In this document: positions 1-64,000 of the stretch, piece by piece | Position numbering within the stretch: position 1 is the first letter of the stretch | Layout: each line of letters opens with the position of its first letter | Origin: Pseudomonadota bacterium | GTDB lineage: Bacteria; Pseudomonadota; Gammaproteobacteria; Burkholderiales; Burkholderiaceae_C | DNA: 64,000 nucleotides | Assembly (NCBI GenBank): GCA_020161145.1 | Contig: JAIUPQ010000004.1 | Coordinates: 1 to 64,000 of the forward strand | Reading direction: 5' to 3' | Notes under the pieces: model-generated | The model's input: the letters and a program-made list of their open reading frames with translations, nothing else | Told to the model about the DNA's origin: nothing | Databases searched by the model: none | Made by a program: the position numbers and the translations under genes

Positions 1-55
1 CGCGCTTGCGGGTCTTCTTGGTCGTCAGCTCAAGGCCCAGGCTGGTTTGCTTCAT
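1..55 (-). CDS. IS5-family transposase, N-terminal fragment (runs off left edge)
   Basis: Minus-strand translation from the ATG at 55-53 gives MKQTSLGLELTTKKTRKR. This matches the conserved opening of IS5-family DDE transposases, which begin MKQT-LGL and follow with a basic KKTRKR stretch. Only 18 codons are visible, so catalytic residues and intactness cannot be judged. It identifies the left boundary as mobile DNA. Confidence 0.75.
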   Translation of the reverse strand, partial: MKQTSLGLELTTKKTRKR

Positions 56-122
56 GGCACCATCTTGCCCTCTCACGCCTGCGCGCGGTACCAGGGGTTG
101 CTCGGGTTTGTGCAGAGTGTCC
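1..122 (-). mobile_element. IS5-family insertion sequence, left part cut off by window edge
   Basis: Only the transposase-start end of the element is inside the window. The minus strand from position 55 encodes the typical N-terminus of an IS5-family transposase. Between that start and about position 122 lies a non-coding end whose last bases, read inward on the minus strand, are GGACACTCTGCACAAACCC, a plausible terminal inverted repeat. The next four bases, CTAA at 123-126, fit the YTAR target duplicated by the IS5 subgroup. The exact end is inferred because the other inverted repeat lies outside the window. Confidence 0.65.
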
Positions 123-172
123 CTAAGCGAATTAAGCGATCCGAAGGCCCGCTTACGCAGATTGAATTCGAC

Positions 173-481
173 ATGTTCAACGCACGGCGAAAACGAATAA
201 TATTTGGTTTTACAGGGATATTTTCTCTTGCGATATTCTTGGGCGTAAACGACAAATTATTGCAGTTGAAGATCCCCGTGGGAGCAATTTTTGTGTGTGG
301 TGCGTCGATTATGCTTTGGACGTTGATTCAGATGCTCAAATTCAAATGCCCGCGCTGCAACACTACGCCCATGACAACGCGGACATCGCTAGGTGGTGGT
401 GGGGTGGAGATTGGCGGCTACGTAGCCTTGCGTCCGAAGAAATGTCACAAGTGCGGCGTGTTGTTTGAGCCGCCCAAATGA
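173..481 (+). CDS. small membrane protein with C-terminal zinc ribbon
   Basis: This 102-aa protein from the ATG at 173 has two hydrophobic segments, about residues 10-24 and 35-53. A soluble tail carries CPRC (59-62) and CHKC (91-94), a spaced pair of CxxC knuckles typical of a treble-clef or rubredoxin-like zinc ribbon. No family was recognised. The frame is open upstream into the IS5 end at about 122 and no clear ribosome-binding site precedes the ATG, so this may be the 3' part of a gene interrupted by the IS. Codon use is more AT-rich than the core genes further right, in keeping with an accessory block. Confidence 0.5.
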   Translation: MFNARRKRIIFGFTGIFSLAIFLGVNDKLLQLKIPVGAIFVCGASIMLWTLIQMLKFKCPRCNTTPMTTRTSLGGGGVEIGGYVALRPKKCHKCGVLFEPPK

Positions 482-547
482 AAGTGGGCTTCGGGGTTCA
501 AGGCTTCGCAGCATTGGTATGCAACTACACCCCGGGCGGAGTTCACC

Positions 548-700
548 ATGTCAAATGATGAGAATGTGGACTGGAGTAAACCGATTCCCGACATGGAAGT
601 AAATCTCGACGATCTTAAGGGCGCGGAGATGGGGGCGGCCAACGAAGGTGTGAGCTGGCTCGTGGAGGATGTGCAAAAGTGGCCCTCAAACAATAGGTAA
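548..700 (+). CDS. 50-aa hypothetical protein
   Basis: A short ORF starts MSNDENVDWSKPIPDME and ends before a TAA at 698-700. It is acidic and soluble, has no cysteine, and ends in a polar tail. It lies between two small membrane-protein genes and 16 bp before the next ATG, so it could be co-transcribed with them. No family was recognised. The call rests on position, orientation and unbiased amino-acid composition, so confidence is modest. Confidence 0.35.
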   Translation: MSNDENVDWSKPIPDMEVNLDDLKGAEMGAANEGVSWLVEDVQKWPSNNR

Positions 701-716
701 TTTTAAATAGCGACTT

Positions 717-983
717 ATGAACCTTGATCGAGAGAATTGGCGCAGTGTGACAGGGGCCTTGTGCAAGGGGTTTTTGATTTTCTGGTTGTATTTCGCTAGC
801 CTTATCTATCTTTTTGCACTTGTGGTGGCACCAGTTATTTCATTTTTTCGATTTGGTTCATTTGCACTGCCCCAGTGGGTTACGCCGGTCAAACTTATTC
901 TTGCCCCAATAATTTGTTCGTCAATATATGTTGTGATAATTACCATTGCCACCGTTCTTGGATTTCGGCCCAAAGGGGACTGA
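717..983 (+). CDS. small two-helix membrane protein, unknown function
   Basis: An 88-aa protein opens with MNLDRENWRSVTGALCKG. It has long hydrophobic stretches at about residues 18-43 and 60-82, separated by a short loop, and ends in a basic RPKGD tail. This is a small integral membrane protein with both termini probably cytoplasmic. Base composition is clearly AT-richer than the core genes. No family was recognised. It sits just before a palindromic repeat within a block carrying a toxin remnant, so an immunity-like role is possible but unproven. Confidence 0.5.
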   Translation: MNLDRENWRSVTGALCKGFLIFWLYFASLIYLFALVVAPVISFFRFGSFALPQWVTPVKLILAPIICSSIYVVIITIATVLGFRPKGD

Positions 984-1001
984 GGCATGCGTTCACGGGC
1001 G

Positions 1002-1096
1002 CACGGGGTCAGGTGTCGCCTTTTTGCCGGCGACTTTGCCGCGCCTGAGCCCCTGTGCATGTGCGCCTTGGGCAAAAGGCAAGACCTGACCCCGTG
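1002..1096. repeat. palindromic-ended ~95-bp repeat, copy 1
   Basis: The element begins CACGGGGTCAGGT (1002-1014) and ends with its exact reverse complement ACCTGACCCCGTG (1084-1096), a perfect 13-bp terminal inverted repeat. The interior contains a second imperfect pair around TTTTTGCC and GGCAAAAGG. A second copy, with the interior reversed, lies at 1530-1620. It has no coding capacity and resembles a REP/REPIN or MITE-like element that would fold into a long hairpin. Confidence 0.75.
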
Positions 1097-1149
1097 AGCG
1101 CTTGACCCCGTGAGCGCTGACCCCGTGAGCGCTTGACCCCGTGAGCGCT
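1088..1149. repeat. four-unit tandem array of a 15/16-bp repeat
   Basis: Four units of GACCCCGTGAGCGCT follow head to tail at 1088-1103, 1104-1118, 1119-1134 and 1135-1149. They alternate between 16 bp (extra T) and 15 bp, so the array is also two 31-bp units. The first unit overlaps the right end of the palindromic repeat. The same GACCCCGTGAGCGC end is seen once at the right end of copy 2 (1611-1624), suggesting the array grew from the element's terminus. It ends 19 bp before the ATG of the next gene. Confidence 0.8.
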
Positions 1150-1168
1150 CCGAGGTGATAGGTTCCAT

Positions 1169-1474
1169 ATGATCAAGACAATCGATGATGCTGCAAGCGA
1201 TTTCATCGCTCGCTTACCTGAATCAAGACGTAAGGAGTTGCGCGACACAGTTTTGCTATCTCAATGTGCGGAGCACTGGCATTGGTTTCAGGAAGTCATC
1301 GACTGCTACGACCTCAAGAACCCCGATAGTCCAGTCGTTCGTGATATTCGAAATCGTTTCGGCGACGTCGATGGGATGGCTAGTTTTATGTTCAGTCGAG
1401 CCAGCGATTCGATTCTGGAAGCGGATCGCCTTCTAAGCCTGATACAAGCACAGCTTCAACAAACGCAGGGCTGA
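1169..1474 (+). CDS. 101-aa hypothetical protein between two inverted repeats
   Basis: The ATG at 1169 is preceded by a purine-rich GAGGTGATAGG that can serve as ribosome-binding site. The product is soluble and rich in predicted helix, with a WHWF motif at about residues 37-40 and no signal peptide or membrane segment. Family not recognised. The gene is framed by repeat copy 1 plus tandem array upstream and by inverted copy 2 downstream. It may be a passenger of these repeats or a small immunity or antitoxin-like gene of the nearby toxin remnant; neither can be shown from sequence. Confidence 0.55.
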   Translation: MIKTIDDAASDFIARLPESRRKELRDTVLLSQCAEHWHWFQEVIDCYDLKNPDSPVVRDIRNRFGDVDGMASFMFSRASDSILEADRLLSLIQAQLQQTQG

Positions 1475-1529
1475 TGTGCAGGGTTCCGGTCAAGCGAGCG
1501 CTGGTACAACGCGGCGGGAGGGAGCCGCA

Positions 1530-1620
1530 GGGTCAGGTCTTGCCTGTTGCCCTAGGCGCACGCACACGGGGGCTCAGGCGCTGCAAAGTCGCTGGCAAAA
1601 GACAAGACCTGACCCCGTGA
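1530..1620. repeat. palindromic-ended repeat, copy 2 (inverted relative to copy 1)
   Basis: It begins GGGTCAGGTCTTGCC (1530-1544) and ends with GGCAAAAGACAAGACC then TGACCCCGTGA. Read on the minus strand it aligns along its whole length with the element at 1002-1096 with scattered substitutions, so the two copies are in opposite orientation about 430 bp apart. Its right end abuts the truncated toxin ORF and supplies the in-frame stop codon (TGA, 1618-1620) that closes that reading frame upstream. Confidence 0.75.
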
Positions 1621-1629
1621 GCGCCGACG

Positions 1630-1938
1630 ATGGCCGTCGACCACATCCTGCCGGTAAAGGATATTATTGGACTGCCAGGCTTTAAGTCGTTGACTCAACA
1701 GCAGATGGAAAACATCCTGCAAGATAAAATAGGAGCAGGAAATCTGCAGCCCATGCCGACGTCGTTGAACGCGTCGAAGGGCGGGAGAGTTCCTGGTGAT
1801 CCGTGGGAGTTGTACAAAGGCCAACCCTTGAACAAAGACTACGTGCAGACGCTCGTCCGCGAGCAAGTTGAAATTCGTCAGCGGATAATTGATCAGATAC
1901 GTGCTTATCAACAGATTAATCAGGGCGGGGGACATTGA
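1630..1938 (+). pseudogene. HNH/endonuclease VII-like toxin C-terminal domain, detached from its carrier
   Basis: The ORF encodes 102 aa beginning MAVDHILPVKDI. It continues with NLQPMP and SLNASKGG motifs, the D-H, N and H/K pattern of HNH or endonuclease VII-type nuclease tips on polymorphic toxins (Rhs, T6SS and contact-dependent systems). Such domains normally end a protein of many hundred residues. Here the frame is closed by a TGA ten bases upstream, exactly at the end of repeat copy 2, and no carrier is present. The first HNH strand may be incomplete, so activity is uncertain. A neighbour overlaps the stop in TGATG fashion, as toxin and immunity genes often do. Confidence 0.55.
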
Positions 1939-2690
1939 TGCTTGATAAGAAGGCTTGGCAGCATATTTGCCGATCATCTGGGGAGATTCCCCAGGCATGC
2001 TTAGCTTCTGGCGTGAGGCGAGAGATCGTCAGCGCGCTTGGCTCATCTGTAGGGCTGATGTTCCCCCGCTTTGCGAAATGTTTTCCGTTGACGGTGAATG
2101 CGATGGAGACGTACTGGTCCACTCCCGTCCTAGCCTTCTACCAGTTCAAAATGAGGTGGTTCGCGAGTCTTGCGCTTGAGCAGCCGGAGCAAAATCTCTT
2201 TTTCGACCTCGGGAACTCTGCGTACGCAGTTGAGGGCGAAGAATTTGAACGAGACCACGCGATGCTCCCTGACGCCTGGAAGGAACTGTACAGGTGGTTC
2301 TGGTCGTTCGGGATTACGTCGGATGATCAACTGAGCTTGTATTGGACCAACACCCCCTTTAGCTTCTCGTCTCGTCTTGATCTCATTAGCTATCAAAAGC
2401 ATTTTGGCGGCAAGAGGGCCGCAGCGATAGCCTTTGAACGCAACATCGGTACAGACCAATTGCGGTGCTGGCTTGTGACTGACGCAGGTGATGCGCTATG
2501 GCTTGACGAGCAGCGTTGTGACAAGGCGATTTACCACGTACATCGAGGTGATTATGGGAATGCCTTCGTCTTGTCTGATCCCGGCGCTACATTGGACCGA
2601 TACATGGCACACGTGATAGCTGGCGCACGACCAGATGACTTCGACTTCCGAGAGAACGGCCTCCGCATTAGTCGGCCGACTCCAACTTGA
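1938..2690 (+). CDS. putative immunity protein to the HNH toxin tip
   Basis: This 250-aa soluble protein starts at the ATG at 1938, which overlaps the preceding TGA. It is rich in aromatic residues (many W, F, Y) and moderately acidic, without signal peptide or membrane helices. No named family was recognised. Tight translational coupling to a nuclease-toxin tip is the usual arrangement of cognate immunity genes, so immunity is inferred from position alone. AT-richer codons than the core genome point to horizontal acquisition with the toxin tip. Confidence 0.5.
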   Translation: MLDKKAWQHICRSSGEIPQACLASGVRREIVSALGSSVGLMFPRFAKCFPLTVNAMETYWSTPVLAFYQFKMRWFASLALEQPEQNLFFDLGNSAYAVEGEEFERDHAMLPDAWKELYRWFWSFGITSDDQLSLYWTNTPFSFSSRLDLISYQKHFGGKRAAAIAFERNIGTDQLRCWLVTDAGDALWLDEQRCDKAIYHVHRGDYGNAFVLSDPGATLDRYMAHVIAGARPDDFDFRENGLRISRPTPT

Positions 2691-2799
2691 AATGCGACAC
2701 CCTGTCTCCGGTAACGTGATGCCGCAATGAGAACGCACCACGCTCAACTGACCCTGACAGTTCAGCCACCGACACATGTTCCAACACCACTGCATTCAT
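2668..2799 (-). CDS. 43-aa protein, possibly a degraded antitoxin
   Basis: The minus strand has a good ribosome-binding site (AAGGAG, five bases before ATG at 2799-2797). The product starts MNAVVLEHVSVAELSG. This opening resembles small type II antitoxins of Burkholderiales, but the rest does not continue as expected and it is only 43 residues long. Its start overlaps the stop of the upstream ORF (ATGA), implying translational coupling. Its 3' end overlaps the convergent putative immunity gene by 23 bp. No cognate toxin is visible. Confidence 0.4.
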   Translation of the reverse strand: MNAVVLEHVSVAELSGSVERGAFSLRHHVTGDRVSHFKLESAD

Positions 2800-3080
2800 C
2801 GCCACTCCTTCACTGCTTCATGCTGCCGCATAGGCGCGCAGGGTGCGCGCATCGCGCCGACCAGGTACAGCGGCTTTTCGCCTACATCGGGCACCAGTTC
2901 GCCATTGACGCGAATGCGCTCCCCCTTCAAGTTACCCTGCACAAGGCGCGGCAGGTCTTGCTGCGGCGTCGGATAGCCCAGTGTCACTGCGAAAGCCCTG
3001 AGCCTGTCCGAATTTGTGTGCGCAACGTGGCCGGTTGATTTGCCTTCTGTCCGGCCAAGCAGCGCCCCACTTCCTTCCAA
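2796..3080 (-). CDS. 94-aa hypothetical protein or gene remnant
   Basis: The minus-strand ORF runs into the coupled 43-aa gene through an ATGA overlap. From about residue 28 the sequence reads like a genuine folded domain (LGYPTPQQDLPRLV, then VNGELVPDVGEKPLYLVGA). The first 27 residues look random, so the true start may lie downstream or the gene may be a truncated remnant. No family was recognised. It is placed between the accessory block and the conserved glycosyltransferase-rep segment. Confidence 0.35.
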   Translation of the reverse strand: MEGSGALLGRTEGKSTGHVAHTNSDRLRAFAVTLGYPTPQQDLPRLVQGNLKGERIRVNGELVPDVGEKPLYLVGAMRAPCAPMRQHEAVKEWR

Positions 3081-3098
3081 GCGGCGCTGCCCGCCCCC

Positions 3099-4070
3099 TC
3101 ACCCCCCCACCACCCGGTAATACCCCAGCCGCCTCGCCCAATCCTTCCACCGCTGGCCGGCCTCGTACTCAGCCCGCGTCAGCGGCTCGAACGGCTGCGG
3201 CGGCAAGTGGGTGGCGATGCGGGTGGGCGCGGGCAGTGCGCCGCTGGCCACCAGGCCGGGTACCCACCATTTGGCGGCGCCGCCGCCGTGGAAGCATTTG
3301 ATCTGCGCCCAGCGCTCGCGGTGCAACTGGCGCTCGCCGGAGGCGCCCAGCTTGCGCGCCAGTCGGCCGCCGTGGGTGTTGCGCCAGCAGTGCCAGTGTT
3401 CGGGCGGCAGGTAGCCGCCGCCTTCGCGCTGGGCCAGTGCGGCCCAGATGATGGCCTCGATGTGCATGGCGCGCGGCAGGGCGGTCCCGCCCAGGCGGGC
3501 GATGAGGTCATCGAGCCAGGCCAGGTCCCAGTTGTGGCGGGCCTGGGCGACGCCAATGTCCACGTGGTGGGCCAGGGCCACGCCCTGGTCGTAGGCGCGG
3601 CGCACCACCTCGGGCGGCAGCAGGCAACTGGGCGGCTGCCACATCAGCAGCACGCCGCGCGCGGGCGTGGGGTCGAAGGTGAAGGCGTTGGGGAAGTAGA
3701 GGTCGGGGTCGAGGATGAGCATTTCCTCGCCCGGCGCGGCCAGCAGCAGTGGGTCGGTCAGCTTGCGCCAGCAGGGGTGGCCGAAGCGGAAGGCGCGCAG
3801 GTGCGGCCAGTCGGCCCAGGCGGTCTCGGCGATGGCGTCCAGCTCGGCCTGGGCGTGCACGCTGACCTGGTGGCGGGCGGGCACGTCGATCTCGGCCACG
3901 GCGGCGGCGATGGCGGCGCGGTCGGCCTCGGCGTCGGTGATCAGGTGCAGGTCCAGCGCGTCTTCACAGCGGGCCAGCAGCGAGGCGATGGCCAGGCGGG
4001 CGTAGGGCAGGCTGCCGGCGCCCAGCACGCAGTAGGCGCGGCGGCGAGTGGGTGGGGTGGGGTCGGACAT
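3099..4070 (-). CDS. glycosyltransferase-like protein
   Basis: The 323-aa cytosolic protein begins with an SLPYARLAIASLLAR nucleotide-sugar-binding-like strand and helix. In mid-protein it carries LILDPDLYFPN, a DxD metal/nucleotide-sugar motif of GT-A transferases. It has no membrane segment. The overall layout resembles GT8-like or uncharacterised GT-A enzymes; the acceptor is unknown. It lies 30 bp downstream of rep on the same strand, so probably shares its transcript. The gene ends in a seven-base G run immediately before TGA, so slippage there would change only the last residues. Confidence 0.6.
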   Translation of the reverse strand: MSDPTPPTRRRAYCVLGAGSLPYARLAIASLLARCEDALDLHLITDAEADRAAIAAAVAEIDVPARHQVSVHAQAELDAIAETAWADWPHLRAFRFGHPCWRKLTDPLLLAAPGEEMLILDPDLYFPNAFTFDPTPARGVLLMWQPPSCLLPPEVVRRAYDQGVALAHHVDIGVAQARHNWDLAWLDDLIARLGGTALPRAMHIEAIIWAALAQREGGGYLPPEHWHCWRNTHGGRLARKLGASGERQLHRERWAQIKCFHGGGAAKWWVPGLVASGALPAPTRIATHLPPQPFEPLTRAEYEAGQRWKDWARRLGYYRVVGG

Positions 4071-4100
4071 GGCGCGGGCAGTATAGGCAGCGCCCCGGTG

Positions 4101-6104
<2,004 letters not shown>

Positions 6105-6225
6105 GGGCGAGCGTGAAAAAAGCGGCGGATCGTAGCGCAGGCCGTCCCCACAAGGGCGAAGGTGGCTTTGTAAAATCAACGGTTCGGGCGGCATTGTCCG
6201 GCCCACCAACTGAAGGGAGAACGTG
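6105..6225. promoter_or_regulatory. divergent intergenic region between rep and the EPS operon
   Basis: The 121-bp gap must hold promoters for both directions. On the plus strand TAAAAT at 6171-6176 is a possible -10 for the EPS operon; no good -35 precedes it. A purine-rich AAGGGAGA at 6213-6220 is the ribosome-binding site that selects the ATG at 6226 over the overlapping GTG at 6223. No riboswitch-like structure was recognised. Confidence 0.35.
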
Positions 6226-7071
6226 ATGCGTACGGGATCGATGGCGACGGGTCTTTTGGCGCTGGCCTTGGTGGCGCCTGCCTTGGCGGCGCCCCAGCAG
6301 GGCACACCGGCGGCGGCGCAGCGCGCCGTGGCCACACCGCAGAGCCAGCAATACCGCATTGGTGCCGGCGACACGCTGCGCATCACCGTCTACCAAAGCC
6401 CCGACCTCAGCCTGGAGACCAAGGTCACCGATGCGGGCGTCATCAGCTACCCACTCCTGGGCAGCCTGCGCGTGGCGGGCCTGTCGGTAGACGAGGCCGA
6501 GAAGGCGCTGGCGCAGGCCTTGGTCAAGGGGGACTTCATCAAGAATCCCCAGGTCATCATCGTGGTGACCAATGTGCGCGCCAACCAGGTCAACGTGCTG
6601 GGCCAGGTGGGCAAGCCGGGCCGCTACCCGCTGGACATCGCCGGCATGCGGCTGACCGAGGTGCTGGCGCTGGCCGGTGGGGTGACCGCCGTGGGCTCCG
6701 ACACCCTGGTGCTGGTGGGTCAGCGCGAGGGCAAGGCCTGGCGCCACGAGGTGGACTTGCCGCGCCTGTTTGCTGCGGGTGGCCTGGCCGAGGACGTGGT
6801 GGTGTTGCCCGGCGACGCGCTGTGGGTGGAGCGGGCGCCGCAAATCTATGTGTATGGCGAGGTGCAGCGCCCCGGTCAGGTGCGGCTGGAGCGGGGCATG
6901 ACGGTGATGCAGGCGCTGGCCGCGGCCGGGGGCAAGACCCAGCGCGGCACCGAGCGCGGCCTGCGCGTCAGCCGGCGCGGCCCCGATGGCCATCTGCAGG
7001 CCCTGGAGCCCGCCATGGACGAGCAACTGCGCGAAGGCGACGTGGTCTACATCCGTGAGAGTCTGTTCTGA
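6226..7071 (+). CDS. epsE: polysaccharide export outer-membrane protein (EpsE/Wza type)
   Basis: The 281-aa protein has an N-terminal signal peptide ending near ALAAPQ. A polysaccharide-export (Poly_export) domain follows, opening YRIGAGDTLRITVYQSPDLS, and then two SLBB repeats recognisable at VNVLGQVGKPGRYPL and IYVYGEVQRPGQVRL. It belongs to the EpsE family of Methylobacillus-type EPS clusters, which form the outer-membrane channel for Wzy-dependent export. There is no lipobox cysteine at the signal cleavage site, unlike classical Wza. Its stop overlaps the start of epsF (TGATG), so the two are coupled. Confidence 0.88.
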   Translation: MRTGSMATGLLALALVAPALAAPQQGTPAAAQRAVATPQSQQYRIGAGDTLRITVYQSPDLSLETKVTDAGVISYPLLGSLRVAGLSVDEAEKALAQALVKGDFIKNPQVIIVVTNVRANQVNVLGQVGKPGRYPLDIAGMRLTEVLALAGGVTAVGSDTLVLVGQREGKAWRHEVDLPRLFAAGGLAEDVVVLPGDALWVERAPQIYVYGEVQRPGQVRLERGMTVMQALAAAGGKTQRGTERGLRVSRRGPDGHLQALEPAMDEQLREGDVVYIRESLF

Positions 7072-8462
7072 TGAACCTGGGACATTGGTTGGCCGTGCTG
7101 CGCGCCCGCTGGGTGGTGGTGGCGGTGGTGTTCGTGCTGGTGACGGCGGCGGCCACCGTGGTGGCCTTGCGCCAACCCAAGCAGTACGCCGCCACGGCGG
7201 TGCTGCTGTTCGAGGCGCGCCCCGATCCGGTCAGCACCATGCTGTACGGCGGCGGGCCTTCGATGGCCCAGATCAACACCCAGCTGGAGGTGATGCGCAG
7301 CGACCGCGTGGCCCAGCGGGTGGCCGAGCAGCTCAAGCTGGCCGACGACCCCGAGGTGCAAGCGCGCTGGCGGTCCGCCACGTCGGAGCGCCAGCCTTTT
7401 GAGGGCTGGGTGGTGGAGTTTTTGCGCAAAGGGCTGTCGGTGGCCGTGCAACCGGGCAGCAGCGTGGTCAACGTCACCTACACCGGCGGCACGGGCGAGC
7501 AGGCGGCGGCGGTGGCCAATGCGTTCGTGCAGGCGTATTTGCAGGCGGCGGTCGATCTGCGGGTGGAGCCGGCCAAACAGTACAACGCGTTTTTCAGCCA
7601 GCAGGTCAAGGAAAGCCGCGATGCGCTGGAGAGTGCCCAATCCGCCTTGGCCAAGTTCCAGCGCGACCACGGCATCCTGATTGCCGAGGGCAAAGACCTG
7701 GACGAAGTGCGGCTGGACCAGTTGACCGAGGAGGCGGTGACGCTGCCGTCGGGCGGCGGTGGCCGCTTGGCGGACGGGCAAGGCAGCGCAGCGGTGACGG
7801 CGGCGCGGGCCGAGCTCTCGCGCGCCGAGGCCAAGGCGGCCGAGTTGTCGCGCCGCTTTGGCGAGAACCACCCCCAGGTGCAGGATGGGCGGGCGGCCGT
7901 GGTCGAGGCGCGCAATCAGCTGGCGGCCGAGACGGCGCGGGCCCGGGGTCAGGCGACGGCGCGCGCGCAGGCCAGCGCGGGTCGGGCCGCCCAGGTCAAT
8001 GCGGCCATCGAACAGCAGCGCGAGAAGCTGCTCAAGCTCAAGGAAGTGCGTGACCAGGCCACCGTGCTGGTGCGCGATGTGGACAGCGCACAAAAAGCCT
8101 ATGACGCCGTGCTGGCGCGCTACAACCAGACCAGTCTGGAGAGCCAGAACCGCCAGAGCAACGCCACCATCATCAGCGAGGCCTCGCCGCCGGCCTGGCC
8201 CAGCTCGCCGCGCCGGATCACCACGCTGCTGATCGGCATGCTGGGGGCGCTGATGGCGGGTGTGGTGGCTGCGCTGGGGTGGGAGCAGCTCGACCGGCGC
8301 GTGCGCACGGTGGGTGACCTGTCGGCCACCATGGGCTTGCCGGTGATTGGCATCATGCCGTCGCCCATTGCCGGACGCAGCGACCAGCGCTGGCTGGCGG
8401 TCAAACAAAAATGGATGATTTCCGGGCGTCAGTTGCCCGCTCCGGCCAACGACGCCAACTGA
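7071..8462 (+). CDS. epsF: EPS chain-length determinant protein (Wzz domain, EpsF type)
   Basis: This 463-aa inner-membrane protein has a transmembrane helix at about 15-35, a large periplasmic region with a long coiled-coil stretch around residues 180-345, and a second transmembrane helix near 385-405. A proline-rich PPAWPSSP segment sits just before the second helix, the usual signature of Wzz/polysaccharide co-polymerases. The cytoplasmic tail is short and has no kinase domain; the kinase is the separate downstream gene, as in EpsF/EpsG pairs. It sets chain length and links polymerase to the outer-membrane exporter. Confidence 0.88.
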   Translation: MNLGHWLAVLRARWVVVAVVFVLVTAAATVVALRQPKQYAATAVLLFEARPDPVSTMLYGGGPSMAQINTQLEVMRSDRVAQRVAEQLKLADDPEVQARWRSATSERQPFEGWVVEFLRKGLSVAVQPGSSVVNVTYTGGTGEQAAAVANAFVQAYLQAAVDLRVEPAKQYNAFFSQQVKESRDALESAQSALAKFQRDHGILIAEGKDLDEVRLDQLTEEAVTLPSGGGGRLADGQGSAAVTAARAELSRAEAKAAELSRRFGENHPQVQDGRAAVVEARNQLAAETARARGQATARAQASAGRAAQVNAAIEQQREKLLKLKEVRDQATVLVRDVDSAQKAYDAVLARYNQTSLESQNRQSNATIISEASPPAWPSSPRRITTLLIGMLGALMAGVVAALGWEQLDRRVRTVGDLSATMGLPVIGIMPSPIAGRSDQRWLAVKQKWMISGRQLPAPANDAN

Positions 8463-8469
8463 TGCCCTC

Positions 8470-9402
8470 ATGACTCTTCCGCCAGATCACTCCTCCCAAG
8501 ACCCCGACGACGCCCACCACGACCCGCTGCTCGGCGCGCTGGACCTGAGCGCGGAGCTGCCGCCGACCATTGGCGAGCTGATCGGCCAGGCGCGCGATCT
8601 GGACGCCGACACCCTGGAGCGCATTGCCCGTTACCAGCGCGAGCATGGGGTCAAGTTCGGCGAAGCCGCCATCGCCATGGGCCTGGCCCGCGAGGAAGAT
8701 GTGCTGCATGCGCTGTCGCGGCAGTTCGGCTATGCCTATGCCCATGCCGAAGACGAGGTGCGCGGCCTCAGCCCCGAGCTGGTGATGCTGCAGCAGCCCT
8801 TTGGTCATCAGGCCGAGGCCTTCCGCGCCACCCGCAGCCAGATCCTGCTGCGCGGCGGCGAGGGCGAGCAGACGGCGCGCAAGCGCCCGCTGGCCATCGT
8901 CAGCCCCGGCACGGGCGACGGCAAAACCTTCTTCTGCGCCAACCTGAGCGTGGCGCTGGCCCAGTTGGGCGGGCGGGTGCTGGTCATCGATGCCGACCTG
9001 CGCGGTGCGCGCATGCACCAGATCTTCAATCTCGACAACCGGGTGGGCCTGTCCAACGTGTTGTCGGGTCGCCAGGCCATGGGCGCGGTCAAGGCCGTGC
9101 GGGGCGTGCCCAACCTCTATGTGCTGCCGGTGGGCATCCAGCCGCCCAACCCGCTGGAGCTGGTGGCCGGCCAGGCCTTCGGGCGGCTGCTGCGCGAGGT
9201 GGCCACCCGCTTTGACCACGTGGTGGTGGATACCCCGGCCACCATGTTCGGCAGCGATGGCGTGGTCATTGCGGCGCGCTGCGGCTCGGCCCTCATCGTC
9301 ACGCGCCGTGACGTGGGCAAGGTGGCGGCGGCGCGGGAACTGGTGGGCGCCCTGCAGACGGGGCGTGTTCTTGTGGCCGGCGTGGTGATGAACGAGTTCT
9401 GA
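8470..9402 (+). CDS. epsG: EPS tyrosine-kinase-like ATPase (EpsG type) with MshEN-like N-terminus
   Basis: A 310-aa cytosolic protein. Residues 140-310 form a BY-kinase/MinD-type ATPase with Walker A SPGTGDGKT (145-153) and Walker A' VLVIDADLRGAR (170-181). The C-terminus ends GVVMNEF and has no tyrosine cluster, so classical autophosphorylation at a Tyr tail is not supported. Residues 33-56 and 62-85 look like two 24-residue MshEN motifs separated by exactly five residues: IGE at 34-36, L49 and Q56; then KFGE at 62-65, G71, L82 and Q85. In MshE ATPases this fold binds c-di-GMP. The start at 8470 is 7 bp after epsF. Confidence 0.87.
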   Translation: MTLPPDHSSQDPDDAHHDPLLGALDLSAELPPTIGELIGQARDLDADTLERIARYQREHGVKFGEAAIAMGLAREEDVLHALSRQFGYAYAHAEDEVRGLSPELVMLQQPFGHQAEAFRATRSQILLRGGEGEQTARKRPLAIVSPGTGDGKTFFCANLSVALAQLGGRVLVIDADLRGARMHQIFNLDNRVGLSNVLSGRQAMGAVKAVRGVPNLYVLPVGIQPPNPLELVAGQAFGRLLREVATRFDHVVVDTPATMFGSDGVVIAARCGSALIVTRRDVGKVAAARELVGALQTGRVLVAGVVMNEF

Positions 9403-9638
9403 CGCCAGGGCGTGGTATCCATCACGCAAACAGGCGGGGAAAGATACTTCAGCTTACCTCCGGTCTCACCTTTTACGGGCATGCAGCGTGTCGAGCCTTG
9501 ATGGCAGCATTTCCGAAGTCGAAAAAGTGGGCGCGGCAGCCTGAGGCTGTCGTCGGCGGCGGCACCGTTTTGTCGCCTACGACGCTACGAAACGCCCCCA
9601 GGGCGACTCGCCCAGACACCCGAATCGGAACCCTTCAC
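9403..9638. other. 236-bp intergenic region upstream of the secreted hydrolase gene
   Basis: No ORF with family-like sequence was seen here; the open frame upstream of 9639 reads as random sequence. The region contains a CGCCCCCAGGGCG-type GC-rich inverted repeat near 9590. It was inspected for a GEMM cyclic-di-GMP riboswitch because of the EPS context, but the conserved core was not found. It probably carries the promoter of the next gene, which has its own terminator. Confidence 0.3.
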
Positions 9639-11444
9639 ATGACCACCTTGCGCTCCTCACGCACAGCGTTTGCCCTGAGCGGCCTGCTGGCGGCCGTCGC
9701 CGCCCAGGCCACCACCACCGGCAGCGGTGCGGCCCTCAACGTCTCGGCCTACGAGTACTACAGCTCCACCAAGCCCACCGTCGATCTGATGAAAAAAAGC
9801 TCGGAGTGGCTGACCCAATGCAACCCCTATGAGCCCGGCAATTGTTCGGGCTTTTCCAACGGTGCTGGCAATTGGGACACGCTGGAGCAGGCCAAGCTCG
9901 ATCTGGACGAGAACGGCTGGGTCAAGAGCCTGCCGGCGGCCAATGCCAAAGATGTCAAGTACCGCTACGTCACCACCCTGGTGGTGCCTGCGGGGGCGCC
10001 GGCGGGCAAGTACATCGTGCGCTACGACGGCGAGGGCACGCTGGCCTATGGGGGTGCCGGCAGCAAGCTCGCGGCCGAGTCCCGAGCCGGCCGCGATGTG
10101 GTGGAGATTCCGGCCAACAGTGGCAGCCCCACCTGGGTCAGCGTGATGAGCACCAAGGCGGGCAACCACTTGCGCAATGTCCGTATGTTCGAGCCCGGCG
10201 GCGTGTGTGGCACCGACTGGATCGTCCCTGTGGCCGACGCCAGCGCCTGCACCGGCAAGGGGGCCTTCCTGCCCTACGAGAACTTCCCGGCCAGCCAGAT
10301 CTTCCATCCCAAGTTCCTGGCTGACCTGCTGGGGTTTCGCACGGTCCGCTTCCTCGACTGGCTGGGGCCCATGACCAACCCGTCGGTCAAGTGGGCCGAC
10401 CGCACGCGCTACTACCACCGCACCTGGGCCGGCTCGCCCACAGGCACGCCTTACCGCGCCATCTTCCAGTTGATGCGCCAGGTCCGTGCCAACCCCTGGA
10501 TCACGCTGCCACCTTATCTGGACGATGAATACGCCCGGCGGTTTGGCCAGTTTGCCGCCAAGCAGCTGAGCCCGGATGCCACGCTCTACCTCGAGTACGC
10601 CAACGAGCCCTGGAACTTTGCCTTCCAGACCAGCCACTGGATGATGGATCAGGCGCTCAAGCTGTGGACGCCCTCGCCGGGCACCGATGCCTACATGCTG
10701 CAGGCCAACTGGTATGCCAAGCGCAGCGCCGAGGTGTGCCAGATCGTCAAGGCCGAGTTCGGCGCCGCCGCCAACCGCGTCAAGTGCGTGCAGAACGCCC
10801 AGGCCGCCAACAGCTGGATGACCGACTACACCTTGCAATGCCCGGTGGCGGCCAAGACGCTGGGCACCAGCTGCGACAAGCGCTTCGACGTGGTGGCCAT
10901 CGCCCCCTATTTCGGCGACTACATCAACGACCCCGCCTACCGCGCGACCATCACCTCCTGGTACCGCGAGCCCGATGGCGGCGTGGGCAAGCTGTTCCAG
11001 GAGCTGACGGGCACCGACGATGCCGGCAAGGCCGTCACGCCGCCGCTGTTCGGCAAAGGCACCGAGGCACCCAAAGGCGCGCTGGCGCGCTCGGCGGGCT
11101 GGATGGCCGAAAGCAGCAAGGTGGCTGCGGCACGGGGTTTGTCGCTGGTGGCCTATGAGGGTGGCCAGCATCTGGTCGGCGGCGGCGATGCCGCCTACGG
11201 CGAGCTGATCAGCAAGGCCAACCGCGACCCGCGCATGGGCAAGGCCTATCAGCGCATGATGAACGATTGGCAGGCTGCGGGCGGCCAGACCTTTGCCTAC
11301 TACTCCTACGTGGGGGCCGCCAGCCGGTATGGCGCCTGGGGCCTCAAGGCCACGCAGGAAGACGACAAATCGGTCAAATGGCAGACCGTGCTGCCGGTGC
11401 GCGATGGCCGCTGCTGGTGGAGGGATTGCGCGGTCCAGCCCTGA
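9639..11444 (+). CDS. secreted clan GH-A-like glycoside hydrolase in the EPS locus
   Basis: This 601-aa protein starts at the ATG at 9639, giving an immediate Sec signal peptide cleaved near AAQA (residue 24). The N-terminal ~190 residues look like a beta-rich ancillary domain. From about 215 a TIM-barrel-like catalytic region contains YLEYANEPWN with acid/base candidate E323 and VAYEGGQ with nucleophile candidate E507, the two glutamates expected of clan GH-A enzymes. No exact GH family was recognised. The location suggests trimming, release or turnover of the polysaccharide made by the flanking genes. It is bounded by its own intergenic region and terminator. Confidence 0.65.
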   Translation: MTTLRSSRTAFALSGLLAAVAAQATTTGSGAALNVSAYEYYSSTKPTVDLMKKSSEWLTQCNPYEPGNCSGFSNGAGNWDTLEQAKLDLDENGWVKSLPAANAKDVKYRYVTTLVVPAGAPAGKYIVRYDGEGTLAYGGAGSKLAAESRAGRDVVEIPANSGSPTWVSVMSTKAGNHLRNVRMFEPGGVCGTDWIVPVADASACTGKGAFLPYENFPASQIFHPKFLADLLGFRTVRFLDWLGPMTNPSVKWADRTRYYHRTWAGSPTGTPYRAIFQLMRQVRANPWITLPPYLDDEYARRFGQFAAKQLSPDATLYLEYANEPWNFAFQTSHWMMDQALKLWTPSPGTDAYMLQANWYAKRSAEVCQIVKAEFGAAANRVKCVQNAQAANSWMTDYTLQCPVAAKTLGTSCDKRFDVVAIAPYFGDYINDPAYRATITSWYREPDGGVGKLFQELTGTDDAGKAVTPPLFGKGTEAPKGALARSAGWMAESSKVAAARGLSLVAYEGGQHLVGGGDAAYGELISKANRDPRMGKAYQRMMNDWQAAGGQTFAYYSYVGAASRYGAWGLKATQEDDKSVKWQTVLPVRDGRCWWRDCAVQP

Positions 11445-11462
11445 GCACAGACCGGCGCGGCG

Positions 11463-11489
11463 AATGGGTACCTTGGGGTACCCATTTTT
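11463..11489 (+). terminator. rho-independent terminator after the hydrolase gene
   Basis: AATGGGTACC (11463-11472) and GGTACCCATT (11477-11486) form a perfect 10-bp stem with a 4-base loop, followed by a T run (11485-11489). It lies 18 bp after the hydrolase stop and separates that gene from the downstream glycosyltransferase operon. Confidence 0.85.
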
Positions 11490-11597
11490 CGTGATGCGCG
11501 TCACCTGGGGCATGGCTTGGCCGTGCACGGGCGTCGGTGTGATGCTCCAATGCGTGTCTGGACCGCAGGCCACCCCTGCCGGATCCGCTTTCAACGC

Positions 11598-12611
11598 ATG
11601 ACTGTCACTGCCGCTCTCGCCTCCCCCCCTGTCAGATCGCCTGCGCCCGTTGTGGCGATGAGGCTCTCCGTGTTGCTGGTCAGCTACAACACGCAAGGGC
11701 TGCTGGACCGCTGCCTGGGAGCGTTGGACGCCGCCCGCACGCAGATGGAGGGGGCCAGCGAGGTCATCGTTGTGGACAACGCCTCGCACGATGGCTCGGT
11801 GGCCCATCTGGCCGCCCATCATGCGGACGTGCAGGTCATCGTCTCGCCCACCAACGTGGGGTTCGGCCGCGCCAACAACCTGGCGTTGGCGGCGGCGCGC
11901 GGCGACTACATCCTGCTGCTGAACACCGATGCCTTCGTCGAGCCCGACGCCTTGAGCCGCACGCTGGCGTTCATGGACGCCCACCCTGACGTGGGCGTGC
12001 TGGGCGTGCGCCTGGTGGCCGCCGATGGCCACCTGCAGCCCAGCTGCCGCTACTTCCCCACGCCCTGGAACGAGGCCGTGCAGCGCATGGGCCTGCAACG
12101 CTGGTTTCCCCGCACCCGGCTGGTGGACGACATGAGCTGGGATCACGCCAGCGTGCGCGATTGCGACTGGGTCACGGGCTGCTTCTATCTGGTGCGGCGC
12201 CAGACCATCGATGCCGTGGGCTTGTTCGATCCGCGCTACTTCCTCTACAACGAGGAGGTCGACCACTGCATGGCCGTGCGCCAGGCGGGCTGGCGCGTGG
12301 TGTACTTCCCGGACACCACCGTGGTGCACCTGGGCGGTGAGAGCGCGCAGTCGCTGGCGACGCTGAACCAGGCCACGCGCCAGGTCAGCACCATCCAGCT
12401 GGAGAGCAGCCTGCTCTATCACCGCAAACACGGGGGCTGGCCTGGTCTGGCGCTGCACCTGGGGTTGCAAACGGGCATGGACCTGGCTGGCGCCGTCAAA
12501 GACGGGCTGCGCGGGCGTGGCAGCGCCCAGGTGCGCAGCCATCTGCATCACCTGTCGCTGCTCTGGGCCACCGCCTGGCGCACGCGCGGCGGTCGTCGGC
12601 CCACGCGCTGA
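11598..12611 (+). CDS. GT2 glycosyltransferase (rhamnosyltransferase-like)
   Basis: The protein is 337 aa from the ATG at 11598; 11658 (MRLSVLLVSYN) is an alternative start that removes a low-complexity leader. The GT-A fold shows LSVLLVSYN, VVDNASHDGS, NVGFGRANN and the DxD-like LLLNTDAF. WVTGCFYLVRR and YNEEVDHCMAVRQAGWR mark the acceptor half, as in WbbL/rhamnosyltransferase-type members of family 2. It is cytosolic and probably adds one sugar to the undecaprenyl-linked repeat unit. It is first in the second EPS transcription unit, 17 bp before the flippase gene. Confidence 0.8.
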   Translation: MTVTAALASPPVRSPAPVVAMRLSVLLVSYNTQGLLDRCLGALDAARTQMEGASEVIVVDNASHDGSVAHLAAHHADVQVIVSPTNVGFGRANNLALAAARGDYILLLNTDAFVEPDALSRTLAFMDAHPDVGVLGVRLVAADGHLQPSCRYFPTPWNEAVQRMGLQRWFPRTRLVDDMSWDHASVRDCDWVTGCFYLVRRQTIDAVGLFDPRYFLYNEEVDHCMAVRQAGWRVVYFPDTTVVHLGGESAQSLATLNQATRQVSTIQLESSLLYHRKHGGWPGLALHLGLQTGMDLAGAVKDGLRGRGSAQVRSHLHHLSLLWATAWRTRGGRRPTR

Positions 12612-12627
12612 TCTCAGCGGCTGCACC

Positions 12628-14019
12628 ATGTCCGACGTCGATACCTCACCCCCTCAGGCTGCGCGTGCCAGCCTCTCGCAGCGTGTGCTGCGGGCCGGCA
12701 GCTGGGTGCTGGCCGGCCATGTGCTGAGCCAGATATTGCGCCTGGGCAGCAACCTGATCCTGGCGCGGCTGCTGGCCCCAGACGATTTCGGGCTGATGCA
12801 GGTGGGCTACATGGTGCTCACCGGCCTGCACCTGTTTTCGGACATGGGGCTGTGGCAGAGCGTGGTGCGCAGCCCGCATGGTGAAGAGCCGCGGTTTTTG
12901 CACACCGCCTGGACGGTGCATGTGGTGCGCGGCTTCATCCTGGCCGTCGTGACGCTGCTGCTGGCGCTGGCGCTGTACGTTGCCGACGCGCAGGGCTGGA
13001 CACCGCCAGACACGGTCTACAACGACCCCCGCCTGCCCTGGGTCATTGCCGCGTTCGCCGCCATGGCCATCGTCATCGGGCTGGGCTCCATGCGCGCCAG
13101 CCTGGCGGAGCGGCATTTGCAGCAGCGGCTGCTGGCCCGCAACGAGTTGGTGGCCCAGGTCCTCACACTGACCGCCATGGTGGCCGTGGCCTGGTACACG
13201 CGCTCGTTCGTCGCGCTGGTGGTGGGCGCGCTGCTGTCGGCTGGCATCAAGACCTGGATGTCGCATTACTGGCTGCCCGGGCCACCCGACAAGCTGGGCA
13301 TCGACCGGCCGGCGCTGCATGAGTTGATCCAGTTCGGCAAGTGGGTCTTCGTCAGCTCCATCGTCGGCTACCTGGCCAGCAACGCCGACCGTCTGTTGCT
13401 GGGCCTGCTGATCGATGGCACCTCGTTTGGCCTGTATTCGGTGGCCTTCCAGTTCGCCAACGTGATGCAGGTGGTGGGCGGAATGCTGGGCGCCAAGCTG
13501 GCCTTCTCGGCACTCTCCGAGGTGCACCGCGAGCGCGACCACGACCTGCCGCGCGTGCTGGTGCGGCTGCAATGGGCGTACGACGCCCTCATCGTCACGG
13601 GCGCCGCCATGCTGGCCGTCGCGGGGCCCACGGTGGTGGGGTTGCTCTACGACCACCGCTATGACGCCGCCGGCTGGATGCTCAGCGCGCTGGCCGTCAG
13701 CGTCATTGGCGGGCGCACGCAAATCGTTGAGCACCTGTGCAACGCCATCGGGCGGCCCAGCTACAACACCTGGCAAAGCGGGCTGCGGCTGGTGGGCACG
13801 GTGGGCTGCATCCTCATCGGCCATCAGATCGGCGGCCTGCATGGTGCGGTCTGGGGCGTGGCGGTCGGGCAGTTTGTGCCCTGGCCGCTGGCCTGGTGGA
13901 TCCGCCACCACCACGGCATGGGCGTGTGGCGCAGCGACTGGTTGCTGCTGCCCACGCTGGGGCTGGGCCTGGGGCTGGGCTGGGCTTTGGTGGCCTTGAT
14001 AGGCATCATCAAGGCATGA
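12628..14019 (+). CDS. EPS repeat-unit flippase (Wzx/MOP superfamily)
   Basis: The 463-aa polytopic membrane protein from the ATG at 12628 has about 12 hydrophobic helices. It begins with SQRVLRAGSWVLAGHVLSQ and LGSNLILARLLAPDDFGL, the standard opening of polysaccharide-transport flippases of the MOP superfamily (PST family). It would move the lipid-linked repeat unit to the periplasmic face. It overlaps the polymerase gene by four bases (ATGA). Confidence 0.85.
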   Translation: MSDVDTSPPQAARASLSQRVLRAGSWVLAGHVLSQILRLGSNLILARLLAPDDFGLMQVGYMVLTGLHLFSDMGLWQSVVRSPHGEEPRFLHTAWTVHVVRGFILAVVTLLLALALYVADAQGWTPPDTVYNDPRLPWVIAAFAAMAIVIGLGSMRASLAERHLQQRLLARNELVAQVLTLTAMVAVAWYTRSFVALVVGALLSAGIKTWMSHYWLPGPPDKLGIDRPALHELIQFGKWVFVSSIVGYLASNADRLLLGLLIDGTSFGLYSVAFQFANVMQVVGGMLGAKLAFSALSEVHRERDHDLPRVLVRLQWAYDALIVTGAAMLAVAGPTVVGLLYDHRYDAAGWMLSALAVSVIGGRTQIVEHLCNAIGRPSYNTWQSGLRLVGTVGCILIGHQIGGLHGAVWGVAVGQFVPWPLAWWIRHHHGMGVWRSDWLLLPTLGLGLGLGWALVALIGIIKA

Positions 14020-15587
14020 ACCACATCAAGGGGCTCATCGTCATGCTGGTGGCCGGGCTGATCGCAGCCTGGTTGCTGCGCGGGCCACTGCGGCCCTGGC
14101 TGGATGACCGGCGCTACCGCCTGATCTGGGTGGCGCTGCTGGCCACCACGGCGGCGGTGTTCCTGGCCGGCCATGTGGGCCTGCTGATGCTGGCGCTGGC
14201 GGTGGTGGCGGTGGTCATCCCGGGCCAGCTCGGGCTGGGGGTGGCGGGCACGGTGGGGCTGTATCTGGCGCTGTCGGCCATCACGCCGCAGCTGACGCTG
14301 TCGATGTCGGGGCTGGGGCCCATCAACCAGTTGCTGGATCTGCCGATTCCGCGGGCGCTGTCGCTGCTGATGCTGGTGCCACTGGCGTTCCGGGTGGCGG
14401 CCACACCGCCATCGACCGAGCTGCCGGCCATCAACTGGCGCATGGCGGATCTGGCGGTGGTGGCCTATGAGCTGCTGGGTGTGGTGCTGGAGGGGCGTAC
14501 GGCCTCGGCCACCCACATGGTGCGGCTGACGCTGATCAGCATACTGGACATCCTGCTGCCCTATTACGTGGTCAGCCGGGGCGTCACCAGTTGGGCACAG
14601 GTGCGGGCGCTGCTGGCGGTGTTCTGCGCCGCCATGGGGTTGGTGGTGGCGGCCACCTTCGTGGAACAACTGCTGCGCTGGCCCATGTACAGCGACCTGC
14701 AGCATGTCTACGGCCAACGCTGGGTGGCGACCTGGATTCTGGAGCGCGGTGGCCTGCTGCGCGTGCGGGCGATGACGCCGCAGCCGCTGCTGCTGGGCTA
14801 TCTGCTGCTGTTCGCGCTGGCCTACTGGCTGGCGCTGATGGGCACGCGCTGGCGCGAGCGCCGCAACCTGCTGGCCACGGCGGCGTTGGTGGTGGCGCTG
14901 TACTTCACCGTCTCGCGCGGGCCGCTGATGTCCGGGGCGCTGCTGCTGCTGTCGTTGCTGGCGCTGCGCTGGATGCGGCCGACGCTGTATGGCTGGCTGT
15001 TGACGGCGGCCACCATCGCCTTCGCCACCATGGTCGTCATGGGCTGGGACGATGCGCTGGTGCAGGCGCTCAAGCAACTGCTGGGCGACGCGGAGGGCCA
15101 GGATGGCTCCATCGACTACCGCAAGCTGCTGCTGGAGACCTCGCTGGTGCTGATTGCCCACAACCCCTGGCTGGGCGCATCGGACTACTACCTCTACATG
15201 GAGCACCTGCGCCAGGGCGAGGGCATCATCGACCTGGTCAACACCTATGTGCACATTGCACTGGCGCAGGGGCTGATTGGCCTCGCGCTGTTCCTCATGC
15301 CGTACGTGGTCATGATCCGCCGGCTGCTGGGGCGGCTGGAGCAGGCGCGGGGCGATGACGCCATGGTCGCGCGGGCGCTGATCTCGGTGACCGTGGCGGC
15401 GCTGTTCATGCTGTTCACGGCCTCGTACTACTGGATGATGCCGCAGCTCAACATCACGTTGGTGGCGCTGGGCCTGGCCTGCAGCCGGCTGCCGGTGGAG
15501 ACGGTGCCGGCCGAGCCCGAGCCGCCGCACACCATGGATGCGCCCTGGAGCCCTGACGAAGCCATGCTGGATTGGCCCCCCCGATGA
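14016..15587 (+). CDS. O-antigen ligase/polymerase-like protein (Wzy candidate)
   Basis: This 523-aa protein has about 11-12 transmembrane helices and a large periplasmic loop (around residues 330-420) containing SRGPLMSG and HNPWLGASDYYL, as in the O-antigen ligase/Wzy superfamily. In a locus with a Wzx flippase, Wzz-like protein and exporter it is the best candidate for the EPS polymerase. The C-terminal ~35 residues are soluble and proline- and acid-rich. It starts inside the flippase stop and itself ends overlapping the next start (ATGA). Confidence 0.78.
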   Translation: MNHIKGLIVMLVAGLIAAWLLRGPLRPWLDDRRYRLIWVALLATTAAVFLAGHVGLLMLALAVVAVVIPGQLGLGVAGTVGLYLALSAITPQLTLSMSGLGPINQLLDLPIPRALSLLMLVPLAFRVAATPPSTELPAINWRMADLAVVAYELLGVVLEGRTASATHMVRLTLISILDILLPYYVVSRGVTSWAQVRALLAVFCAAMGLVVAATFVEQLLRWPMYSDLQHVYGQRWVATWILERGGLLRVRAMTPQPLLLGYLLLFALAYWLALMGTRWRERRNLLATAALVVALYFTVSRGPLMSGALLLLSLLALRWMRPTLYGWLLTAATIAFATMVVMGWDDALVQALKQLLGDAEGQDGSIDYRKLLLETSLVLIAHNPWLGASDYYLYMEHLRQGEGIIDLVNTYVHIALAQGLIGLALFLMPYVVMIRRLLGRLEQARGDDAMVARALISVTVAALFMLFTASYYWMMPQLNITLVALGLACSRLPVETVPAEPEPPHTMDAPWSPDEAMLDWPPR

Positions 15588-16579
15588 CGGCCGGCCCAGA
15601 CCTCAGCCGCCTGGTCGGCGTGGTGGCCATCGGCCGCAACGAGGGCGAACGCCTGCGCCGCTGCCTGGCCAGCGTGCCGGCCGGTGTGGCGCGGGTCTAT
15701 GTGGACTCGGGCTCCAGCGACGACTCCGTGGCCTGGGCCCAGGCCCAGGGCGTGGCCGTGGTGGCGCTGGACATGCGCATCCCGTTCACCGCCGCGCGCG
15801 CGCGCAACGCTGGCCTGGAGCGGTTGGTGGCCGAGGCGCCTGACCTGCGCTACGTGCAGTTCGTCGATGGCGATTCCGAGCTGGCGCCGGCCTGGCTGAC
15901 CACCGCCGTCACCCATCTGGAGGCCCAGCCCGAGGTGGTGGCCGTGGGTGGCCGTCTGCGTGAGCGCCACCCCGAGGCCACGCTGTACAACCGGCTGTGC
16001 GACGCCGAATGGGACACCCCCGTGGGCGAGGCCGAGGCCTTCGGCGGCAACGCCTGCCTGCGCGTGGCGCCGCTGCGCGCGGCGGGTGGCTTTCGCATCG
16101 GCCTGATTGCCGGCGAAGAGCCCGAGCTGGCGCTGCGCCTGCGCCGGGCGGGCGGGCTCATCCACCGGCTGCCCGTGGACATGGGCTGGCACGACGCCGC
16201 CATCACCCGCCTGGGCCAATGGTGGCAGCGCAACCGCCGCGTCGGCCATGCATTCGCCGAAGGCGCCGCGCTCCATGGCAGCGGCCCCGAGCGCTTTTGT
16301 GTGCGCGCCACCCGGCGCGCGCTGGGCTGGGGCGCCGTGCTGCCGCTGACGACGGTGGTTCTGGCCCTGGCCGTGCATCCGGCGTGGCTGGCGTTGGCGC
16401 TGGCCTACCCGTTGCAGATGCTGCGCATCGCGCGGCGGCTGCCGCGCCACGACGGCGGGCTCGATTGGGCACGGGCCGGCCTGCTGGTGCTGGGCCATGT
16501 GCCCGCCGCGCAAGGCGTGTTCGACTACCACTGGCGGCGATGGCGCAAGCGATCGCCGGAGTTGATTGAGTACAAGTAG
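15584..16579 (+). CDS. GT2 glycosyltransferase with C-terminal membrane segment
   Basis: The 331-aa protein starts at the ATG at 15584 that overlaps the polymerase stop. The GT-A features are VVAIGRNEGERLRRCL, VYVDSGSSDDS and the DxD motif FVDGDSEL, with FGGNACLRV and GEEPELALRLRRAG in the acceptor half. Near residue 245-290 there are hydrophobic segments that may anchor it to the inner membrane. It is one of four to six enzymes building the repeat unit; donor and acceptor cannot be assigned. Confidence 0.82.
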   Translation: MTAGPDLSRLVGVVAIGRNEGERLRRCLASVPAGVARVYVDSGSSDDSVAWAQAQGVAVVALDMRIPFTAARARNAGLERLVAEAPDLRYVQFVDGDSELAPAWLTTAVTHLEAQPEVVAVGGRLRERHPEATLYNRLCDAEWDTPVGEAEAFGGNACLRVAPLRAAGGFRIGLIAGEEPELALRLRRAGGLIHRLPVDMGWHDAAITRLGQWWQRNRRVGHAFAEGAALHGSGPERFCVRATRRALGWGAVLPLTTVVLALAVHPAWLALALAYPLQMLRIARRLPRHDGGLDWARAGLLVLGHVPAAQGVFDYHWRRWRKRSPELIEYK

Positions 16580-17798
16580 CAAGCCGCGCCGCGTGGCCTA
16601 TCTGGTCAACGAGTACCCCAAGGTCAGCCACGCCTTCATCCGCCGCGAAATCCTGGCCGTGGAGGCGGCGGGCGTCGAGGTGCTGCGCTTTGCGGCGCGG
16701 GGCTGGGACGCCGTGCTGGTGGATGCCGATGACCAGGCCGAACGCCGCCGCACCACCTACCTGCTGCAAGAGGGGCTAGGGCCATTGCTTGCCGCCACCG
16801 CGCGTGCGGCGCTGACCCGCCCGAGGGCCTTCGCCCGGGCGCTGGCAGCGGCCTGGCGGCTGGCGCGCCGGGCCGATCGGCCGCTGCCCTACCACCTGGT
16901 CTACCTGGCCCAGGGCTGCGCGCTGCACGCCGCGCTGCAGCGCGCGGGCGTGCGCCACGTGCATGCCCATTTCGGCACCAATTCCGCCGAGGTGGCGCTG
17001 CTGTGCGCTGCGTTGGGCGGCGTGCGCTACAGCTTCACGGTGCACGGCCCCGAGGAGTTCGACAAGCCCGAGGCGCTGCATCTGGCCCAGAAGGTGCAGC
17101 GCGCGGCCTTCGTCGCGGCCATCAGCCAGTTCGGGCGCAGCCAGATCTGGCGCGGCATGGCGCCCGCCGGTTGGGCCAAGGTGAACGTGGTGCACTGCGC
17201 GCTGGGGCCGGAGAGCTTTGTGCCCGCCGAACAGATTCAGGCCCAGGCCAACCACAAGCTGGTGTGCGTGGGCCGGCTGTGTCCGCAAAAAGCCCAGGTG
17301 CTGTTGATCGATGCCGTGGCGGCGCTGCGCGGGCGCGGCATCCCGGCGGAGCTGGTGCTCGCGGGCGACGGCGAGATGCGCGCCGACGTGGAGGCCCGCA
17401 TCGCAGCGCTGGGCGTGGGCCCCTGGGTGCAGATCACCGGCTGGGTCGACGCCCAGCGGGTGCGCCAGGAACTGCTGGGTGCCCGCGCGCTGGCGCTGCC
17501 CAGCTTTGCCGAAGGGCTGCCCGTGGTGCTGATGGAGGCCATGGCGCTGGGCCGCCCGGTGGTGACCAGCGCCATCGCCGGCATCCCGGAGTTGGTGCAG
17601 GACGGCGTGCACGGCTGGCTGGTGCCGGCGGGCGACCTGACGGCGCTGACCGATGCGCTGGCCGCCTGCCTGAGCGCCAGCCCCGAAACCCTGACCCGCA
17701 TGGGCGTTGCCGGCCAGGCGCGCGTGGCGCAGCGCCATGCGGTGGCCACCAGCGCCGCGCGGTTGGTGGCGGCGTTCGAGAAGGCGGGCGCATGGTGA
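16566..17798 (+). CDS. GT4-type glycosyltransferase
   Basis: A 410-aa GT-B-fold enzyme. The N-domain opens RRVAYLVNEYPKVSHAFIRREI. The C-domain carries VCVGRLCPQKAQ, GDGEMR and the family-4 donor-site motif FAEGLPVVLMEAMALGRPVV with a conserved E-x7-E arrangement. The start is probably TTG at 16566, which overlaps the preceding gene by 14 bp; a GTG at 16594 is an alternative. It uses an NDP-sugar and retains the anomeric configuration if typical of the family. It overlaps the next gene start at 17792. Confidence 0.83.
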   Translation: MSTSSKPRRVAYLVNEYPKVSHAFIRREILAVEAAGVEVLRFAARGWDAVLVDADDQAERRRTTYLLQEGLGPLLAATARAALTRPRAFARALAAAWRLARRADRPLPYHLVYLAQGCALHAALQRAGVRHVHAHFGTNSAEVALLCAALGGVRYSFTVHGPEEFDKPEALHLAQKVQRAAFVAAISQFGRSQIWRGMAPAGWAKVNVVHCALGPESFVPAEQIQAQANHKLVCVGRLCPQKAQVLLIDAVAALRGRGIPAELVLAGDGEMRADVEARIAALGVGPWVQITGWVDAQRVRQELLGARALALPSFAEGLPVVLMEAMALGRPVVTSAIAGIPELVQDGVHGWLVPAGDLTALTDALAACLSASPETLTRMGVAGQARVAQRHAVATSAARLVAAFEKAGAW

Positions 17799-18979
17799 CG
17801 GTGCTGGTGCTCCTGGCTGCGCTGCCGTTGGCGCTGGCGGTGGGGGTCTGGCTGGCCCAGGTGCTGCTGGGGCGGCGCTGGGCGGCGGCGGCCACGCCTG
17901 ATGACGGCGGGCCGCGGCCACGCCTCGCGGTATTGATCCCGGCCCACGACGAGGCCGGCGGCATTGCCGCCACCCTGGCCACGCTGACGCCGCAACTGCG
18001 CCCCGGCGACCGGCTGCTGGTGGTGGCCGACCACTGCAACGACGCCACCGCCGACGTGGCGCGCGCCCAGGGTGCCGAGGTGACCGTGCGCCAGGGTGCG
18101 GCCGAGCGCGGCAAAGGTCATGCACTGGCCTACGGCGCCGCCCACCTGGCGGCTGGCATGGCGCCCGAAGTGCTGGTCGTCGTCGATGCCGACTGCCGGC
18201 TGGAGGCCGGTTCGCTGACCGCGCTGGCGCGCGCGGCGGCCACCCACGGGGGACCGGTGCAGGCGCTCTACCTGATGCACCAGCCGCCCGGTGGCGAAGG
18301 CCTGGGTGCGCGCGTGGCCACGTTTGCCTGGCGCGTCAAGAACGGCTTGCGGCCCAGCGGCTGGCAGCGGCTGGGCTGGCCTTGCCAGTTGACCGGCTCG
18401 GGCATGGCCTGGCCGTTTGCACGGGTGGCCCCGGCCCAGTTGGCCAGCGCCAGCGTGGTGGAAGACATGCAACTGGGCCTGCAACTGGCCGCCGCCGGCC
18501 ATGCGCCGCGCTGGTGCCCCGAGGCCCGCGTGCACAGCGAGTTCCCCAGCGACCCGGCGGCGGTGCAGACCCAGCGCACGCGCTGGGAGCATGGCCATCT
18601 GGGCCTGCTGCAGCACACGGCGCTGCCGCTGCTGGGCCGCGCCTGGGGCCGCCGCGACGCCGGCCTGGCGGCGCTGGCGCTGGATCTGGCGGTGCCGCCG
18701 CTGGCCTTGCTGGGGGTGCTGACCGGCGCCCTGGCGGCGCTGGCGCTGGTGTTGTGGGGGCTGGGCTGGGTGAGTGGGGTGGCTCCGCTGGCGCTGGGCG
18801 CCCTGCTGGCGCTGTTGGTGCTGGGCGTGGTGCGGGCCTGGTGGCTGTGCGGACGCGACCTGCTGGGCGTGGGTGACCTGCTGCGCGCGCCGCTGGTGTT
18901 GCTGGCCAAGCTGCCGCTGTACCTGCGCTACCTGACCCGCCGCCAAACGCGCTGGGTGCGCACCAAACGAGACCGATGA
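17792..18979 (+). CDS. membrane GT2 (cellulose synthase/chitin synthase-like)
   Basis: The 395-aa protein has an N-terminal transmembrane helix and then a GT2 domain: VLIPAHDEAGGI, DHCNDAT, the DxD motif VVVDADCR, VVEDMQLGLQL and QTQRTRWEHG, which is the QxxRW product-binding motif of processive-type GT2 enzymes. Three to four helices follow at the C-terminus. The D, DxD, ED and QxxRW set is complete. It may transfer the side-chain or final sugar at the membrane. Overlaps on both sides mark it as part of a tightly coupled operon. Confidence 0.82.
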   Translation: MVTVLVLLAALPLALAVGVWLAQVLLGRRWAAAATPDDGGPRPRLAVLIPAHDEAGGIAATLATLTPQLRPGDRLLVVADHCNDATADVARAQGAEVTVRQGAAERGKGHALAYGAAHLAAGMAPEVLVVVDADCRLEAGSLTALARAAATHGGPVQALYLMHQPPGGEGLGARVATFAWRVKNGLRPSGWQRLGWPCQLTGSGMAWPFARVAPAQLASASVVEDMQLGLQLAAAGHAPRWCPEARVHSEFPSDPAAVQTQRTRWEHGHLGLLQHTALPLLGRAWGRRDAGLAALALDLAVPPLALLGVLTGALAALALVLWGLGWVSGVAPLALGALLALLVLGVVRAWWLCGRDLLGVGDLLRAPLVLLAKLPLYLRYLTRRQTRWVRTKRDR

Positions 18980-19737
18980 AACCCTCCTGGACCTTGCTCA
19001 ACGCCCGCGTGGACGACCTCGCGCTGCCGGCGCTGCTGGATCACCTGGCCGCGCACGGCGGCGTGGTGCACACCATCAACCTCGACCATTACTGGCATCT
19101 GCAGCGCGATGCGGCGTTTGCCGCCGCCTACCGCGCGGCCGACGTGGTCACCTGCGACAGCCACTATGTGCAGGCCGCACTGCGCTGGCTGGGGCGGCCG
19201 CTGGCACACCGCATCACCGGCTCCGACCTGGTGCCCGCGCTGTGCCATGACGCGGCCCAGACGGGCCGCTGGCGGGTGTTCTTGCTGGGGGCCAGGCCGG
19301 GGGTGGCGGATCGCGCCATGGCCGCCATCAATGCCCGCGAGGGCCAGCGGGTGGTGGTGGGCGCGCTGGGGCCGTCGATGCGCTTTGTGCAGGATGAGGC
19401 CGAGATCGATGCCGCGCTGGCGGCCATCACCGCCAGCGGCGCCAACGTGTTGTGCGTGGGGTTGGGGGCGCCCAAACAGGAAATCTGGATGGCGCACGTG
19501 CGTGACCGATTGCCCGGGGTACGGGTTTTGATGGGGGTCGGTGCAACGATTGATTACGAATCCGGGGCATTGCGTCGCGCGCCACCGTCATGGTCGCGGT
19601 GGAAAATGGAATGGTTGTACCGGGTTCTGACCGAGCCGGGTCGCTATGCTTTGCGCTACGCGCGGTGTACGGCGTTTTTCCGGTGGGTGCTGCAGGAAAG
19701 GCTGGGTCTTTACCGCGATCCGTTTGCAAACAGATAG
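18976..19737 (+). CDS. WecG/TagA/CpsF-family glycosyltransferase (GT26)
   Basis: A 253-aa soluble enzyme. The family signature is clear: HTINLDHYWHLQRD, VVTCDSHYV, RITGSDLVPAL, VFLLGARPGV and VLCVGLGAPKQEIWM, then VGVGATIDYESG. GT26 enzymes add N-acetylmannosamine, its uronate or glucose to a lipid-linked first sugar, so this is a likely second-sugar transferase acting after the WcaJ-type primer enzyme. It overlaps the previous gene by four bases and precedes manC by 11 bp. Confidence 0.88.
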   Translation: MKPSWTLLNARVDDLALPALLDHLAAHGGVVHTINLDHYWHLQRDAAFAAAYRAADVVTCDSHYVQAALRWLGRPLAHRITGSDLVPALCHDAAQTGRWRVFLLGARPGVADRAMAAINAREGQRVVVGALGPSMRFVQDEAEIDAALAAITASGANVLCVGLGAPKQEIWMAHVRDRLPGVRVLMGVGATIDYESGALRRAPPSWSRWKMEWLYRVLTEPGRYALRYARCTAFFRWVLQERLGLYRDPFANR

Positions 19738-19748
19738 GAAGGTTTTCG

Positions 19749-21182
19749 ATGAAGATAGATGCCCAACCGGTGGTCATGGCCGGTGGCAGTGGCACGCGGC
19801 TTTGGCCGCTGTCGCGTGCCGGTTGCCCCAAGCAGTTTCTTGTGCTGTCGGGTGACCAGAGTTTGTTTCAACAGGCAACGCAGCGCCTGCTGAATGCCCG
19901 TGCCGCCGATATCGAGATGGCCGCGCCGCTGATCGTGGGCAACGCCGAGCACCGGTTCGTTGCGCTGGAACAGTTGCGTGAAATGGGCCAGACCGAGCCC
20001 TGGCTGGTGCTGGAGCCAGCCGGCCGCAACACCGCGCCGGCGCTGACGCTGGCCGCGCTGCAGGCGAGCGAGGGCGGGGCCGATCCGGTGCTGGTGGTGA
20101 CGCCCGCCGATCAGACCGTGGCCGACGGGACCGTGTTCACCACCGCCGTGCAGCGTGCGGTGCGCGAGGCGGCCGATGGCGCCATCGTGATTCTGGGCGT
20201 CGCGCCCGATCGGCCGGAGACCGGCTACGGCTACATCCGCTGCGACGTGGATGTCTTCACCGTGGCCGAGTTCAAGGAAAAGCCCGATGCCCAGACGGCC
20301 GCGCGCTACGTGGCCGACGGCCACTACTACTGGAACAGCGGCATGTTCGTGCTGCGTGCCTCCACCTGGCTCAAGGCGCTGGCGCACTTCGAGCCGGCCA
20401 TGCTCAAGGCCGTGGAGACGGCCTGGGCCGGCCGCAAGGTGGATGGCCGCTTCGTGCGCCCGGACGGCGAGGCGTTTGCCGCCGTACCCAGCGAATCGGT
20501 GGACTACGCCGTCATCGAGCGCTGCCCCGGCAGCCGTTTCCCCATCCGCATGGTGCCCCTGAACGCCGGCTGGAACGACCTGGGCGCCTGGGACGCGGTC
20601 TGGCAGGCCGGCACGCCCGACGAGCGCGGCAACGTCACCCGCGGCGATGCGCTGCTGCAGGACTGCGCCGGCACGCTGGTGCACAGCAGCGGCCGTCTGG
20701 TGGCCGGTGTGGGCCTGACCGACGTGGTGGTGGTGGAGACCGCCGACGCCGTGCTGGTGGCCGACCGCTCGCGCAGCCAGGAGGTCAAGGCCATCGTCAA
20801 GCGCCTGAGCGATCAGGGCCGTGGCGAGCATCTGCTGCATCGCAAGGTCGAGCGGCCCTGGGGCTGGTACGACAGCATCGACATGGGCCCGCGCTTCCAG
20901 GTCAAGCGCATCGTCGTCAAGCCGGGTGCGGCGCTGTCGCTGCAGATGCACCACCACCGCGCCGAACACTGGATCGTGGTCAGCGGCACCGCCCTGGTCA
21001 CGCGCGGCAGGGACAAGATCATGCTGAGCGAAAACCAGAGCACCTACATCCCGCTGGGCGAAACCCACCGGCTGGAGAACCCGGGCAAGGTCGAGCTGGA
21101 AATCATTGAAGTGCAGTCTGGCAGTTACCTGGGCGAGGACGACATCGTGCGCTTCGAGGATACCTACGGGCGCAGCACCTGA
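19749..21182 (+). CDS. manC: mannose-1-phosphate guanylyltransferase / mannose-6-phosphate isomerase
   Basis: The bifunctional type II enzyme has 477 aa. Nucleotidyltransferase signature: VVMAGGSGTRLWPLSR then PKQFL. Mid-domain: LEPAGRNTAPALTLAAL and FKEKPDAQTA. The C-terminal cupin isomerase domain contains RPWGWYDS and LSLQMHHHRAEHW with metal-binding histidines. It converts fructose-6-phosphate via mannose-6-phosphate and then mannose-1-phosphate to GDP-mannose. The phosphomannomutase for the middle step is not in the window. This implies mannose, or a GDP-mannose-derived sugar, in the EPS. Stop and next start overlap by one base. Confidence 0.93.
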   Translation: MKIDAQPVVMAGGSGTRLWPLSRAGCPKQFLVLSGDQSLFQQATQRLLNARAADIEMAAPLIVGNAEHRFVALEQLREMGQTEPWLVLEPAGRNTAPALTLAALQASEGGADPVLVVTPADQTVADGTVFTTAVQRAVREAADGAIVILGVAPDRPETGYGYIRCDVDVFTVAEFKEKPDAQTAARYVADGHYYWNSGMFVLRASTWLKALAHFEPAMLKAVETAWAGRKVDGRFVRPDGEAFAAVPSESVDYAVIERCPGSRFPIRMVPLNAGWNDLGAWDAVWQAGTPDERGNVTRGDALLQDCAGTLVHSSGRLVAGVGLTDVVVVETADAVLVADRSRSQEVKAIVKRLSDQGRGEHLLHRKVERPWGWYDSIDMGPRFQVKRIVVKPGAALSLQMHHHRAEHWIVVSGTALVTRGRDKIMLSENQSTYIPLGETHRLENPGKVELEIIEVQSGSYLGEDDIVRFEDTYGRST

Positions 21183-22573
21183 TGCTGAGCGAACAGCGGC
21201 ACCTGCGCCAACGCTTTTTGGCCGCACCGCCGTCGGTGGCGTCGGCGGTGGCGGCGGTGCTGGAGCCGTTGGTGGCTGCCCTGTGCCTGGTGGTGCTGCT
21301 GCTGCTGCACCACCGACCGCTGGATGCGCCGCCAGTGACCTTGCTGGTGTTGACGCTGGTGTTGATGTTTCCCGGCATCAACCGCTTCGGTCGCACCGGC
21401 GTCGGCGTCTTTCTCGACATCATGCTGTCGTGGTTCGGCGTGGTGGCCGTGCTGCTGCTGGCGGGCTACGTCACACGCAGCATCGACCTCTTCCCCGTGG
21501 ACCTGCTGTATGCCTGGGTGGTCATCACGCCGGTGCTGCAATGGGCCTTCGTGGCTTTGGGCACGCGCATCATGCGCTCACGCCAGGCCCAGCAGCACGC
21601 TCCGGTGGTCATCGTGGGCGCCGGGCCGCAAGGGGTGCGCATGGCGCAGGTGCTGGCCGATCGGCCCGATCTGGGGCGCCGGCTGGCGGGCATCTTCGAT
21701 GACCGCTCCGCCAGCCGCTTCAACCTGCCGGCGGGTCTGGTGCTGGCCGGCAACCTGTCGCAGTTGCCGGAGTTCATTGAGCGCCACGGCGTCAAAGACG
21801 TCTACATCACCCTGCCGCTGCTCAAGCAGGAGCGCATCCAGCGGCTGATGGCAGCGCTGCAGAACACCACGGCCTCGCTGCACCTGGTGCCGGACGTGTT
21901 CGGGTTGAACATCATCCAGGGCCGGCTCGAAGACCTGGGCGGCCTGCCCATCGTGGGCCTGACGCTGACGCCGTTCACTGGCCTCAACGGCATGCTCAAA
22001 CGGGGCAGCGACGTGGTGCTGGCGGGGTTCATCCTGCTGTTGATCGCGCCGCTGCTGGCGGTGGTCGCCATTGGCGTGCGCCTCTCATCGCCCGGGCCCA
22101 TCATCTTTCGTCAGCGGCGCACGGGATTGGATGGCGAGATCATCGAGGTCTACAAGTTCCGTTCGATGACGGTGCAGGAGAACGGGCCCGAAGTGCGCCA
22201 GGCCACCCGGGACGATCCCCGCGTCACGCGCTTCGGCGCCTTCATCCGCCGCACCTCCATCGACGAGTTGCCGCAGTTCATCAACGTCTTGCAGGGGCGC
22301 ATGAGCATCGTCGGGCCGCGGCCGCACGCCGTGGCCCACAACCTGGCCTATCGCGAGTACGTGGCCGCCTACATGGCCCGCCACAAGGTCAAGCCCGGCA
22401 TCACCGGCTGGGCCCAGGTCAACGGCTGCCGGGGCGAGATCTCTGCGGTCGAGGACATCAGCCGCCGCGTCGAATACGATCTGGAATACCTGCGCAACTG
22501 GTCGTTGGCGCTGGACTTCCTGATCATTGCGCGCACCGTCCGGCTGGTGTTCAAAGACCAGCGCGCCTATTGA
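21182..22573 (+). CDS. undecaprenyl-phosphate glucose phosphotransferase (WcaJ/EpsB type)
   Basis: This 463-aa polyprenyl-phosphate hexose-1-phosphate transferase has four N-terminal transmembrane helices, a CoA-binding-like Rossmann region (VVIVGAGPQGVRMAQVL), another hydrophobic helix at about 280-300, and the catalytic bacterial sugar transferase domain: RQRRTGLDG, VYKFRSM, RRTSIDELPQF and IVGPRPHAV, ending with KPGITGWAQVNG. It starts repeat-unit synthesis by attaching a hexose-1-phosphate, usually glucose, to undecaprenyl phosphate at the cytoplasmic face. Confidence 0.9.
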   Translation: MLSEQRHLRQRFLAAPPSVASAVAAVLEPLVAALCLVVLLLLHHRPLDAPPVTLLVLTLVLMFPGINRFGRTGVGVFLDIMLSWFGVVAVLLLAGYVTRSIDLFPVDLLYAWVVITPVLQWAFVALGTRIMRSRQAQQHAPVVIVGAGPQGVRMAQVLADRPDLGRRLAGIFDDRSASRFNLPAGLVLAGNLSQLPEFIERHGVKDVYITLPLLKQERIQRLMAALQNTTASLHLVPDVFGLNIIQGRLEDLGGLPIVGLTLTPFTGLNGMLKRGSDVVLAGFILLLIAPLLAVVAIGVRLSSPGPIIFRQRRTGLDGEIIEVYKFRSMTVQENGPEVRQATRDDPRVTRFGAFIRRTSIDELPQFINVLQGRMSIVGPRPHAVAHNLAYREYVAAYMARHKVKPGITGWAQVNGCRGEISAVEDISRRVEYDLEYLRNWSLALDFLIIARTVRLVFKDQRAY

Positions 22574-22592
22574 CACCCCGAGGGAGAGACCC

Positions 22593-23867
22593 GTGATCAA
22601 GCATTCCACCGCGTTCGTTCTGGCTGGCCTGCTGACGGCGACCTTGAGCGCACAGGCCGTCGAGCAACAGGCGGCGATCGTCGACAAGGCCGAAGAGGCG
22701 ACGCCGGCCTGGGTGCTGGGCGTGACACAGGACTTTCTGCACAGCAGCAACGTGGCCAAGACGCCCGATGGGACGGAGGTCGCCGACTGGATTTCGACCA
22801 CCGGGCTGGAAGGGCGGCTGACGCTGCCCTTCGGGCTGCAGACTCTGCATGGCCTGGCCCGGGTGTCGGCGCTGCGCCATCGCGAGCGCGACTCGCTGGA
22901 CGCCAACCCCTATCGCCTGGCGGCCACTCTGGACTGGTCGGCCGGCCGCGACAGTGGCCTGCGGGGCAACCTGGGCGCCGAGGTCGAGCGCAAGCTCTAC
23001 ATCTATGACCAGACCGGCGCCCTCGCGGCCATGGAGCGCAACTCGCAAGTCTTTGCCCGGGCGCAGTACGGCCTGACGCCCGATTGGGCGTTGATCGGTG
23101 GTTTGAATCTGCAGCGGCGCGACCTGTCGCTGGACGAATTGGTGGCGCTGGATCAGCGCCAGTCGGCCGTCGAGGCGGGCGTGCGCAACCAGCCCAGCCC
23201 GGATCTGGACTGGCGCCTCAACCTGCGCTACACCGACGGCCGCTATCCCGAGCGCCTGCTAGGCCAGGCCGATGACTACCGCCGCAGCGACCTGGAGGGG
23301 GGCGTCAACTGGAGCTGGACGTCCACGCTCAACCTCAACGCCGTGCTGGGCTGGGGCCGTGAGCGCCACAGCCTGCAAGGGGTGGACGACATCAGCCTGT
23401 GGTACGGCTCGGCCACCTTGAATTGGCAGCCGACGGCCAAGCTGAAGTGGCAGGTGAAGCTGGAGCGCAACAGCGACACGGGCATGCGCACCTCGGCCGG
23501 GCTGGGCGGTGGTGATCCCAGCCTGCCCGTGCCGACGCCCGACGCCCTGAGCAATGCCAGTGTGGCCACGGGTCTGGCGGTGGGCGCGTCGTGGGCGGCG
23601 ACCGCCAAGGTCAGTTTGGATGGCCGCGTCAGCACCGTGCGGCGCAACCTCAGCGCCACCTTGAACGGCACGCCGACCGATGGCAGCGACCGGGTCAACA
23701 GCATGGCTCTGGGCGTGCGCTACACGCCGCAGCCTTCGCTTGAACTGGGTTGCAGGGTGCTGCGCGAGCGGCGCCGCATTGGTGGTGCCGACAGCGCCAA
23801 CCTGACCTTTCCCTATGAGGACACCAGTTGGGGGTGCTGGGGCAAATTCTGGTTCGGCACGGTGTGA
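22593..23867 (+). CDS. epsL: EpsL-type outer-membrane beta-barrel protein of the EPS locus
   Basis: The start is GTG at 22593, preceded by AGGGAGAG. The 424-aa product has a signal peptide ending at SAQA and then regular amphipathic strands with alternating aromatic and polar residues to a terminal KFWFGTV, the hallmark of an outer-membrane barrel. It fits the EpsL family (exopolysaccharide biosynthesis operon protein), whose exact role is not established. The last nine bases lie inside the left terminal repeat of a MITE-like element, so the C-terminal residues and stop may be contributed by the insertion. Confidence 0.75.
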   Translation: MIKHSTAFVLAGLLTATLSAQAVEQQAAIVDKAEEATPAWVLGVTQDFLHSSNVAKTPDGTEVADWISTTGLEGRLTLPFGLQTLHGLARVSALRHRERDSLDANPYRLAATLDWSAGRDSGLRGNLGAEVERKLYIYDQTGALAAMERNSQVFARAQYGLTPDWALIGGLNLQRRDLSLDELVALDQRQSAVEAGVRNQPSPDLDWRLNLRYTDGRYPERLLGQADDYRRSDLEGGVNWSWTSTLNLNAVLGWGRERHSLQGVDDISLWYGSATLNWQPTAKLKWQVKLERNSDTGMRTSAGLGGGDPSLPVPTPDALSNASVATGLAVGASWAATAKVSLDGRVSTVRRNLSATLNGTPTDGSDRVNSMALGVRYTPQPSLELGCRVLRERRRIGGADSANLTFPYEDTSWGCWGKFWFGTV

Positions 23868-24112
23868 CCCTAGAAACGGCAGTTGACCGCTGGTAGCCGC
23901 TGGCCGGGCCACATGGGTGCTGGCTGTGTGGCCCACGGCTCGCCCCACCGCTTGGGTGAGCGCGCGCTACGCACCCGATTGCACGGCGCGGCAGCGCGCT
24001 GGCGGTGTTGCTCGTCCTCGCGGGCATCAGCCCGCAGCGTCCTCGCGCCTTGCCAGCCCGCCGCCGCACCGCACACTCGGGCGCGTCCAACTGCCGTTTC
24101 TAGGGTGACACC
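23861..24112. mobile_element. 252-bp MITE-like element with 25-bp terminal inverted repeats
   Basis: The left end GGTGTGACCCTAGAAACGGC (23861-23880) continues through AGTTG to 23885. The right end at 24088-24112 is its reverse complement with one mismatch in 25 bases. The interior is GC-rich with internal hairpins (for example GCGGGCATCAGCCCGC near 24028) and no convincing ORF. No transposase is present, so it would be non-autonomous. The stop codon of epsL (23865-23867) is inside the left repeat. A large hairpin at the mRNA end may also act as a terminator or stabiliser. Confidence 0.7.
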
Positions 24113-24176
24113 GGGCCCGCGTTGCTGATGGGGATGGCACAAATAGCCAACTTCGTCACAGGGTGATCAGCCCTAA

Positions 24177-24207
24177 TTGACAAAGGGTAACGAATTGGTG
24201 TCATGAT
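24177..24207 (+). promoter_or_regulatory. candidate sigma-70 promoter for the small secreted-protein gene
   Basis: A perfect -35 hexamer TTGACA lies at 24177-24182. CATGAT at 24202-24207 is the best -10 match, four of six, with a 19-bp spacer; TCATGA at 24201 gives 18 bp. The AT-richer stretch contrasts with the surrounding GC-rich DNA. It would produce a leader of about 65 bases before the ATG at 24278. The call is by eye only. Confidence 0.4.
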
Positions 24208-24277
24208 CGGGTTGTAGCGATTTGTTTCGCTGTGTCACATGGTGTAGCGCCTCGCTCACCTTGCGGAAACCACCCCG

Positions 24278-24531
24278 ATGTCCATGCCTTTCAAGTCCTT
24301 GTTGGTTGCTGGCGCGCTGGTCCTGATCCCGTATCACGGGGGGCCTCTGGCTTCGTGGACCTGCCCGTGGCTGCGGCCACGCCGCAAAAGGAGTTGGTTC
24401 AGGTTGCGACGAAGGCCGTGGTGGTGGATGGGGCCAACCAAGGGGGCGGCCAGGGGGTCAATCCCTGGGCGCTGGCTGGCCTGCTGTTTGCGGTGATGGC
24501 GCTGGGCGTCGCGCGGCGCCGCCACAGCTGA
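24278..24531 (+). pseudogene. small secreted protein with sorting-tail-like C-terminus, frameshifted at a G6 run
   Basis: From the ATG at 24278 the frame reads MSMPFKSLLVAGALVLIPYH, a clear signal peptide, and reaches the G6 run 24338-24343. Beyond that this frame becomes basic nonsense. In the adjacent frame sequence resumes as FVDLPVAAATPQKELV and ends NPWALAGLLFAVMALGVARRRHS with TGA at 24529-24531. That is a short hydrophobic helix plus arginine cluster, like PEP-CTERM-type sorting tails but without the PEP motif. One extra G in the run would join the halves into a protein of about 84 residues. Causes could be phase variation, mutation or sequencing error. It sits directly after the EPS locus. 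Confidence 0.5.
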
Positions 24532-24541
24532 AGCCCACGCG

Positions 24542-25696
24542 TCAACTCTGGATCATCCGCCGGCTGCGCGCGATGGCCAGCAACATGCCCACCGCAATGC
24601 CCAGGGTCACCATGGCCGTGCCGCCGTAGCTGACGAAGGGCAGCGGCACACCCACCACGGGCAGGATGCCGCTGACCATGCCGATGTTGACGAACACATA
24701 GGTGAAAAAACTCAGCGAGAGTGCCCCGGCCAGCAATCGCGTGAACACCGTGGGCGCCTGATGGGCAATGGCCAGGCCACGCAGGATCAGGAAAGCGAAG
24801 GCGCCCAGCAGGCCCAGCGAGCCCAGCAGGCCGAACTCCTCGGCATAGGCGGCAAAGATGAAATCGGTGGTGTGCTCGGGCACGAAATCCAGATGCGCCT
24901 GCGTGCCCTGCAGATAGCCTTTGCCGGCCAGGCCGCCCGAGCCGATGGCGATCATGCCCTGGATGATGTGAAAGCCCTTGCCCAGCGGGTCGGACATGGG
25001 GTCGAGCAGGGTGCAGACCCGGTGGCGCTGATACTCGTGCAGCAGCGGCCATTCGATGCCGGGCTGGCAGATGATGTCGCCGGTAAGGATCAAGGCGCCT
25101 ATGCCCAGCGCGCCCGCAGTCAATATGGGCAGGATCAGCCACCAGGACAGGCCGGCAAAAAAGATCACGTACAACCCCGCCGCCAGCACCAGCAGCGAGG
25201 TGCCCAGATCGGGCTGCTTCATGATGAGCGCGGTCGGCAGCGCCAGCAACAGCGTGGCCAGGCCAAAGTCCAGCGCCTTGAGCTGCCCTTCGCGGCGCTG
25301 GAACCACCAGGCCAGCATCAGCGGCATGGCGATTTTCATCATCTCGCTGGGCTGGATGACCACGCCCACGTTGAGCCAGCGCGTGGCGCCTTTGCGCGTG
25401 ATGCCGAACGCCAGCACGGCCACCAGCAGCGCCACCCCCACCGCATAGGCCGGCACCGCCAGCCGCTGCAACTGCTGCGGCGGCACCTGGGCGACGATGA
25501 ACATCACGGCCACCGCCAGCCCCATGTTGCGCAGGTGGTCGGCCATGCGGCCGTCATAGCCCAGACCGGCCGAATGCATGATGACGGCGGACAGGCCCAG
25601 CAGCAGCGCCACCGCCAGCATCAGCCAGGGGTCCAGGCCGCGCAACGGGCGCAGCAGCAGCCGCCACAGCGGCGGCCTGGGGTTGAGGCGGCTCAT
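24542..25696 (-). CDS. rodA: peptidoglycan glycosyltransferase RodA (SEDS family)
   Basis: This 384-aa SEDS protein has about 10 transmembrane helices. Signature features include GATRWLNVGVVIQPSEMMKIA, MKQPDLGTSLLV and the C-terminal VGVPLPFVSYGGTAMVT. RodA polymerises lipid II glycan strands in the elongasome with the class B PBP encoded immediately upstream, whose stop overlaps this start by four bases. It is the last gene of the mreBCD-mrdA-rodA operon and converges on the small secreted-protein gene. Confidence 0.95.
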   Translation of the reverse strand: MSRLNPRPPLWRLLLRPLRGLDPWLMLAVALLLGLSAVIMHSAGLGYDGRMADHLRNMGLAVAVMFIVAQVPPQQLQRLAVPAYAVGVALLVAVLAFGITRKGATRWLNVGVVIQPSEMMKIAMPLMLAWWFQRREGQLKALDFGLATLLLALPTALIMKQPDLGTSLLVLAAGLYVIFFAGLSWWLILPILTAGALGIGALILTGDIICQPGIEWPLLHEYQRHRVCTLLDPMSDPLGKGFHIIQGMIAIGSGGLAGKGYLQGTQAHLDFVPEHTTDFIFAAYAEEFGLLGSLGLLGAFAFLILRGLAIAHQAPTVFTRLLAGALSLSFFTYVFVNIGMVSGILPVVGVPLPFVSYGGTAMVTLGIAVGMLLAIARSRRMIQS

Positions 25697-27705
25697 CGAA
25701 CGGCCTCCGAGGCAACTTCGGCAGGGGCGGCGGCCGAGGCGGCCCCTGGCGCGGCGATCTGCACGTTGCTGGCCTGGGCCAGCGGCACCGGCGGGCGGAT
25801 GGGGGCCATGGCACTGGCGGCGCGCACGGCGGCGATGTCGTCGTCGCCGGGGTAGAGGCCGCTGACCCAGAAGTCGAACACCCGCCGGGCAATGGGCGCG
25901 GCAGCGGCCGAGCCCCAGCCCGCGTTCTCGACGATGACGGCCAGCGCGATCGTGGGCGCCTGCTGCGGCGCATAGGCCACGTACAGCGAGTGGTCGCGCA
26001 GGTGTTCGGCCACGCGGTTGGCGCTGTACTTCTGGCCGCCGCGCAGGCCCACGGCCTGGGCCGTGCCGGTCTTGCCGCCGCTGGCATAGGGCGCGCCGGC
26101 AAACACGCGCGCGCTGGTGCCGGCCACGGTGACGCCATGCATGGCGTCGGTGATGACGGCCACGTCGTCCGGCTTGTAGGCAATCGGCTCCAGCGATTGC
26201 GCCGACAGCTGGCGGTGCGTGCCCGACACCACGTCGACCACCTCGCGCACCAGCCGGGGCTCGTAGCGCTGGCCACCGGCCACCAGCGTGGCCATGGCGT
26301 TGGCCAGTTGCAGCATGGTGAAGTTGTTGTAGCCCTGGCCTATGCCCAGCGAAATGGTCTCGCCCGCATACCAGCGTTGCTGCTCGGGCCGTTTGTAGGT
26401 GCGGCGCTTCCAGTCGGTGGAGGGCAGCACGCCGGTGACCTCGCCGTCCAGGTCGATGCCGGTCTTGCGGCCAAAGCCCAGGGGCTCCAGCTGGTCGTGG
26501 ATCAGATCGACCCCCATCTCGTTGGCCAGCGAATAGAAGTACACGTTGGACGAGCTGACGATGGCGGCCCGCATGTCCTTGGGCCCCGGGCGGTCGCTCT
26601 CGGGGCTGCCGAAGACGCGCCCGCCGAAGCTGTAGGTGAGGTTGTCCATGATGACCGTGCTGGCGCTGCGCTTGCCGCTGTTCAGCGCGGCCATGGCCAT
26701 GAAGGGCTTGTAGGTGGAGCCCGGCGGGTAGGTGCCCCGCAGCGCCCGATTCAGCAGCGGTTTGTCGATGGACTCGTTGAGCGCCTTCCAGGAGTCGAAA
26801 TCGATGCCATCGACGAAGAGGTTGGGATCGAACGTGGGCTTGGAGACGAAGGCCAGCACCTCGCCGCTGCGCGGATCCAGCGCCACCAGCGCGCCGCGCC
26901 GATCGCCGTAGAGCTGCTCGACCAGCGCCTGCAGCCGGATGTCGATGGACAGCACCAGCGTGTTGCCCGGCGTGGCCGGCTGGCTGCCCAGCTTGCGCAC
27001 GGCCCGCCCGCCCGCCGAGGTCTCCACGTGCTCAAAGCCGGTGCGGCCATGCAGGTCGCGCTCGTAGCGCTGCTCCAGCCCCAGTTTGCCGATGTAGTCG
27101 GTGCCGCGGTAGTTGGCCTGGTCTTCGTCGGGCCAGTCCGCCATGGCCTCTTTCTCGGCCTGGTTGATGCGGCCGATGTAGCCGATCAGGTGGCTGGCCA
27201 GCTCGCCGTAAGGGTAGTAGCGAAACAGCCTGGCCTTGACCTCGACGCCGGGAAAGTGAAAGCGCCGTGCGGTGAATCGGGCCACCTCGTCGTCGCTGAG
27301 CTTGGTGCGGATGGGGATGGACTCGAAGTTCTTGCTCTCACTGCGCAGCTTTTTGTAGCGCCGGCGGTCGCGGGGCTCGATGGTGAGGATGCGGGCCAGC
27401 TCGTCGATCACCGTGTCGGCGTCGTCCGCCAGCCGTGAGGGCGTGATCTCCAGCGTATAGGCCGTGTAGTTGGTGGCCAGCACGATGCCGTTGCGGTCCA
27501 CGATGCGGCCCCGGTTGGGCACCACCGGCACCACCGCCGTGCGGTTGGTCTCGGCCCGCCCGGCCAGCTCATCGTGCCGCACCACCTGCAGCACCACCAG
27601 GCGCGCGGCCAGCAGGCCAAAGCACAGCAGCACCAGCAACGCCGCCGCCCACACCCGCAGGTTGAAGCGGTACAGCTCGCGCTGGAGGTTGCGGATCTCG
27701 ACCAT
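25693..27705 (-). CDS. mrdA: penicillin-binding protein 2 (elongasome transpeptidase)
   Basis: The 670-aa class B PBP has one N-terminal membrane helix (about residues 18-40), a PBP dimer domain, then the transpeptidase domain. Active-site motifs are S330-T-Y-K333, S385-S-N387 and K545-T-G547. It cross-links peptidoglycan with RodA during lateral wall synthesis. The C-terminus carries an alanine- and proline-rich tail of about 40 residues (after about 630) beyond the catalytic core. It lies 3 bp after mreD and overlaps rodA. Confidence 0.95.
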   Translation of the reverse strand: MVEIRNLQRELYRFNLRVWAAALLVLLCFGLLAARLVVLQVVRHDELAGRAETNRTAVVPVVPNRGRIVDRNGIVLATNYTAYTLEITPSRLADDADTVIDELARILTIEPRDRRRYKKLRSESKNFESIPIRTKLSDDEVARFTARRFHFPGVEVKARLFRYYPYGELASHLIGYIGRINQAEKEAMADWPDEDQANYRGTDYIGKLGLEQRYERDLHGRTGFEHVETSAGGRAVRKLGSQPATPGNTLVLSIDIRLQALVEQLYGDRRGALVALDPRSGEVLAFVSKPTFDPNLFVDGIDFDSWKALNESIDKPLLNRALRGTYPPGSTYKPFMAMAALNSGKRSASTVIMDNLTYSFGGRVFGSPESDRPGPKDMRAAIVSSSNVYFYSLANEMGVDLIHDQLEPLGFGRKTGIDLDGEVTGVLPSTDWKRRTYKRPEQQRWYAGETISLGIGQGYNNFTMLQLANAMATLVAGGQRYEPRLVREVVDVVSGTHRQLSAQSLEPIAYKPDDVAVITDAMHGVTVAGTSARVFAGAPYASGGKTGTAQAVGLRGGQKYSANRVAEHLRDHSLYVAYAPQQAPTIALAVIVENAGWGSAAAAPIARRVFDFWVSGLYPGDDDIAAVRAASAMAPIRPPVPLAQASNVQIAAPGAASAAAPAEVASEAVR

Positions 27706-27708
27706 GGG

Positions 27709-28230
27709 CTACAGCGGCCGGTTGGCGTCGCGGTCGGGTGCGCGGCGCTGCGGCGCCAGCAGCAGCAGCGTCGCCAGCGGCCACAGCAACGTCTCAGCCA
27801 ACGGTGCCAGCAGGTAAGGCCAACCTGGCCAGGCATCGCCCACGGCCAGCCGCACCAGCAGCGCCACCAGGTGCATGACCACGAAGCCGGGCAGCACCTG
27901 CAGCATCTGCCCAGCCATGCCAAACCACAGGATGCGCCGCGACAGCGCCACCGCGCCGTAGCTCATCAGGCAGTACGCCAGCGCGTGCTGGCCCAGCAGT
28001 GCGCCGTGGTGCACATCGGTCAGCACGCCCAGCACAAAGGCGGTGACGATGCCGACGTAGCGTGGCTGGTGCACCGTCCAGAACACCAGGGTCACGGCCA
28101 GCACGTCGGGCAGGGCGGGCTGGCGGCCCCAAGGCAGCCAGCTGATGGCCAGTGCGGCCAGCAGCGAACCCCAGATGAACACCGGGTTGGCCGGCAGCAG
28201 CAGTTGGCGCGCACCGCGCGGCATGATCAT
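27709..28230 (-). CDS. mreD: rod shape-determining protein MreD
   Basis: The 173-aa integral membrane protein has about five hydrophobic helices and the MreD family features FWTVHQPRYVGIVTAF and LGVLTDVHHGALLGQHALAY. It is an inner-membrane component of the elongasome between MreC and the MrdA-RodA synthase. Its start overlaps mreC by four bases and its stop is 3 bp from mrdA, consistent with strict co-translation. The C-terminal tail is short, basic and soluble. Confidence 0.93.
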   Translation of the reverse strand: MIMPRGARQLLLPANPVFIWGSLLAALAISWLPWGRQPALPDVLAVTLVFWTVHQPRYVGIVTAFVLGVLTDVHHGALLGQHALAYCLMSYGAVALSRRILWFGMAGQMLQVLPGFVVMHLVALLVRLAVGDAWPGWPYLLAPLAETLLWPLATLLLLAPQRRAPDRDANRPL

Positions 28231-29147
28231 GGCGCCGCTCCTGACGCCGCGCCAGAGGCGGCGGCCTCGGCGGCCGAGGCCGCCACCGGCGGCAGCAGCG
28301 CCGACAGCGGCTGCAGCACCAGCACCTGACGCACGGCGTCGGGCGGTGCGGCGGGTGCCAGCACGATGCGGGCAAAGCCGGTGTCGGCCTGGCGGTCGAT
28401 CTGGGCGATGCGGCCGACCGCGAGGCCGGCCGGGAAGACGCCGTCGATGCCGCTGGTGATCAGGGCATCACCCTCCCGCACGTCGGCATTGGCGGCCACG
28501 AAACGCAACTCCATGGCGGCGCCAGGCCAGGCCCCGTAGGCCAGGTGGCGCTGCTGGGTGCGGGTGTTGAGCACGGCGACGGCGGCGTTCTTGTCCACCA
28601 GCAACGTCACCTCGCTGGACAACGGATAGACCTGCGTGACCTGCCCCAGCACACCGCGCTCGTCGATGACCGGCGAGCCCAGTTGCACACCTTGGCGTGC
28701 GCCCCGGTCCAGCATCAGCTTGCGCGTGAAGGCATCGGGTGATTCGTACAGCACCTGGGCCGCCAGCGTGGGCACGGGCGTGGCCGGCGCCAACGCCAGC
28801 AGCGCGCGCAGTTTGGTGTTCTCGGCCGCCAACTGCTGTGCCCGCGCCATCTCGGCGGCCTGGCGCACCAGGGCCTGGCGGGCGGCGTGTTCGGCCGCCT
28901 GGGCGGCTTGCAGACCGCGCAGGTAGTCACCGGCGTTGTCGGCCGCGCGGCTGGGCGCATTCAGCGTCTGCACCACCGGCAGCATCAGCGTGGCCACGGC
29001 GGCGCGCAGTGGCCGCACGATGGCAAAGCGCCGGTCGGCCACCATCAGCAGCACGGCCAGCGCGGCGCACAGCACCAGTTGGGTCAGTGCGGGCAGGCCC
29101 TGGCGGAAGAACGGCGGCGGTGAGCGATCCAGCGTACCCAGCGGCAT
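28227..29147 (-). CDS. mreC: rod shape-determining protein MreC
   Basis: The 306-aa bitopic protein has a short cytoplasmic N-terminus, a transmembrane helix at about residues 20-38, a coiled coil around 70-115, and a periplasmic double beta-barrel domain including LMLDRGARQGVQLGSPVIDERGVLG and GDALITSGIDGVFPAGLAVG. It scaffolds the elongasome and activates PBP2. The last 30 residues are alanine- and serine-rich. It begins 33 bp after mreB. Confidence 0.94.
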   Translation of the reverse strand: MPLGTLDRSPPPFFRQGLPALTQLVLCAALAVLLMVADRRFAIVRPLRAAVATLMLPVVQTLNAPSRAADNAGDYLRGLQAAQAAEHAARQALVRQAAEMARAQQLAAENTKLRALLALAPATPVPTLAAQVLYESPDAFTRKLMLDRGARQGVQLGSPVIDERGVLGQVTQVYPLSSEVTLLVDKNAAVAVLNTRTQQRHLAYGAWPGAAMELRFVAANADVREGDALITSGIDGVFPAGLAVGRIAQIDRQADTGFARIVLAPAAPPDAVRQVLVLQPLSALLPPVAASAAEAAASGAASGAAP

Positions 29148-29180
29148 GGGATCCGGCTCCCGAACGGCGTTCGGCGTGGG

Positions 29181-30350
<1,170 letters not shown>

Positions 30351-30646
30351 ATGACCCTGACCCCAGAGGACGTGCGCCGCGTGGCCCGACTGGCGCGGCT
30401 GGAACTGCCTGCCGACGCGGCCGAACCGCTTCGGGCCCAACTCAATGGCTTCTTCGATCTGGTGCAGCAGATGCGCGCGGTGGACACGGCCGGGGTGGCG
30501 CCGCTGTACACGCCGCTGTCGGCCATTCAGCCGGTGACGCTGCGCTTGCGTGAGGACGCCGCTGCCGAGGCCATCGACCGCGCCGCCAACCAGCGCAGCG
30601 CCCCGGCGGTGGAAGACGGCCTGTATCTGGTGCCGAGGGTGATCGA

Positions 30647-30650
<4 letters not shown>
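30351..30650 (+). CDS. gatC: Asp-tRNA(Asn)/Glu-tRNA(Gln) amidotransferase subunit C
   Basis: The 99-aa protein from the ATG at 30351 begins [19 protein letters not shown], the standard GatC opening; the longer open frame adds only non-conserved residues. GatC wraps the GatA-GatB interface in the heterotrimer that makes Gln-tRNA(Gln) and/or Asn-tRNA(Asn) from mischarged precursors. The stop overlaps the gatA start by four bases. Confidence 0.95.
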
Positions 30651-32119
<1,469 letters not shown>

Positions 32120-32121
32120 CC

Positions 32122-33567
32122 ATGACCACACTCATCCGCGGCTACGAAGTCGTCATCGGGCTGGAAAACCACGTCCAGCTCTCCACCGTCTCCAAGATCT
32201 TCAGCGGCGCGCCCACGGCGTTTGGCGCCGCGCCCAACACCCAGGCCGCGCCCGTCGATCTGGCGCTGCCGGGCACGCTGCCGGTGCTCAACCGGGGTGC
32301 GGTGGCGCGGGCCATTCGCTTCGGCCTGGCGGTGGGCGCGCGCATTGCGCCGCAGTCCATCTTTGCGCGCAAGAACTACTTCTACCCCGACCTGCCCAAG
32401 GGCTACCAGATCAGCCAGTTCGAGATTCCGGTGGTGCAGGGCGGCAGCGTGCGCTTTCGCGTCGGCGAGGCCGACAAGACGGTGCGCCTGACCCGCGCGC
32501 ACCTGGAGGAAGACGCCGGCAAAAGCCTGCACGAGGACTACCACGGCATGTCGGGCATCGACCTCAACCGCGCCGGCACGCCGCTGCTGGAGATCGTCTC
32601 CGAGCCCGACATCCGCAGCGCCGAAGAAGCCGCCGCCTACGCCCGAACCCTGCATGCGCTGGTGATGTGGCTGGACATCTGCGACGGCAACATGCAGGAG
32701 GGCTCGTTCCGCTGCGACGTCAACGTCTCGGTGCGCAAACCCGGGGCGCCGCTGGGCACGCGCCGCGAGATCAAGAACCTCAACAGCTTTCGTTACGTCG
32801 TCGATGCGGTCAACTACGAGGTGGGCTGGCAGATCGATGAACTGGAAGACGGCCGCGCCATCCAGCAGGCCACTGTGCTGTGGGATCCGGCGCTGGGCGA
32901 GACCCGCGCCATGCGCAGCAAAGAGGATTCGGCCGACTACCGCTACTTCCCCGACCCCGACCTGCCCCCGCTGGCCATCGACGAGGCCTGGGTGGCGACC
33001 GTGCGGGCGGAGCTGCCCGAGTTGCCGGCGGCCATGGCCGCGCGCTTCGAGACGGCCGATGGCCTCTCGCCCTACGACGCACAGATGATGACGGCCGGCC
33101 TGGCCACGGCGCGCTACTACGAGGCCGCCAAGGCGGCGGGCGCGCCGGCCAAGCCGGCGGCCAACTGGATCATGGGCGAAATCGGCAAGCGCCTCAATGC
33201 CGAGGAGCGCAGCATCGACGCCGCGCCGGTGGCGCCGGCGCAGCTGGCGGCGCTGATCGCGCGCATCCAGGACGGCACCATCTCCAACAACGCTGCGCGC
33301 CAGGTGTTCGACGCGCTGTGGCAGGGCGAGGCGGTGGACGTGGACGCCGTCATTGCCGCCAGGGGCTTGAAGCAGATGAACGACACCGGTGCGCTGACCG
33401 CCATCGTGGCCGAGGTCATCGCCGCCAACGGCAAGTCGGTGGACGAGTTCCGCGCCGGCAAGGACAAGGCCTTCAACGCCCTGGTGGGCCAGGTGATGAA
33501 GGCCAGCAAGGGCAAGGCCAACCCGGCCCAGGCCGCCGAGTTGCTGCGCGCGGCGCTGGACGGCTGA
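32122..33567 (+). CDS. gatB: Asp-tRNA(Asn)/Glu-tRNA(Gln) amidotransferase subunit B
   Basis: The 481-aa protein starts [20 protein letters not shown], followed by the catalytic cradle ([30 protein letters not shown]) and [13 protein letters not shown]. The C-terminal helical and YqeY-like tail domain ends [16 protein letters not shown]. GatB binds mischarged tRNA and performs phosphorylation and transamidation. The gene end is 16 bp from the convergent DUF1501 gene, with no obvious terminator between. Confidence 0.96.
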
Positions 33568-33583
33568 CGGGCGCACGCCGCAA

Positions 33584-35095
33584 TCAGGGGCGCATGAAGC
33601 CCAGATTGCGATCGGCAGGGGCCCAGGTCGACAGGTTGGGCAGGATGGCCGCCAACTCGGCGTCGCTGACGCCCAGCCAGGTGCCCAACGTGGCGGCGTA
33701 TTGGTCCACGCCCAGGGCGGGCAGCAACTGGCCGCTGTCCAGCATGTCGGGGCTGGCAAACGTGCCGGGCTGCGTCGGGTCGGGCCCGCTGTAGGTCGGG
33801 AAGCGCCCGTAGATGTCGCCGCCTTTGACGGCGCCGCCCATGACGAACTGGTGGCCGCCCCAGCCGTGGTCGCAGCCGTCGCCGTTGCTGGTCAGGGCGC
33901 GGCCGAATTCGCTCATCGTGAAGGTGGTCACCTGGTCGTCCACCCCCATTTGCCTGAGCGTGTCGTCGAAGTAGGTCAGGGCCTGCGCCAGTTGCGCCAG
34001 CAGCGGTGCGTGGCGCGTCGGCTGGGTGGCGTGCGTGTCCCAGCCCCCCAGGCCAACGAAGAAGACTTGCCGCCCCATGCCCAGCGCGTCGCGCACGGCG
34101 ATGGTGCGCGCCACGGCCTGGAGCTGGTGGGCGAGCGGGTTGTAGAGGTCGGCGCGGGTCACCGGATCGCGGTACTTGAGCAGCGGGTCGGTCAGCGCAT
34201 CGGCGCGCGAGCCCCACGGGCCGGCATCGGGCGCCGGGTAGATGCCGCCCAGCACATCGGTGGCTGCGAAGCTGCGTTGCGACACGGCCGCATGCTCGCG
34301 CTCGATCAACCGGTTGTCGCGAGCCGTGCTCATGATGGCTCGCATGTGTGCCAACACCTCGGCGGAGCCGTACACCGTGGCCGCGCCGGTCGGGTCGCTG
34401 ATGCGCACCGGCCCCGTGCTGGAAAGCTGGTAGGCGCGCGTACTTTGCCCGGGCAGCCACACGGCACTGCCGTAGATGCTGATGGCGCTGAACATGGGCT
34501 GCGTGTTGTCCGCGATCAGGCCGTCCATGAAGCGTCCGCCCCAGCCGCGTGTCGTGCCCTCGGCGCCCCCCGATTGCCAGACCGATTGCTGGTCGTTGTG
34601 TGAGCCCAGTTTGGCCGGCCGCCTGGCGGTGCTGTGGTGGTAATCGGCCTTGGTGGTCTGCGCGTCGATCAGGTGGCCCACGTTGGCCACCACCCCCAGG
34701 CGCTGCTGGTTGAACAGCTCACGCAGGCCGGCGAGGCTGGGGTGCAGCGCGAAGCTGCGGCTGGCCTGCGGGGTCGCCGGGACGATGGGCAGCACGCCGC
34801 CCAGCTTCTGATGCAGCGTGCCGCTGACCTTGGCGGGCGTGCCCGGCGGCGCCAGCGCGATGCCGGTGCTGGCGTTGCCCCGCTCGTTGCCGTAGGCCGA
34901 CCACGATGGTGCGTCGGTGGCCAGCACGGTATTGAACGGGTCGTTGCCACCGAACAGGAAGATGCAGACCAGGGCTTTGTAGTCGGTCGCGCCCACGGCG
35001 CTGGCCCGGCGCATGGCCGACAAACCCAGCCCCAGGCTGGCCAGCGCGCCGCTGCGGCGCAAGCAGTCACGACGGGTCAGCATGGCGGGCCTCAT
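33584..35095 (-). CDS. DUF1501 secreted protein
   Basis: The 503-aa protein has a Tat-like N-terminus (MLTRRDCLRRSGALASLGLG) and a sulfatase/alkaline-phosphatase-like DUF1501 body: LVCIFLFGGNDPFNTV, HPSLAGLRELFNQQRLGVVANVG, VGLGGWDTHA and VTTFTMSEFGRALTSNGDGCDHGWGG. Function is unknown; the fold suggests a metal-dependent hydrolase or a degenerate relative. It overlaps the DUF1800 gene by four bases; such DUF1800-DUF1501 pairs are widespread and presumed to act together outside the cytoplasm. Confidence 0.87.
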   Translation of the reverse strand: MRPAMLTRRDCLRRSGALASLGLGLSAMRRASAVGATDYKALVCIFLFGGNDPFNTVLATDAPSWSAYGNERGNASTGIALAPPGTPAKVSGTLHQKLGGVLPIVPATPQASRSFALHPSLAGLRELFNQQRLGVVANVGHLIDAQTTKADYHHSTARRPAKLGSHNDQQSVWQSGGAEGTTRGWGGRFMDGLIADNTQPMFSAISIYGSAVWLPGQSTRAYQLSSTGPVRISDPTGAATVYGSAEVLAHMRAIMSTARDNRLIEREHAAVSQRSFAATDVLGGIYPAPDAGPWGSRADALTDPLLKYRDPVTRADLYNPLAHQLQAVARTIAVRDALGMGRQVFFVGLGGWDTHATQPTRHAPLLAQLAQALTYFDDTLRQMGVDDQVTTFTMSEFGRALTSNGDGCDHGWGGHQFVMGGAVKGGDIYGRFPTYSGPDPTQPGTFASPDMLDSGQLLPALGVDQYAATLGTWLGVSDAELAAILPNLSTWAPADRNLGFMRP

Positions 35096-36858
35096 TTCTG
35101 AACCAGGAATTCGGGGCTGACCAGGGTCAGCAAGATGGCGGTCTGCACGCGGCGTTTCTTGGCGTTTTCGCGCGCCACGGCGTTGCTGTCGTCTGGGCGC
35201 TGGGGCGGCATGGTGTGGTCCTGCACCGCATGCAGCACCTCGGCCCGCAGGGCGGCGGAGGGCGCCATGGGCAGCAGCTTGTCGAACACCTGCCGCACCA
35301 GCGCGGGCGGGTCCTCGGCCAGTGCCATCTCGCCGCCGTAGTCGGGCTGCATGTCCGGGCGCGTGCCTTGGTTGTCGGGCCCGCGCGGGCCGACGCCGTT
35401 CTGCACCCCGGCCAGCATGAAGTTGGCGTAGCCGGCCACGCTGGTCTCGGTGGTGATCTGCATCACGGGCAGCGTCATCTGGCGCTGCTCGGCCTCGCCG
35501 CCAGCGGGGACGTAGCCGGGGCGATAGAAATTGAACACCGACGGCGCCGACAGCGGCGTCTGGTTCAGTGCGGTGGCCGCGTCACTGGTCGGCGCGATCA
35601 GCACCTGGCCGCTGTCGGAGGTGGCGTCGAACGCGCGCAGCCAGGCCGTCAGGCGCAGCACCGGTTCGCGCACCTTGCCGTAGCGCTCACCGGCAGCCAG
35701 GCGGGCACTGCGGGCCTCCTTGTCGGTGAGGATGGCGCGCACCACCGCCGCCATGTCGCCGCGCACACCCAGGCCGTTGTTGTCGAACCGGGCGGCCACG
35801 CGCCGCACATAGGCCGGGCTCGGGGCGCTGGTGACCAGGCGCTGGATCAACTGGCGACCGATGAACGGCCCGACGTTGGGGTGGTGGTAGAGCGTGTCCA
35901 GCGCCGTCTTGAGGCTGGCCGGCGGATCGGCCACCGGCTGCGCCGGCACCTCGACGCCGAGGAAGGACTTGGCGGCGGTGGCGTGGAACTGCACATAGCC
36001 CTGCATCGGCGTGCCTTGGCGGTCGGGGTCGATGTAAGCCGGCTGGGTGCCCCAAAAGCGCAGGGTGTGCGTGTCGGGGCCGGCCCAGGACCAGCCGGTG
36101 AACACCGCCGCCATGCCGGCCACGTCGGTCTGGTCATAGGTGGCGATGGGGCTGCCACCGGACAGTTGAGGCGTGCCGTCGGGATTGAGCCGGGTCAGGC
36201 CGATGGAGAACAGCTGCATCACCTCGCGGGCGAAATTCTGGTCGGGCTGGCGGCCGGACGCGGCGTCAAAGGGTTGGTTCTTGATGTGCGACAGGTAGAT
36301 GCCCATGGCCGGGTGCCGCGCCACGTCCTCGATCAAGGTGCGGAAGTTGCCGAAGGCGTTGCGGCCCAGCATGTCGTAGTACGAAGCCGCCATCTCGGCC
36401 TGCGGGCCACCGATCTCGTTGAGCGAGATGACGAAGATCTGCGACAGCGCGAACGTGACGCGCTGGCGCAGCTGGTCGTCGGCATAGAGCGCCTGGTGGT
36501 AGATGGATGAGATCAATTCGTTGTTGCCGGCCCCGGCGCCGGCCGCCAACCAGCGCGGGCGGTGGTAGTCGGCGGCGGGCAGCGCCAGTTGCTGGTCGAT
36601 CCACTTCTTGGTGCCCAGCGACTGCACGCTGGCCAGCGTGCTGGCGGTGGGGCCGAAACTGGCCTGGTTCAGCAGCCGCATGGCATCGGTGCGGGTGGCG
36701 CCGGCCTCGGGTGCCAGCGCCAGGGCGCTGCGGTGGACGTCCTGGTTCAGGGCGGTGAGGGTATCCGGATCGTCGCGGCCGCCGCCGCAGGCGGCCAGCA
36801 GCAGCACGGTGGCCGCGGTCACCGCGCGCGGCAGGTGAGGCAAGGGCAGGGGTTTCAT
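35092..36858 (-). CDS. DUF1800 lipoprotein
   Basis: A 588-aa protein. Its lipobox LLLAACGGG near residue 24 predicts a lipid-anchored product. The DUF1800 body contains LLNQASFGPT, LRQRVTFALSQIFVIS, SYYDMLGRNAFGNFRTLIEDV and MGIYLSHIKN, then FAREVMQLFSIGLTRLN and HPNVGPFIGRQLIQRLVTS. The biochemical role is unknown. It is translationally coupled to the downstream DUF1501 gene and probably forms an envelope complex with it. It lies 92 bp downstream of the collagen-like gene on the same strand. Confidence 0.87.
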   Translation of the reverse strand: MKPLPLPHLPRAVTAATVLLLAACGGGRDDPDTLTALNQDVHRSALALAPEAGATRTDAMRLLNQASFGPTASTLASVQSLGTKKWIDQQLALPAADYHRPRWLAAGAGAGNNELISSIYHQALYADDQLRQRVTFALSQIFVISLNEIGGPQAEMAASYYDMLGRNAFGNFRTLIEDVARHPAMGIYLSHIKNQPFDAASGRQPDQNFAREVMQLFSIGLTRLNPDGTPQLSGGSPIATYDQTDVAGMAAVFTGWSWAGPDTHTLRFWGTQPAYIDPDRQGTPMQGYVQFHATAAKSFLGVEVPAQPVADPPASLKTALDTLYHHPNVGPFIGRQLIQRLVTSAPSPAYVRRVAARFDNNGLGVRGDMAAVVRAILTDKEARSARLAAGERYGKVREPVLRLTAWLRAFDATSDSGQVLIAPTSDAATALNQTPLSAPSVFNFYRPGYVPAGGEAEQRQMTLPVMQITTETSVAGYANFMLAGVQNGVGPRGPDNQGTRPDMQPDYGGEMALAEDPPALVRQVFDKLLPMAPSAALRAEVLHAVQDHTMPPQRPDDSNAVARENAKKRRVQTAILLTLVSPEFLVQK

Positions 36859-36950
36859 CGTCGGGTGTCCTCATGACGGGCCGCAGCCCGCCGTCACATC
36901 AATCGGGCGCCAGGCGCCAAGGGCAAGCGTGCGGATGCCGGACCACCGGC

Positions 36951-37784
36951 TCAGGGCTTGCAGACGCAGCAGGCGGCATTGCGCTGATACGTGTTGCCCC
37001 CGTTCACGCAGAGCGCGCCGGTGGCGCTGCACGAGCCGGACGACGAATTGGCCTGGCACTGTGTGGCCCTGACCTTGCTGATGAGCGAACCCACCTCGCA
37101 GCTGCAATCCCCATCACCCAGGCTGCAAGAGCCGCTCGAGCAGATGGCGACAGACTGCACGGCAGGGCCGGCCGGCCCCTGGGGACCCTGTATGCCCTGC
37201 GGCCCGATCGGCCCGATCGGCCCTATGGGTCCGGTCGGCCCGACCGGACCCATGAAGCCAGTGTCGCCCTTGATGCCTTGCGGCCCCTGCGCACCGGTAG
37301 CGCCCTGTGGCCCCGTGGCGCCTTGTGGTCCGGTGGCACCTGTTGCACCGGTTGCACCGGTTGCACCCGTGGCACCCGTGTAGCCCATCGGGCCTTGTGG
37401 GCCTTGCGGGCCCGGGTCGCCCGGGTTCCCTTGCGGCCCGGCCAGCGGCGTGCTGTAGTACCAGATCTGGCCGGACACAGGCGTGCCGTCGATGGCGAAG
37501 GTGGTCACCAGCAACTTGTTGTCGCCCTTGGGGCACACGCCCGGGTTGCCCGCGCAGCGCACGGTCAGGCTGGTTGCGGAGGTGCCGCGCAGCACCATGT
37601 CGCGCGTGCCCAGCGTGACCTTGGTGTCACCGCTGTCCTTCAGGCCCGTCCCCTTGATGGTCAGCAGTTCATGGCCGGCCGGATTGGTGGACTGTGTCAC
37701 CGACGTGATGTCCACCGGCGCGGCCCAGGCGCCTGATGCCGCGCAGGCCCACGCCGCGACCCATCCTCTCCAAGCAGCTTTCAT
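36951..37784 (-). CDS. secreted collagen-like protein with cysteine-rich C-terminus
   Basis: The 277-aa protein has a Sec signal peptide cleaved near AWAA (residue 22). Residues 23-115 form a beta-rich domain with an IPT/TIG-like feel ([20 protein letters not shown]). Residues 116-208 are 31 uninterrupted Gly-X-Y triplets, including five consecutive GAT and three consecutive GPI. Residues 209-277 hold ten cysteines, suggesting a disulfide-stabilised trimer cap. No membrane anchor or sorting motif is visible. Bacterial collagen-like proteins are usually trimeric surface fibres or adhesins, so that role is inferred. It lies between a response regulator and the DUF1800/DUF1501 pair. Confidence 0.8.
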
Positions 37785-37892
37785 GGTTCGGTCTCCCTGT
37801 GATGCGGGGCCGACGGGCGCCGCTGCAGCCCACTCTAGAAACTGCCCGCCTGCCCGCCATCCACCGCAAGTCCTGAATTGGTAACAACAGGC

Positions 37893-38507
37893 TCAGGATT
37901 TACCCGGGGCCAGCCGCAACAGCAGCTCGATGCGGTTGGCAACGCCCAACTGAGCGTAGATGGCGGTCACGTGGTTCTTGATCGTGGCCTCGCTCAGATG
38001 CAGCGCCTCGGCGATGCGGCGGTTGGGCCAGCCGCGCAGCACGGCGTCCAGCACCTGCTGCTGGCGCTGCGTGAGGCCCAGCTCGGCGCTGCGCGTGGGC
38101 GGCGCCGCGTCGGCCGGGAACCAGTGCAGCCCCGCAAGCAGCGCCTGCACGGCAGCGGCGAAGATGTCGGGCGGTTCGTGCTTGTGGACGAAGCCGTCGG
38201 CGCCGGCCGTGCGTGCGGCCTGCCAGACGGCGGGGTCCACGTCGCCGCTGATCATCAGCACGCGGGTGTGCGGGTGGTGGCGGCGCCAGGCGATCAGGAC
38301 ATCGAGCGGCGCTTGGCCGGCCAGCCAGTGGTCCAGCACCAGCAGCACGGGCGCAGGGTCTGCCAGGCCGGGCGGCAGGCTGGCGTGCACCTGCACGGTG
38401 GTCATGCGGCAATGGGCCTGGAGGTAGGTGGCAATGCCGCTGGCTACCAGAGGGTGGTCATCGACCACCCAGGCCAGGGCGGGCGCGGGGGGCGGGGACA
38501 TTGGCAT
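37893..38507 (-). CDS. NarL/LuxR-family response regulator
   Basis: The 204-aa protein has a receiver domain with acidic pair D16-D17, phospho-acceptor D59, switch S87 and K109. The C-terminal LuxR-type HTH (about residues 142-197) reads LTQRQQQVLDAVLRGWPNRRIAEAL then SEATIKNHV. It is a DNA-binding transcription regulator. No histidine kinase is adjacent; the closest gene upstream in the transcript encodes a diguanylate cyclase. It could control the collagen-like gene starting 108 bp downstream. A second start at 38501 is possible. Confidence 0.88.
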   Translation of the reverse strand: MPMSPPPAPALAWVVDDHPLVASGIATYLQAHCRMTTVQVHASLPPGLADPAPVLLVLDHWLAGQAPLDVLIAWRRHHPHTRVLMISGDVDPAVWQAARTAGADGFVHKHEPPDIFAAAVQALLAGLHWFPADAAPPTRSAELGLTQRQQQVLDAVLRGWPNRRIAEALHLSEATIKNHVTAIYAQLGVANRIELLLRLAPGKS

Positions 38508-38544
38508 GGGGCCATTGTCCGTGGCGGCCCGCGTGGCTGGCGGG

Positions 38545-39600
38545 CTACAGGCTCGGGCTGGTTTGCAGGGCGACCATCCGCTGCGGCGCCATCACCACCT
38601 GGTTGCGGCCTTGCGCCTTGGCGCGGTAGAGCGCGCTGTCGGCGTCGGCCAGCCAATCGGCCACGCTGGCGTGGGTGGGGCGCAATTCGCTGCCGCCGAC
38701 GCTGATGGAGACCCGCAACTGCGGCAGCTCGCGCACCCGCAGCGCGGCCACATGCTGGCGGATGCGCTCGGCAATGGCGGCGGCGTCATGGGCATTGGCG
38801 TCGCGCAGCAGCACGGCCAGTTCGTCGCCACCATAGCGGCCGGCAGCGTCCTGGATGCGCAGGCTGCGCCGAACGGCCATGGCCACGGCGCGGATGACTT
38901 CGTCACCCACCAGATGGCCGTGCCGGTCGTTGATCGATTTGAAGTGGTCGATGTCCACCATCAGGGCCGTCGCCGCCGCGCCCTCTTGCAGCGCGGCATC
39001 GGCCAGCTCCAGCCAGTGCGCGCGGCTGGCCAGGGCGGTGTGGGCGTCCAGCCGGTGCAGCTCCTGCAACTCACGGTTCTGGCTTGCCGCCAGGCGCAGC
39101 TGATGGCGGTTGGACAGGCTGACCGCCAGCGTGTGCACCACGAACAGCGGCAGTGTGGACGCGACGATCAGCGTGGACACCTCCCACAGCGGCTCGGGGC
39201 GCAGCCACGCGGTGGTGGCCAGCATGGGCACGACCAGCCACGGCAGTGAGTCCAGGATCAAGCCCCGCCGGCCGATGCTGAACTTGTCAGACAGGTTGAT
39301 GGTGACCATGATGACGCTGGTCAGCGGGTTGAAGTGCACCAGCGGCACGAGGACGCCCACGAGGGCCGTGTCCACCATCACGTTGCGCATCTCGGCCTGC
39401 GCGCGGTCACTGCTGGTGAGGGCATGCACCAGCGCCACGTGCGGCCAGACCAGGCAGGCGGTACCCATCAGCAACCAATGCAGCAGCGGTGCCTGGGTGA
39501 TGTGGAGCACGCCGCCCACCGCCAGCGCGGTCAGGCCGAACCCGAGCACGCGCAGCGGGTAGAGCCGGCGGTACAGGTTGTGCTTGCTGAAGGCGGCCAT
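38545..39600 (-). CDS. MASE2-GGDEF diguanylate cyclase
   Basis: The 351-aa protein has a MASE2-like membrane sensor with about five helices in residues 12-165, opening RRLYPLRVLGFGL. A GGDEF domain follows with signature GGDEL (257-261), differing from consensus only in the last Phe to Leu, and VDIDHFKSINDRHGH. The inhibitory I-site R248-I-Q-D251 is five residues upstream. It should synthesise c-di-GMP with product feedback control. The usual D-x-LTGL-x-NR start of the domain is degenerate here (DAHTALASR). It is 10 bp downstream of pilU. Confidence 0.85.
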   Translation of the reverse strand: MAAFSKHNLYRRLYPLRVLGFGLTALAVGGVLHITQAPLLHWLLMGTACLVWPHVALVHALTSSDRAQAEMRNVMVDTALVGVLVPLVHFNPLTSVIMVTINLSDKFSIGRRGLILDSLPWLVVPMLATTAWLRPEPLWEVSTLIVASTLPLFVVHTLAVSLSNRHQLRLAASQNRELQELHRLDAHTALASRAHWLELADAALQEGAAATALMVDIDHFKSINDRHGHLVGDEVIRAVAMAVRRSLRIQDAAGRYGGDELAVLLRDANAHDAAAIAERIRQHVAALRVRELPQLRVSISVGGSELRPTHASVADWLADADSALYRAKAQGRNQVVMAPQRMVALQTSPSL

Positions 39601-39610
39601 CCGGAGTGAC

Positions 39611-40747
39611 TCAGATGATGGTCAGGTGCTCGGTGCCTGCCGCCAGGTCGGGCTGTTTGCTGCGCTGACCGTGGAGCTTGACCTGCAGCCGCAAGTCGTT
39701 GACCGAGTCGGCCTGGCGCAAGGCATCGTCCAGGCTGATCTGGCCGGCCTCGAAGAGGTCGAACAAGGCTTGATCGAAGGTCTGCATGCCGTGCTCGCGC
39801 GAGCGCTTCATCAGCTCCTTCATTTCGGAGATTTCGCCCTTCTCGATGAGGTCGGCCATCAGGGGCGTGTTGAGCAGGATTTCCACCGCCGCTGCGCGAC
39901 CTTTGGTCGTTTCGCGCGGCACCAGCCGCTGCGAGATGATGGCCTTGAGGTTGAGCGACATGTCCATCAGCACCTGCGGCTGACGGTCTTCGGGGAAGAG
40001 GTTGAGGATGCGCTCCACGGTCTGGTTGGTGTTGTTGGCGTGCAGCGTGGCCATGCACAGGTGGCCGGTTTCGGCAAAGGCCAGGGCCAGCTCCATGGTT
40101 TTGGCGTCGCGGATTTCGCCCATCATGATGACGTCGGGCGCCTGACGCAGCACGTTCTTCAGCGCCACCTCCCAGTCGTCGGTGTCCAGCCCCACCTCGC
40201 GCTGGGTGACGATGCTGTTCTTGTGCGGGTGCAGGAATTCGACCGGGTCTTCGATGGTGAAGATGTGGTCTTGCGCGTTTTCGTTGCGCCAGTCGAGCAT
40301 GGCCGCCAGCGAGGTGCTCTTGCCCGAGCCCGTGGCCCCCACCATGATGACCAGCCCGCGCTTGGACATCACGACGTCCTTGAGCAGTTGCGGCAGCCCC
40401 AGGCCATCGATGGTGGGCAGCTGCGCCGGAATCACCCGCAGCACCAGGCCCACATGGCCTTGCTGCAGGAAGGCGCTGGCGCGAAAGCGGCCCACCCCGG
40501 CAGGCGAGACGGCAAAGTTGCACTCCTTGGTGCGCTCGAACTCGGACGACTGCTTGTCGTTCATCAGCGCCCGCGCCAGCGCCATGGTGTGGGCCGGCGT
40601 CAGCGGTTGCGGCGAGACCTTGGTGATCTTGCCGTCGATCTTCATGGCCGGCGGAAACTCGGCCGTCAGGAACAGATCGGACCCCTTGCGCGACACCAGC
40701 AGGCGCAACAGATCGAAAACGAATTTGGCGGCTTGATCGCGTTCCAT
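39611..40747 (-). CDS. pilU: type IV pilus retraction ATPase PilU
   Basis: A 378-aa PilT/PilU-type secretion ATPase. The Walker A motif is GATGSGKST; the Asp box is FTIEDPVEF, Walker B is MMGEIRDAKT and the His box is ETGHLCMATLHANN. Its longer, distinctive C-terminus (HGMQTFDQALFDLFEAGQISLDDALRQADS then a basic tail) marks PilU rather than PilT. It is an accessory hexameric motor assisting PilT in pilus retraction and twitching. It lies downstream of pilT across a 193-bp spacer. Confidence 0.93.
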   Translation of the reverse strand: MERDQAAKFVFDLLRLLVSRKGSDLFLTAEFPPAMKIDGKITKVSPQPLTPAHTMALARALMNDKQSSEFERTKECNFAVSPAGVGRFRASAFLQQGHVGLVLRVIPAQLPTIDGLGLPQLLKDVVMSKRGLVIMVGATGSGKSTSLAAMLDWRNENAQDHIFTIEDPVEFLHPHKNSIVTQREVGLDTDDWEVALKNVLRQAPDVIMMGEIRDAKTMELALAFAETGHLCMATLHANNTNQTVERILNLFPEDRQPQVLMDMSLNLKAIISQRLVPRETTKGRAAAVEILLNTPLMADLIEKGEISEMKELMKRSREHGMQTFDQALFDLFEAGQISLDDALRQADSVNDLRLQVKLHGQRSKQPDLAAGTEHLTII

Positions 40748-40940
40748 CTCAGTGGCGCCCGCCTGCCAGAAGGCACAGAGCGCGCCCTCGGGGGGCAGCG
40801 AGCAAAAGCGAGAGTGGGGGTTGTTTCATGTCTCAGCTTTCTACGTTGGCGTGCCCCCTTCTCGCCAAACCCGCGGTGCGGGCCCGGCGGCGCTCCTGCG
40901 GATGGGAGCGTGTGCCGCGATGGCCTGGGGGGCAGGCTGA
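40748..40940. repeat. 193-bp spacer between pilT and pilU with hairpin-rich sequence
   Basis: The spacer is unusually long for a pilTU pair. It contains CGCCCTCGGGGGGCAGCGAG followed by a GAGAGTGGGGG block, and a GC-rich inverted repeat GCCAAACCCGCGGTGCGGGC near 40864-40883. In style it resembles repeated intergenic elements of Comamonadaceae, but only one copy is in the window, so the repeat status is recalled rather than shown. No ORF was accepted here. It may attenuate transcription between pilT and pilU. Confidence 0.35.
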
Positions 40941-41984
40941 CTACCCGGGGAAGTTCTCTGGAATCTTGGCCTTGCTGCGCGCCTCGGCCGGCGAGATGAT
41001 TTGCTTGCGCACCAGATCGGCCAGATTCTGGTCCAGCGTTTGCATGCCCAGATTCTGGCCGGTCTGGATGGTGGAGTACATCTGCGCGATCTTGTTTTCG
41101 CGAATCAGGTTGCGGATGGCGGGCGTGCCCAGCATGATTTCGTGGGCCGCCACGCGGCCATTGCCGTCGCGGGTTTTGCACAGCGTCTGCGAAATCACGC
41201 CGATCAGCGATTCCGACAGCATGGAGCGCACCATCTCCTTCTCTGCCGCCGGGAAGACATCCACCACGCGGTCGATGGTCTTGGCCGCACTGGAGGTGTG
41301 CAAGGTGCCGAACACCAGGTGGCCGGTCTCGGCGGCCGACAGGGCCAGGCGGATGGTTTCCAGGTCGCGCAGCTCGCCCACCAGAATGGCGTCGGGATCT
41401 TCGCGCAGCGCCGCACGCAGCGCATTGGCAAAGCTGTGCGTGTGGGGGCCGACCTCACGCTGGTTGACCAGGCACTTCTTGCTCTCGTGCACGAACTCGA
41501 TGGGGTCTTCCAGCGTCAGGATGTGGCCGAACTCATGCTCGTTGAGGTGGTCCACCATGGCCGCCAGCGTGGTGGATTTGCCCGAGCCCGTGGGGCCCGT
41601 CACCAGCACCAGGCCGCGCGGCTTGAGCGCCAACTCGGCAAAGACCTTGGGGCAGCGCAGCTGCTCCAGCGTCAGGATCTTGGAGGGGATGGTGCGGAAC
41701 ACCGCCCCCGCGCCGCGGTTCTGGTTGAAGGCGTTGACCCGAAAGCGCGCCAGGCCCTGCACCTCGAAGCTGAAGTCGCACTCCAGCGTTTCTTCGAAGG
41801 TCTTGCGCTGGGCGTCGTTCATGATGTCGTACACCATCGCGTGCACCTGCTGGTGCGTCATGGCCTCGACGTTGATGCGCCGCACGTCCCCATGCACGCG
41901 GATCATCGGCGGCAGGCCGGCCGACAGGTGCAGGTCGGAGGCGTTGTTCTTGACCGAGAAGGCCAGCAGCTGGGTGATGTCCAT
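40941..41984 (-). CDS. pilT: type IV pilus retraction ATPase PilT
   Basis: The 347-aa hexameric ATPase starts MDITQLLAFSVKNNASDLHL. Walker A is GPTGSGKST (130-138), Walker B region VGELRDLET, His box ETGHLVFGTLHT, and the PilT-specific C-terminal AIRNLIRENKIAQM motif needed for retraction is intact. It powers depolymerisation of type IV pili at the inner membrane. Its start is only 15 bp from the divergent yggS start. Confidence 0.96.
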   Translation of the reverse strand: MDITQLLAFSVKNNASDLHLSAGLPPMIRVHGDVRRINVEAMTHQQVHAMVYDIMNDAQRKTFEETLECDFSFEVQGLARFRVNAFNQNRGAGAVFRTIPSKILTLEQLRCPKVFAELALKPRGLVLVTGPTGSGKSTTLAAMVDHLNEHEFGHILTLEDPIEFVHESKKCLVNQREVGPHTHSFANALRAALREDPDAILVGELRDLETIRLALSAAETGHLVFGTLHTSSAAKTIDRVVDVFPAAEKEMVRSMLSESLIGVISQTLCKTRDGNGRVAAHEIMLGTPAIRNLIRENKIAQMYSTIQTGQNLGMQTLDQNLADLVRKQIISPAEARSKAKIPENFPG

Positions 41985-41999
41985 GTAAGCTCAGGGTCG

Positions 42000-42695
42000 A
42001 TGACGACCGCCACCATTTTGAATCAGCTCGATTGTGTGCGCCTGCGCATCGCCCGTGCGGCCACAAATGCAGGCAGAAACCCGACAGATGTAGCACTTTT
42101 GGCGGTCAGTAAGACCCAGTCGGCCGACGCGGTGCGGGCCGCCCACACCGCCGGCCAGCGCGCATTCGGCGAAAACTATGTGCAGGAAGCGGTGACCAAG
42201 ATGGATGCGCTGGCCGATCTGGCCGGCCACATCGAATGGCATCTCATCGGCCCGCTGCAGGCCAACAAGACGCGCGTGGTGGCCGAGCGTTTCGACTGGG
42301 TGCAGTCGGTGGACCGGCTGCGCATCGCCCAGCGGCTGTCGGACCAGCGCCCGGCGTGGCTGGCCCCACTGAACATCTGCATCCAGGTCAACATCAGTGG
42401 TGAGGCCAGCAAGAGCGGGGCCGAGCCGACCGAGGTGCCCGCGCTGGCCCAGGCCATTGCCGCGCTGCCGCGCCTGGCCTTGCGCGGCTTGATGGCGGTG
42501 CCCGCGCCAGGCAGCGGCGCCGCGCCGCACCGCGCACTGCGCGAGCTGGCGCACAGCCTGGGCCTGGCCACCTTGTCCATGGGCATGAGCGACGACCTGG
42601 AACTGGCCATTGCCGAGGGCAGCACCCTGGTGCGCGTGGGCACGGCCATCTTTGGCGCCCGCGCGCCGCAGCCGCCCTCCCTACAATCCGGGTAA
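42000..42695 (+). CDS. yggS: PLP homeostasis protein YggS (PROSC family)
   Basis: This 231-aa single-domain PLP-binding TIM-barrel protein includes LLAVSKTQSADAVRAA (PLP-lysine region), FGENYVQEAVTKM, IEWHLIGPLQANKT, SVDRLRIAQRL and LSMGMSDDLELAIAEGSTLVRVGTAIFG, all YggS signatures. It has no known enzymatic activity and buffers pyridoxal phosphate. The start is the ATG at 42000, with AGGG at 41993-41996 as binding site. The pilT-yggS divergent arrangement is common in proteobacteria. Confidence 0.94.
   Translation: MTTATILNQLDCVRLRIARAATNAGRNPTDVALLAVSKTQSADAVRAAHTAGQRAFGENYVQEAVTKMDALADLAGHIEWHLIGPLQANKTRVVAERFDWVQSVDRLRIAQRLSDQRPAWLAPLNICIQVNISGEASKSGAEPTEVPALAQAIAALPRLALRGLMAVPAPGSGAAPHRALRELAHSLGLATLSMGMSDDLELAIAEGSTLVRVGTAIFGARAPQPPSLQSG
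42682..42687 (+). promoter_or_regulatory. candidate -10 box of argG
   Basis: TACAAT at 42682-42687 is a five-of-six match to the -10 consensus and overlaps the yggS 3' end. No convincing -35 was found 16-18 bp upstream. The start GTG of argG would follow with a leader of roughly 30 bases. Called by eye only. Confidence 0.3.
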
Positions 42696-44048
<1,353 letters not shown>

Positions 44049-44117
44049 TTCAGCGCCGGAACTCCCCCGTAATTCCAGCCGCTACCGGGGTGCGGCGGTT
44101 TCGACAATCGGGCACAC

Positions 44118-47100
44118 ATGAATTGGCCCAAACAGATTCAGTCGCGTCTGACCCATGCCCGTGCCTGGGGCTTGGCGCTGCTTGTTTTTGTGGGGTGCAT
44201 GCTGCTGACGGTGGTGGCCCAGCATGCAGTGCGCCGCGCCATCGACCATTCGGAGCAGGTCACGCACAGTCGTGAGGCTGACCGGCTCAGCGCCGAGATT
44301 TCGCGTCGGCTGATCGCTCCCGTCCTGCTGTTGCGCAGCACTCGCAGCCTGTACGCCACGGTGCCCGACATCTCGCGCGAGGCCTTCTCCACCTACGTGC
44401 GCCAGCGCGATCTGAACCGCGACCAACCGGGCGTGCGCGGTGTGGGCTGGGTGCGGGCCGTGCCGCGCGCGCAGCTCGAGGCCTACGTGGCCGCGCAGCG
44501 TGCCAGCGGCGCACCCAACTTCGCCATCCGGGTGCTGTCACCCGAGCAGAGCGACCCGCTGCTGGTCGTCGAGCGGGTCGAGCCGCCGCTGCGCAACGCC
44601 GTGGCCATGGGGCTGGATGTCGCCTCTGAGAACACGCGCCTGACGGCGGCGCTGCGTGCGGCCGACACCGGGGATGACGCACTGACGGACGTCATCGCCC
44701 TGGTGCAGGACGGGCTGCACCGCCCGGGTTTTCACCTGTACAGCCCGCTTTACCGTCAGGTGCAGCCCGATGGCTCGGTGCGGCTGGAAGCCAGCCTGCC
44801 GCAGGCCTCGGCCGCACAGCGCCGCGCCAGCCTGGCGGGCCTGGTCTACGTGCCGCTGGTGGCCGCCGAGTGGCTGGAGGGGGTGAGCGAGGCGAGCAGC
44901 CACATGCTGGACTTCGACCTGCTGGTGCATGCGCCCGGCGTCGCTCAAGGCAAACTGGCCTATGCCGAACGCAATGGCCGCTGGGAGTCCGCCCCCGCCG
45001 CGTTGGGCGACGCCGCCGACGTGCGGGATATCGTCATCGCCGGTGTGACCATGCGCCTGCTGGCGCGGCCCACCCAGGCCGCGTTGGCGGCCATCGACTA
45101 CCGCCCGGTCCTGGCCACGCAGATCGTCGGCCTGATGGCCAGCATGGGCATGGCCATCATCACCTGGCTGGTGATGCTGACGCGCCACCAGACGCAAAGT
45201 GCGCTGCGCGACAGCCAGGCCTTGCTGGACCGGGCCGGGCGCATCGCCAGCGTGGGCGGCTGGTCTTTCCTGCCTCCGGGGCAGGTGTTTGAATGGACGG
45301 CCGAAACCCGCCGCATCTTCGACTTCCCGCCCGGCCACCAGCCCAGGCTGGAAGATGTGCTGGCGTTGATTCACGAGGACGACCGTCCGTCGGTGCGCAT
45401 CGGGCTCAAGCGGGCGCTGGCCGGCATTGGCGGCTGGGACACCGAGGTGCGCGCCCGCACCGTGGGGGGCACGCCGCTGTGGATCCGCATCATCGGCGAG
45501 CCCATGAAAGACACGCAGGGGCTGCGCGTGGTGGGCGCCATGCAGGACGTCAGCAGCCGCCGGGCCCTGCAGGACGAGCTGCAGCGGCACAACGAGCTGC
45601 TGCAGGGCGCCATCGATGCGCTGGACGAGGCCTTTGTGCTCTATGACGCCCGCGACCGGCTGGTGCTGTGCAACGAGAAATACCGCGAGGTCTATCCGCT
45701 GGCGTCGCCCGCCATGGTCAGGGGCGCGCGGTTCGAGGACATCATCCGGTTTGGCGCCGAGCGCGGCGAGTACGTCGATGCCAAGGGGCGCATCGAGGAT
45801 TGGGTGGCCGAGCGCCTGGCCGCCCACCGCCAGAAAGACGGCAAAACCATGCTGCAGCGCCTGAGCAGCGGCCGCGTGCTGCGCGTCAAGGAACGCCACC
45901 TGCCCGACGGCCACACGGTGGGCTTTCGCATCGACGTGACCGACTTGCAGCGCGCCACCGACGAGGCGCGCGCGGCGTCCGAGGCCAAGAGCCGCTTCAT
46001 GGCCAATCTCAGCCATGAAATTCGCACGCCCATGAACGCCATCCTGGGCCTGCTGACGCTGTTGCAGCGCACCGAGTTGCTCGAAGTCCAGCGCGGCTAC
46101 ACGCGCAAGATCGAAGGCTCGGCACGCTGGATGCTGCAGCTGCTCAACGACATCCTCGACTTCGCCAAGGCCGAGGCCGGCAAGACCGTGCTCGAGGCCA
46201 AGGCCTTCCGCCTGGACAAGCTGCTGCAGGAGCTGTCGGTCATTGCCCACGGCAACGTGGGCGACAGCGGGCTGGCCGTGCGGTTCGACCTTGACCCCAA
46301 CCTGCCGGCTGGCGTGGTGGGCGATGCGCTGCGCGTGCAGCAGGTGCTCACCAACCTGGTGGGCAACGCCATCAAGTTCACCCCGCATGGGGAAGTCTGC
46401 GTGCGGGTGCGTGTCACCGACCGCACGGCCGACAAGGTGGCCCTGACCTTTGCCGTGCGCGACACCGGCATTGGCATTGCGCCCGAGCACCAGGAACAGA
46501 TCTTCTCGGGCTTTACCCAGGCCGAGTCCACCATCACGCGGCGCTTTGGCGGCACCGGACTGGGCCTGTCGATCAGCAAGCGGCTGGTGGAGTCCATGGG
46601 CGGCAAGCTCACCTTGCTGTCGGCCGTGGGCAAGGGCTCGACCTTTGCCTTCACGTTGAGCCTGCCCCTGGCCGACGCGGCTGATTTGCCCACCCCGGCG
46701 CCCGAACCTGCGCCGCCCCTGCCGGGCGGTGGCGAGCGCCTGTCGGGTATGGCCGTGCTGTTGGTCGAAGACAACCCCAACAACCAACTCGTGGCCCGCG
46801 AGCTGCTGCAGTCCGAGGGCGCCAGGATCCAGGTGGCCGAGAACGGACGGCAGGCGCTGGACCTGCTGCGGGGGGGGCAACGTTTCGACGTGGTGCTGAT
46901 GGATCTGCAAATGCCGGTCATGGACGGCCTGACGGCCACCCGCGAGCTGCGCAAGACCTGGGCCTCCGACGTATTGCCGGTGATCGCCATGACGGCCAAC
47001 GCCGCCAGCACCGACCGCGAGGACTGCCTGGCTGCAGGCATGAACGACCACGTGGGCAAGCCGTTCGAGCTGGATGTGCTGGTGGACACCTTGCTGCGGC

Positions 47101-47744
47101 GCACCGGCCGCGTGGCGGCCACCGCTGCCGTGCCTGACCCCACGGCCGGCGTGCCCGAGCCGCCTGCCGGCGGCGGTGACCTGAACGCGGCGCTGCGCCG
47201 CTTCGGGGGCAATCGGGCCATCTACCACCAGGCGCTGGCCCAGTTCCTGGCCCAGTCCGAGGCCGAGTGCGCCAACTGGCTGCCGCTGCGCCAGAGCGGG
47301 CACAAGGCCGAGGCGGCGCGCCTGCTGCACAGCGCCAAAGGGCTGGCCGGCACGGTGGGCGCCACCCCGCTGGCGCGCATCCTGGCCGACCTGGAGACCG
47401 GTCTGGCGGCGCAGACCCTGGACGACCAGGCGGTCCATGCGGCGTGGGGCAAGGCCCTTGATGACGCCACGCCCCAACTGCGCAGCTGGCTCGCCGAGAC
47501 GGCCCCGGCGCCCCCTTCTGTGTCCAGGCCCATCGACCCTACGGCCGTCCAGGCCGCCTTGCAGTCGCTGCGTGTGCTGCTTGAGCAAGATGACATGGAT
47601 GCCCTGACTGCGCTCGAAGCGCTGCAACAAGCGTATCCCGCCTCCAACACCAAGCTTGCGGAGTTGCACAAGGCGGTCATGCGGCTGGACTTCCGCCGCG
47701 CCATCCGCTTGTGTGACGACCTACTGGAAAGCACCCCTGCATGA
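44118..47744 (+). CDS. CHASE-PAS hybrid sensor histidine kinase with REC and Hpt domains
   Basis: This 1208-aa multidomain kinase has a membrane helix at about 18-36, a periplasmic CHASE-like domain (40-330) and a second helix (335-355). One or two PAS-like domains (370-620) include VGGWSFLPPG and VVGAMQDVSSRRALQ. The HisKA domain has H633 in NLSHEIRTPMN. HATPase has N box NLVGNAIKF, G1 DTGIGIAPEH and G2 GGTGLGLSIS. The receiver domain phospho-acceptor is D929 (VLMDLQMPVMDG). The Hpt domain histidine is H1071 (LLHSAKGLAG). It supports a full internal phosphorelay. It overlaps the following REC-GGDEF gene by four bases. An eight-G run (46870-46877) lies in the receiver coding region, in frame. 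Confidence 0.92.
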   Translation: MNWPKQIQSRLTHARAWGLALLVFVGCMLLTVVAQHAVRRAIDHSEQVTHSREADRLSAEISRRLIAPVLLLRSTRSLYATVPDISREAFSTYVRQRDLNRDQPGVRGVGWVRAVPRAQLEAYVAAQRASGAPNFAIRVLSPEQSDPLLVVERVEPPLRNAVAMGLDVASENTRLTAALRAADTGDDALTDVIALVQDGLHRPGFHLYSPLYRQVQPDGSVRLEASLPQASAAQRRASLAGLVYVPLVAAEWLEGVSEASSHMLDFDLLVHAPGVAQGKLAYAERNGRWESAPAALGDAADVRDIVIAGVTMRLLARPTQAALAAIDYRPVLATQIVGLMASMGMAIITWLVMLTRHQTQSALRDSQALLDRAGRIASVGGWSFLPPGQVFEWTAETRRIFDFPPGHQPRLEDVLALIHEDDRPSVRIGLKRALAGIGGWDTEVRARTVGGTPLWIRIIGEPMKDTQGLRVVGAMQDVSSRRALQDELQRHNELLQGAIDALDEAFVLYDARDRLVLCNEKYREVYPLASPAMVRGARFEDIIRFGAERGEYVDAKGRIEDWVAERLAAHRQKDGKTMLQRLSSGRVLRVKERHLPDGHTVGFRIDVTDLQRATDEARAASEAKSRFMANLSHEIRTPMNAILGLLTLLQRTELLEVQRGYTRKIEGSARWMLQLLNDILDFAKAEAGKTVLEAKAFRLDKLLQELSVIAHGNVGDSGLAVRFDLDPNLPAGVVGDALRVQQVLTNLVGNAIKFTPHGEVCVRVRVTDRTADKVALTFAVRDTGIGIAPEHQEQIFSGFTQAESTITRRFGGTGLGLSISKRLVESMGGKLTLLSAVGKGSTFAFTLSLPLADAADLPTPAPEPAPPLPGGGERLSGMAVLLVEDNPNNQLVARELLQSEGARIQVAENGRQALDLLRGGQRFDVVLMDLQMPVMDGLTATRELRKTWASDVLPVIAMTANAASTDREDCLAAGMNDHVGKPFELDVLVDTLLRRTGRVAATAAVPDPTAGVPEPPAGGGDLNAALRRFGGNRAIYHQALAQFLAQSEAECANWLPLRQSGHKAEAARLLHSAKGLAGTVGATPLARILADLETGLAAQTLDDQAVHAAWGKALDDATPQLRSWLAETAPAPPSVSRPIDPTAVQAALQSLRVLLEQDDMDALTALEALQQAYPASNTKLAELHKAVMRLDFRRAIRLCDDLLESTPA

Positions 47745-48721
47745 ACTCACTCGATCTCTCTCCTGTGGCCCAGCTGGCGGCCCTGGCAGCCAAGAAGCCT
47801 TGCGTCCTGGTCGTCGATGACCAGCCCGTCAACATTCAGGCCCTGCATGCCGTCTTCGTCGGCGACTACCGGGTGCTGATGGCCACCAGTGGCGAGCAGG
47901 CCTTGAAGCTGGCCCACGAGCGCCAACCCGACCTGATCCTGCTGGACGTGGCCATGCCGGGCATGGACGGCCATACCGTGTGCCAGCAGCTCAAGATCGA
48001 CGCCGCCACGGCCGCCATCCCCATCATCTTCGTCACCGCCCAGACGGGCGCCGAGGAAGAGGAGGAAGGCCTGTCGCTGGGCGCGGTGGACTTCATCACC
48101 AAGCCGTTCAACCCGACCGTCGTGCGCGCTCGCGTGCGCACCCACATCACGCTCAAGCACCAGTCCGATCTGCTGCGGCAGATGGCCTTCGTCGATGGCC
48201 TCACCGGCCTGGCCAACCGGCGCGCATTCGACGAGCGCCTGACCATGGAAACCGCCCGTGCCCGTCGCAGCGGCGAGGCGCTGGCCGTGGCCATGATCGA
48301 CGTCGATCACTTCAAGCTCTACAACGACCACTACGGCCACCAGCAAGGTGACGGCTGCCTGGTCAGCGTGGCGCGGGCCGTGCGTCATGCGCTGTTGCGG
48401 CCCGCCGATCTGGCGGCGCGCTGGGGCGGCGAAGAGTTCGCCTGCATACTGCCCGGTACCGACGAAGCGGGGGCCCAGTTGATGGGCGAGCGCCTGCGCG
48501 ACGCGGTGCAGAGGCTGGCGATCGCGCACGAAACCTCGCCCGTGGCGTCCAGCGTCACCGTCAGCATTGGCATCGCCGTCATCCCGCCGCGCCGGCCCAA
48601 CGCCACCTTCTCGGGTGCGCCGCCGGTGGTCGAGCCCAGCCGGCTGATCGCCCAGGCCGATCGCCTGCTCTACCACGCCAAGCAAGAGGGCCGCAATCGC
48701 GTCAGCGTGGGGCCGCTGTAG
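47741..48721 (+). CDS. response regulator diguanylate cyclase (REC-GGDEF)
   Basis: The 326-aa protein has a receiver domain with acidic pair D26-D27, phospho-acceptor D69, switch T99 and K121. The GGDEF domain (about 145-320) has the active-site signature GGEEF (229-233), the complete opening DGLTGLANRRAF and I-site R220-P-A-D223. It is therefore expected to make c-di-GMP, with PleD/WspR-like activation by phosphorylation. The coupling by ATGA overlap to the hybrid kinase makes that kinase the likely phosphate donor via its Hpt domain. Confidence 0.92.
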   Translation: MNSLDLSPVAQLAALAAKKPCVLVVDDQPVNIQALHAVFVGDYRVLMATSGEQALKLAHERQPDLILLDVAMPGMDGHTVCQQLKIDAATAAIPIIFVTAQTGAEEEEEGLSLGAVDFITKPFNPTVVRARVRTHITLKHQSDLLRQMAFVDGLTGLANRRAFDERLTMETARARRSGEALAVAMIDVDHFKLYNDHYGHQQGDGCLVSVARAVRHALLRPADLAARWGGEEFACILPGTDEAGAQLMGERLRDAVQRLAIAHETSPVASSVTVSIGIAVIPPRRPNATFSGAPPVVEPSRLIAQADRLLYHAKQEGRNRVSVGPL

Positions 48722-48818
48722 CGCGTGCCGCGCGGCCGTTCATCGCCGCCAGCGACCATTCGTGCGGCGTGGCCGGCACGCCGTCGCAAGGCGCTGGCCG
48801 CGCAGCCACCCGCTTCCT

Positions 48819-48852
48819 AAAGTGCAGTCATCGCCAACGCATGACTGCCTTT
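48819..48852 (+). promoter_or_regulatory. stem-loop just upstream of the 54-aa gene
   Basis: GCAGTCAT (48824-48831) and ATGACTGC (48841-48848) form a perfect 8-bp stem around a 9-base loop. AAAG (48819-48822) and CTTT (48849-48852) extend it past a one-base bulge. It ends two bases before the AGGAG ribosome-binding site (48854-48858). It could terminate the upstream kinase-cyclase transcript or modulate translation of the small gene. Confidence 0.55.
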
Positions 48853-48864
48853 CAGGAGCCCACC

Positions 48865-49029
48865 ATGAACACCCCCACCACCCGCCTGCACACCCTGTGC
48901 GCCTCGCTGTCCCTGGTTGCCACGCTGATCACCTTCGGCGGCGTCGAAGCCATGGCCCGCCACGCCGCGCCGGATGCCGCGGCCACCACGCTGGCGGCCA
49001 AGGTCACCGTTGCCGCGGTCAAGGCCTGA
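48865..49029 (+). CDS. 54-aa small exported or membrane protein
   Basis: The ATG at 48865 has AGGAG six bases upstream. The product begins MNTPTTRLHTLCASLSLVAT and has one hydrophobic segment at about residues 10-27 that can serve as signal peptide or anchor. An alanine- and lysine-containing tail follows. No family was recognised. Good translation signals and a hairpin upstream support a real gene. It converges on the 80-aa membrane-protein gene ending at 49040. Confidence 0.55.
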   Translation: MNTPTTRLHTLCASLSLVATLITFGGVEAMARHAAPDAAATTLAAKVTVAAVKA

Positions 49030-49039
49030 TGGCCGAGGC

Positions 49040-49282
49040 CTACTCGCCGTCCGGCTTGCGTCGCGTGGGCGGCTTGCGCCGCAACCACAGCAGCAGCACC
49101 ACCAGCGCCAGCGGCAGGATGGGCGCGGCATAGCGCAGATCCTGCCGTGTTTCGGGCGTGAGGCCACCGTACCAGCGCGCCGCCAGCTCATAGACGCCGG
49201 CCAGCACGGCCAGCGTCAGCAGCGTGGCCAGCACCGCATAGGCCAGCAGCTTCAGATGAGGGGGTTTGTCGTCGGGTTTCAT
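49040..49282 (-). CDS. 80-aa two-helix membrane protein downstream of msrQ
   Basis: The start at 49282 overlaps msrQ by four bases. The protein reads MKPDDKPPHLKLLAYAVLAT, with hydrophobic segments at about 12-32 and 52-66 and a strongly basic tail (WLRRKPPTRRKPDGE). It is a small inner-membrane protein, family not recognised. Coupling to msrQ suggests a role in the same redox-repair or cytochrome operon, but that is positional inference. Confidence 0.7.
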   Translation of the reverse strand: MKPDDKPPHLKLLAYAVLATLLTLAVLAGVYELAARWYGGLTPETRQDLRYAAPILPLALVVLLLWLRRKPPTRRKPDGE

Positions 49283-49857
49283 CGGGTCTTGCGGCGCAGG
49301 CGCCACGCCAGCAGCGCAGCCAGGATGATGCCGTACACCGCCACCTCGCCCCAGCGGCCCTTGGCCGCCCGCATCCAGTAAAAATGCAGCACGGCCAGCG
49401 GCGCCACGACGTAGGCCAACCGGTGCAGCCGCTTCCAGCGCGCCGGCCCCAGCCGCCGCACGGCCGCATTGAACGACGTGGCCGCCAGCGGCAGCAGCAG
49501 CAGCCAGGCCAGCGTGCCCACCAGGATGAAGGGTCGCTTGGCGATATCGGCCAGCACGGCCGCCAGATCCAGCTCCTGGTCGAAGACCAGATAGGCCGAC
49601 CAATGCAGCGTGGCATAGATGAACACCGCCACGCCGATGGCGCGGCGGTGGCGCTGCAGGCCGGCATAGCCGGTGGCTTCACGCAGCGGCGTCAGCGCCA
49701 GCACCAGCACCAGCAGGCGCAGCGTCCAGTCGCCCAGGCCGCGGATCAGCGCCTCGGCCGGATTGGCGCCCAGTTGATCCAGCATGGCCTGCGCCAGCAA
49801 CACCAGCGCAGGCAAGGCCAGCAGGGGCCACACCACGGCCTTGGGCGGAGAACGCAT
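49279..49857 (-). CDS. msrQ: heme-binding membrane subunit MsrQ (YedZ)
   Basis: The start at 49857 gives a 192-aa protein with about six transmembrane helices and conserved heme-ligand regions: LTPLREATGYAGLQRHRRAIG, FIYATLHWSAYLVFDQ and RWKRLHRLAYVVAPLAVLHFYW. It passes electrons from the respiratory chain or a flavin donor to the periplasmic methionine sulfoxide reductase MsrP. It lies 11 bp downstream of msrP. Confidence 0.9.
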   Translation of the reverse strand: MRSPPKAVVWPLLALPALVLLAQAMLDQLGANPAEALIRGLGDWTLRLLVLVLALTPLREATGYAGLQRHRRAIGVAVFIYATLHWSAYLVFDQELDLAAVLADIAKRPFILVGTLAWLLLLPLAATSFNAAVRRLGPARWKRLHRLAYVVAPLAVLHFYWMRAAKGRWGEVAVYGIILAALLAWRLRRKTR

Positions 49858-49868
49858 GCGGGCCGGGG

Positions 49869-50774
49869 TCAGAAGTGGGTGCGCAAATCCAGGCCGCTGT
49901 ACAGCGACGCCACCTGGTCGGCGTAGCCGTTGAAGGGCAGGGTGGGCAGGCGCTTGGCAAACAGGCCGCTGCCGATGCGCCGCTCGCTGGCCTGGCTCCA
50001 GCGCGGGTGGGCCACGGCCGGGTTGACGTTGGCAAAGAAGCCGTACTCGCGCGGCGCCAGGCGCTGCCAGGTGCTGACCGGCTGCGCCTCGACCAGCCGG
50101 ATGGCCACCAGCGACTTGGCGCTCTTGAAGCCGTATTTCCACGGCACCACCAGGCGCAGCGGCGCGCCGTTCTGCGCCAGCAGCCGCTCGCCATAGAGGC
50201 CGAAGGCCAGCAGCGTCAGCGGATGCAGCACCTCATCGAGCCGCAGCCCCTCGGTGTAGGGAAAGTCCAGCACGCGCTGTTTGACACCGGGCATTTGCGC
50301 CGGGTCGGCCTTGGAGACGAAGACCACGTGCTTGGCGCTGCCCTGCGGCTCGGCCGCCTTGATCAGGGCCGCCAGTGAATAGCCGACCCACGGAATGACC
50401 ATGCTCCAGCCCTCGACACAGCGCAGCCGGTACAGGCGCTCCTCCATGGGCGCCAGCCGCAGCAACTCGTCCAGCCCCCAGGTGCGGGGCTTGCCGACCA
50501 GGCCCTCCACGCGCAGCGTCCAGGGCTCGGTCTTGAAGTCCTTGGCCAACTCGGCCGGGTCGGCCTTGTCGGTGCCGAACTCGTAGAAGTTGTTGTAGCT
50601 GATGACGTCGCGCTTGGGTGTGGGCGTGTCGCTGGCATGGGCGCCGGGCACGCTGCTGCGCGCTGCAGGCAGTGCCGGTGCGCCCCAGGCCGGCAGGGCG
50701 CTGGCGCCCAGCAAGGCCACCACCTGCCGGCGCGCGTGCCAGATGCGTTCGGGGGTGATGTCAGAGGGGCGCAT
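49869..50774 (-). CDS. msrP: periplasmic methionine sulfoxide reductase, molybdopterin subunit MsrP (YedY)
   Basis: The start at 50774 gives 301 aa with a Tat-type leader ([19 protein letters not shown]). The SUOX/YedY fold includes [15 protein letters not shown], and the molybdenum-ligand cysteine is C119 in [29 protein letters not shown] and [10 protein letters not shown] are family-typical. It repairs oxidised methionines in periplasmic proteins with electrons from MsrQ. It starts 5 bp after ccsA in the same direction. Confidence 0.93.
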
Positions 50775-50779
50775 GGGCT

Positions 50780-52129
50780 TCACAGCTCGCCGTAGGAATG
50801 CAGCCCCGAGAGGAACATGTTGACGCCCAGGAAGGCAAAGCTGGTGATGCCCAGCCCCACCAGTGCCCACCACGCCGAGGCGGCGCCGCGCAACCCCTTC
50901 ATCAGCCGCATGTGCAGCCAGGCCGCGTAGTTGAGCCAGACGATCAGCGCCCAGGTCTCCTTGGGGTCCCAGCTCCAGTAGCCGCCCCAGGCGTCGGCGG
51001 CCCAGAAGGCGCCCAGCACGGTGGCGATGGTGAAGAAGGCAAAGCCCACGGCGATGGCCTTGTACATCACGTCGTCCAGCACCTCAAAGCTGGGCAGGCG
51101 TGCGGCGATGCGCCGGCGCGCGGCCAGGATGCCGCCCACCACCAGCGCCGAGACGCCGAAATAGACCAGCCAGTAGGCGGCCGAGCCGCTGGCGGCGCTG
51201 GCCGAGCGGAACACCAGCGGCTCGAAGCACAGCGCCACGCCCAGCAGCCACAGCGGCGCCAGCTTCCACCACGACACCTCGCCGGCATGCTGCTTGATCA
51301 GGTAGGCAAAGCCCATCATGGCCGCCAGGGCGAAGGTGCCGTAGCCGATGAAGTTGGCCGGCACGTGCAGCTTCATCCACCAGCTTTGCAGCGCGGGCAC
51401 CAGCGGCTGGATCTCCTGCGCGCCGCGCGCCACCGTGTACCAGGCCAGAAACCCCACCGCCGCGCTGACCACCAGCATGGCAAAGGCGCCCAGTTGGCGC
51501 GTTTTGTACTGCGCCTCGTAGTAGAGCCAGAACAGCGCCGTCAGCCAGCAAAACAGCACGAAGACTTCGTACAGGTTGCTGACCGGGATGTGGCCGATGT
51601 CGGGTGCGATCTGGTGGCTCTCGAACCAGCGCACCATGGTGCCGGTCAGCGCCATGAAGACGGCCACCCAGGCCAGGCGCGAGCCGATCTTCAGCGCCGC
51701 GCTTTCGTTGCCCTCGCGGCCCGCGATGAAGCCGATCCAGTAAAACACCGTGCTCATGATGAAGAGCACGCCCATCCACAAAATGGCGCTCTGGCTGGAC
51801 AGGAAGTACTTGAGCAGGAAGTTCTGATCGCCCCAGCTCAGGTCGGCGCCAAAGCCATCGCTGTGACGCAGGTAGATGCCGATGGCCAGCAGCGCGGCGG
51901 CCGTCACCGCCGCCATCAACCCCTGCAGCGGGCGCCAGAACCAGCCCAGCAGCACCAGCGCCGGGATGGTGCCCACCAGGATGGCGCGCTCGTAGCCGTC
52001 CATGGCGTACAGGTAGTGCACATAGGCCCAGGCGCCACCCGCCACCACGGCCAGGGCAAAGAGCCAGTCCGTCCATTGCAGCCGACCCCAGGGGCGGGGC
52101 TTGTGCAGGGCAAGGGTGGTGGTGTTCAT
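50780..52129 (-). CDS. ccsA: cytochrome c biogenesis protein CcsA (system II)
   Basis: The start at 52129 ([20 protein letters not shown]) gives 449 aa with about 8-10 membrane helices. The heme-handling WWD motif [13 protein letters not shown] is at about residues 381-393, with conserved histidines in flanking helices. With the ResB/Ccs1 partner encoded just upstream it exports heme and attaches it to apocytochrome CxxCH sites in the periplasm. In some genomes it is named CcsB. It overlaps resB by four bases. Confidence 0.93.
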
Positions 52130-54231
52130 GGGGCAGGGTCTCCGAGCAGGGCGCGGCGGGTGGCGTCGAACTGGCGGTCGGCGTCCAGCGTGCGGCGGGT
52201 GACGGACAAGGCCGTGGTCAGGCGGGTGCGGCCCTCGCCGGCGTCGGCCAGCCACACCCACAGCCGCATGTCACGGACGTAGAGCATGGCAAAGACGCCG
52301 ATGATGAGCAAGATGGCCCCCAGATAGACCATGGTCTTGCCCGGCGCGCGGGCCACCTGGAAGACGCTGGCCTGCACGTGGTCGAAGCCGTCGAGCTGGT
52401 AGACCATGGGGGCCGGATAGAAAAAGCTGTCCGACAGGCTCATCAGGGCCTGGGTCATGAAGGCCTGCATGGCCGGCTCCGCAGCGGCGCGGGGTGGCAG
52501 GCCTTCGGCGGCGCGGGCCACGCCGTCCAGCTCCATCAAGGCGCCGCCCAGCACCCGCAGCAGCACCTCGGAGATGCGGCTGCGCTGGTCCTCGGGCACG
52601 GTGGACTCGATGAACTGCGACAGCGCCACCAGCCCGCCCGGCGCGGCGGCGTCCTTGAGCCCGCTGGGCAGCGGGTGGCGCGCGCCGGCAAAGAGGGCCA
52701 GCACGCTGGCGGCGGTGGCGTGCAGCTGCTCGCGCATCGTGCCCTCGGCCGCGTTGGCGCGGGCATAGCGCGCCGCAGCGGCCTCGCGCGAGGGAGCGTC
52801 CAGCAGCGCTTTGCGCAGCCGCTGCCAGCCGGCGATGCCGCCTTGCTCGTCGGCCGGTATGCGCAGGTAGCGGAACGGCTCGGCCAGGTCCTCGCGCACC
52901 CCGAAGAGGAACACCGACTGGCCGTCGAGCAGCATGGGCTGCATGTAGTTGTGGAACTCGCGGCGCTGGCCGGCGCCGTCCACCAGCTTGTAGGTGATGG
53001 CCGGACCCACGTTGCGCATGCCGTGGTCGCCGGGCTTGCCGGCGCTGGCGCCCAGGTGTTCGCGCAGCGTGCCCACCAGATCGACCTTGCGCACGTCGGT
53101 GGCGGCGTCTGCCGCTTCGGCGGCGCCCAGGTTCTCGACGTTGATGACCTTGAGCGCCGTGATCTCGATGCCCAGGCGGCTCTCACCCACCCGCACCTCG
53201 TTGCTGTCGCCCACCCGCAGCGTCAGGTCGGGCGCGCTGCCGCCCGTGGCCAGCATCAGCGGCTTGAGGCGCACGGTGGAGCCGCCGTCGTCAAAGCTGC
53301 TCTGGTAGAGCGCCACGCCCTTGTGCCGCGCCGGCTCGTTGACCTTGATGGTCATGGGCGTGGGTGGGCTGCCGTCGTGGTCGTGGATGACCACCTCGCT
53401 GGCGAACAGCTTGGGCATGCCGGTGTCGTAGTACTCGACGATGAAGCGCTTGAGCTCCACATCGAAAGGCAGGTCTTGCAGGATGATGCCGTCGGTCAGT
53501 TGCAGCACGGCGGTGCCGGCCGTCTTGCCCTCGGGCACGAAGAGGTTGCCGCGAAAAGTGGGGTTGCTCGCCGGCAGCCGGTAGCGGTCGGGCACGGTGC
53601 CGGCCAGGCTCTGGCCGGTGAACAACTGCTTGTCGCCCAGCGCCATCTGCAGCTTGACCATCAGGTCGCCGTCCGAGAGGCCGCCCAGGCAGATCAGCAC
53701 CACGGCGCTGTGGGCGGCCAGATAGCCCAGTTTGTTGGCGCGGCCTTTGCGGGCGGCCACCATGGCGCCACCCTCGCGCTGCTGCACGCGGGCCTGCCAG
53801 CCGCCCTGGCCCAGCACCTGCGCCACGTGGGCCAGGGCCGCGTGGCGCGGCAGCGCCAACTCGCCGCTGGCCTTGTGGTGGAAGGCCAGCAGCGCCTGCT
53901 CGCGCACGCCCTCTTTCCAGGCATGCCAGTCGCGCCAGATCTTGGGCAGGTTGCGCGCAATGCACAGGCTGGTGGAGACGACCAGAAACGCCAGGATGGT
54001 CAGGAACCAGGGCGTGCTGTAGACGTTGTACAGCCCCAGTCGGCCATAGACCTCGGCCCAGAAGGGCCCGAACTGGTTGACGTAGTTGTTGGCCGGCTCG
54101 GCCTGTTTGATGACGGTGCCGATGACCGAGGCGATGCAGATGACGGTCAACAGCGCAATGGCAAAGCGCATCGAGGCCAGCAACTCGAACGCATGGCGCC
54201 CGAGGCGGCGCAGGCGGGAGGGGTTGCTCAT
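52126..54231 (-). CDS. resB: cytochrome c biogenesis protein ResB/Ccs1 (system II)
   Basis: A 701-aa protein has three N-terminal membrane helices (about residues 18-38, 73-95 and 165-185), a large periplasmic domain and a last helix near 640. The family opening FELLASMRFAIALLTVICIASVIGTV is clear. It works with CcsA as the heme lyase complex. The clear client nearby is the diheme cytochrome c4 gene upstream on the same strand, separated by a terminator. Confidence 0.92.
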   Translation of the reverse strand: MSNPSRLRRLGRHAFELLASMRFAIALLTVICIASVIGTVIKQAEPANNYVNQFGPFWAEVYGRLGLYNVYSTPWFLTILAFLVVSTSLCIARNLPKIWRDWHAWKEGVREQALLAFHHKASGELALPRHAALAHVAQVLGQGGWQARVQQREGGAMVAARKGRANKLGYLAAHSAVVLICLGGLSDGDLMVKLQMALGDKQLFTGQSLAGTVPDRYRLPASNPTFRGNLFVPEGKTAGTAVLQLTDGIILQDLPFDVELKRFIVEYYDTGMPKLFASEVVIHDHDGSPPTPMTIKVNEPARHKGVALYQSSFDDGGSTVRLKPLMLATGGSAPDLTLRVGDSNEVRVGESRLGIEITALKVINVENLGAAEAADAATDVRKVDLVGTLREHLGASAGKPGDHGMRNVGPAITYKLVDGAGQRREFHNYMQPMLLDGQSVFLFGVREDLAEPFRYLRIPADEQGGIAGWQRLRKALLDAPSREAAAARYARANAAEGTMREQLHATAASVLALFAGARHPLPSGLKDAAAPGGLVALSQFIESTVPEDQRSRISEVLLRVLGGALMELDGVARAAEGLPPRAAAEPAMQAFMTQALMSLSDSFFYPAPMVYQLDGFDHVQASVFQVARAPGKTMVYLGAILLIIGVFAMLYVRDMRLWVWLADAGEGRTRLTTALSVTRRTLDADRQFDATRRALLGDPAP

Positions 54232-54251
54232 GCGCGGGTCATCCGGGATGC

Positions 54252-54278
54252 AAAAAGGCCAGCCCGAAGCTGGCCTTT
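54252..54278 (-). terminator. rho-independent terminator after the cytochrome c4 gene
   Basis: AAAGGCCAGC (54254-54263) pairs perfectly with GCTGGCCTTT (54269-54278) around a 5-base loop. Read on the minus strand the stem is followed by a short T run from 54256-54252. It lies 26 bp beyond the cytochrome c4 stop and separates it from resB. Confidence 0.88.
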
Positions 54279-54303
54279 GTCAGATACAAGGGCCAAGCAA
54301 ACC

Positions 54304-54930
54304 TCAGTGCAGGCCCGCGATGTAGTCGGAGACGGCCTTGATCTCGACGTCGCTCATGCGCGCGGCAATGGGCACCATCTGGACGGAGTTCTTGCGCGTG
54401 CCGGCCCGAAAGCCCTTGAGCTGGGCGTCGGTGTAGTCGGCGTGCTGGCCCGACAGGCGCGGGTATTGCGAGGGGATGCCGGCGCCCGTGGGGCCGTGGC
54501 AGCCGGCGCAGGCCGGCACATGCTTGTCCATGATGCCGCCGCGGTAGATCTTCTCGCCCAGCAGCACCAGGTCTTTTTCCTTGGCGAAACCGGGTTTGGC
54601 GCTCTTGCTGGCGTAGAAGGCAGCCACGTTGGCCATGTCGGCCTCGTTCAGCCCGGCCACCATGCCGCTCATGATGGCGTTGGCGCGCACGCCCGACTTG
54701 AACTCGTGCAACTGCTTGGACAGGTATTCGGGAATCTGGCCCGCGATGATGGGGTTGGCCGGGGCGCCGCGCGAGCCGTCCGAGGTGTGGCAGGCCGCGC
54801 AGACCTGGGCGGCGATCTCGCCACCCCGCGCCAGATCGGGCTTGGCCTTGGCGGGCGCCGCCTCGTTGGCTTGGGCGCCGAGGCAGAGGAGGGCGGCGAT
54901 CAGGCTGGCAGCAAGGGCGTGGGTCTTCAT
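54304..54930 (-). CDS. diheme cytochrome c4
   Basis: A 208-aa periplasmic protein has a signal peptide (to about residue 21) and two class I cytochrome c domains with heme sites C44-A-A-C47-H48 and C141-A-G-C144-H145. Methionine ligand candidates lie in NAIMSGM and NSVQMVPIA. Cytochrome c4 carries electrons to terminal oxidases. It is a substrate of the adjacent ResB/CcsA system. It is divergent from engB with a 57-bp gap. Confidence 0.93.
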   Translation of the reverse strand: MKTHALAASLIAALLCLGAQANEAAPAKAKPDLARGGEIAAQVCAACHTSDGSRGAPANPIIAGQIPEYLSKQLHEFKSGVRANAIMSGMVAGLNEADMANVAAFYASKSAKPGFAKEKDLVLLGEKIYRGGIMDKHVPACAGCHGPTGAGIPSQYPRLSGQHADYTDAQLKGFRAGTRKNSVQMVPIAARMSDVEIKAVSDYIAGLH

Positions 54931-54976
54931 CGTTCGGCCTAGGCTAAAGCTGTGGGGGGATCAAAACGCGCGATTT

Positions 54977-54982
54977 TACAAT
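54977..54982 (+). promoter_or_regulatory. candidate -10 box of engB, implying a very short or absent leader
   Basis: TACAAT at 54977-54982, preceded by a TTT run, is a strong betaproteobacterial-type -10. The ATG of engB begins five bases later, so transcription would start at or within the start codon. There is no recognisable ribosome-binding site. A -35 is not clear. Confidence 0.35.
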
Positions 54983-54987
54983 GCCGA

Positions 54988-55695
54988 ATGACCGCCGCAT
55001 CCAGCCCCAAATTGCCGTCCCCCGAGCAGCGCGCCGCGCTGGCCTGGGCACACACGGCCCGCTTCCTCACCACCGCCAGCGAGCTGGGCCAATTGCCGCA
55101 GGGTGACCTGCCGGAGTTGGCCTTCGTTGGCCGCAGCAACGCCGGCAAATCCAGCGCCATCAATGCGCTGGCCCAGCGCCGCCAGCTCGCGTTCGCCTCC
55201 AAGACGCCGGGGCGCACCCAGCACATCAACCTGTTCGCACTGGGCCCGCTGGACGCGCCCGACGCCTACCTGGCCGACCTGCCCGGCTATGGCTATGCCA
55301 GCGTCGCGCGCGGCGCCAAACTGCGCTGGCAGCAGGTGATGGCCGACTACCTGGCCATGCGGCGCAACCTGGGCGGCCTGGTGCTGCTGGTGGACAGCCG
55401 GCTGGGCCTGACGCCGCTGGACCGGCAGTTGCTGGATTTCGTGGCCCAGCGCGTGGGCACGGGCGAGGTCAAGCTGCTGGTCGCACTGACCAAGGCCGAC
55501 AAGCTCAACCGCCGCGAGCAAACGACCGCCGTCGCGGCCGCCACCGTCGCGCTGGAAGACATCGCCACCGAAACCGCCGACATCGGCATCCTGCTGTTCT
55601 CGGCGCCCAAGCAACAAGGCGTGGGTGACCTGGCGCTGACGCTGCGCGGCTGGCTGGCCCCCGCCGCCCCGGCCGCTACTGCCGACCCTATCTGA
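54988..55695 (+). CDS. engB: ribosome-biogenesis GTP-binding protein EngB (YsxC/YihA)
   Basis: A 235-aa GTPase of the TrmE-Era-EngA-YihA group. G1 is FVGRSNAGKSS, G2 region ASKTPGRTQHINLF, G3 DLPGYGYA and G4 TKADKLN. It assists late 50S subunit assembly. The start at 54988 was chosen because upstream in-frame codons overlap the promoter and are not conserved. Its last eight bases overlap the convergent universal-stress-protein gene. Confidence 0.94.
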   Translation: MTAASSPKLPSPEQRAALAWAHTARFLTTASELGQLPQGDLPELAFVGRSNAGKSSAINALAQRRQLAFASKTPGRTQHINLFALGPLDAPDAYLADLPGYGYASVARGAKLRWQQVMADYLAMRRNLGGLVLLVDSRLGLTPLDRQLLDFVAQRVGTGEVKLLVALTKADKLNRREQTTAVAAATVALEDIATETADIGILLFSAPKQQGVGDLALTLRGWLAPAAPAATADPI

Positions 55696-56125
55696 AGACC
55701 AGCACCGGGCGCTGGCAGTGGGTCAGCACCTTTTGCGTGGTGCTGCCCAGCAGCACGGCCGCCAGGCCGCGGCGGCCATGCGAGCCCATGACGATGAGGT
55801 CGCAGCCCAGCTCCCGCGCGGTGGCGATCACCGCCTCGTGCGGCTGGGCGCAGACGGTGATGCGGCTCTCGCAGGGCACGCCCAGCGCGCGGGCGCGCGT
55901 CTCGATGGCGTCCAGCACCTCGCGCGCCTGGTCGCGCGCCTGCTGCTCGTATTGCGCGGTGGCCGCGCCCACCATGTCGGGCGCGTAGGCAAACAGATCG
56001 AAGGGCTGGATCACGTGCAACGCGGTCACGTGCGCGTGGTGCTCGTGCGCCAGCGTCAACGCGCCATCGGCGGCGCGCTCGGCTGCCTCGGAGCCGTCGG
56101 AGGGCAGCAGCAGGTGTTTGAACAT
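55688..56125 (-). CDS. universal stress protein (UspA family)
   Basis: The start at 56125 gives 145 aa beginning MFKHLLLPSDGSEAAERAA. The ATP-binding UspA signature GSHGRRGLAAVLLGSTTQKVL (given here in two parts: GSHGRRGLAAVLLG then STTQ) is complete, so it belongs to the ATP-binding subgroup. It is cytosolic and usually induced by starvation or oxidative stress. It converges with engB and is divergent from the DUF2242 lipoprotein gene. Confidence 0.92.
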   Translation of the reverse strand: MFKHLLLPSDGSEAAERAADGALTLAHEHHAHVTALHVIQPFDLFAYAPDMVGAATAQYEQQARDQAREVLDAIETRARALGVPCESRITVCAQPHEAVIATARELGCDLIVMGSHGRRGLAAVLLGSTTQKVLTHCQRPVLVFR

Positions 56126-56200
56126 GGGGTTTCTCCTGGGCTGACGGGAGGCCTCGTGTAAGCTACCCGCCCACTGGCTTTCTACCACCACCATCGCCTC

Positions 56201-56818
56201 ATGTCTGCGCTTTCTCCTCTGTTGCCGCCCTTGCTCATCGCCGCAGCCCTGCTGGCTGGCTGCAGTCTGTGGGGTGGCGAGCACAGCGCCGAGGCAGCCA
56301 GCAAGATCTACCAGGCCGAGCGTTTCCAGAGCGACGAGACGTTCTCGCGCCTCTTCGACGCCAGCGTGACCGACACCTGCGAGGCCGCGCGCCGTGCGCT
56401 GCTGAGCCAGGGCTACATCATCACGGACACGGTGGCCGGCAAGGTCGCCGCCGTCAAGCGCTTTCAGCCCGAGGGCGAGCGCCATGTGGAGTTGAGCTTC
56501 ACCGTGGTCTGCGTGCCCGAGGGCGCGGATGGGCGCATTGCCACCGCCTACGCCTCGGCGCAGCAGGACAACTACGTGGTCAAGAAGAGCAGCAACGCCA
56601 CCAGCATCGGCGTGTCGGCCATCGGCTCGATCTCGGTGCCGCTGTCGGCCCAGCTCGACGGGGTGGTCAAGGTGGGCTCCGAGACCATTCCGGCCGGCCC
56701 GTTCTACGATCGCTTTTTTGCACTGATGCAGCGCATGCTGCGCGATCAGGGCGCACTGGGGGCGGACGCCCCGCCCAGCGCACCCGCCAGCATGCCCACC
56801 GTCACGGCCGACCGATGA
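56201..56818 (+). CDS. DUF2242 lipoprotein
   Basis: The 205-aa protein has a lipobox LLAGC at about residues 17-21. The DUF2242 body contains KIYQAERFQSDETFSRLF, TCEAARRALLSQGYII, VAAVKRFQPEGERHVELSFTVVC and AQQDNYVVKKSSNATSIGVSA. Function is unknown; it is expected in the outer or inner membrane periplasmic leaflet. TAAGCT at 56159-56164 is a possible -10. Its last 17 bases overlap the 3' end of the convergent patatin gene. Confidence 0.85.
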   Translation: MSALSPLLPPLLIAAALLAGCSLWGGEHSAEAASKIYQAERFQSDETFSRLFDASVTDTCEAARRALLSQGYIITDTVAGKVAAVKRFQPEGERHVELSFTVVCVPEGADGRIATAYASAQQDNYVVKKSSNATSIGVSAIGSISVPLSAQLDGVVKVGSETIPAGPFYDRFFALMQRMLRDQGALGADAPPSAPASMPTVTADR

Positions 56819-59066
56819 ACAGCATCAGCCCCGCGTCGCCGCGCGGGGCAAAGACCAGCGCCAGGTACATGGGGCCGATGTTGGTGTCGGCACCCAGATA
56901 GAGGCTGGCACCGCCACGCCAGGAGCCCAGGTCGAGGTTGGCCTGGTCGCTGCGGCGCCAGGCCTGGCCCGCCTCCAGCGAGGCGCCGGCAAACAGGGCG
57001 CGCGCAAACACCGGCGGGTTGGCCAGCCGCATGTACCAGGCCACGCGGGCCAGCGCCACCGCGTCGCCGGCGATCTGCCCGGGCCGGTAGCCCGACAGCT
57101 GCTGGAACCCCCCCAGGCTGTAGGCGCCGATCAACTCGTCGGTGGGCATGTCGGCCAGTTGCACGCGGCCATGCAGGTTCAGCGTGTGCGGCCCCCAGGT
57201 GCGGGCCCAGGTGGCCTGCGTCTCCAGCCGCAGCACGTGGCCGGTGTGGTTGCCGTAGCGGTGGCCACCCCAGGCCTCCGCCTCCACACGGTAGCCGCTT
57301 TGCGGGAAGTTGGCGTAGTCCAGCTGATCCACCAGCAGCCGCGCGCGCAGCGCCACCTCGCGCCACAGCTCGGAGTCGGTGGGCCCGGTGTAGGCGGCCG
57401 ACAGCAGCAGCGGCTCATAGTGCGCCAGCCGCGCCGCCACGCCCAGCCGCATCTCGGCCCAGGCGCCCCACGGGCGGCCGATGTCCAGCGTGACGCGGCC
57501 CTCGGTGCGGCGCACCTGACCCACCTCCTCCTCGCCGTCGGCGGCGTAGAGGGACTGCGCCTCCCGCTGGACGCGCATGCTGGAGGCCACGAACCAATCG
57601 GCTTCGGCCTCGCCCGGCGGCAGCAGCGCCGGCGCCGCGCCGCCCAGTGGCTGGTACAGCTCGCTGTACAGCGTGGGCTGGGAGCCGATCTGCAGGAAGT
57701 TGCGCCACTCGGTGCCGCTGGGTGTGAGCCAGTGGCGGTTGTGGCTGAACTTGAGGTTGAACAGGCTGTTGCCCTGCAAGTCGGTGAACAAATCCAACCC
57801 CACCCGCAGGTAGTTGGGGCCCCAGGGCTTGTCCTCGGCGTCCAGCACCAGGCCCAGGCCGTCCGGCCCGCGCACCAGCCGGTAGTCGGTGCGCACGTAG
57901 TCACCCGTGGCGGCCAGTTGGCGCGTGTCGGCGGCGGCGGTGGCGGGGTTGAACAGCTCGCCCGGGCGTGACCGCAAGAGGCCCAGCAGCCGTGCCGGGT
58001 TGGTCACCTCGGTGCCCTCGATGGCCACGTAGTCCAGCACCGGCGGGGTGGCGGTGGGCAGGCGCCGCTCGGTGGCGAGTTGCGCGTAGGCGGCGGGTGT
58101 CAGCGCCAGCCGGGCCAGTTGCGGCGCTGCGGCCTCGGTGGCCGCATGGCCCAGGGTCACGAAGCGCGCGGCCTGGGCAAAGTCGCCCGAGGTCAACTTG
58201 CCCAGGTCGGGAGTGATCAGCACATCGCTGGGCATCAGCGTGGCCAGGCTGCGCTGCACGTTCTGCTCGGTCAGGATGTTGATCATCTGCGTGGTCAGGC
58301 CCAGCGCCGAGGACAGCGTCTCGCGCCCCGCCAGCGGCGTGCCCACGTTGACCGCGATGACCACGTCCGCGCCCAGCTTGCGGGCCACGTCGATGGGCAC
58401 GTTGTTGACCAGGCCGCCATCGCCCAGCACGCGGCCATCGACCTCGATGGAGGCAAACACCCCCGGCACGCTCATGCTGGCGCGCATGGCCGAGGCCAGG
58501 TCGCCGCCGGCCAGCACCACCTGGGCGCCGGTCTCCATGTCGGTGGCCACCGCCCGGTAGGGGATGGGCAGTTGGTCGAAGTCGGTGATGGCGGCAGCCG
58601 GCAGCGTGTAGCGGCGGATCAGCGATTCCAGCCCCCGGCTGGAGATGGTGCCCTGCGGCAGTCGCACCTGGCCGTCGCGGATGCCCAGCTCCACCCCGGC
58701 GGCGATCTCGAAGTCCTCTTCCTTGCGACGCGGCGGCACGTCGGCCCGGCGCACGCGCTGCTCGAACACGTGATCCCAGTCCACCTGCGCCAGCGCCGCC
58801 TCGATTTCGTCGGGGCTCATGCCGCGCGCCAGCAGGCCGCCCACCACCGCGCCCATGGAGGTGCCGGCCACCACGTCCACCGGAATGCGCTGGGCCTGCA
58901 ACGCCCGCAGCACGCCCACGTGGGCCAGGCCGCGCGCGCCCCCGCCCGACAGCACCAGGCCCACGCGCGGGCGCGCGGCCGCCTCCCCCGGGATGGCGGC
59001 AATCGGGGTGGCGTGCGCGGCCGCCATGCCTAGGCACAGGGCGAGCAGACGGAGGAGGCGCTTCAT
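56802..59066 (-). CDS. patatin-like phospholipase autotransporter (PlpD, type Vd)
   Basis: The start at 59066 gives 754 aa. After the signal peptide (to about residue 20) comes a patatin domain with oxyanion hole SGGGARG (40-46), nucleophile S70 in GTSMG and D216 in DGGLVNNVP, so the Ser-Asp dyad is intact. A POTRA-like domain lies around 375-435, followed by a C-terminal beta-barrel of the Omp85/D15 type to residue 754. This order matches PlpD of Pseudomonas, a type Vd secreted phospholipase A. It is probably exposed at or released from the cell surface. Confidence 0.88.
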   Translation of the reverse strand: MKRLLRLLALCLGMAAAHATPIAAIPGEAAARPRVGLVLSGGGARGLAHVGVLRALQAQRIPVDVVAGTSMGAVVGGLLARGMSPDEIEAALAQVDWDHVFEQRVRRADVPPRRKEEDFEIAAGVELGIRDGQVRLPQGTISSRGLESLIRRYTLPAAAITDFDQLPIPYRAVATDMETGAQVVLAGGDLASAMRASMSVPGVFASIEVDGRVLGDGGLVNNVPIDVARKLGADVVIAVNVGTPLAGRETLSSALGLTTQMINILTEQNVQRSLATLMPSDVLITPDLGKLTSGDFAQAARFVTLGHAATEAAAPQLARLALTPAAYAQLATERRLPTATPPVLDYVAIEGTEVTNPARLLGLLRSRPGELFNPATAAADTRQLAATGDYVRTDYRLVRGPDGLGLVLDAEDKPWGPNYLRVGLDLFTDLQGNSLFNLKFSHNRHWLTPSGTEWRNFLQIGSQPTLYSELYQPLGGAAPALLPPGEAEADWFVASSMRVQREAQSLYAADGEEEVGQVRRTEGRVTLDIGRPWGAWAEMRLGVAARLAHYEPLLLSAAYTGPTDSELWREVALRARLLVDQLDYANFPQSGYRVEAEAWGGHRYGNHTGHVLRLETQATWARTWGPHTLNLHGRVQLADMPTDELIGAYSLGGFQQLSGYRPGQIAGDAVALARVAWYMRLANPPVFARALFAGASLEAGQAWRRSDQANLDLGSWRGGASLYLGADTNIGPMYLALVFAPRGDAGLMLFIGRP

Positions 59067-59173
59067 GGGCGCGCATTGTCTGCGCAGGGCTGGGGGCAAT
59101 CGATCGCCGCTATGCTGTCCCTTTGGCCGCGCAGCGCGCAACAGGCATCCCACCCTGAGACCGGAGGAAACCC

Positions 59174-62004
<2,831 letters not shown>

Positions 62005-62005
<1 letters not shown>

Positions 62006-62028
62006 AGGCGGCGGCCGCGCGCCGCCTT
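62005..62028. terminator. GC-rich hairpin between convergent acnA and hutH
   Basis: AAGGCGGCG (62005-62013) pairs with CGCCGCCTT (62020-62028) around a 6-base loop, immediately after the acnA stop and 9 bp from the hutH stop. It lacks a long T run in either direction but its position suggests a bidirectional terminator. Confidence 0.6.
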
Positions 62029-62036
62029 GGACAGCC

Positions 62037-63575
62037 TTACCAGCGCGCCGGCACGCCCTGGGTGCCGGCCAGCACCGGCGCCAGCGCGCCGCTGGCCACC
62101 AGGGCCGCCGCGCGCTCCATGTCGGGCGCCAGGTAGTGGTCGGTGGGCATGGGGGGCACCTGGGCGCGCAGCAGCGCGTGGGCCTGCTCCAGCGGCGCCG
62201 AGCTCTTGAGCGGGCGCAGGAACTCGATGGCCTGGGCGGCGGCCAGCCACTCCACGGCCAGGATGTGCGTCACGTTGCGCACCATGGCCTGCAGGCGCCG
62301 CGCGGCGAAGGTGGCCATGCTGACGTGGTCTTCCTGGTTGGCGCTGGTGGGCAGGCTGTCCACGCTGGCCGGGTGGGCCAGCGACTTGTTCTCGCTGGCC
62401 AGCGCGGCGGCCGTCACGTGGGCAATCATGAAGCCGCTGTTGAGGCCGGCGTTGGCGGTCAGGAAGGCCGGCAGGCGCGAGACGCCCGTGTCGATCAGCA
62501 TGGCGATGCGCCGCTCGGCGATGGCGCCCACCTCGGCAATGGCCACGGCCATGGCGTCGGCGGCCAGGGCCACCGGCTCGGCGTGGAAGTTGCCGCCCGA
62601 AATCATGGCGCCGTCGTTGACCAGCACCAGCGGGTTGTCGGTGACCGCATTGGCCTCGCGCAGCAGCACGGTGGCGCAGTGGCGCAACTGGTCCAGGCAG
62701 GCCCCCACCACCTGCGGCTGGCAGCGCAGGCAGTACGGGTCCTGCACACGGTCGTCGCCCTCGGCGTGGCTGGCGCGGATGGGGCTGCCCGCCAGCAGCG
62801 CGCGGTAGACGGCGGCCACGTCGATCTGGCCCGGCTGGCCGCGCAGCGCGTGGATGCGGGCGTCGAACGGGCCGTCGCTGCCGCGTGCGGCGTCCACCGT
62901 CAGCGCGCCGATGACCAGTGCGCTGTCCAGCACCGGCTCAAAGGCAAACAGCGCGTGCAGGGCCAGCGCCGTGCTGGTCTGCGTGCCGTTGATCAGCGCC
63001 AGGCCCTCTTTGGCCTCCAGCGCCAGCGGCGCCAGGCCGGCCGCCTGCAGCACCTCGCGCGCCGGGCGGCGGGCGCCGTCCACCAGAAACTCGCCCTCGC
63101 CCAGCAGCGCCAGCGTCATGTGCGACAGCGGCGCCAGGTCGCCCGAGGCGCCCACCGAGCCCTGGCTGGGCACGTAAGGCACCAGGCCGGCGTTGAAGGC
63201 TGCCAGCAGCGCGTCCACCACCACCTGGCGCACGCCCGAGGCGCCGCGCGCCAGGCTGGCCGCCTTGGTGGCCAGCATCAGCCGCACCACTGGCGGCGAC
63301 AGCGGCTCGCCCACGCCCACGCTGTGCGAGCGGATCAGGTTGAGCTGCAATAGCGCCAGGTCTTCGCGGCTGATACGCTGGTTGGCCAGCTTGCCAAAGC
63401 CGGTGTTGACGCCGTAGACGGCGGCATCGCCACTGGCCGCGGCCTGCACGATGGCGGCGCTGGCCGCGATGGCGGCCCGGGCTTCGGGCACCAGCGCCAG
63501 CTGCACGCCGCCGGCGTGGATGGCGCGCAGCTGCTCGCGCGTGATCGCGCCGGGGGTGAGGGTCAACGAGGTCAT
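62037..63575 (-). CDS. hutH: histidine ammonia-lyase
   Basis: The start at 63575 gives 512 aa. The MIO-forming triad A143-S144-G145 lies in [17 protein letters not shown], numbered almost exactly as in Pseudomonas Hut[31 protein letters not shown] and [10 protein letters not shown] are conserved catalytic regions. It converts L-histidine to trans-urocanate, the first step of histidine use. No other hut genes are in the window on this side, so the rest of the pathway may lie elsewhere. Confidence 0.96.
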
Positions 63576-63607
63576 GACGGAATCCTTGTGGTGATCGGAG
63601 GTGAAAG

Positions 63608-64000
63608 ATGAAAAGCGTGTGCACGCAGGGTATCTGTGCGGCGATGCTGGCCTGGGCGCCGCTGGTGCTGGCCGCCGACGTGCCGCCCCACAGCGCCGTG
63701 GCGGCGCCCGAATGGACGGCGCTGTTCGACGCCCCCTTCGGTGCCGCACCCGGCTGGGCCGGTGCCGACGGCGTCTACAGCCTGCCGCTGGACGGCGACG
63801 AGCGCATGGGCCAGGGCGGCGCGGCACGCCGCCATTTGATCTGGTTTTCGGACACGTTCGTGGGCGGCGTGGCGGCCGACCGCAGCCGCCTGGCGGGCAC
63901 GGTGATGGTCAACAACACCACGGCCTTGCTCACCGGCAGCCAGCCCGACCCGGCGCGCCTGCAATTCAACGTGCGCCGCGACGCCCACGGCGCTGCGCAG
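63608..64000 (+). CDS. secreted protein, N-terminal part (runs off right edge)
   Basis: The ATG at 63608 is preceded by GGAGGTG, and the frame is open for 131 codons to the window end. The signal peptide reads [20 protein letters not shown] and ends near LAA. The mature part has [20 protein letters not shown], then [12 protein letters not shown] and [11 protein letters not shown]. This SDTFVG plus NNT pattern resembles DUF4185/DUF5005-type five-bladed propeller glycosidase-like proteins. That assignment is tentative because the catalytic part is missing. It is divergent from hutH with a 32-bp gap. Confidence 0.6.

Follow-up and report, generated by a model that had tools for sequence, protein, structure and literature searches.

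MshE binds c-di-GMP mainly through the N subdomain of its MshEN domain, as reported in PMC5013675. The same paper from 2016 mentions an MshEN domain in a Methylobacillus exopolysaccharide-synthesis protein, which is very likely EpsG, and the assignment of this domain is therefore not new. MshE of Vibrio cholerae (5HTL) and EpsG have in common two 24-residue motifs, a spacer of five residues, both Gly-3 and both Gln-24. In contrast to MshE, EpsG has the N subdomain only, fused to a BY-kinase fold and not to a pilus or T2SS ATPase, and it mostly has Ser (Thr in the copy described here) in place of Arg-1 of motif I, and Phe at position 2 of motif II. The best sequence match, Thermus PilF, also differs from EpsG: it is a pilus ATPase in which three GSPII domains stand in tandem, and every one of them includes a C subdomain. 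The methanolan-type EpsG proteins (TIGR03029) belong to the same family and have the same EpsE-EpsF-EpsG gene order, and their family model starts at the MshEN motif; the copy described here, however, is under the equivalog cut-off of that model and keeps a Walker A lysine that has been lost in many relatives.

The BY-kinases CapB and Wzc share with the present EpsG the ATPase fold, the Walker A lysine, Walker A' and the Walker B aspartate, but EpsG does not have their C-terminal tyrosine cluster. EcpK of Myxococcus xanthus is a tyrosine pseudokinase which reportedly acts on the co-polymerase EpsV by binding and not by phosphorylation, and phosphorylation-free cycles of binding and release have been proposed for this pair (PMC12004946, 2025). 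The signal that drives these cycles is not named in the model as given there, and the terms 'MshEN' and 'c-di-GMP' do not occur in the main text of that paper. EcpK resembles EpsG in being a stand-alone BY-kinase fold without a tyrosine tail, partnered by a co-polymerase without a kinase domain; it has no consensus Walker motifs, whereas EpsG has the sensor and the present copy keeps the Walker A lysine (PMC12004946). Direct control by c-di-GMP is established for synthase-type polysaccharides, through PilZ in BcsA (PMC12220298). In the open-licence literature we found no report of such control of the Wzx/Wzy co-polymerase step, and none of c-di-GMP binding by EpsG or by a BY-kinase with MshEN; the relevant part of PMC5816809 cites MshEN and a kinase, but only separately. 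What appears to be new is the way in which EpsG is conserved, with the sensor retained, no tyrosine tail and a decayed Walker A, and the connection of this pattern with the pseudokinase model.

The window, i.e. the whole stretch of 64,000 nucleotides analysed, contains epsG as the last ORF of the series EpsE-EpsF-EpsG within a gene cluster for exopolysaccharide (Table 1), together with glycosyltransferases, a Wzx-like flippase, a Wzy-like protein, a WcaJ-type priming transferase and an EpsL-like protein. The EpsG protein matched TIGR03029 with 235.8 bits (E 5e-70, profile positions 4-273 on residues 33-308), which is below the equivalog cut-off of 313.8; the best score within our 80-member alignment had an E of 2.3e-123. 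EpsE and EpsF adjoin epsG, the former scoring above its own cut-off and the latter below. The EpsF-like protein has Wzz and GNVR domains only, without a kinase domain. An EpsF-like frame lay immediately upstream of epsG by a distance rule in 71 of the 80 loci examined (the best 80 of 479 relatives), and the remaining nine of these best 80 of 479 also contain one, overlooked by the rule. An EpsE-like frame was found within 5 kb in 59/80 (best 80 of 479), some loci ending at contig ends. Near epsEFG, two long frames on the + strand, 9498-11444 (648 aa) and 3207-6116 (969 aa), had no Pfam or NCBIfam match at E ≤ 0.001. The literature on Herbaspirillum epsG was set aside, as epsG is there said to be a glucosyltransferase (PMC4195743).

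Table 1. Features of epsG and its neighbourhood, in window positions
Feature	Position	Strand	Basis or remark
EpsE polysaccharide export protein	6223..7071	+	TIGR03028, 312.6 bits, above cut-off 262.65
EpsF-like polysaccharide co-polymerase, presumed EpsG partner	7071..8462	+	TIGR03017, 344 bits (cut-off 422.75)
EpsG-like protein, 310 aa: MshEN_N domain and BY-kinase-fold ATPase domain	8470..9402	+	TIGR03029
MshEN motif I, residues 33-56, TIGELIGQARDLDADTLERIARYQ: G35, Q56 kept; T33, R42, A53 deviate	8566..8637	+	
Five-residue spacer, residues 57-61	8638..8652	+	53-residue span in 110/110 rows
MshEN motif II, residues 62-85, KFGEAAIAMGLAREEDVLHALSRQ: K62, F63, G64, V78, L82, Q85	8653..8724	+	
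ATPase domain with BY-kinase fold, about residues 111-310; no Tyr cluster at the C-terminus	8800..9399	+	Foldseek
Walker A, residues 145-153, SPGTGDGKT, Lys152 present	8902..8928	+	
Walker A', residues 170-178, VLVIDADLR	8977..9003	+	
Walker B, residues 251-257, VVVDTPA, Asp254	9220..9240	+	
EpsL-like protein, same eps cluster	22527..23867	+	TIGR03014, 165.7 bits (cut-off 275)

The MshEN_N domain of EpsG comprises residues 33-85 (window 8566-8724). The sequence-only reading that preceded this work had proposed two 24-residue repeats with a five-residue spacer, and these were confirmed, with Gly-3 and Gln-24 in both repeats and Leu at position 17 of the first and position 21 of the second. The deviations that it had listed, T and K at position 1 and R at position 10 of the first repeat, are present as well, and to these are added Ala for Leu-21 in motif I and Phe at position 2 of motif II. 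In a profile search, which had been suggested as a check, positions 2-53 of the 53 in NF053729 (c-di-GMP_motif, MshE-related) aligned with residues 34-85 at an E of 2.1e-6, but at 27.4 bits in the protein search and 31 bits in the genome search the match did not reach the curated cut-off of 38 bits. When the first 96 residues were compared with PDB by phmmer, Thermus PilF was the top match (E 5.2e-4), and the third match was the unrelated Ner (E 0.98). A profile was built from 48 EpsG N-domains (47 from the best 80 of 479 relatives, plus the window copy). Its PDB matches at E ≤ 1 were 11 distinct sequences, exclusively of MshE, PilB or PilF, with 1.1e-13 for PilF and 8.1e-10 for c-di-GMP-bound MshE (5HTL), the latter ungapped over 60 residues. 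In the alignment of 80 members (79 from the best 80 of 479 relatives, plus the window copy) NF053729 matched every member at E ≤ 0.01, the best at 1.6e-14. Pfam PF05157 had no match in the window protein (E ≤ 10) or in any of these 80 members (E ≤ 0.01). On contig C2 of this genome an NF053729 match (322223-322381) is followed closely, on its C-terminal side, by a match to PF05157 (C2:321965-322219), and we infer that the current PF05157 model covers mostly the C subdomain, which has no counterpart in EpsG; the absent match is therefore weak evidence against MshEN_N.

Full-length EpsG was predicted by AlphaFold with a pLDDT of 90.5 (above 90 for residues 31-90) and a pTM of 0.85. The N-domain alone gave a mean pLDDT of 87.9 and the same four helices as the full model, at residues 34-42, 46-59, 63-69 and 75-86. 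A PilF GSPII domain ranked first for this part in Foldseek, with TM values of 0.64-0.73 to PilF and MshE domains (0.72-0.73 to c-di-GMP-bound PilF GSPII-B, 0.69 to 5HTL). The structural check thus returned the four helices of MshEN, but the best Foldseek E was 0.27, none being ≤ 0.001, and many fumarase chains scored in the same range. Because of this the modelled fold would not by itself carry the assignment. By sequence profile residues 33-85 are an MshEN_N domain, and the predicted four-helix shape agrees, so that the MshEN-type N-terminus first suspected from the letters alone stands.

Conservation was studied in relatives from two sources, the 80-locus set and further genomes, using frames with at least 135 bits to the window protein. 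Two patterns of the ATPase domain, one of them spanning Walker A, were used to find 479 relatives, and the best 80 of these make up the 80-locus set. After removal of identical frames and of a non-EpsG frame on the reverse strand (L110), 110 aligned rows were counted: 78 from the 80-locus set, 31 from further genomes and the window copy itself. One row (L083) stops at a contig end and a few have extended C-termini. In a phylum-wide sample TIGR03029 matched 49 of 398 genomes at E ≤ 1e-40; among the matches listed from that sample eight start at profile position 1-4, and the rest are mostly Wzc-type frames.

Residues 33-85 span exactly 53 residues without a gap in 110/110 rows. The contact residues are kept in nearly all of them (G35, G64 and Q85 in 109/110 each, Q56 in 105/110), and both Gly-3 and both Gln-24 occur together in 104/110, i.e. 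in the window copy, in 76/78 rows of the 80-locus set and in 27/31 rows of further genomes. Loss of the ligand-contact positions across homologues had been named beforehand, together with an absence of binding, as a result that would speak against the proposal, and Gly-3 and Gln-24 were found to be kept. The 12 contact positions of MshE (taken from PMC5013675) were better conserved than sets of 12 drawn at random from the domain (permutation p 1.3e-4), with a mean KL of 3.1 compared to 2.1 for core positions. Position 1 of motif I, mostly Ser in the family, is Arg or Lys in 8/110 rows only. As controls, 30 PF05157 loci of the same order were taken from a longer list and placed by ungapped projection on the EpsG profile, in which some are misplaced; all four residues were kept in 7/30 of these and in 7/14 of those with at least 15 bits. 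Nine control rows begin with G-L-A-R-x-L-V and are presumably PilB-like, and none of the nine keeps all four. EpsG thus resembles the MshE-like controls and not the drifted ones.

These comparisons bear on the main rival explanation, in which the MshEN_N fold does not bind a nucleotide but serves as a module for docking to EpsF or for oligomerisation of EpsG. XpsE provides a precedent for a fold retained after binding was lost (PMC5013675), motif I of the window copy has no Arg-1, Gly-10 or Leu-21, and the part covered by PF05157 is absent in all 80 aligned members; yet Gly-3 and Gln-24, which drift in the PilB-like controls, have been kept in EpsG, and these are ligand contacts in MshE; in the EpsG rows the contacts exceed the core in conservation. 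We consider a purely docking role possible but rather doubtful.

The window copy deviates more than many of its relatives. Residue 32 is Pro, compared to Arg in 69/110 rows, and there is no Lys or Arg within residues 28-33, where 91/110 rows have at least one. Its contact score, counted over R1, L2, G3, L17, L21 and Q24 of both motifs, is 7/12 by strict and 10/12 by lenient scoring, with both Gly and both Gln kept; across the 110 rows lenient scores were 12 in four, 11 in 65, 10 in 32 and lower in nine. Identity to the three nearest relatives is 64-70 % in the domain and 61-68 % in the ATPase part, and to four more distant relatives 43-55 % and 52-62 %, respectively. By its residues this copy is at the weaker, more degenerate end of the family. 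Thermus PilF GSPII-B, which binds c-di-GMP at 6 nM with Lys and Leu at position 1 (PMC11731258), is a precedent for T33 and K62 as high-affinity binding without Arg, and by analogy the deviations at position 1 may be tolerable. The reported cost of Ile for Leu at positions 17/21 is small, a 2.4-fold reduction of binding (PMC12002112). Binding was lost, however, when motif II of a PilF GSPII-A construct had Ser-1 together with Ala-3 (PMC12002112), and Leu or Ile in place of the middle Gly lowered binding by MshE (PMC5013675). In our judgement it is likely that the EpsG family binds c-di-GMP, and for the window copy the chances of binding are about even. Ser, Thr, Asp or Asn at residue 33 is combined with Asp, Glu or Gln at residue 36 in 41/110 rows; one idea is that Ser/Thr-33 serves as a helix cap, keeping helix 1 short and the site open.

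The C-terminal two thirds of EpsG are similar in fold to CapAB (4jmp, Foldseek E 1.5e-17) and Wzc (3la6, E 1.5e-16). The BY-kinase patterns given in PMC12220298 are GX5GKS/T for Walker A, DXDXR for Walker A' and DX2P for Walker B. DADLR of the window copy fits Walker A', and Walker A keeps GKT with Ser145 replacing the first Gly; Walker B reads DTPA, the final Pro of the pattern being missing. E116, R119 and R122 are conserved in EpsG as in CapB/Wzc; we take them to be the ring-assembly residues of BY-kinases. The loss of Walker motifs that marks an EcpK-type pseudokinase was not found in the window copy, in which Lys152, DADLR and Asp254 are present.

The tyrosines of the window protein are residues 55, 88, 90 and 217 only. 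A C-terminal tyrosine cluster, defined as at least two Tyr among the final 25 residues, occurred in 0/110 EpsG rows, and four or more Tyr were found in this region in 22/25 Wzc-type controls. Of the 110 rows, 61 have Lys at position 152, 37 have Arg, 11 another residue and one a gap. The Walker A lysine is thus missing in 48 of the 109 rows without a gap, a proportion which is not a population frequency, as the 80-locus set is the best 80 of 479 relatives and one of the two patterns used for sampling spans Walker A. All four sensor residues are retained in 44 of these 48. On a quick tree of 108 rows, excluding L030 and L021, the Lys152 state changes at least six times, four of the changes being forced by starred branches. 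Gly occurs at residue 42 in 40/48 rows without Lys152 compared to 3/61 rows with it; this association was rejected as independent evidence, as it tracks large clades of the tree. The lysine is absent in L019, L033, L035, L113, L125, L128 and other loci, and EpsG-like proteins of Methyloversatilis, Dechloromonas, Herbaspirillum and others have Arg or another residue in its place under a family model named tyrosine kinase.

The 'tyrosine kinase' label of the sequence-only reading is not borne out by these counts. Its further suggestion, that the second messenger gates phosphorylation by the chain-length kinase, is unlikely as a general mechanism, because the tyrosine tail is absent and the Walker A lysine is so often lost. 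An active kinase with c-di-GMP-gated autophosphorylation on a tyrosine outside the C-terminus, e.g. Tyr88 or Tyr90 beside the sensor, would agree with the Lys152, DxDxR and Asp254 of the window copy and with its TIGR01007 score of 114 bits, above the cut-off of 108.05 and the only such match in the genome (two others fall below), as well as with Tyr at position 88 in 103/110 and at position 90 in 83/110 rows. Such an enzyme is, however, difficult to combine with the missing tyrosine cluster, with the rows that lost Lys152 and kept the sensor, or with the repeated changes at position 152. A low-molecular-weight tyrosine phosphatase was not found in the window either; the two genome matches are on contigs C8 and C2. 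We regard an active kinase as improbable.

The mechanism that we favour, at slightly better than an even chance, is that EpsG, a stand-alone protein of BY-kinase fold, carries an MshEN_N sensor and serves EpsF as its partner, and that c-di-GMP sets the engagement of EpsG with EpsF. In an EPS machine of the Wzx/Wzy type EpsG would attend the co-polymerase from the cytoplasm, its four-helix sensor being fused to an ATPase without a tyrosine tail. The ligand would most likely bind between motifs I and II, and its occupancy would alter the seating of EpsG on EpsF, i.e. the assembly or release of an EpsF/EpsG ring. Polymerisation and export would then be governed by the second messenger, either in place of tyrosine phosphorylation or in addition to it; high c-di-GMP may either assemble or dissolve the complex. 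Relatives without a tyrosine tail largely keep the binding-site residues, so that EpsG may be switched by c-di-GMP and not by phosphorylation. More tentatively, and with some doubt on our part, c-di-GMP might have replaced tyrosine phosphorylation as the co-polymerase switch, the kinase having lost its phosphorylated tail and in many lineages also the lysine that binds ATP, the sensor having stayed under selection and ligand binding and release driving the EpsF/EpsG cycle. MshEN_N on EpsG would be a candidate for the driving signal of such cycles in Betaproteobacteria such as Rubrivivax, Leptothrix and Ideonella. If this is true, EpsG is a c-di-GMP-gated BY (pseudo)kinase, and Wzx/Wzy EPS export is under direct, allosteric control by c-di-GMP.

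Two likely diguanylate cyclases had been noted in the window, and GGDEF genes were indeed found at 38599-39051 (-) and 48185-48700 (+), 29 and 39 kb from epsG. The genome of 3.51 Mb has 31 GGDEF matches (two in one frame), i.e. about 30 genes, from which about 0.55 matches per 64 kb are expected. Two in one window are within chance, and local c-di-GMP synthesis was rejected as support; the pair is uninformative. A GG[DE]EF frame occurred in 0/80 eps loci (1.50 Mb, best 80 of 479 relatives), the flanks of which are mostly eps genes, with a strict pattern that recovers only one of the two window GGDEF genes. Since there are 31 GGDEF matches, the genome can, judging by its gene content, make c-di-GMP. 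This also concerns the reading that the site binds a different ligand, e.g. 3',3'-cGAMP or another cyclic dinucleotide. MshE binds cGAMP weakly (PMC5013675), and Phe-2 of motif II and Ser/Thr-1 of motif I alter both guanine pockets, but Gly-3, which makes the guanine-selecting backbone contact in MshE, is kept in 109/110 rows for each motif, and with about 30 GGDEF genes in the genome we consider another ligand very improbable.

Some further observations concern the domain and its paralogues. The F-x-Y-x-Y stretch after motif II (residues 86-90, window 8725-8739; Phe86 in 103/110 rows) ranks with the best-conserved segments of EpsG and is possibly a hinge or contact site. L030 (G007:C1:741331-742098), an EpsG paralogue a few kb from copy L016 of the same genome, no longer has Gly-3 in either motif or Gln-24 in the first. 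The present genome has a second MshEN-bearing protein, L001 (G000:C2:320723-323881), by sequence a GspE/PilB-type ATPase, in which about 200 residues precede the motif and NF053729 scores 50.8 bits, above its cut-off.
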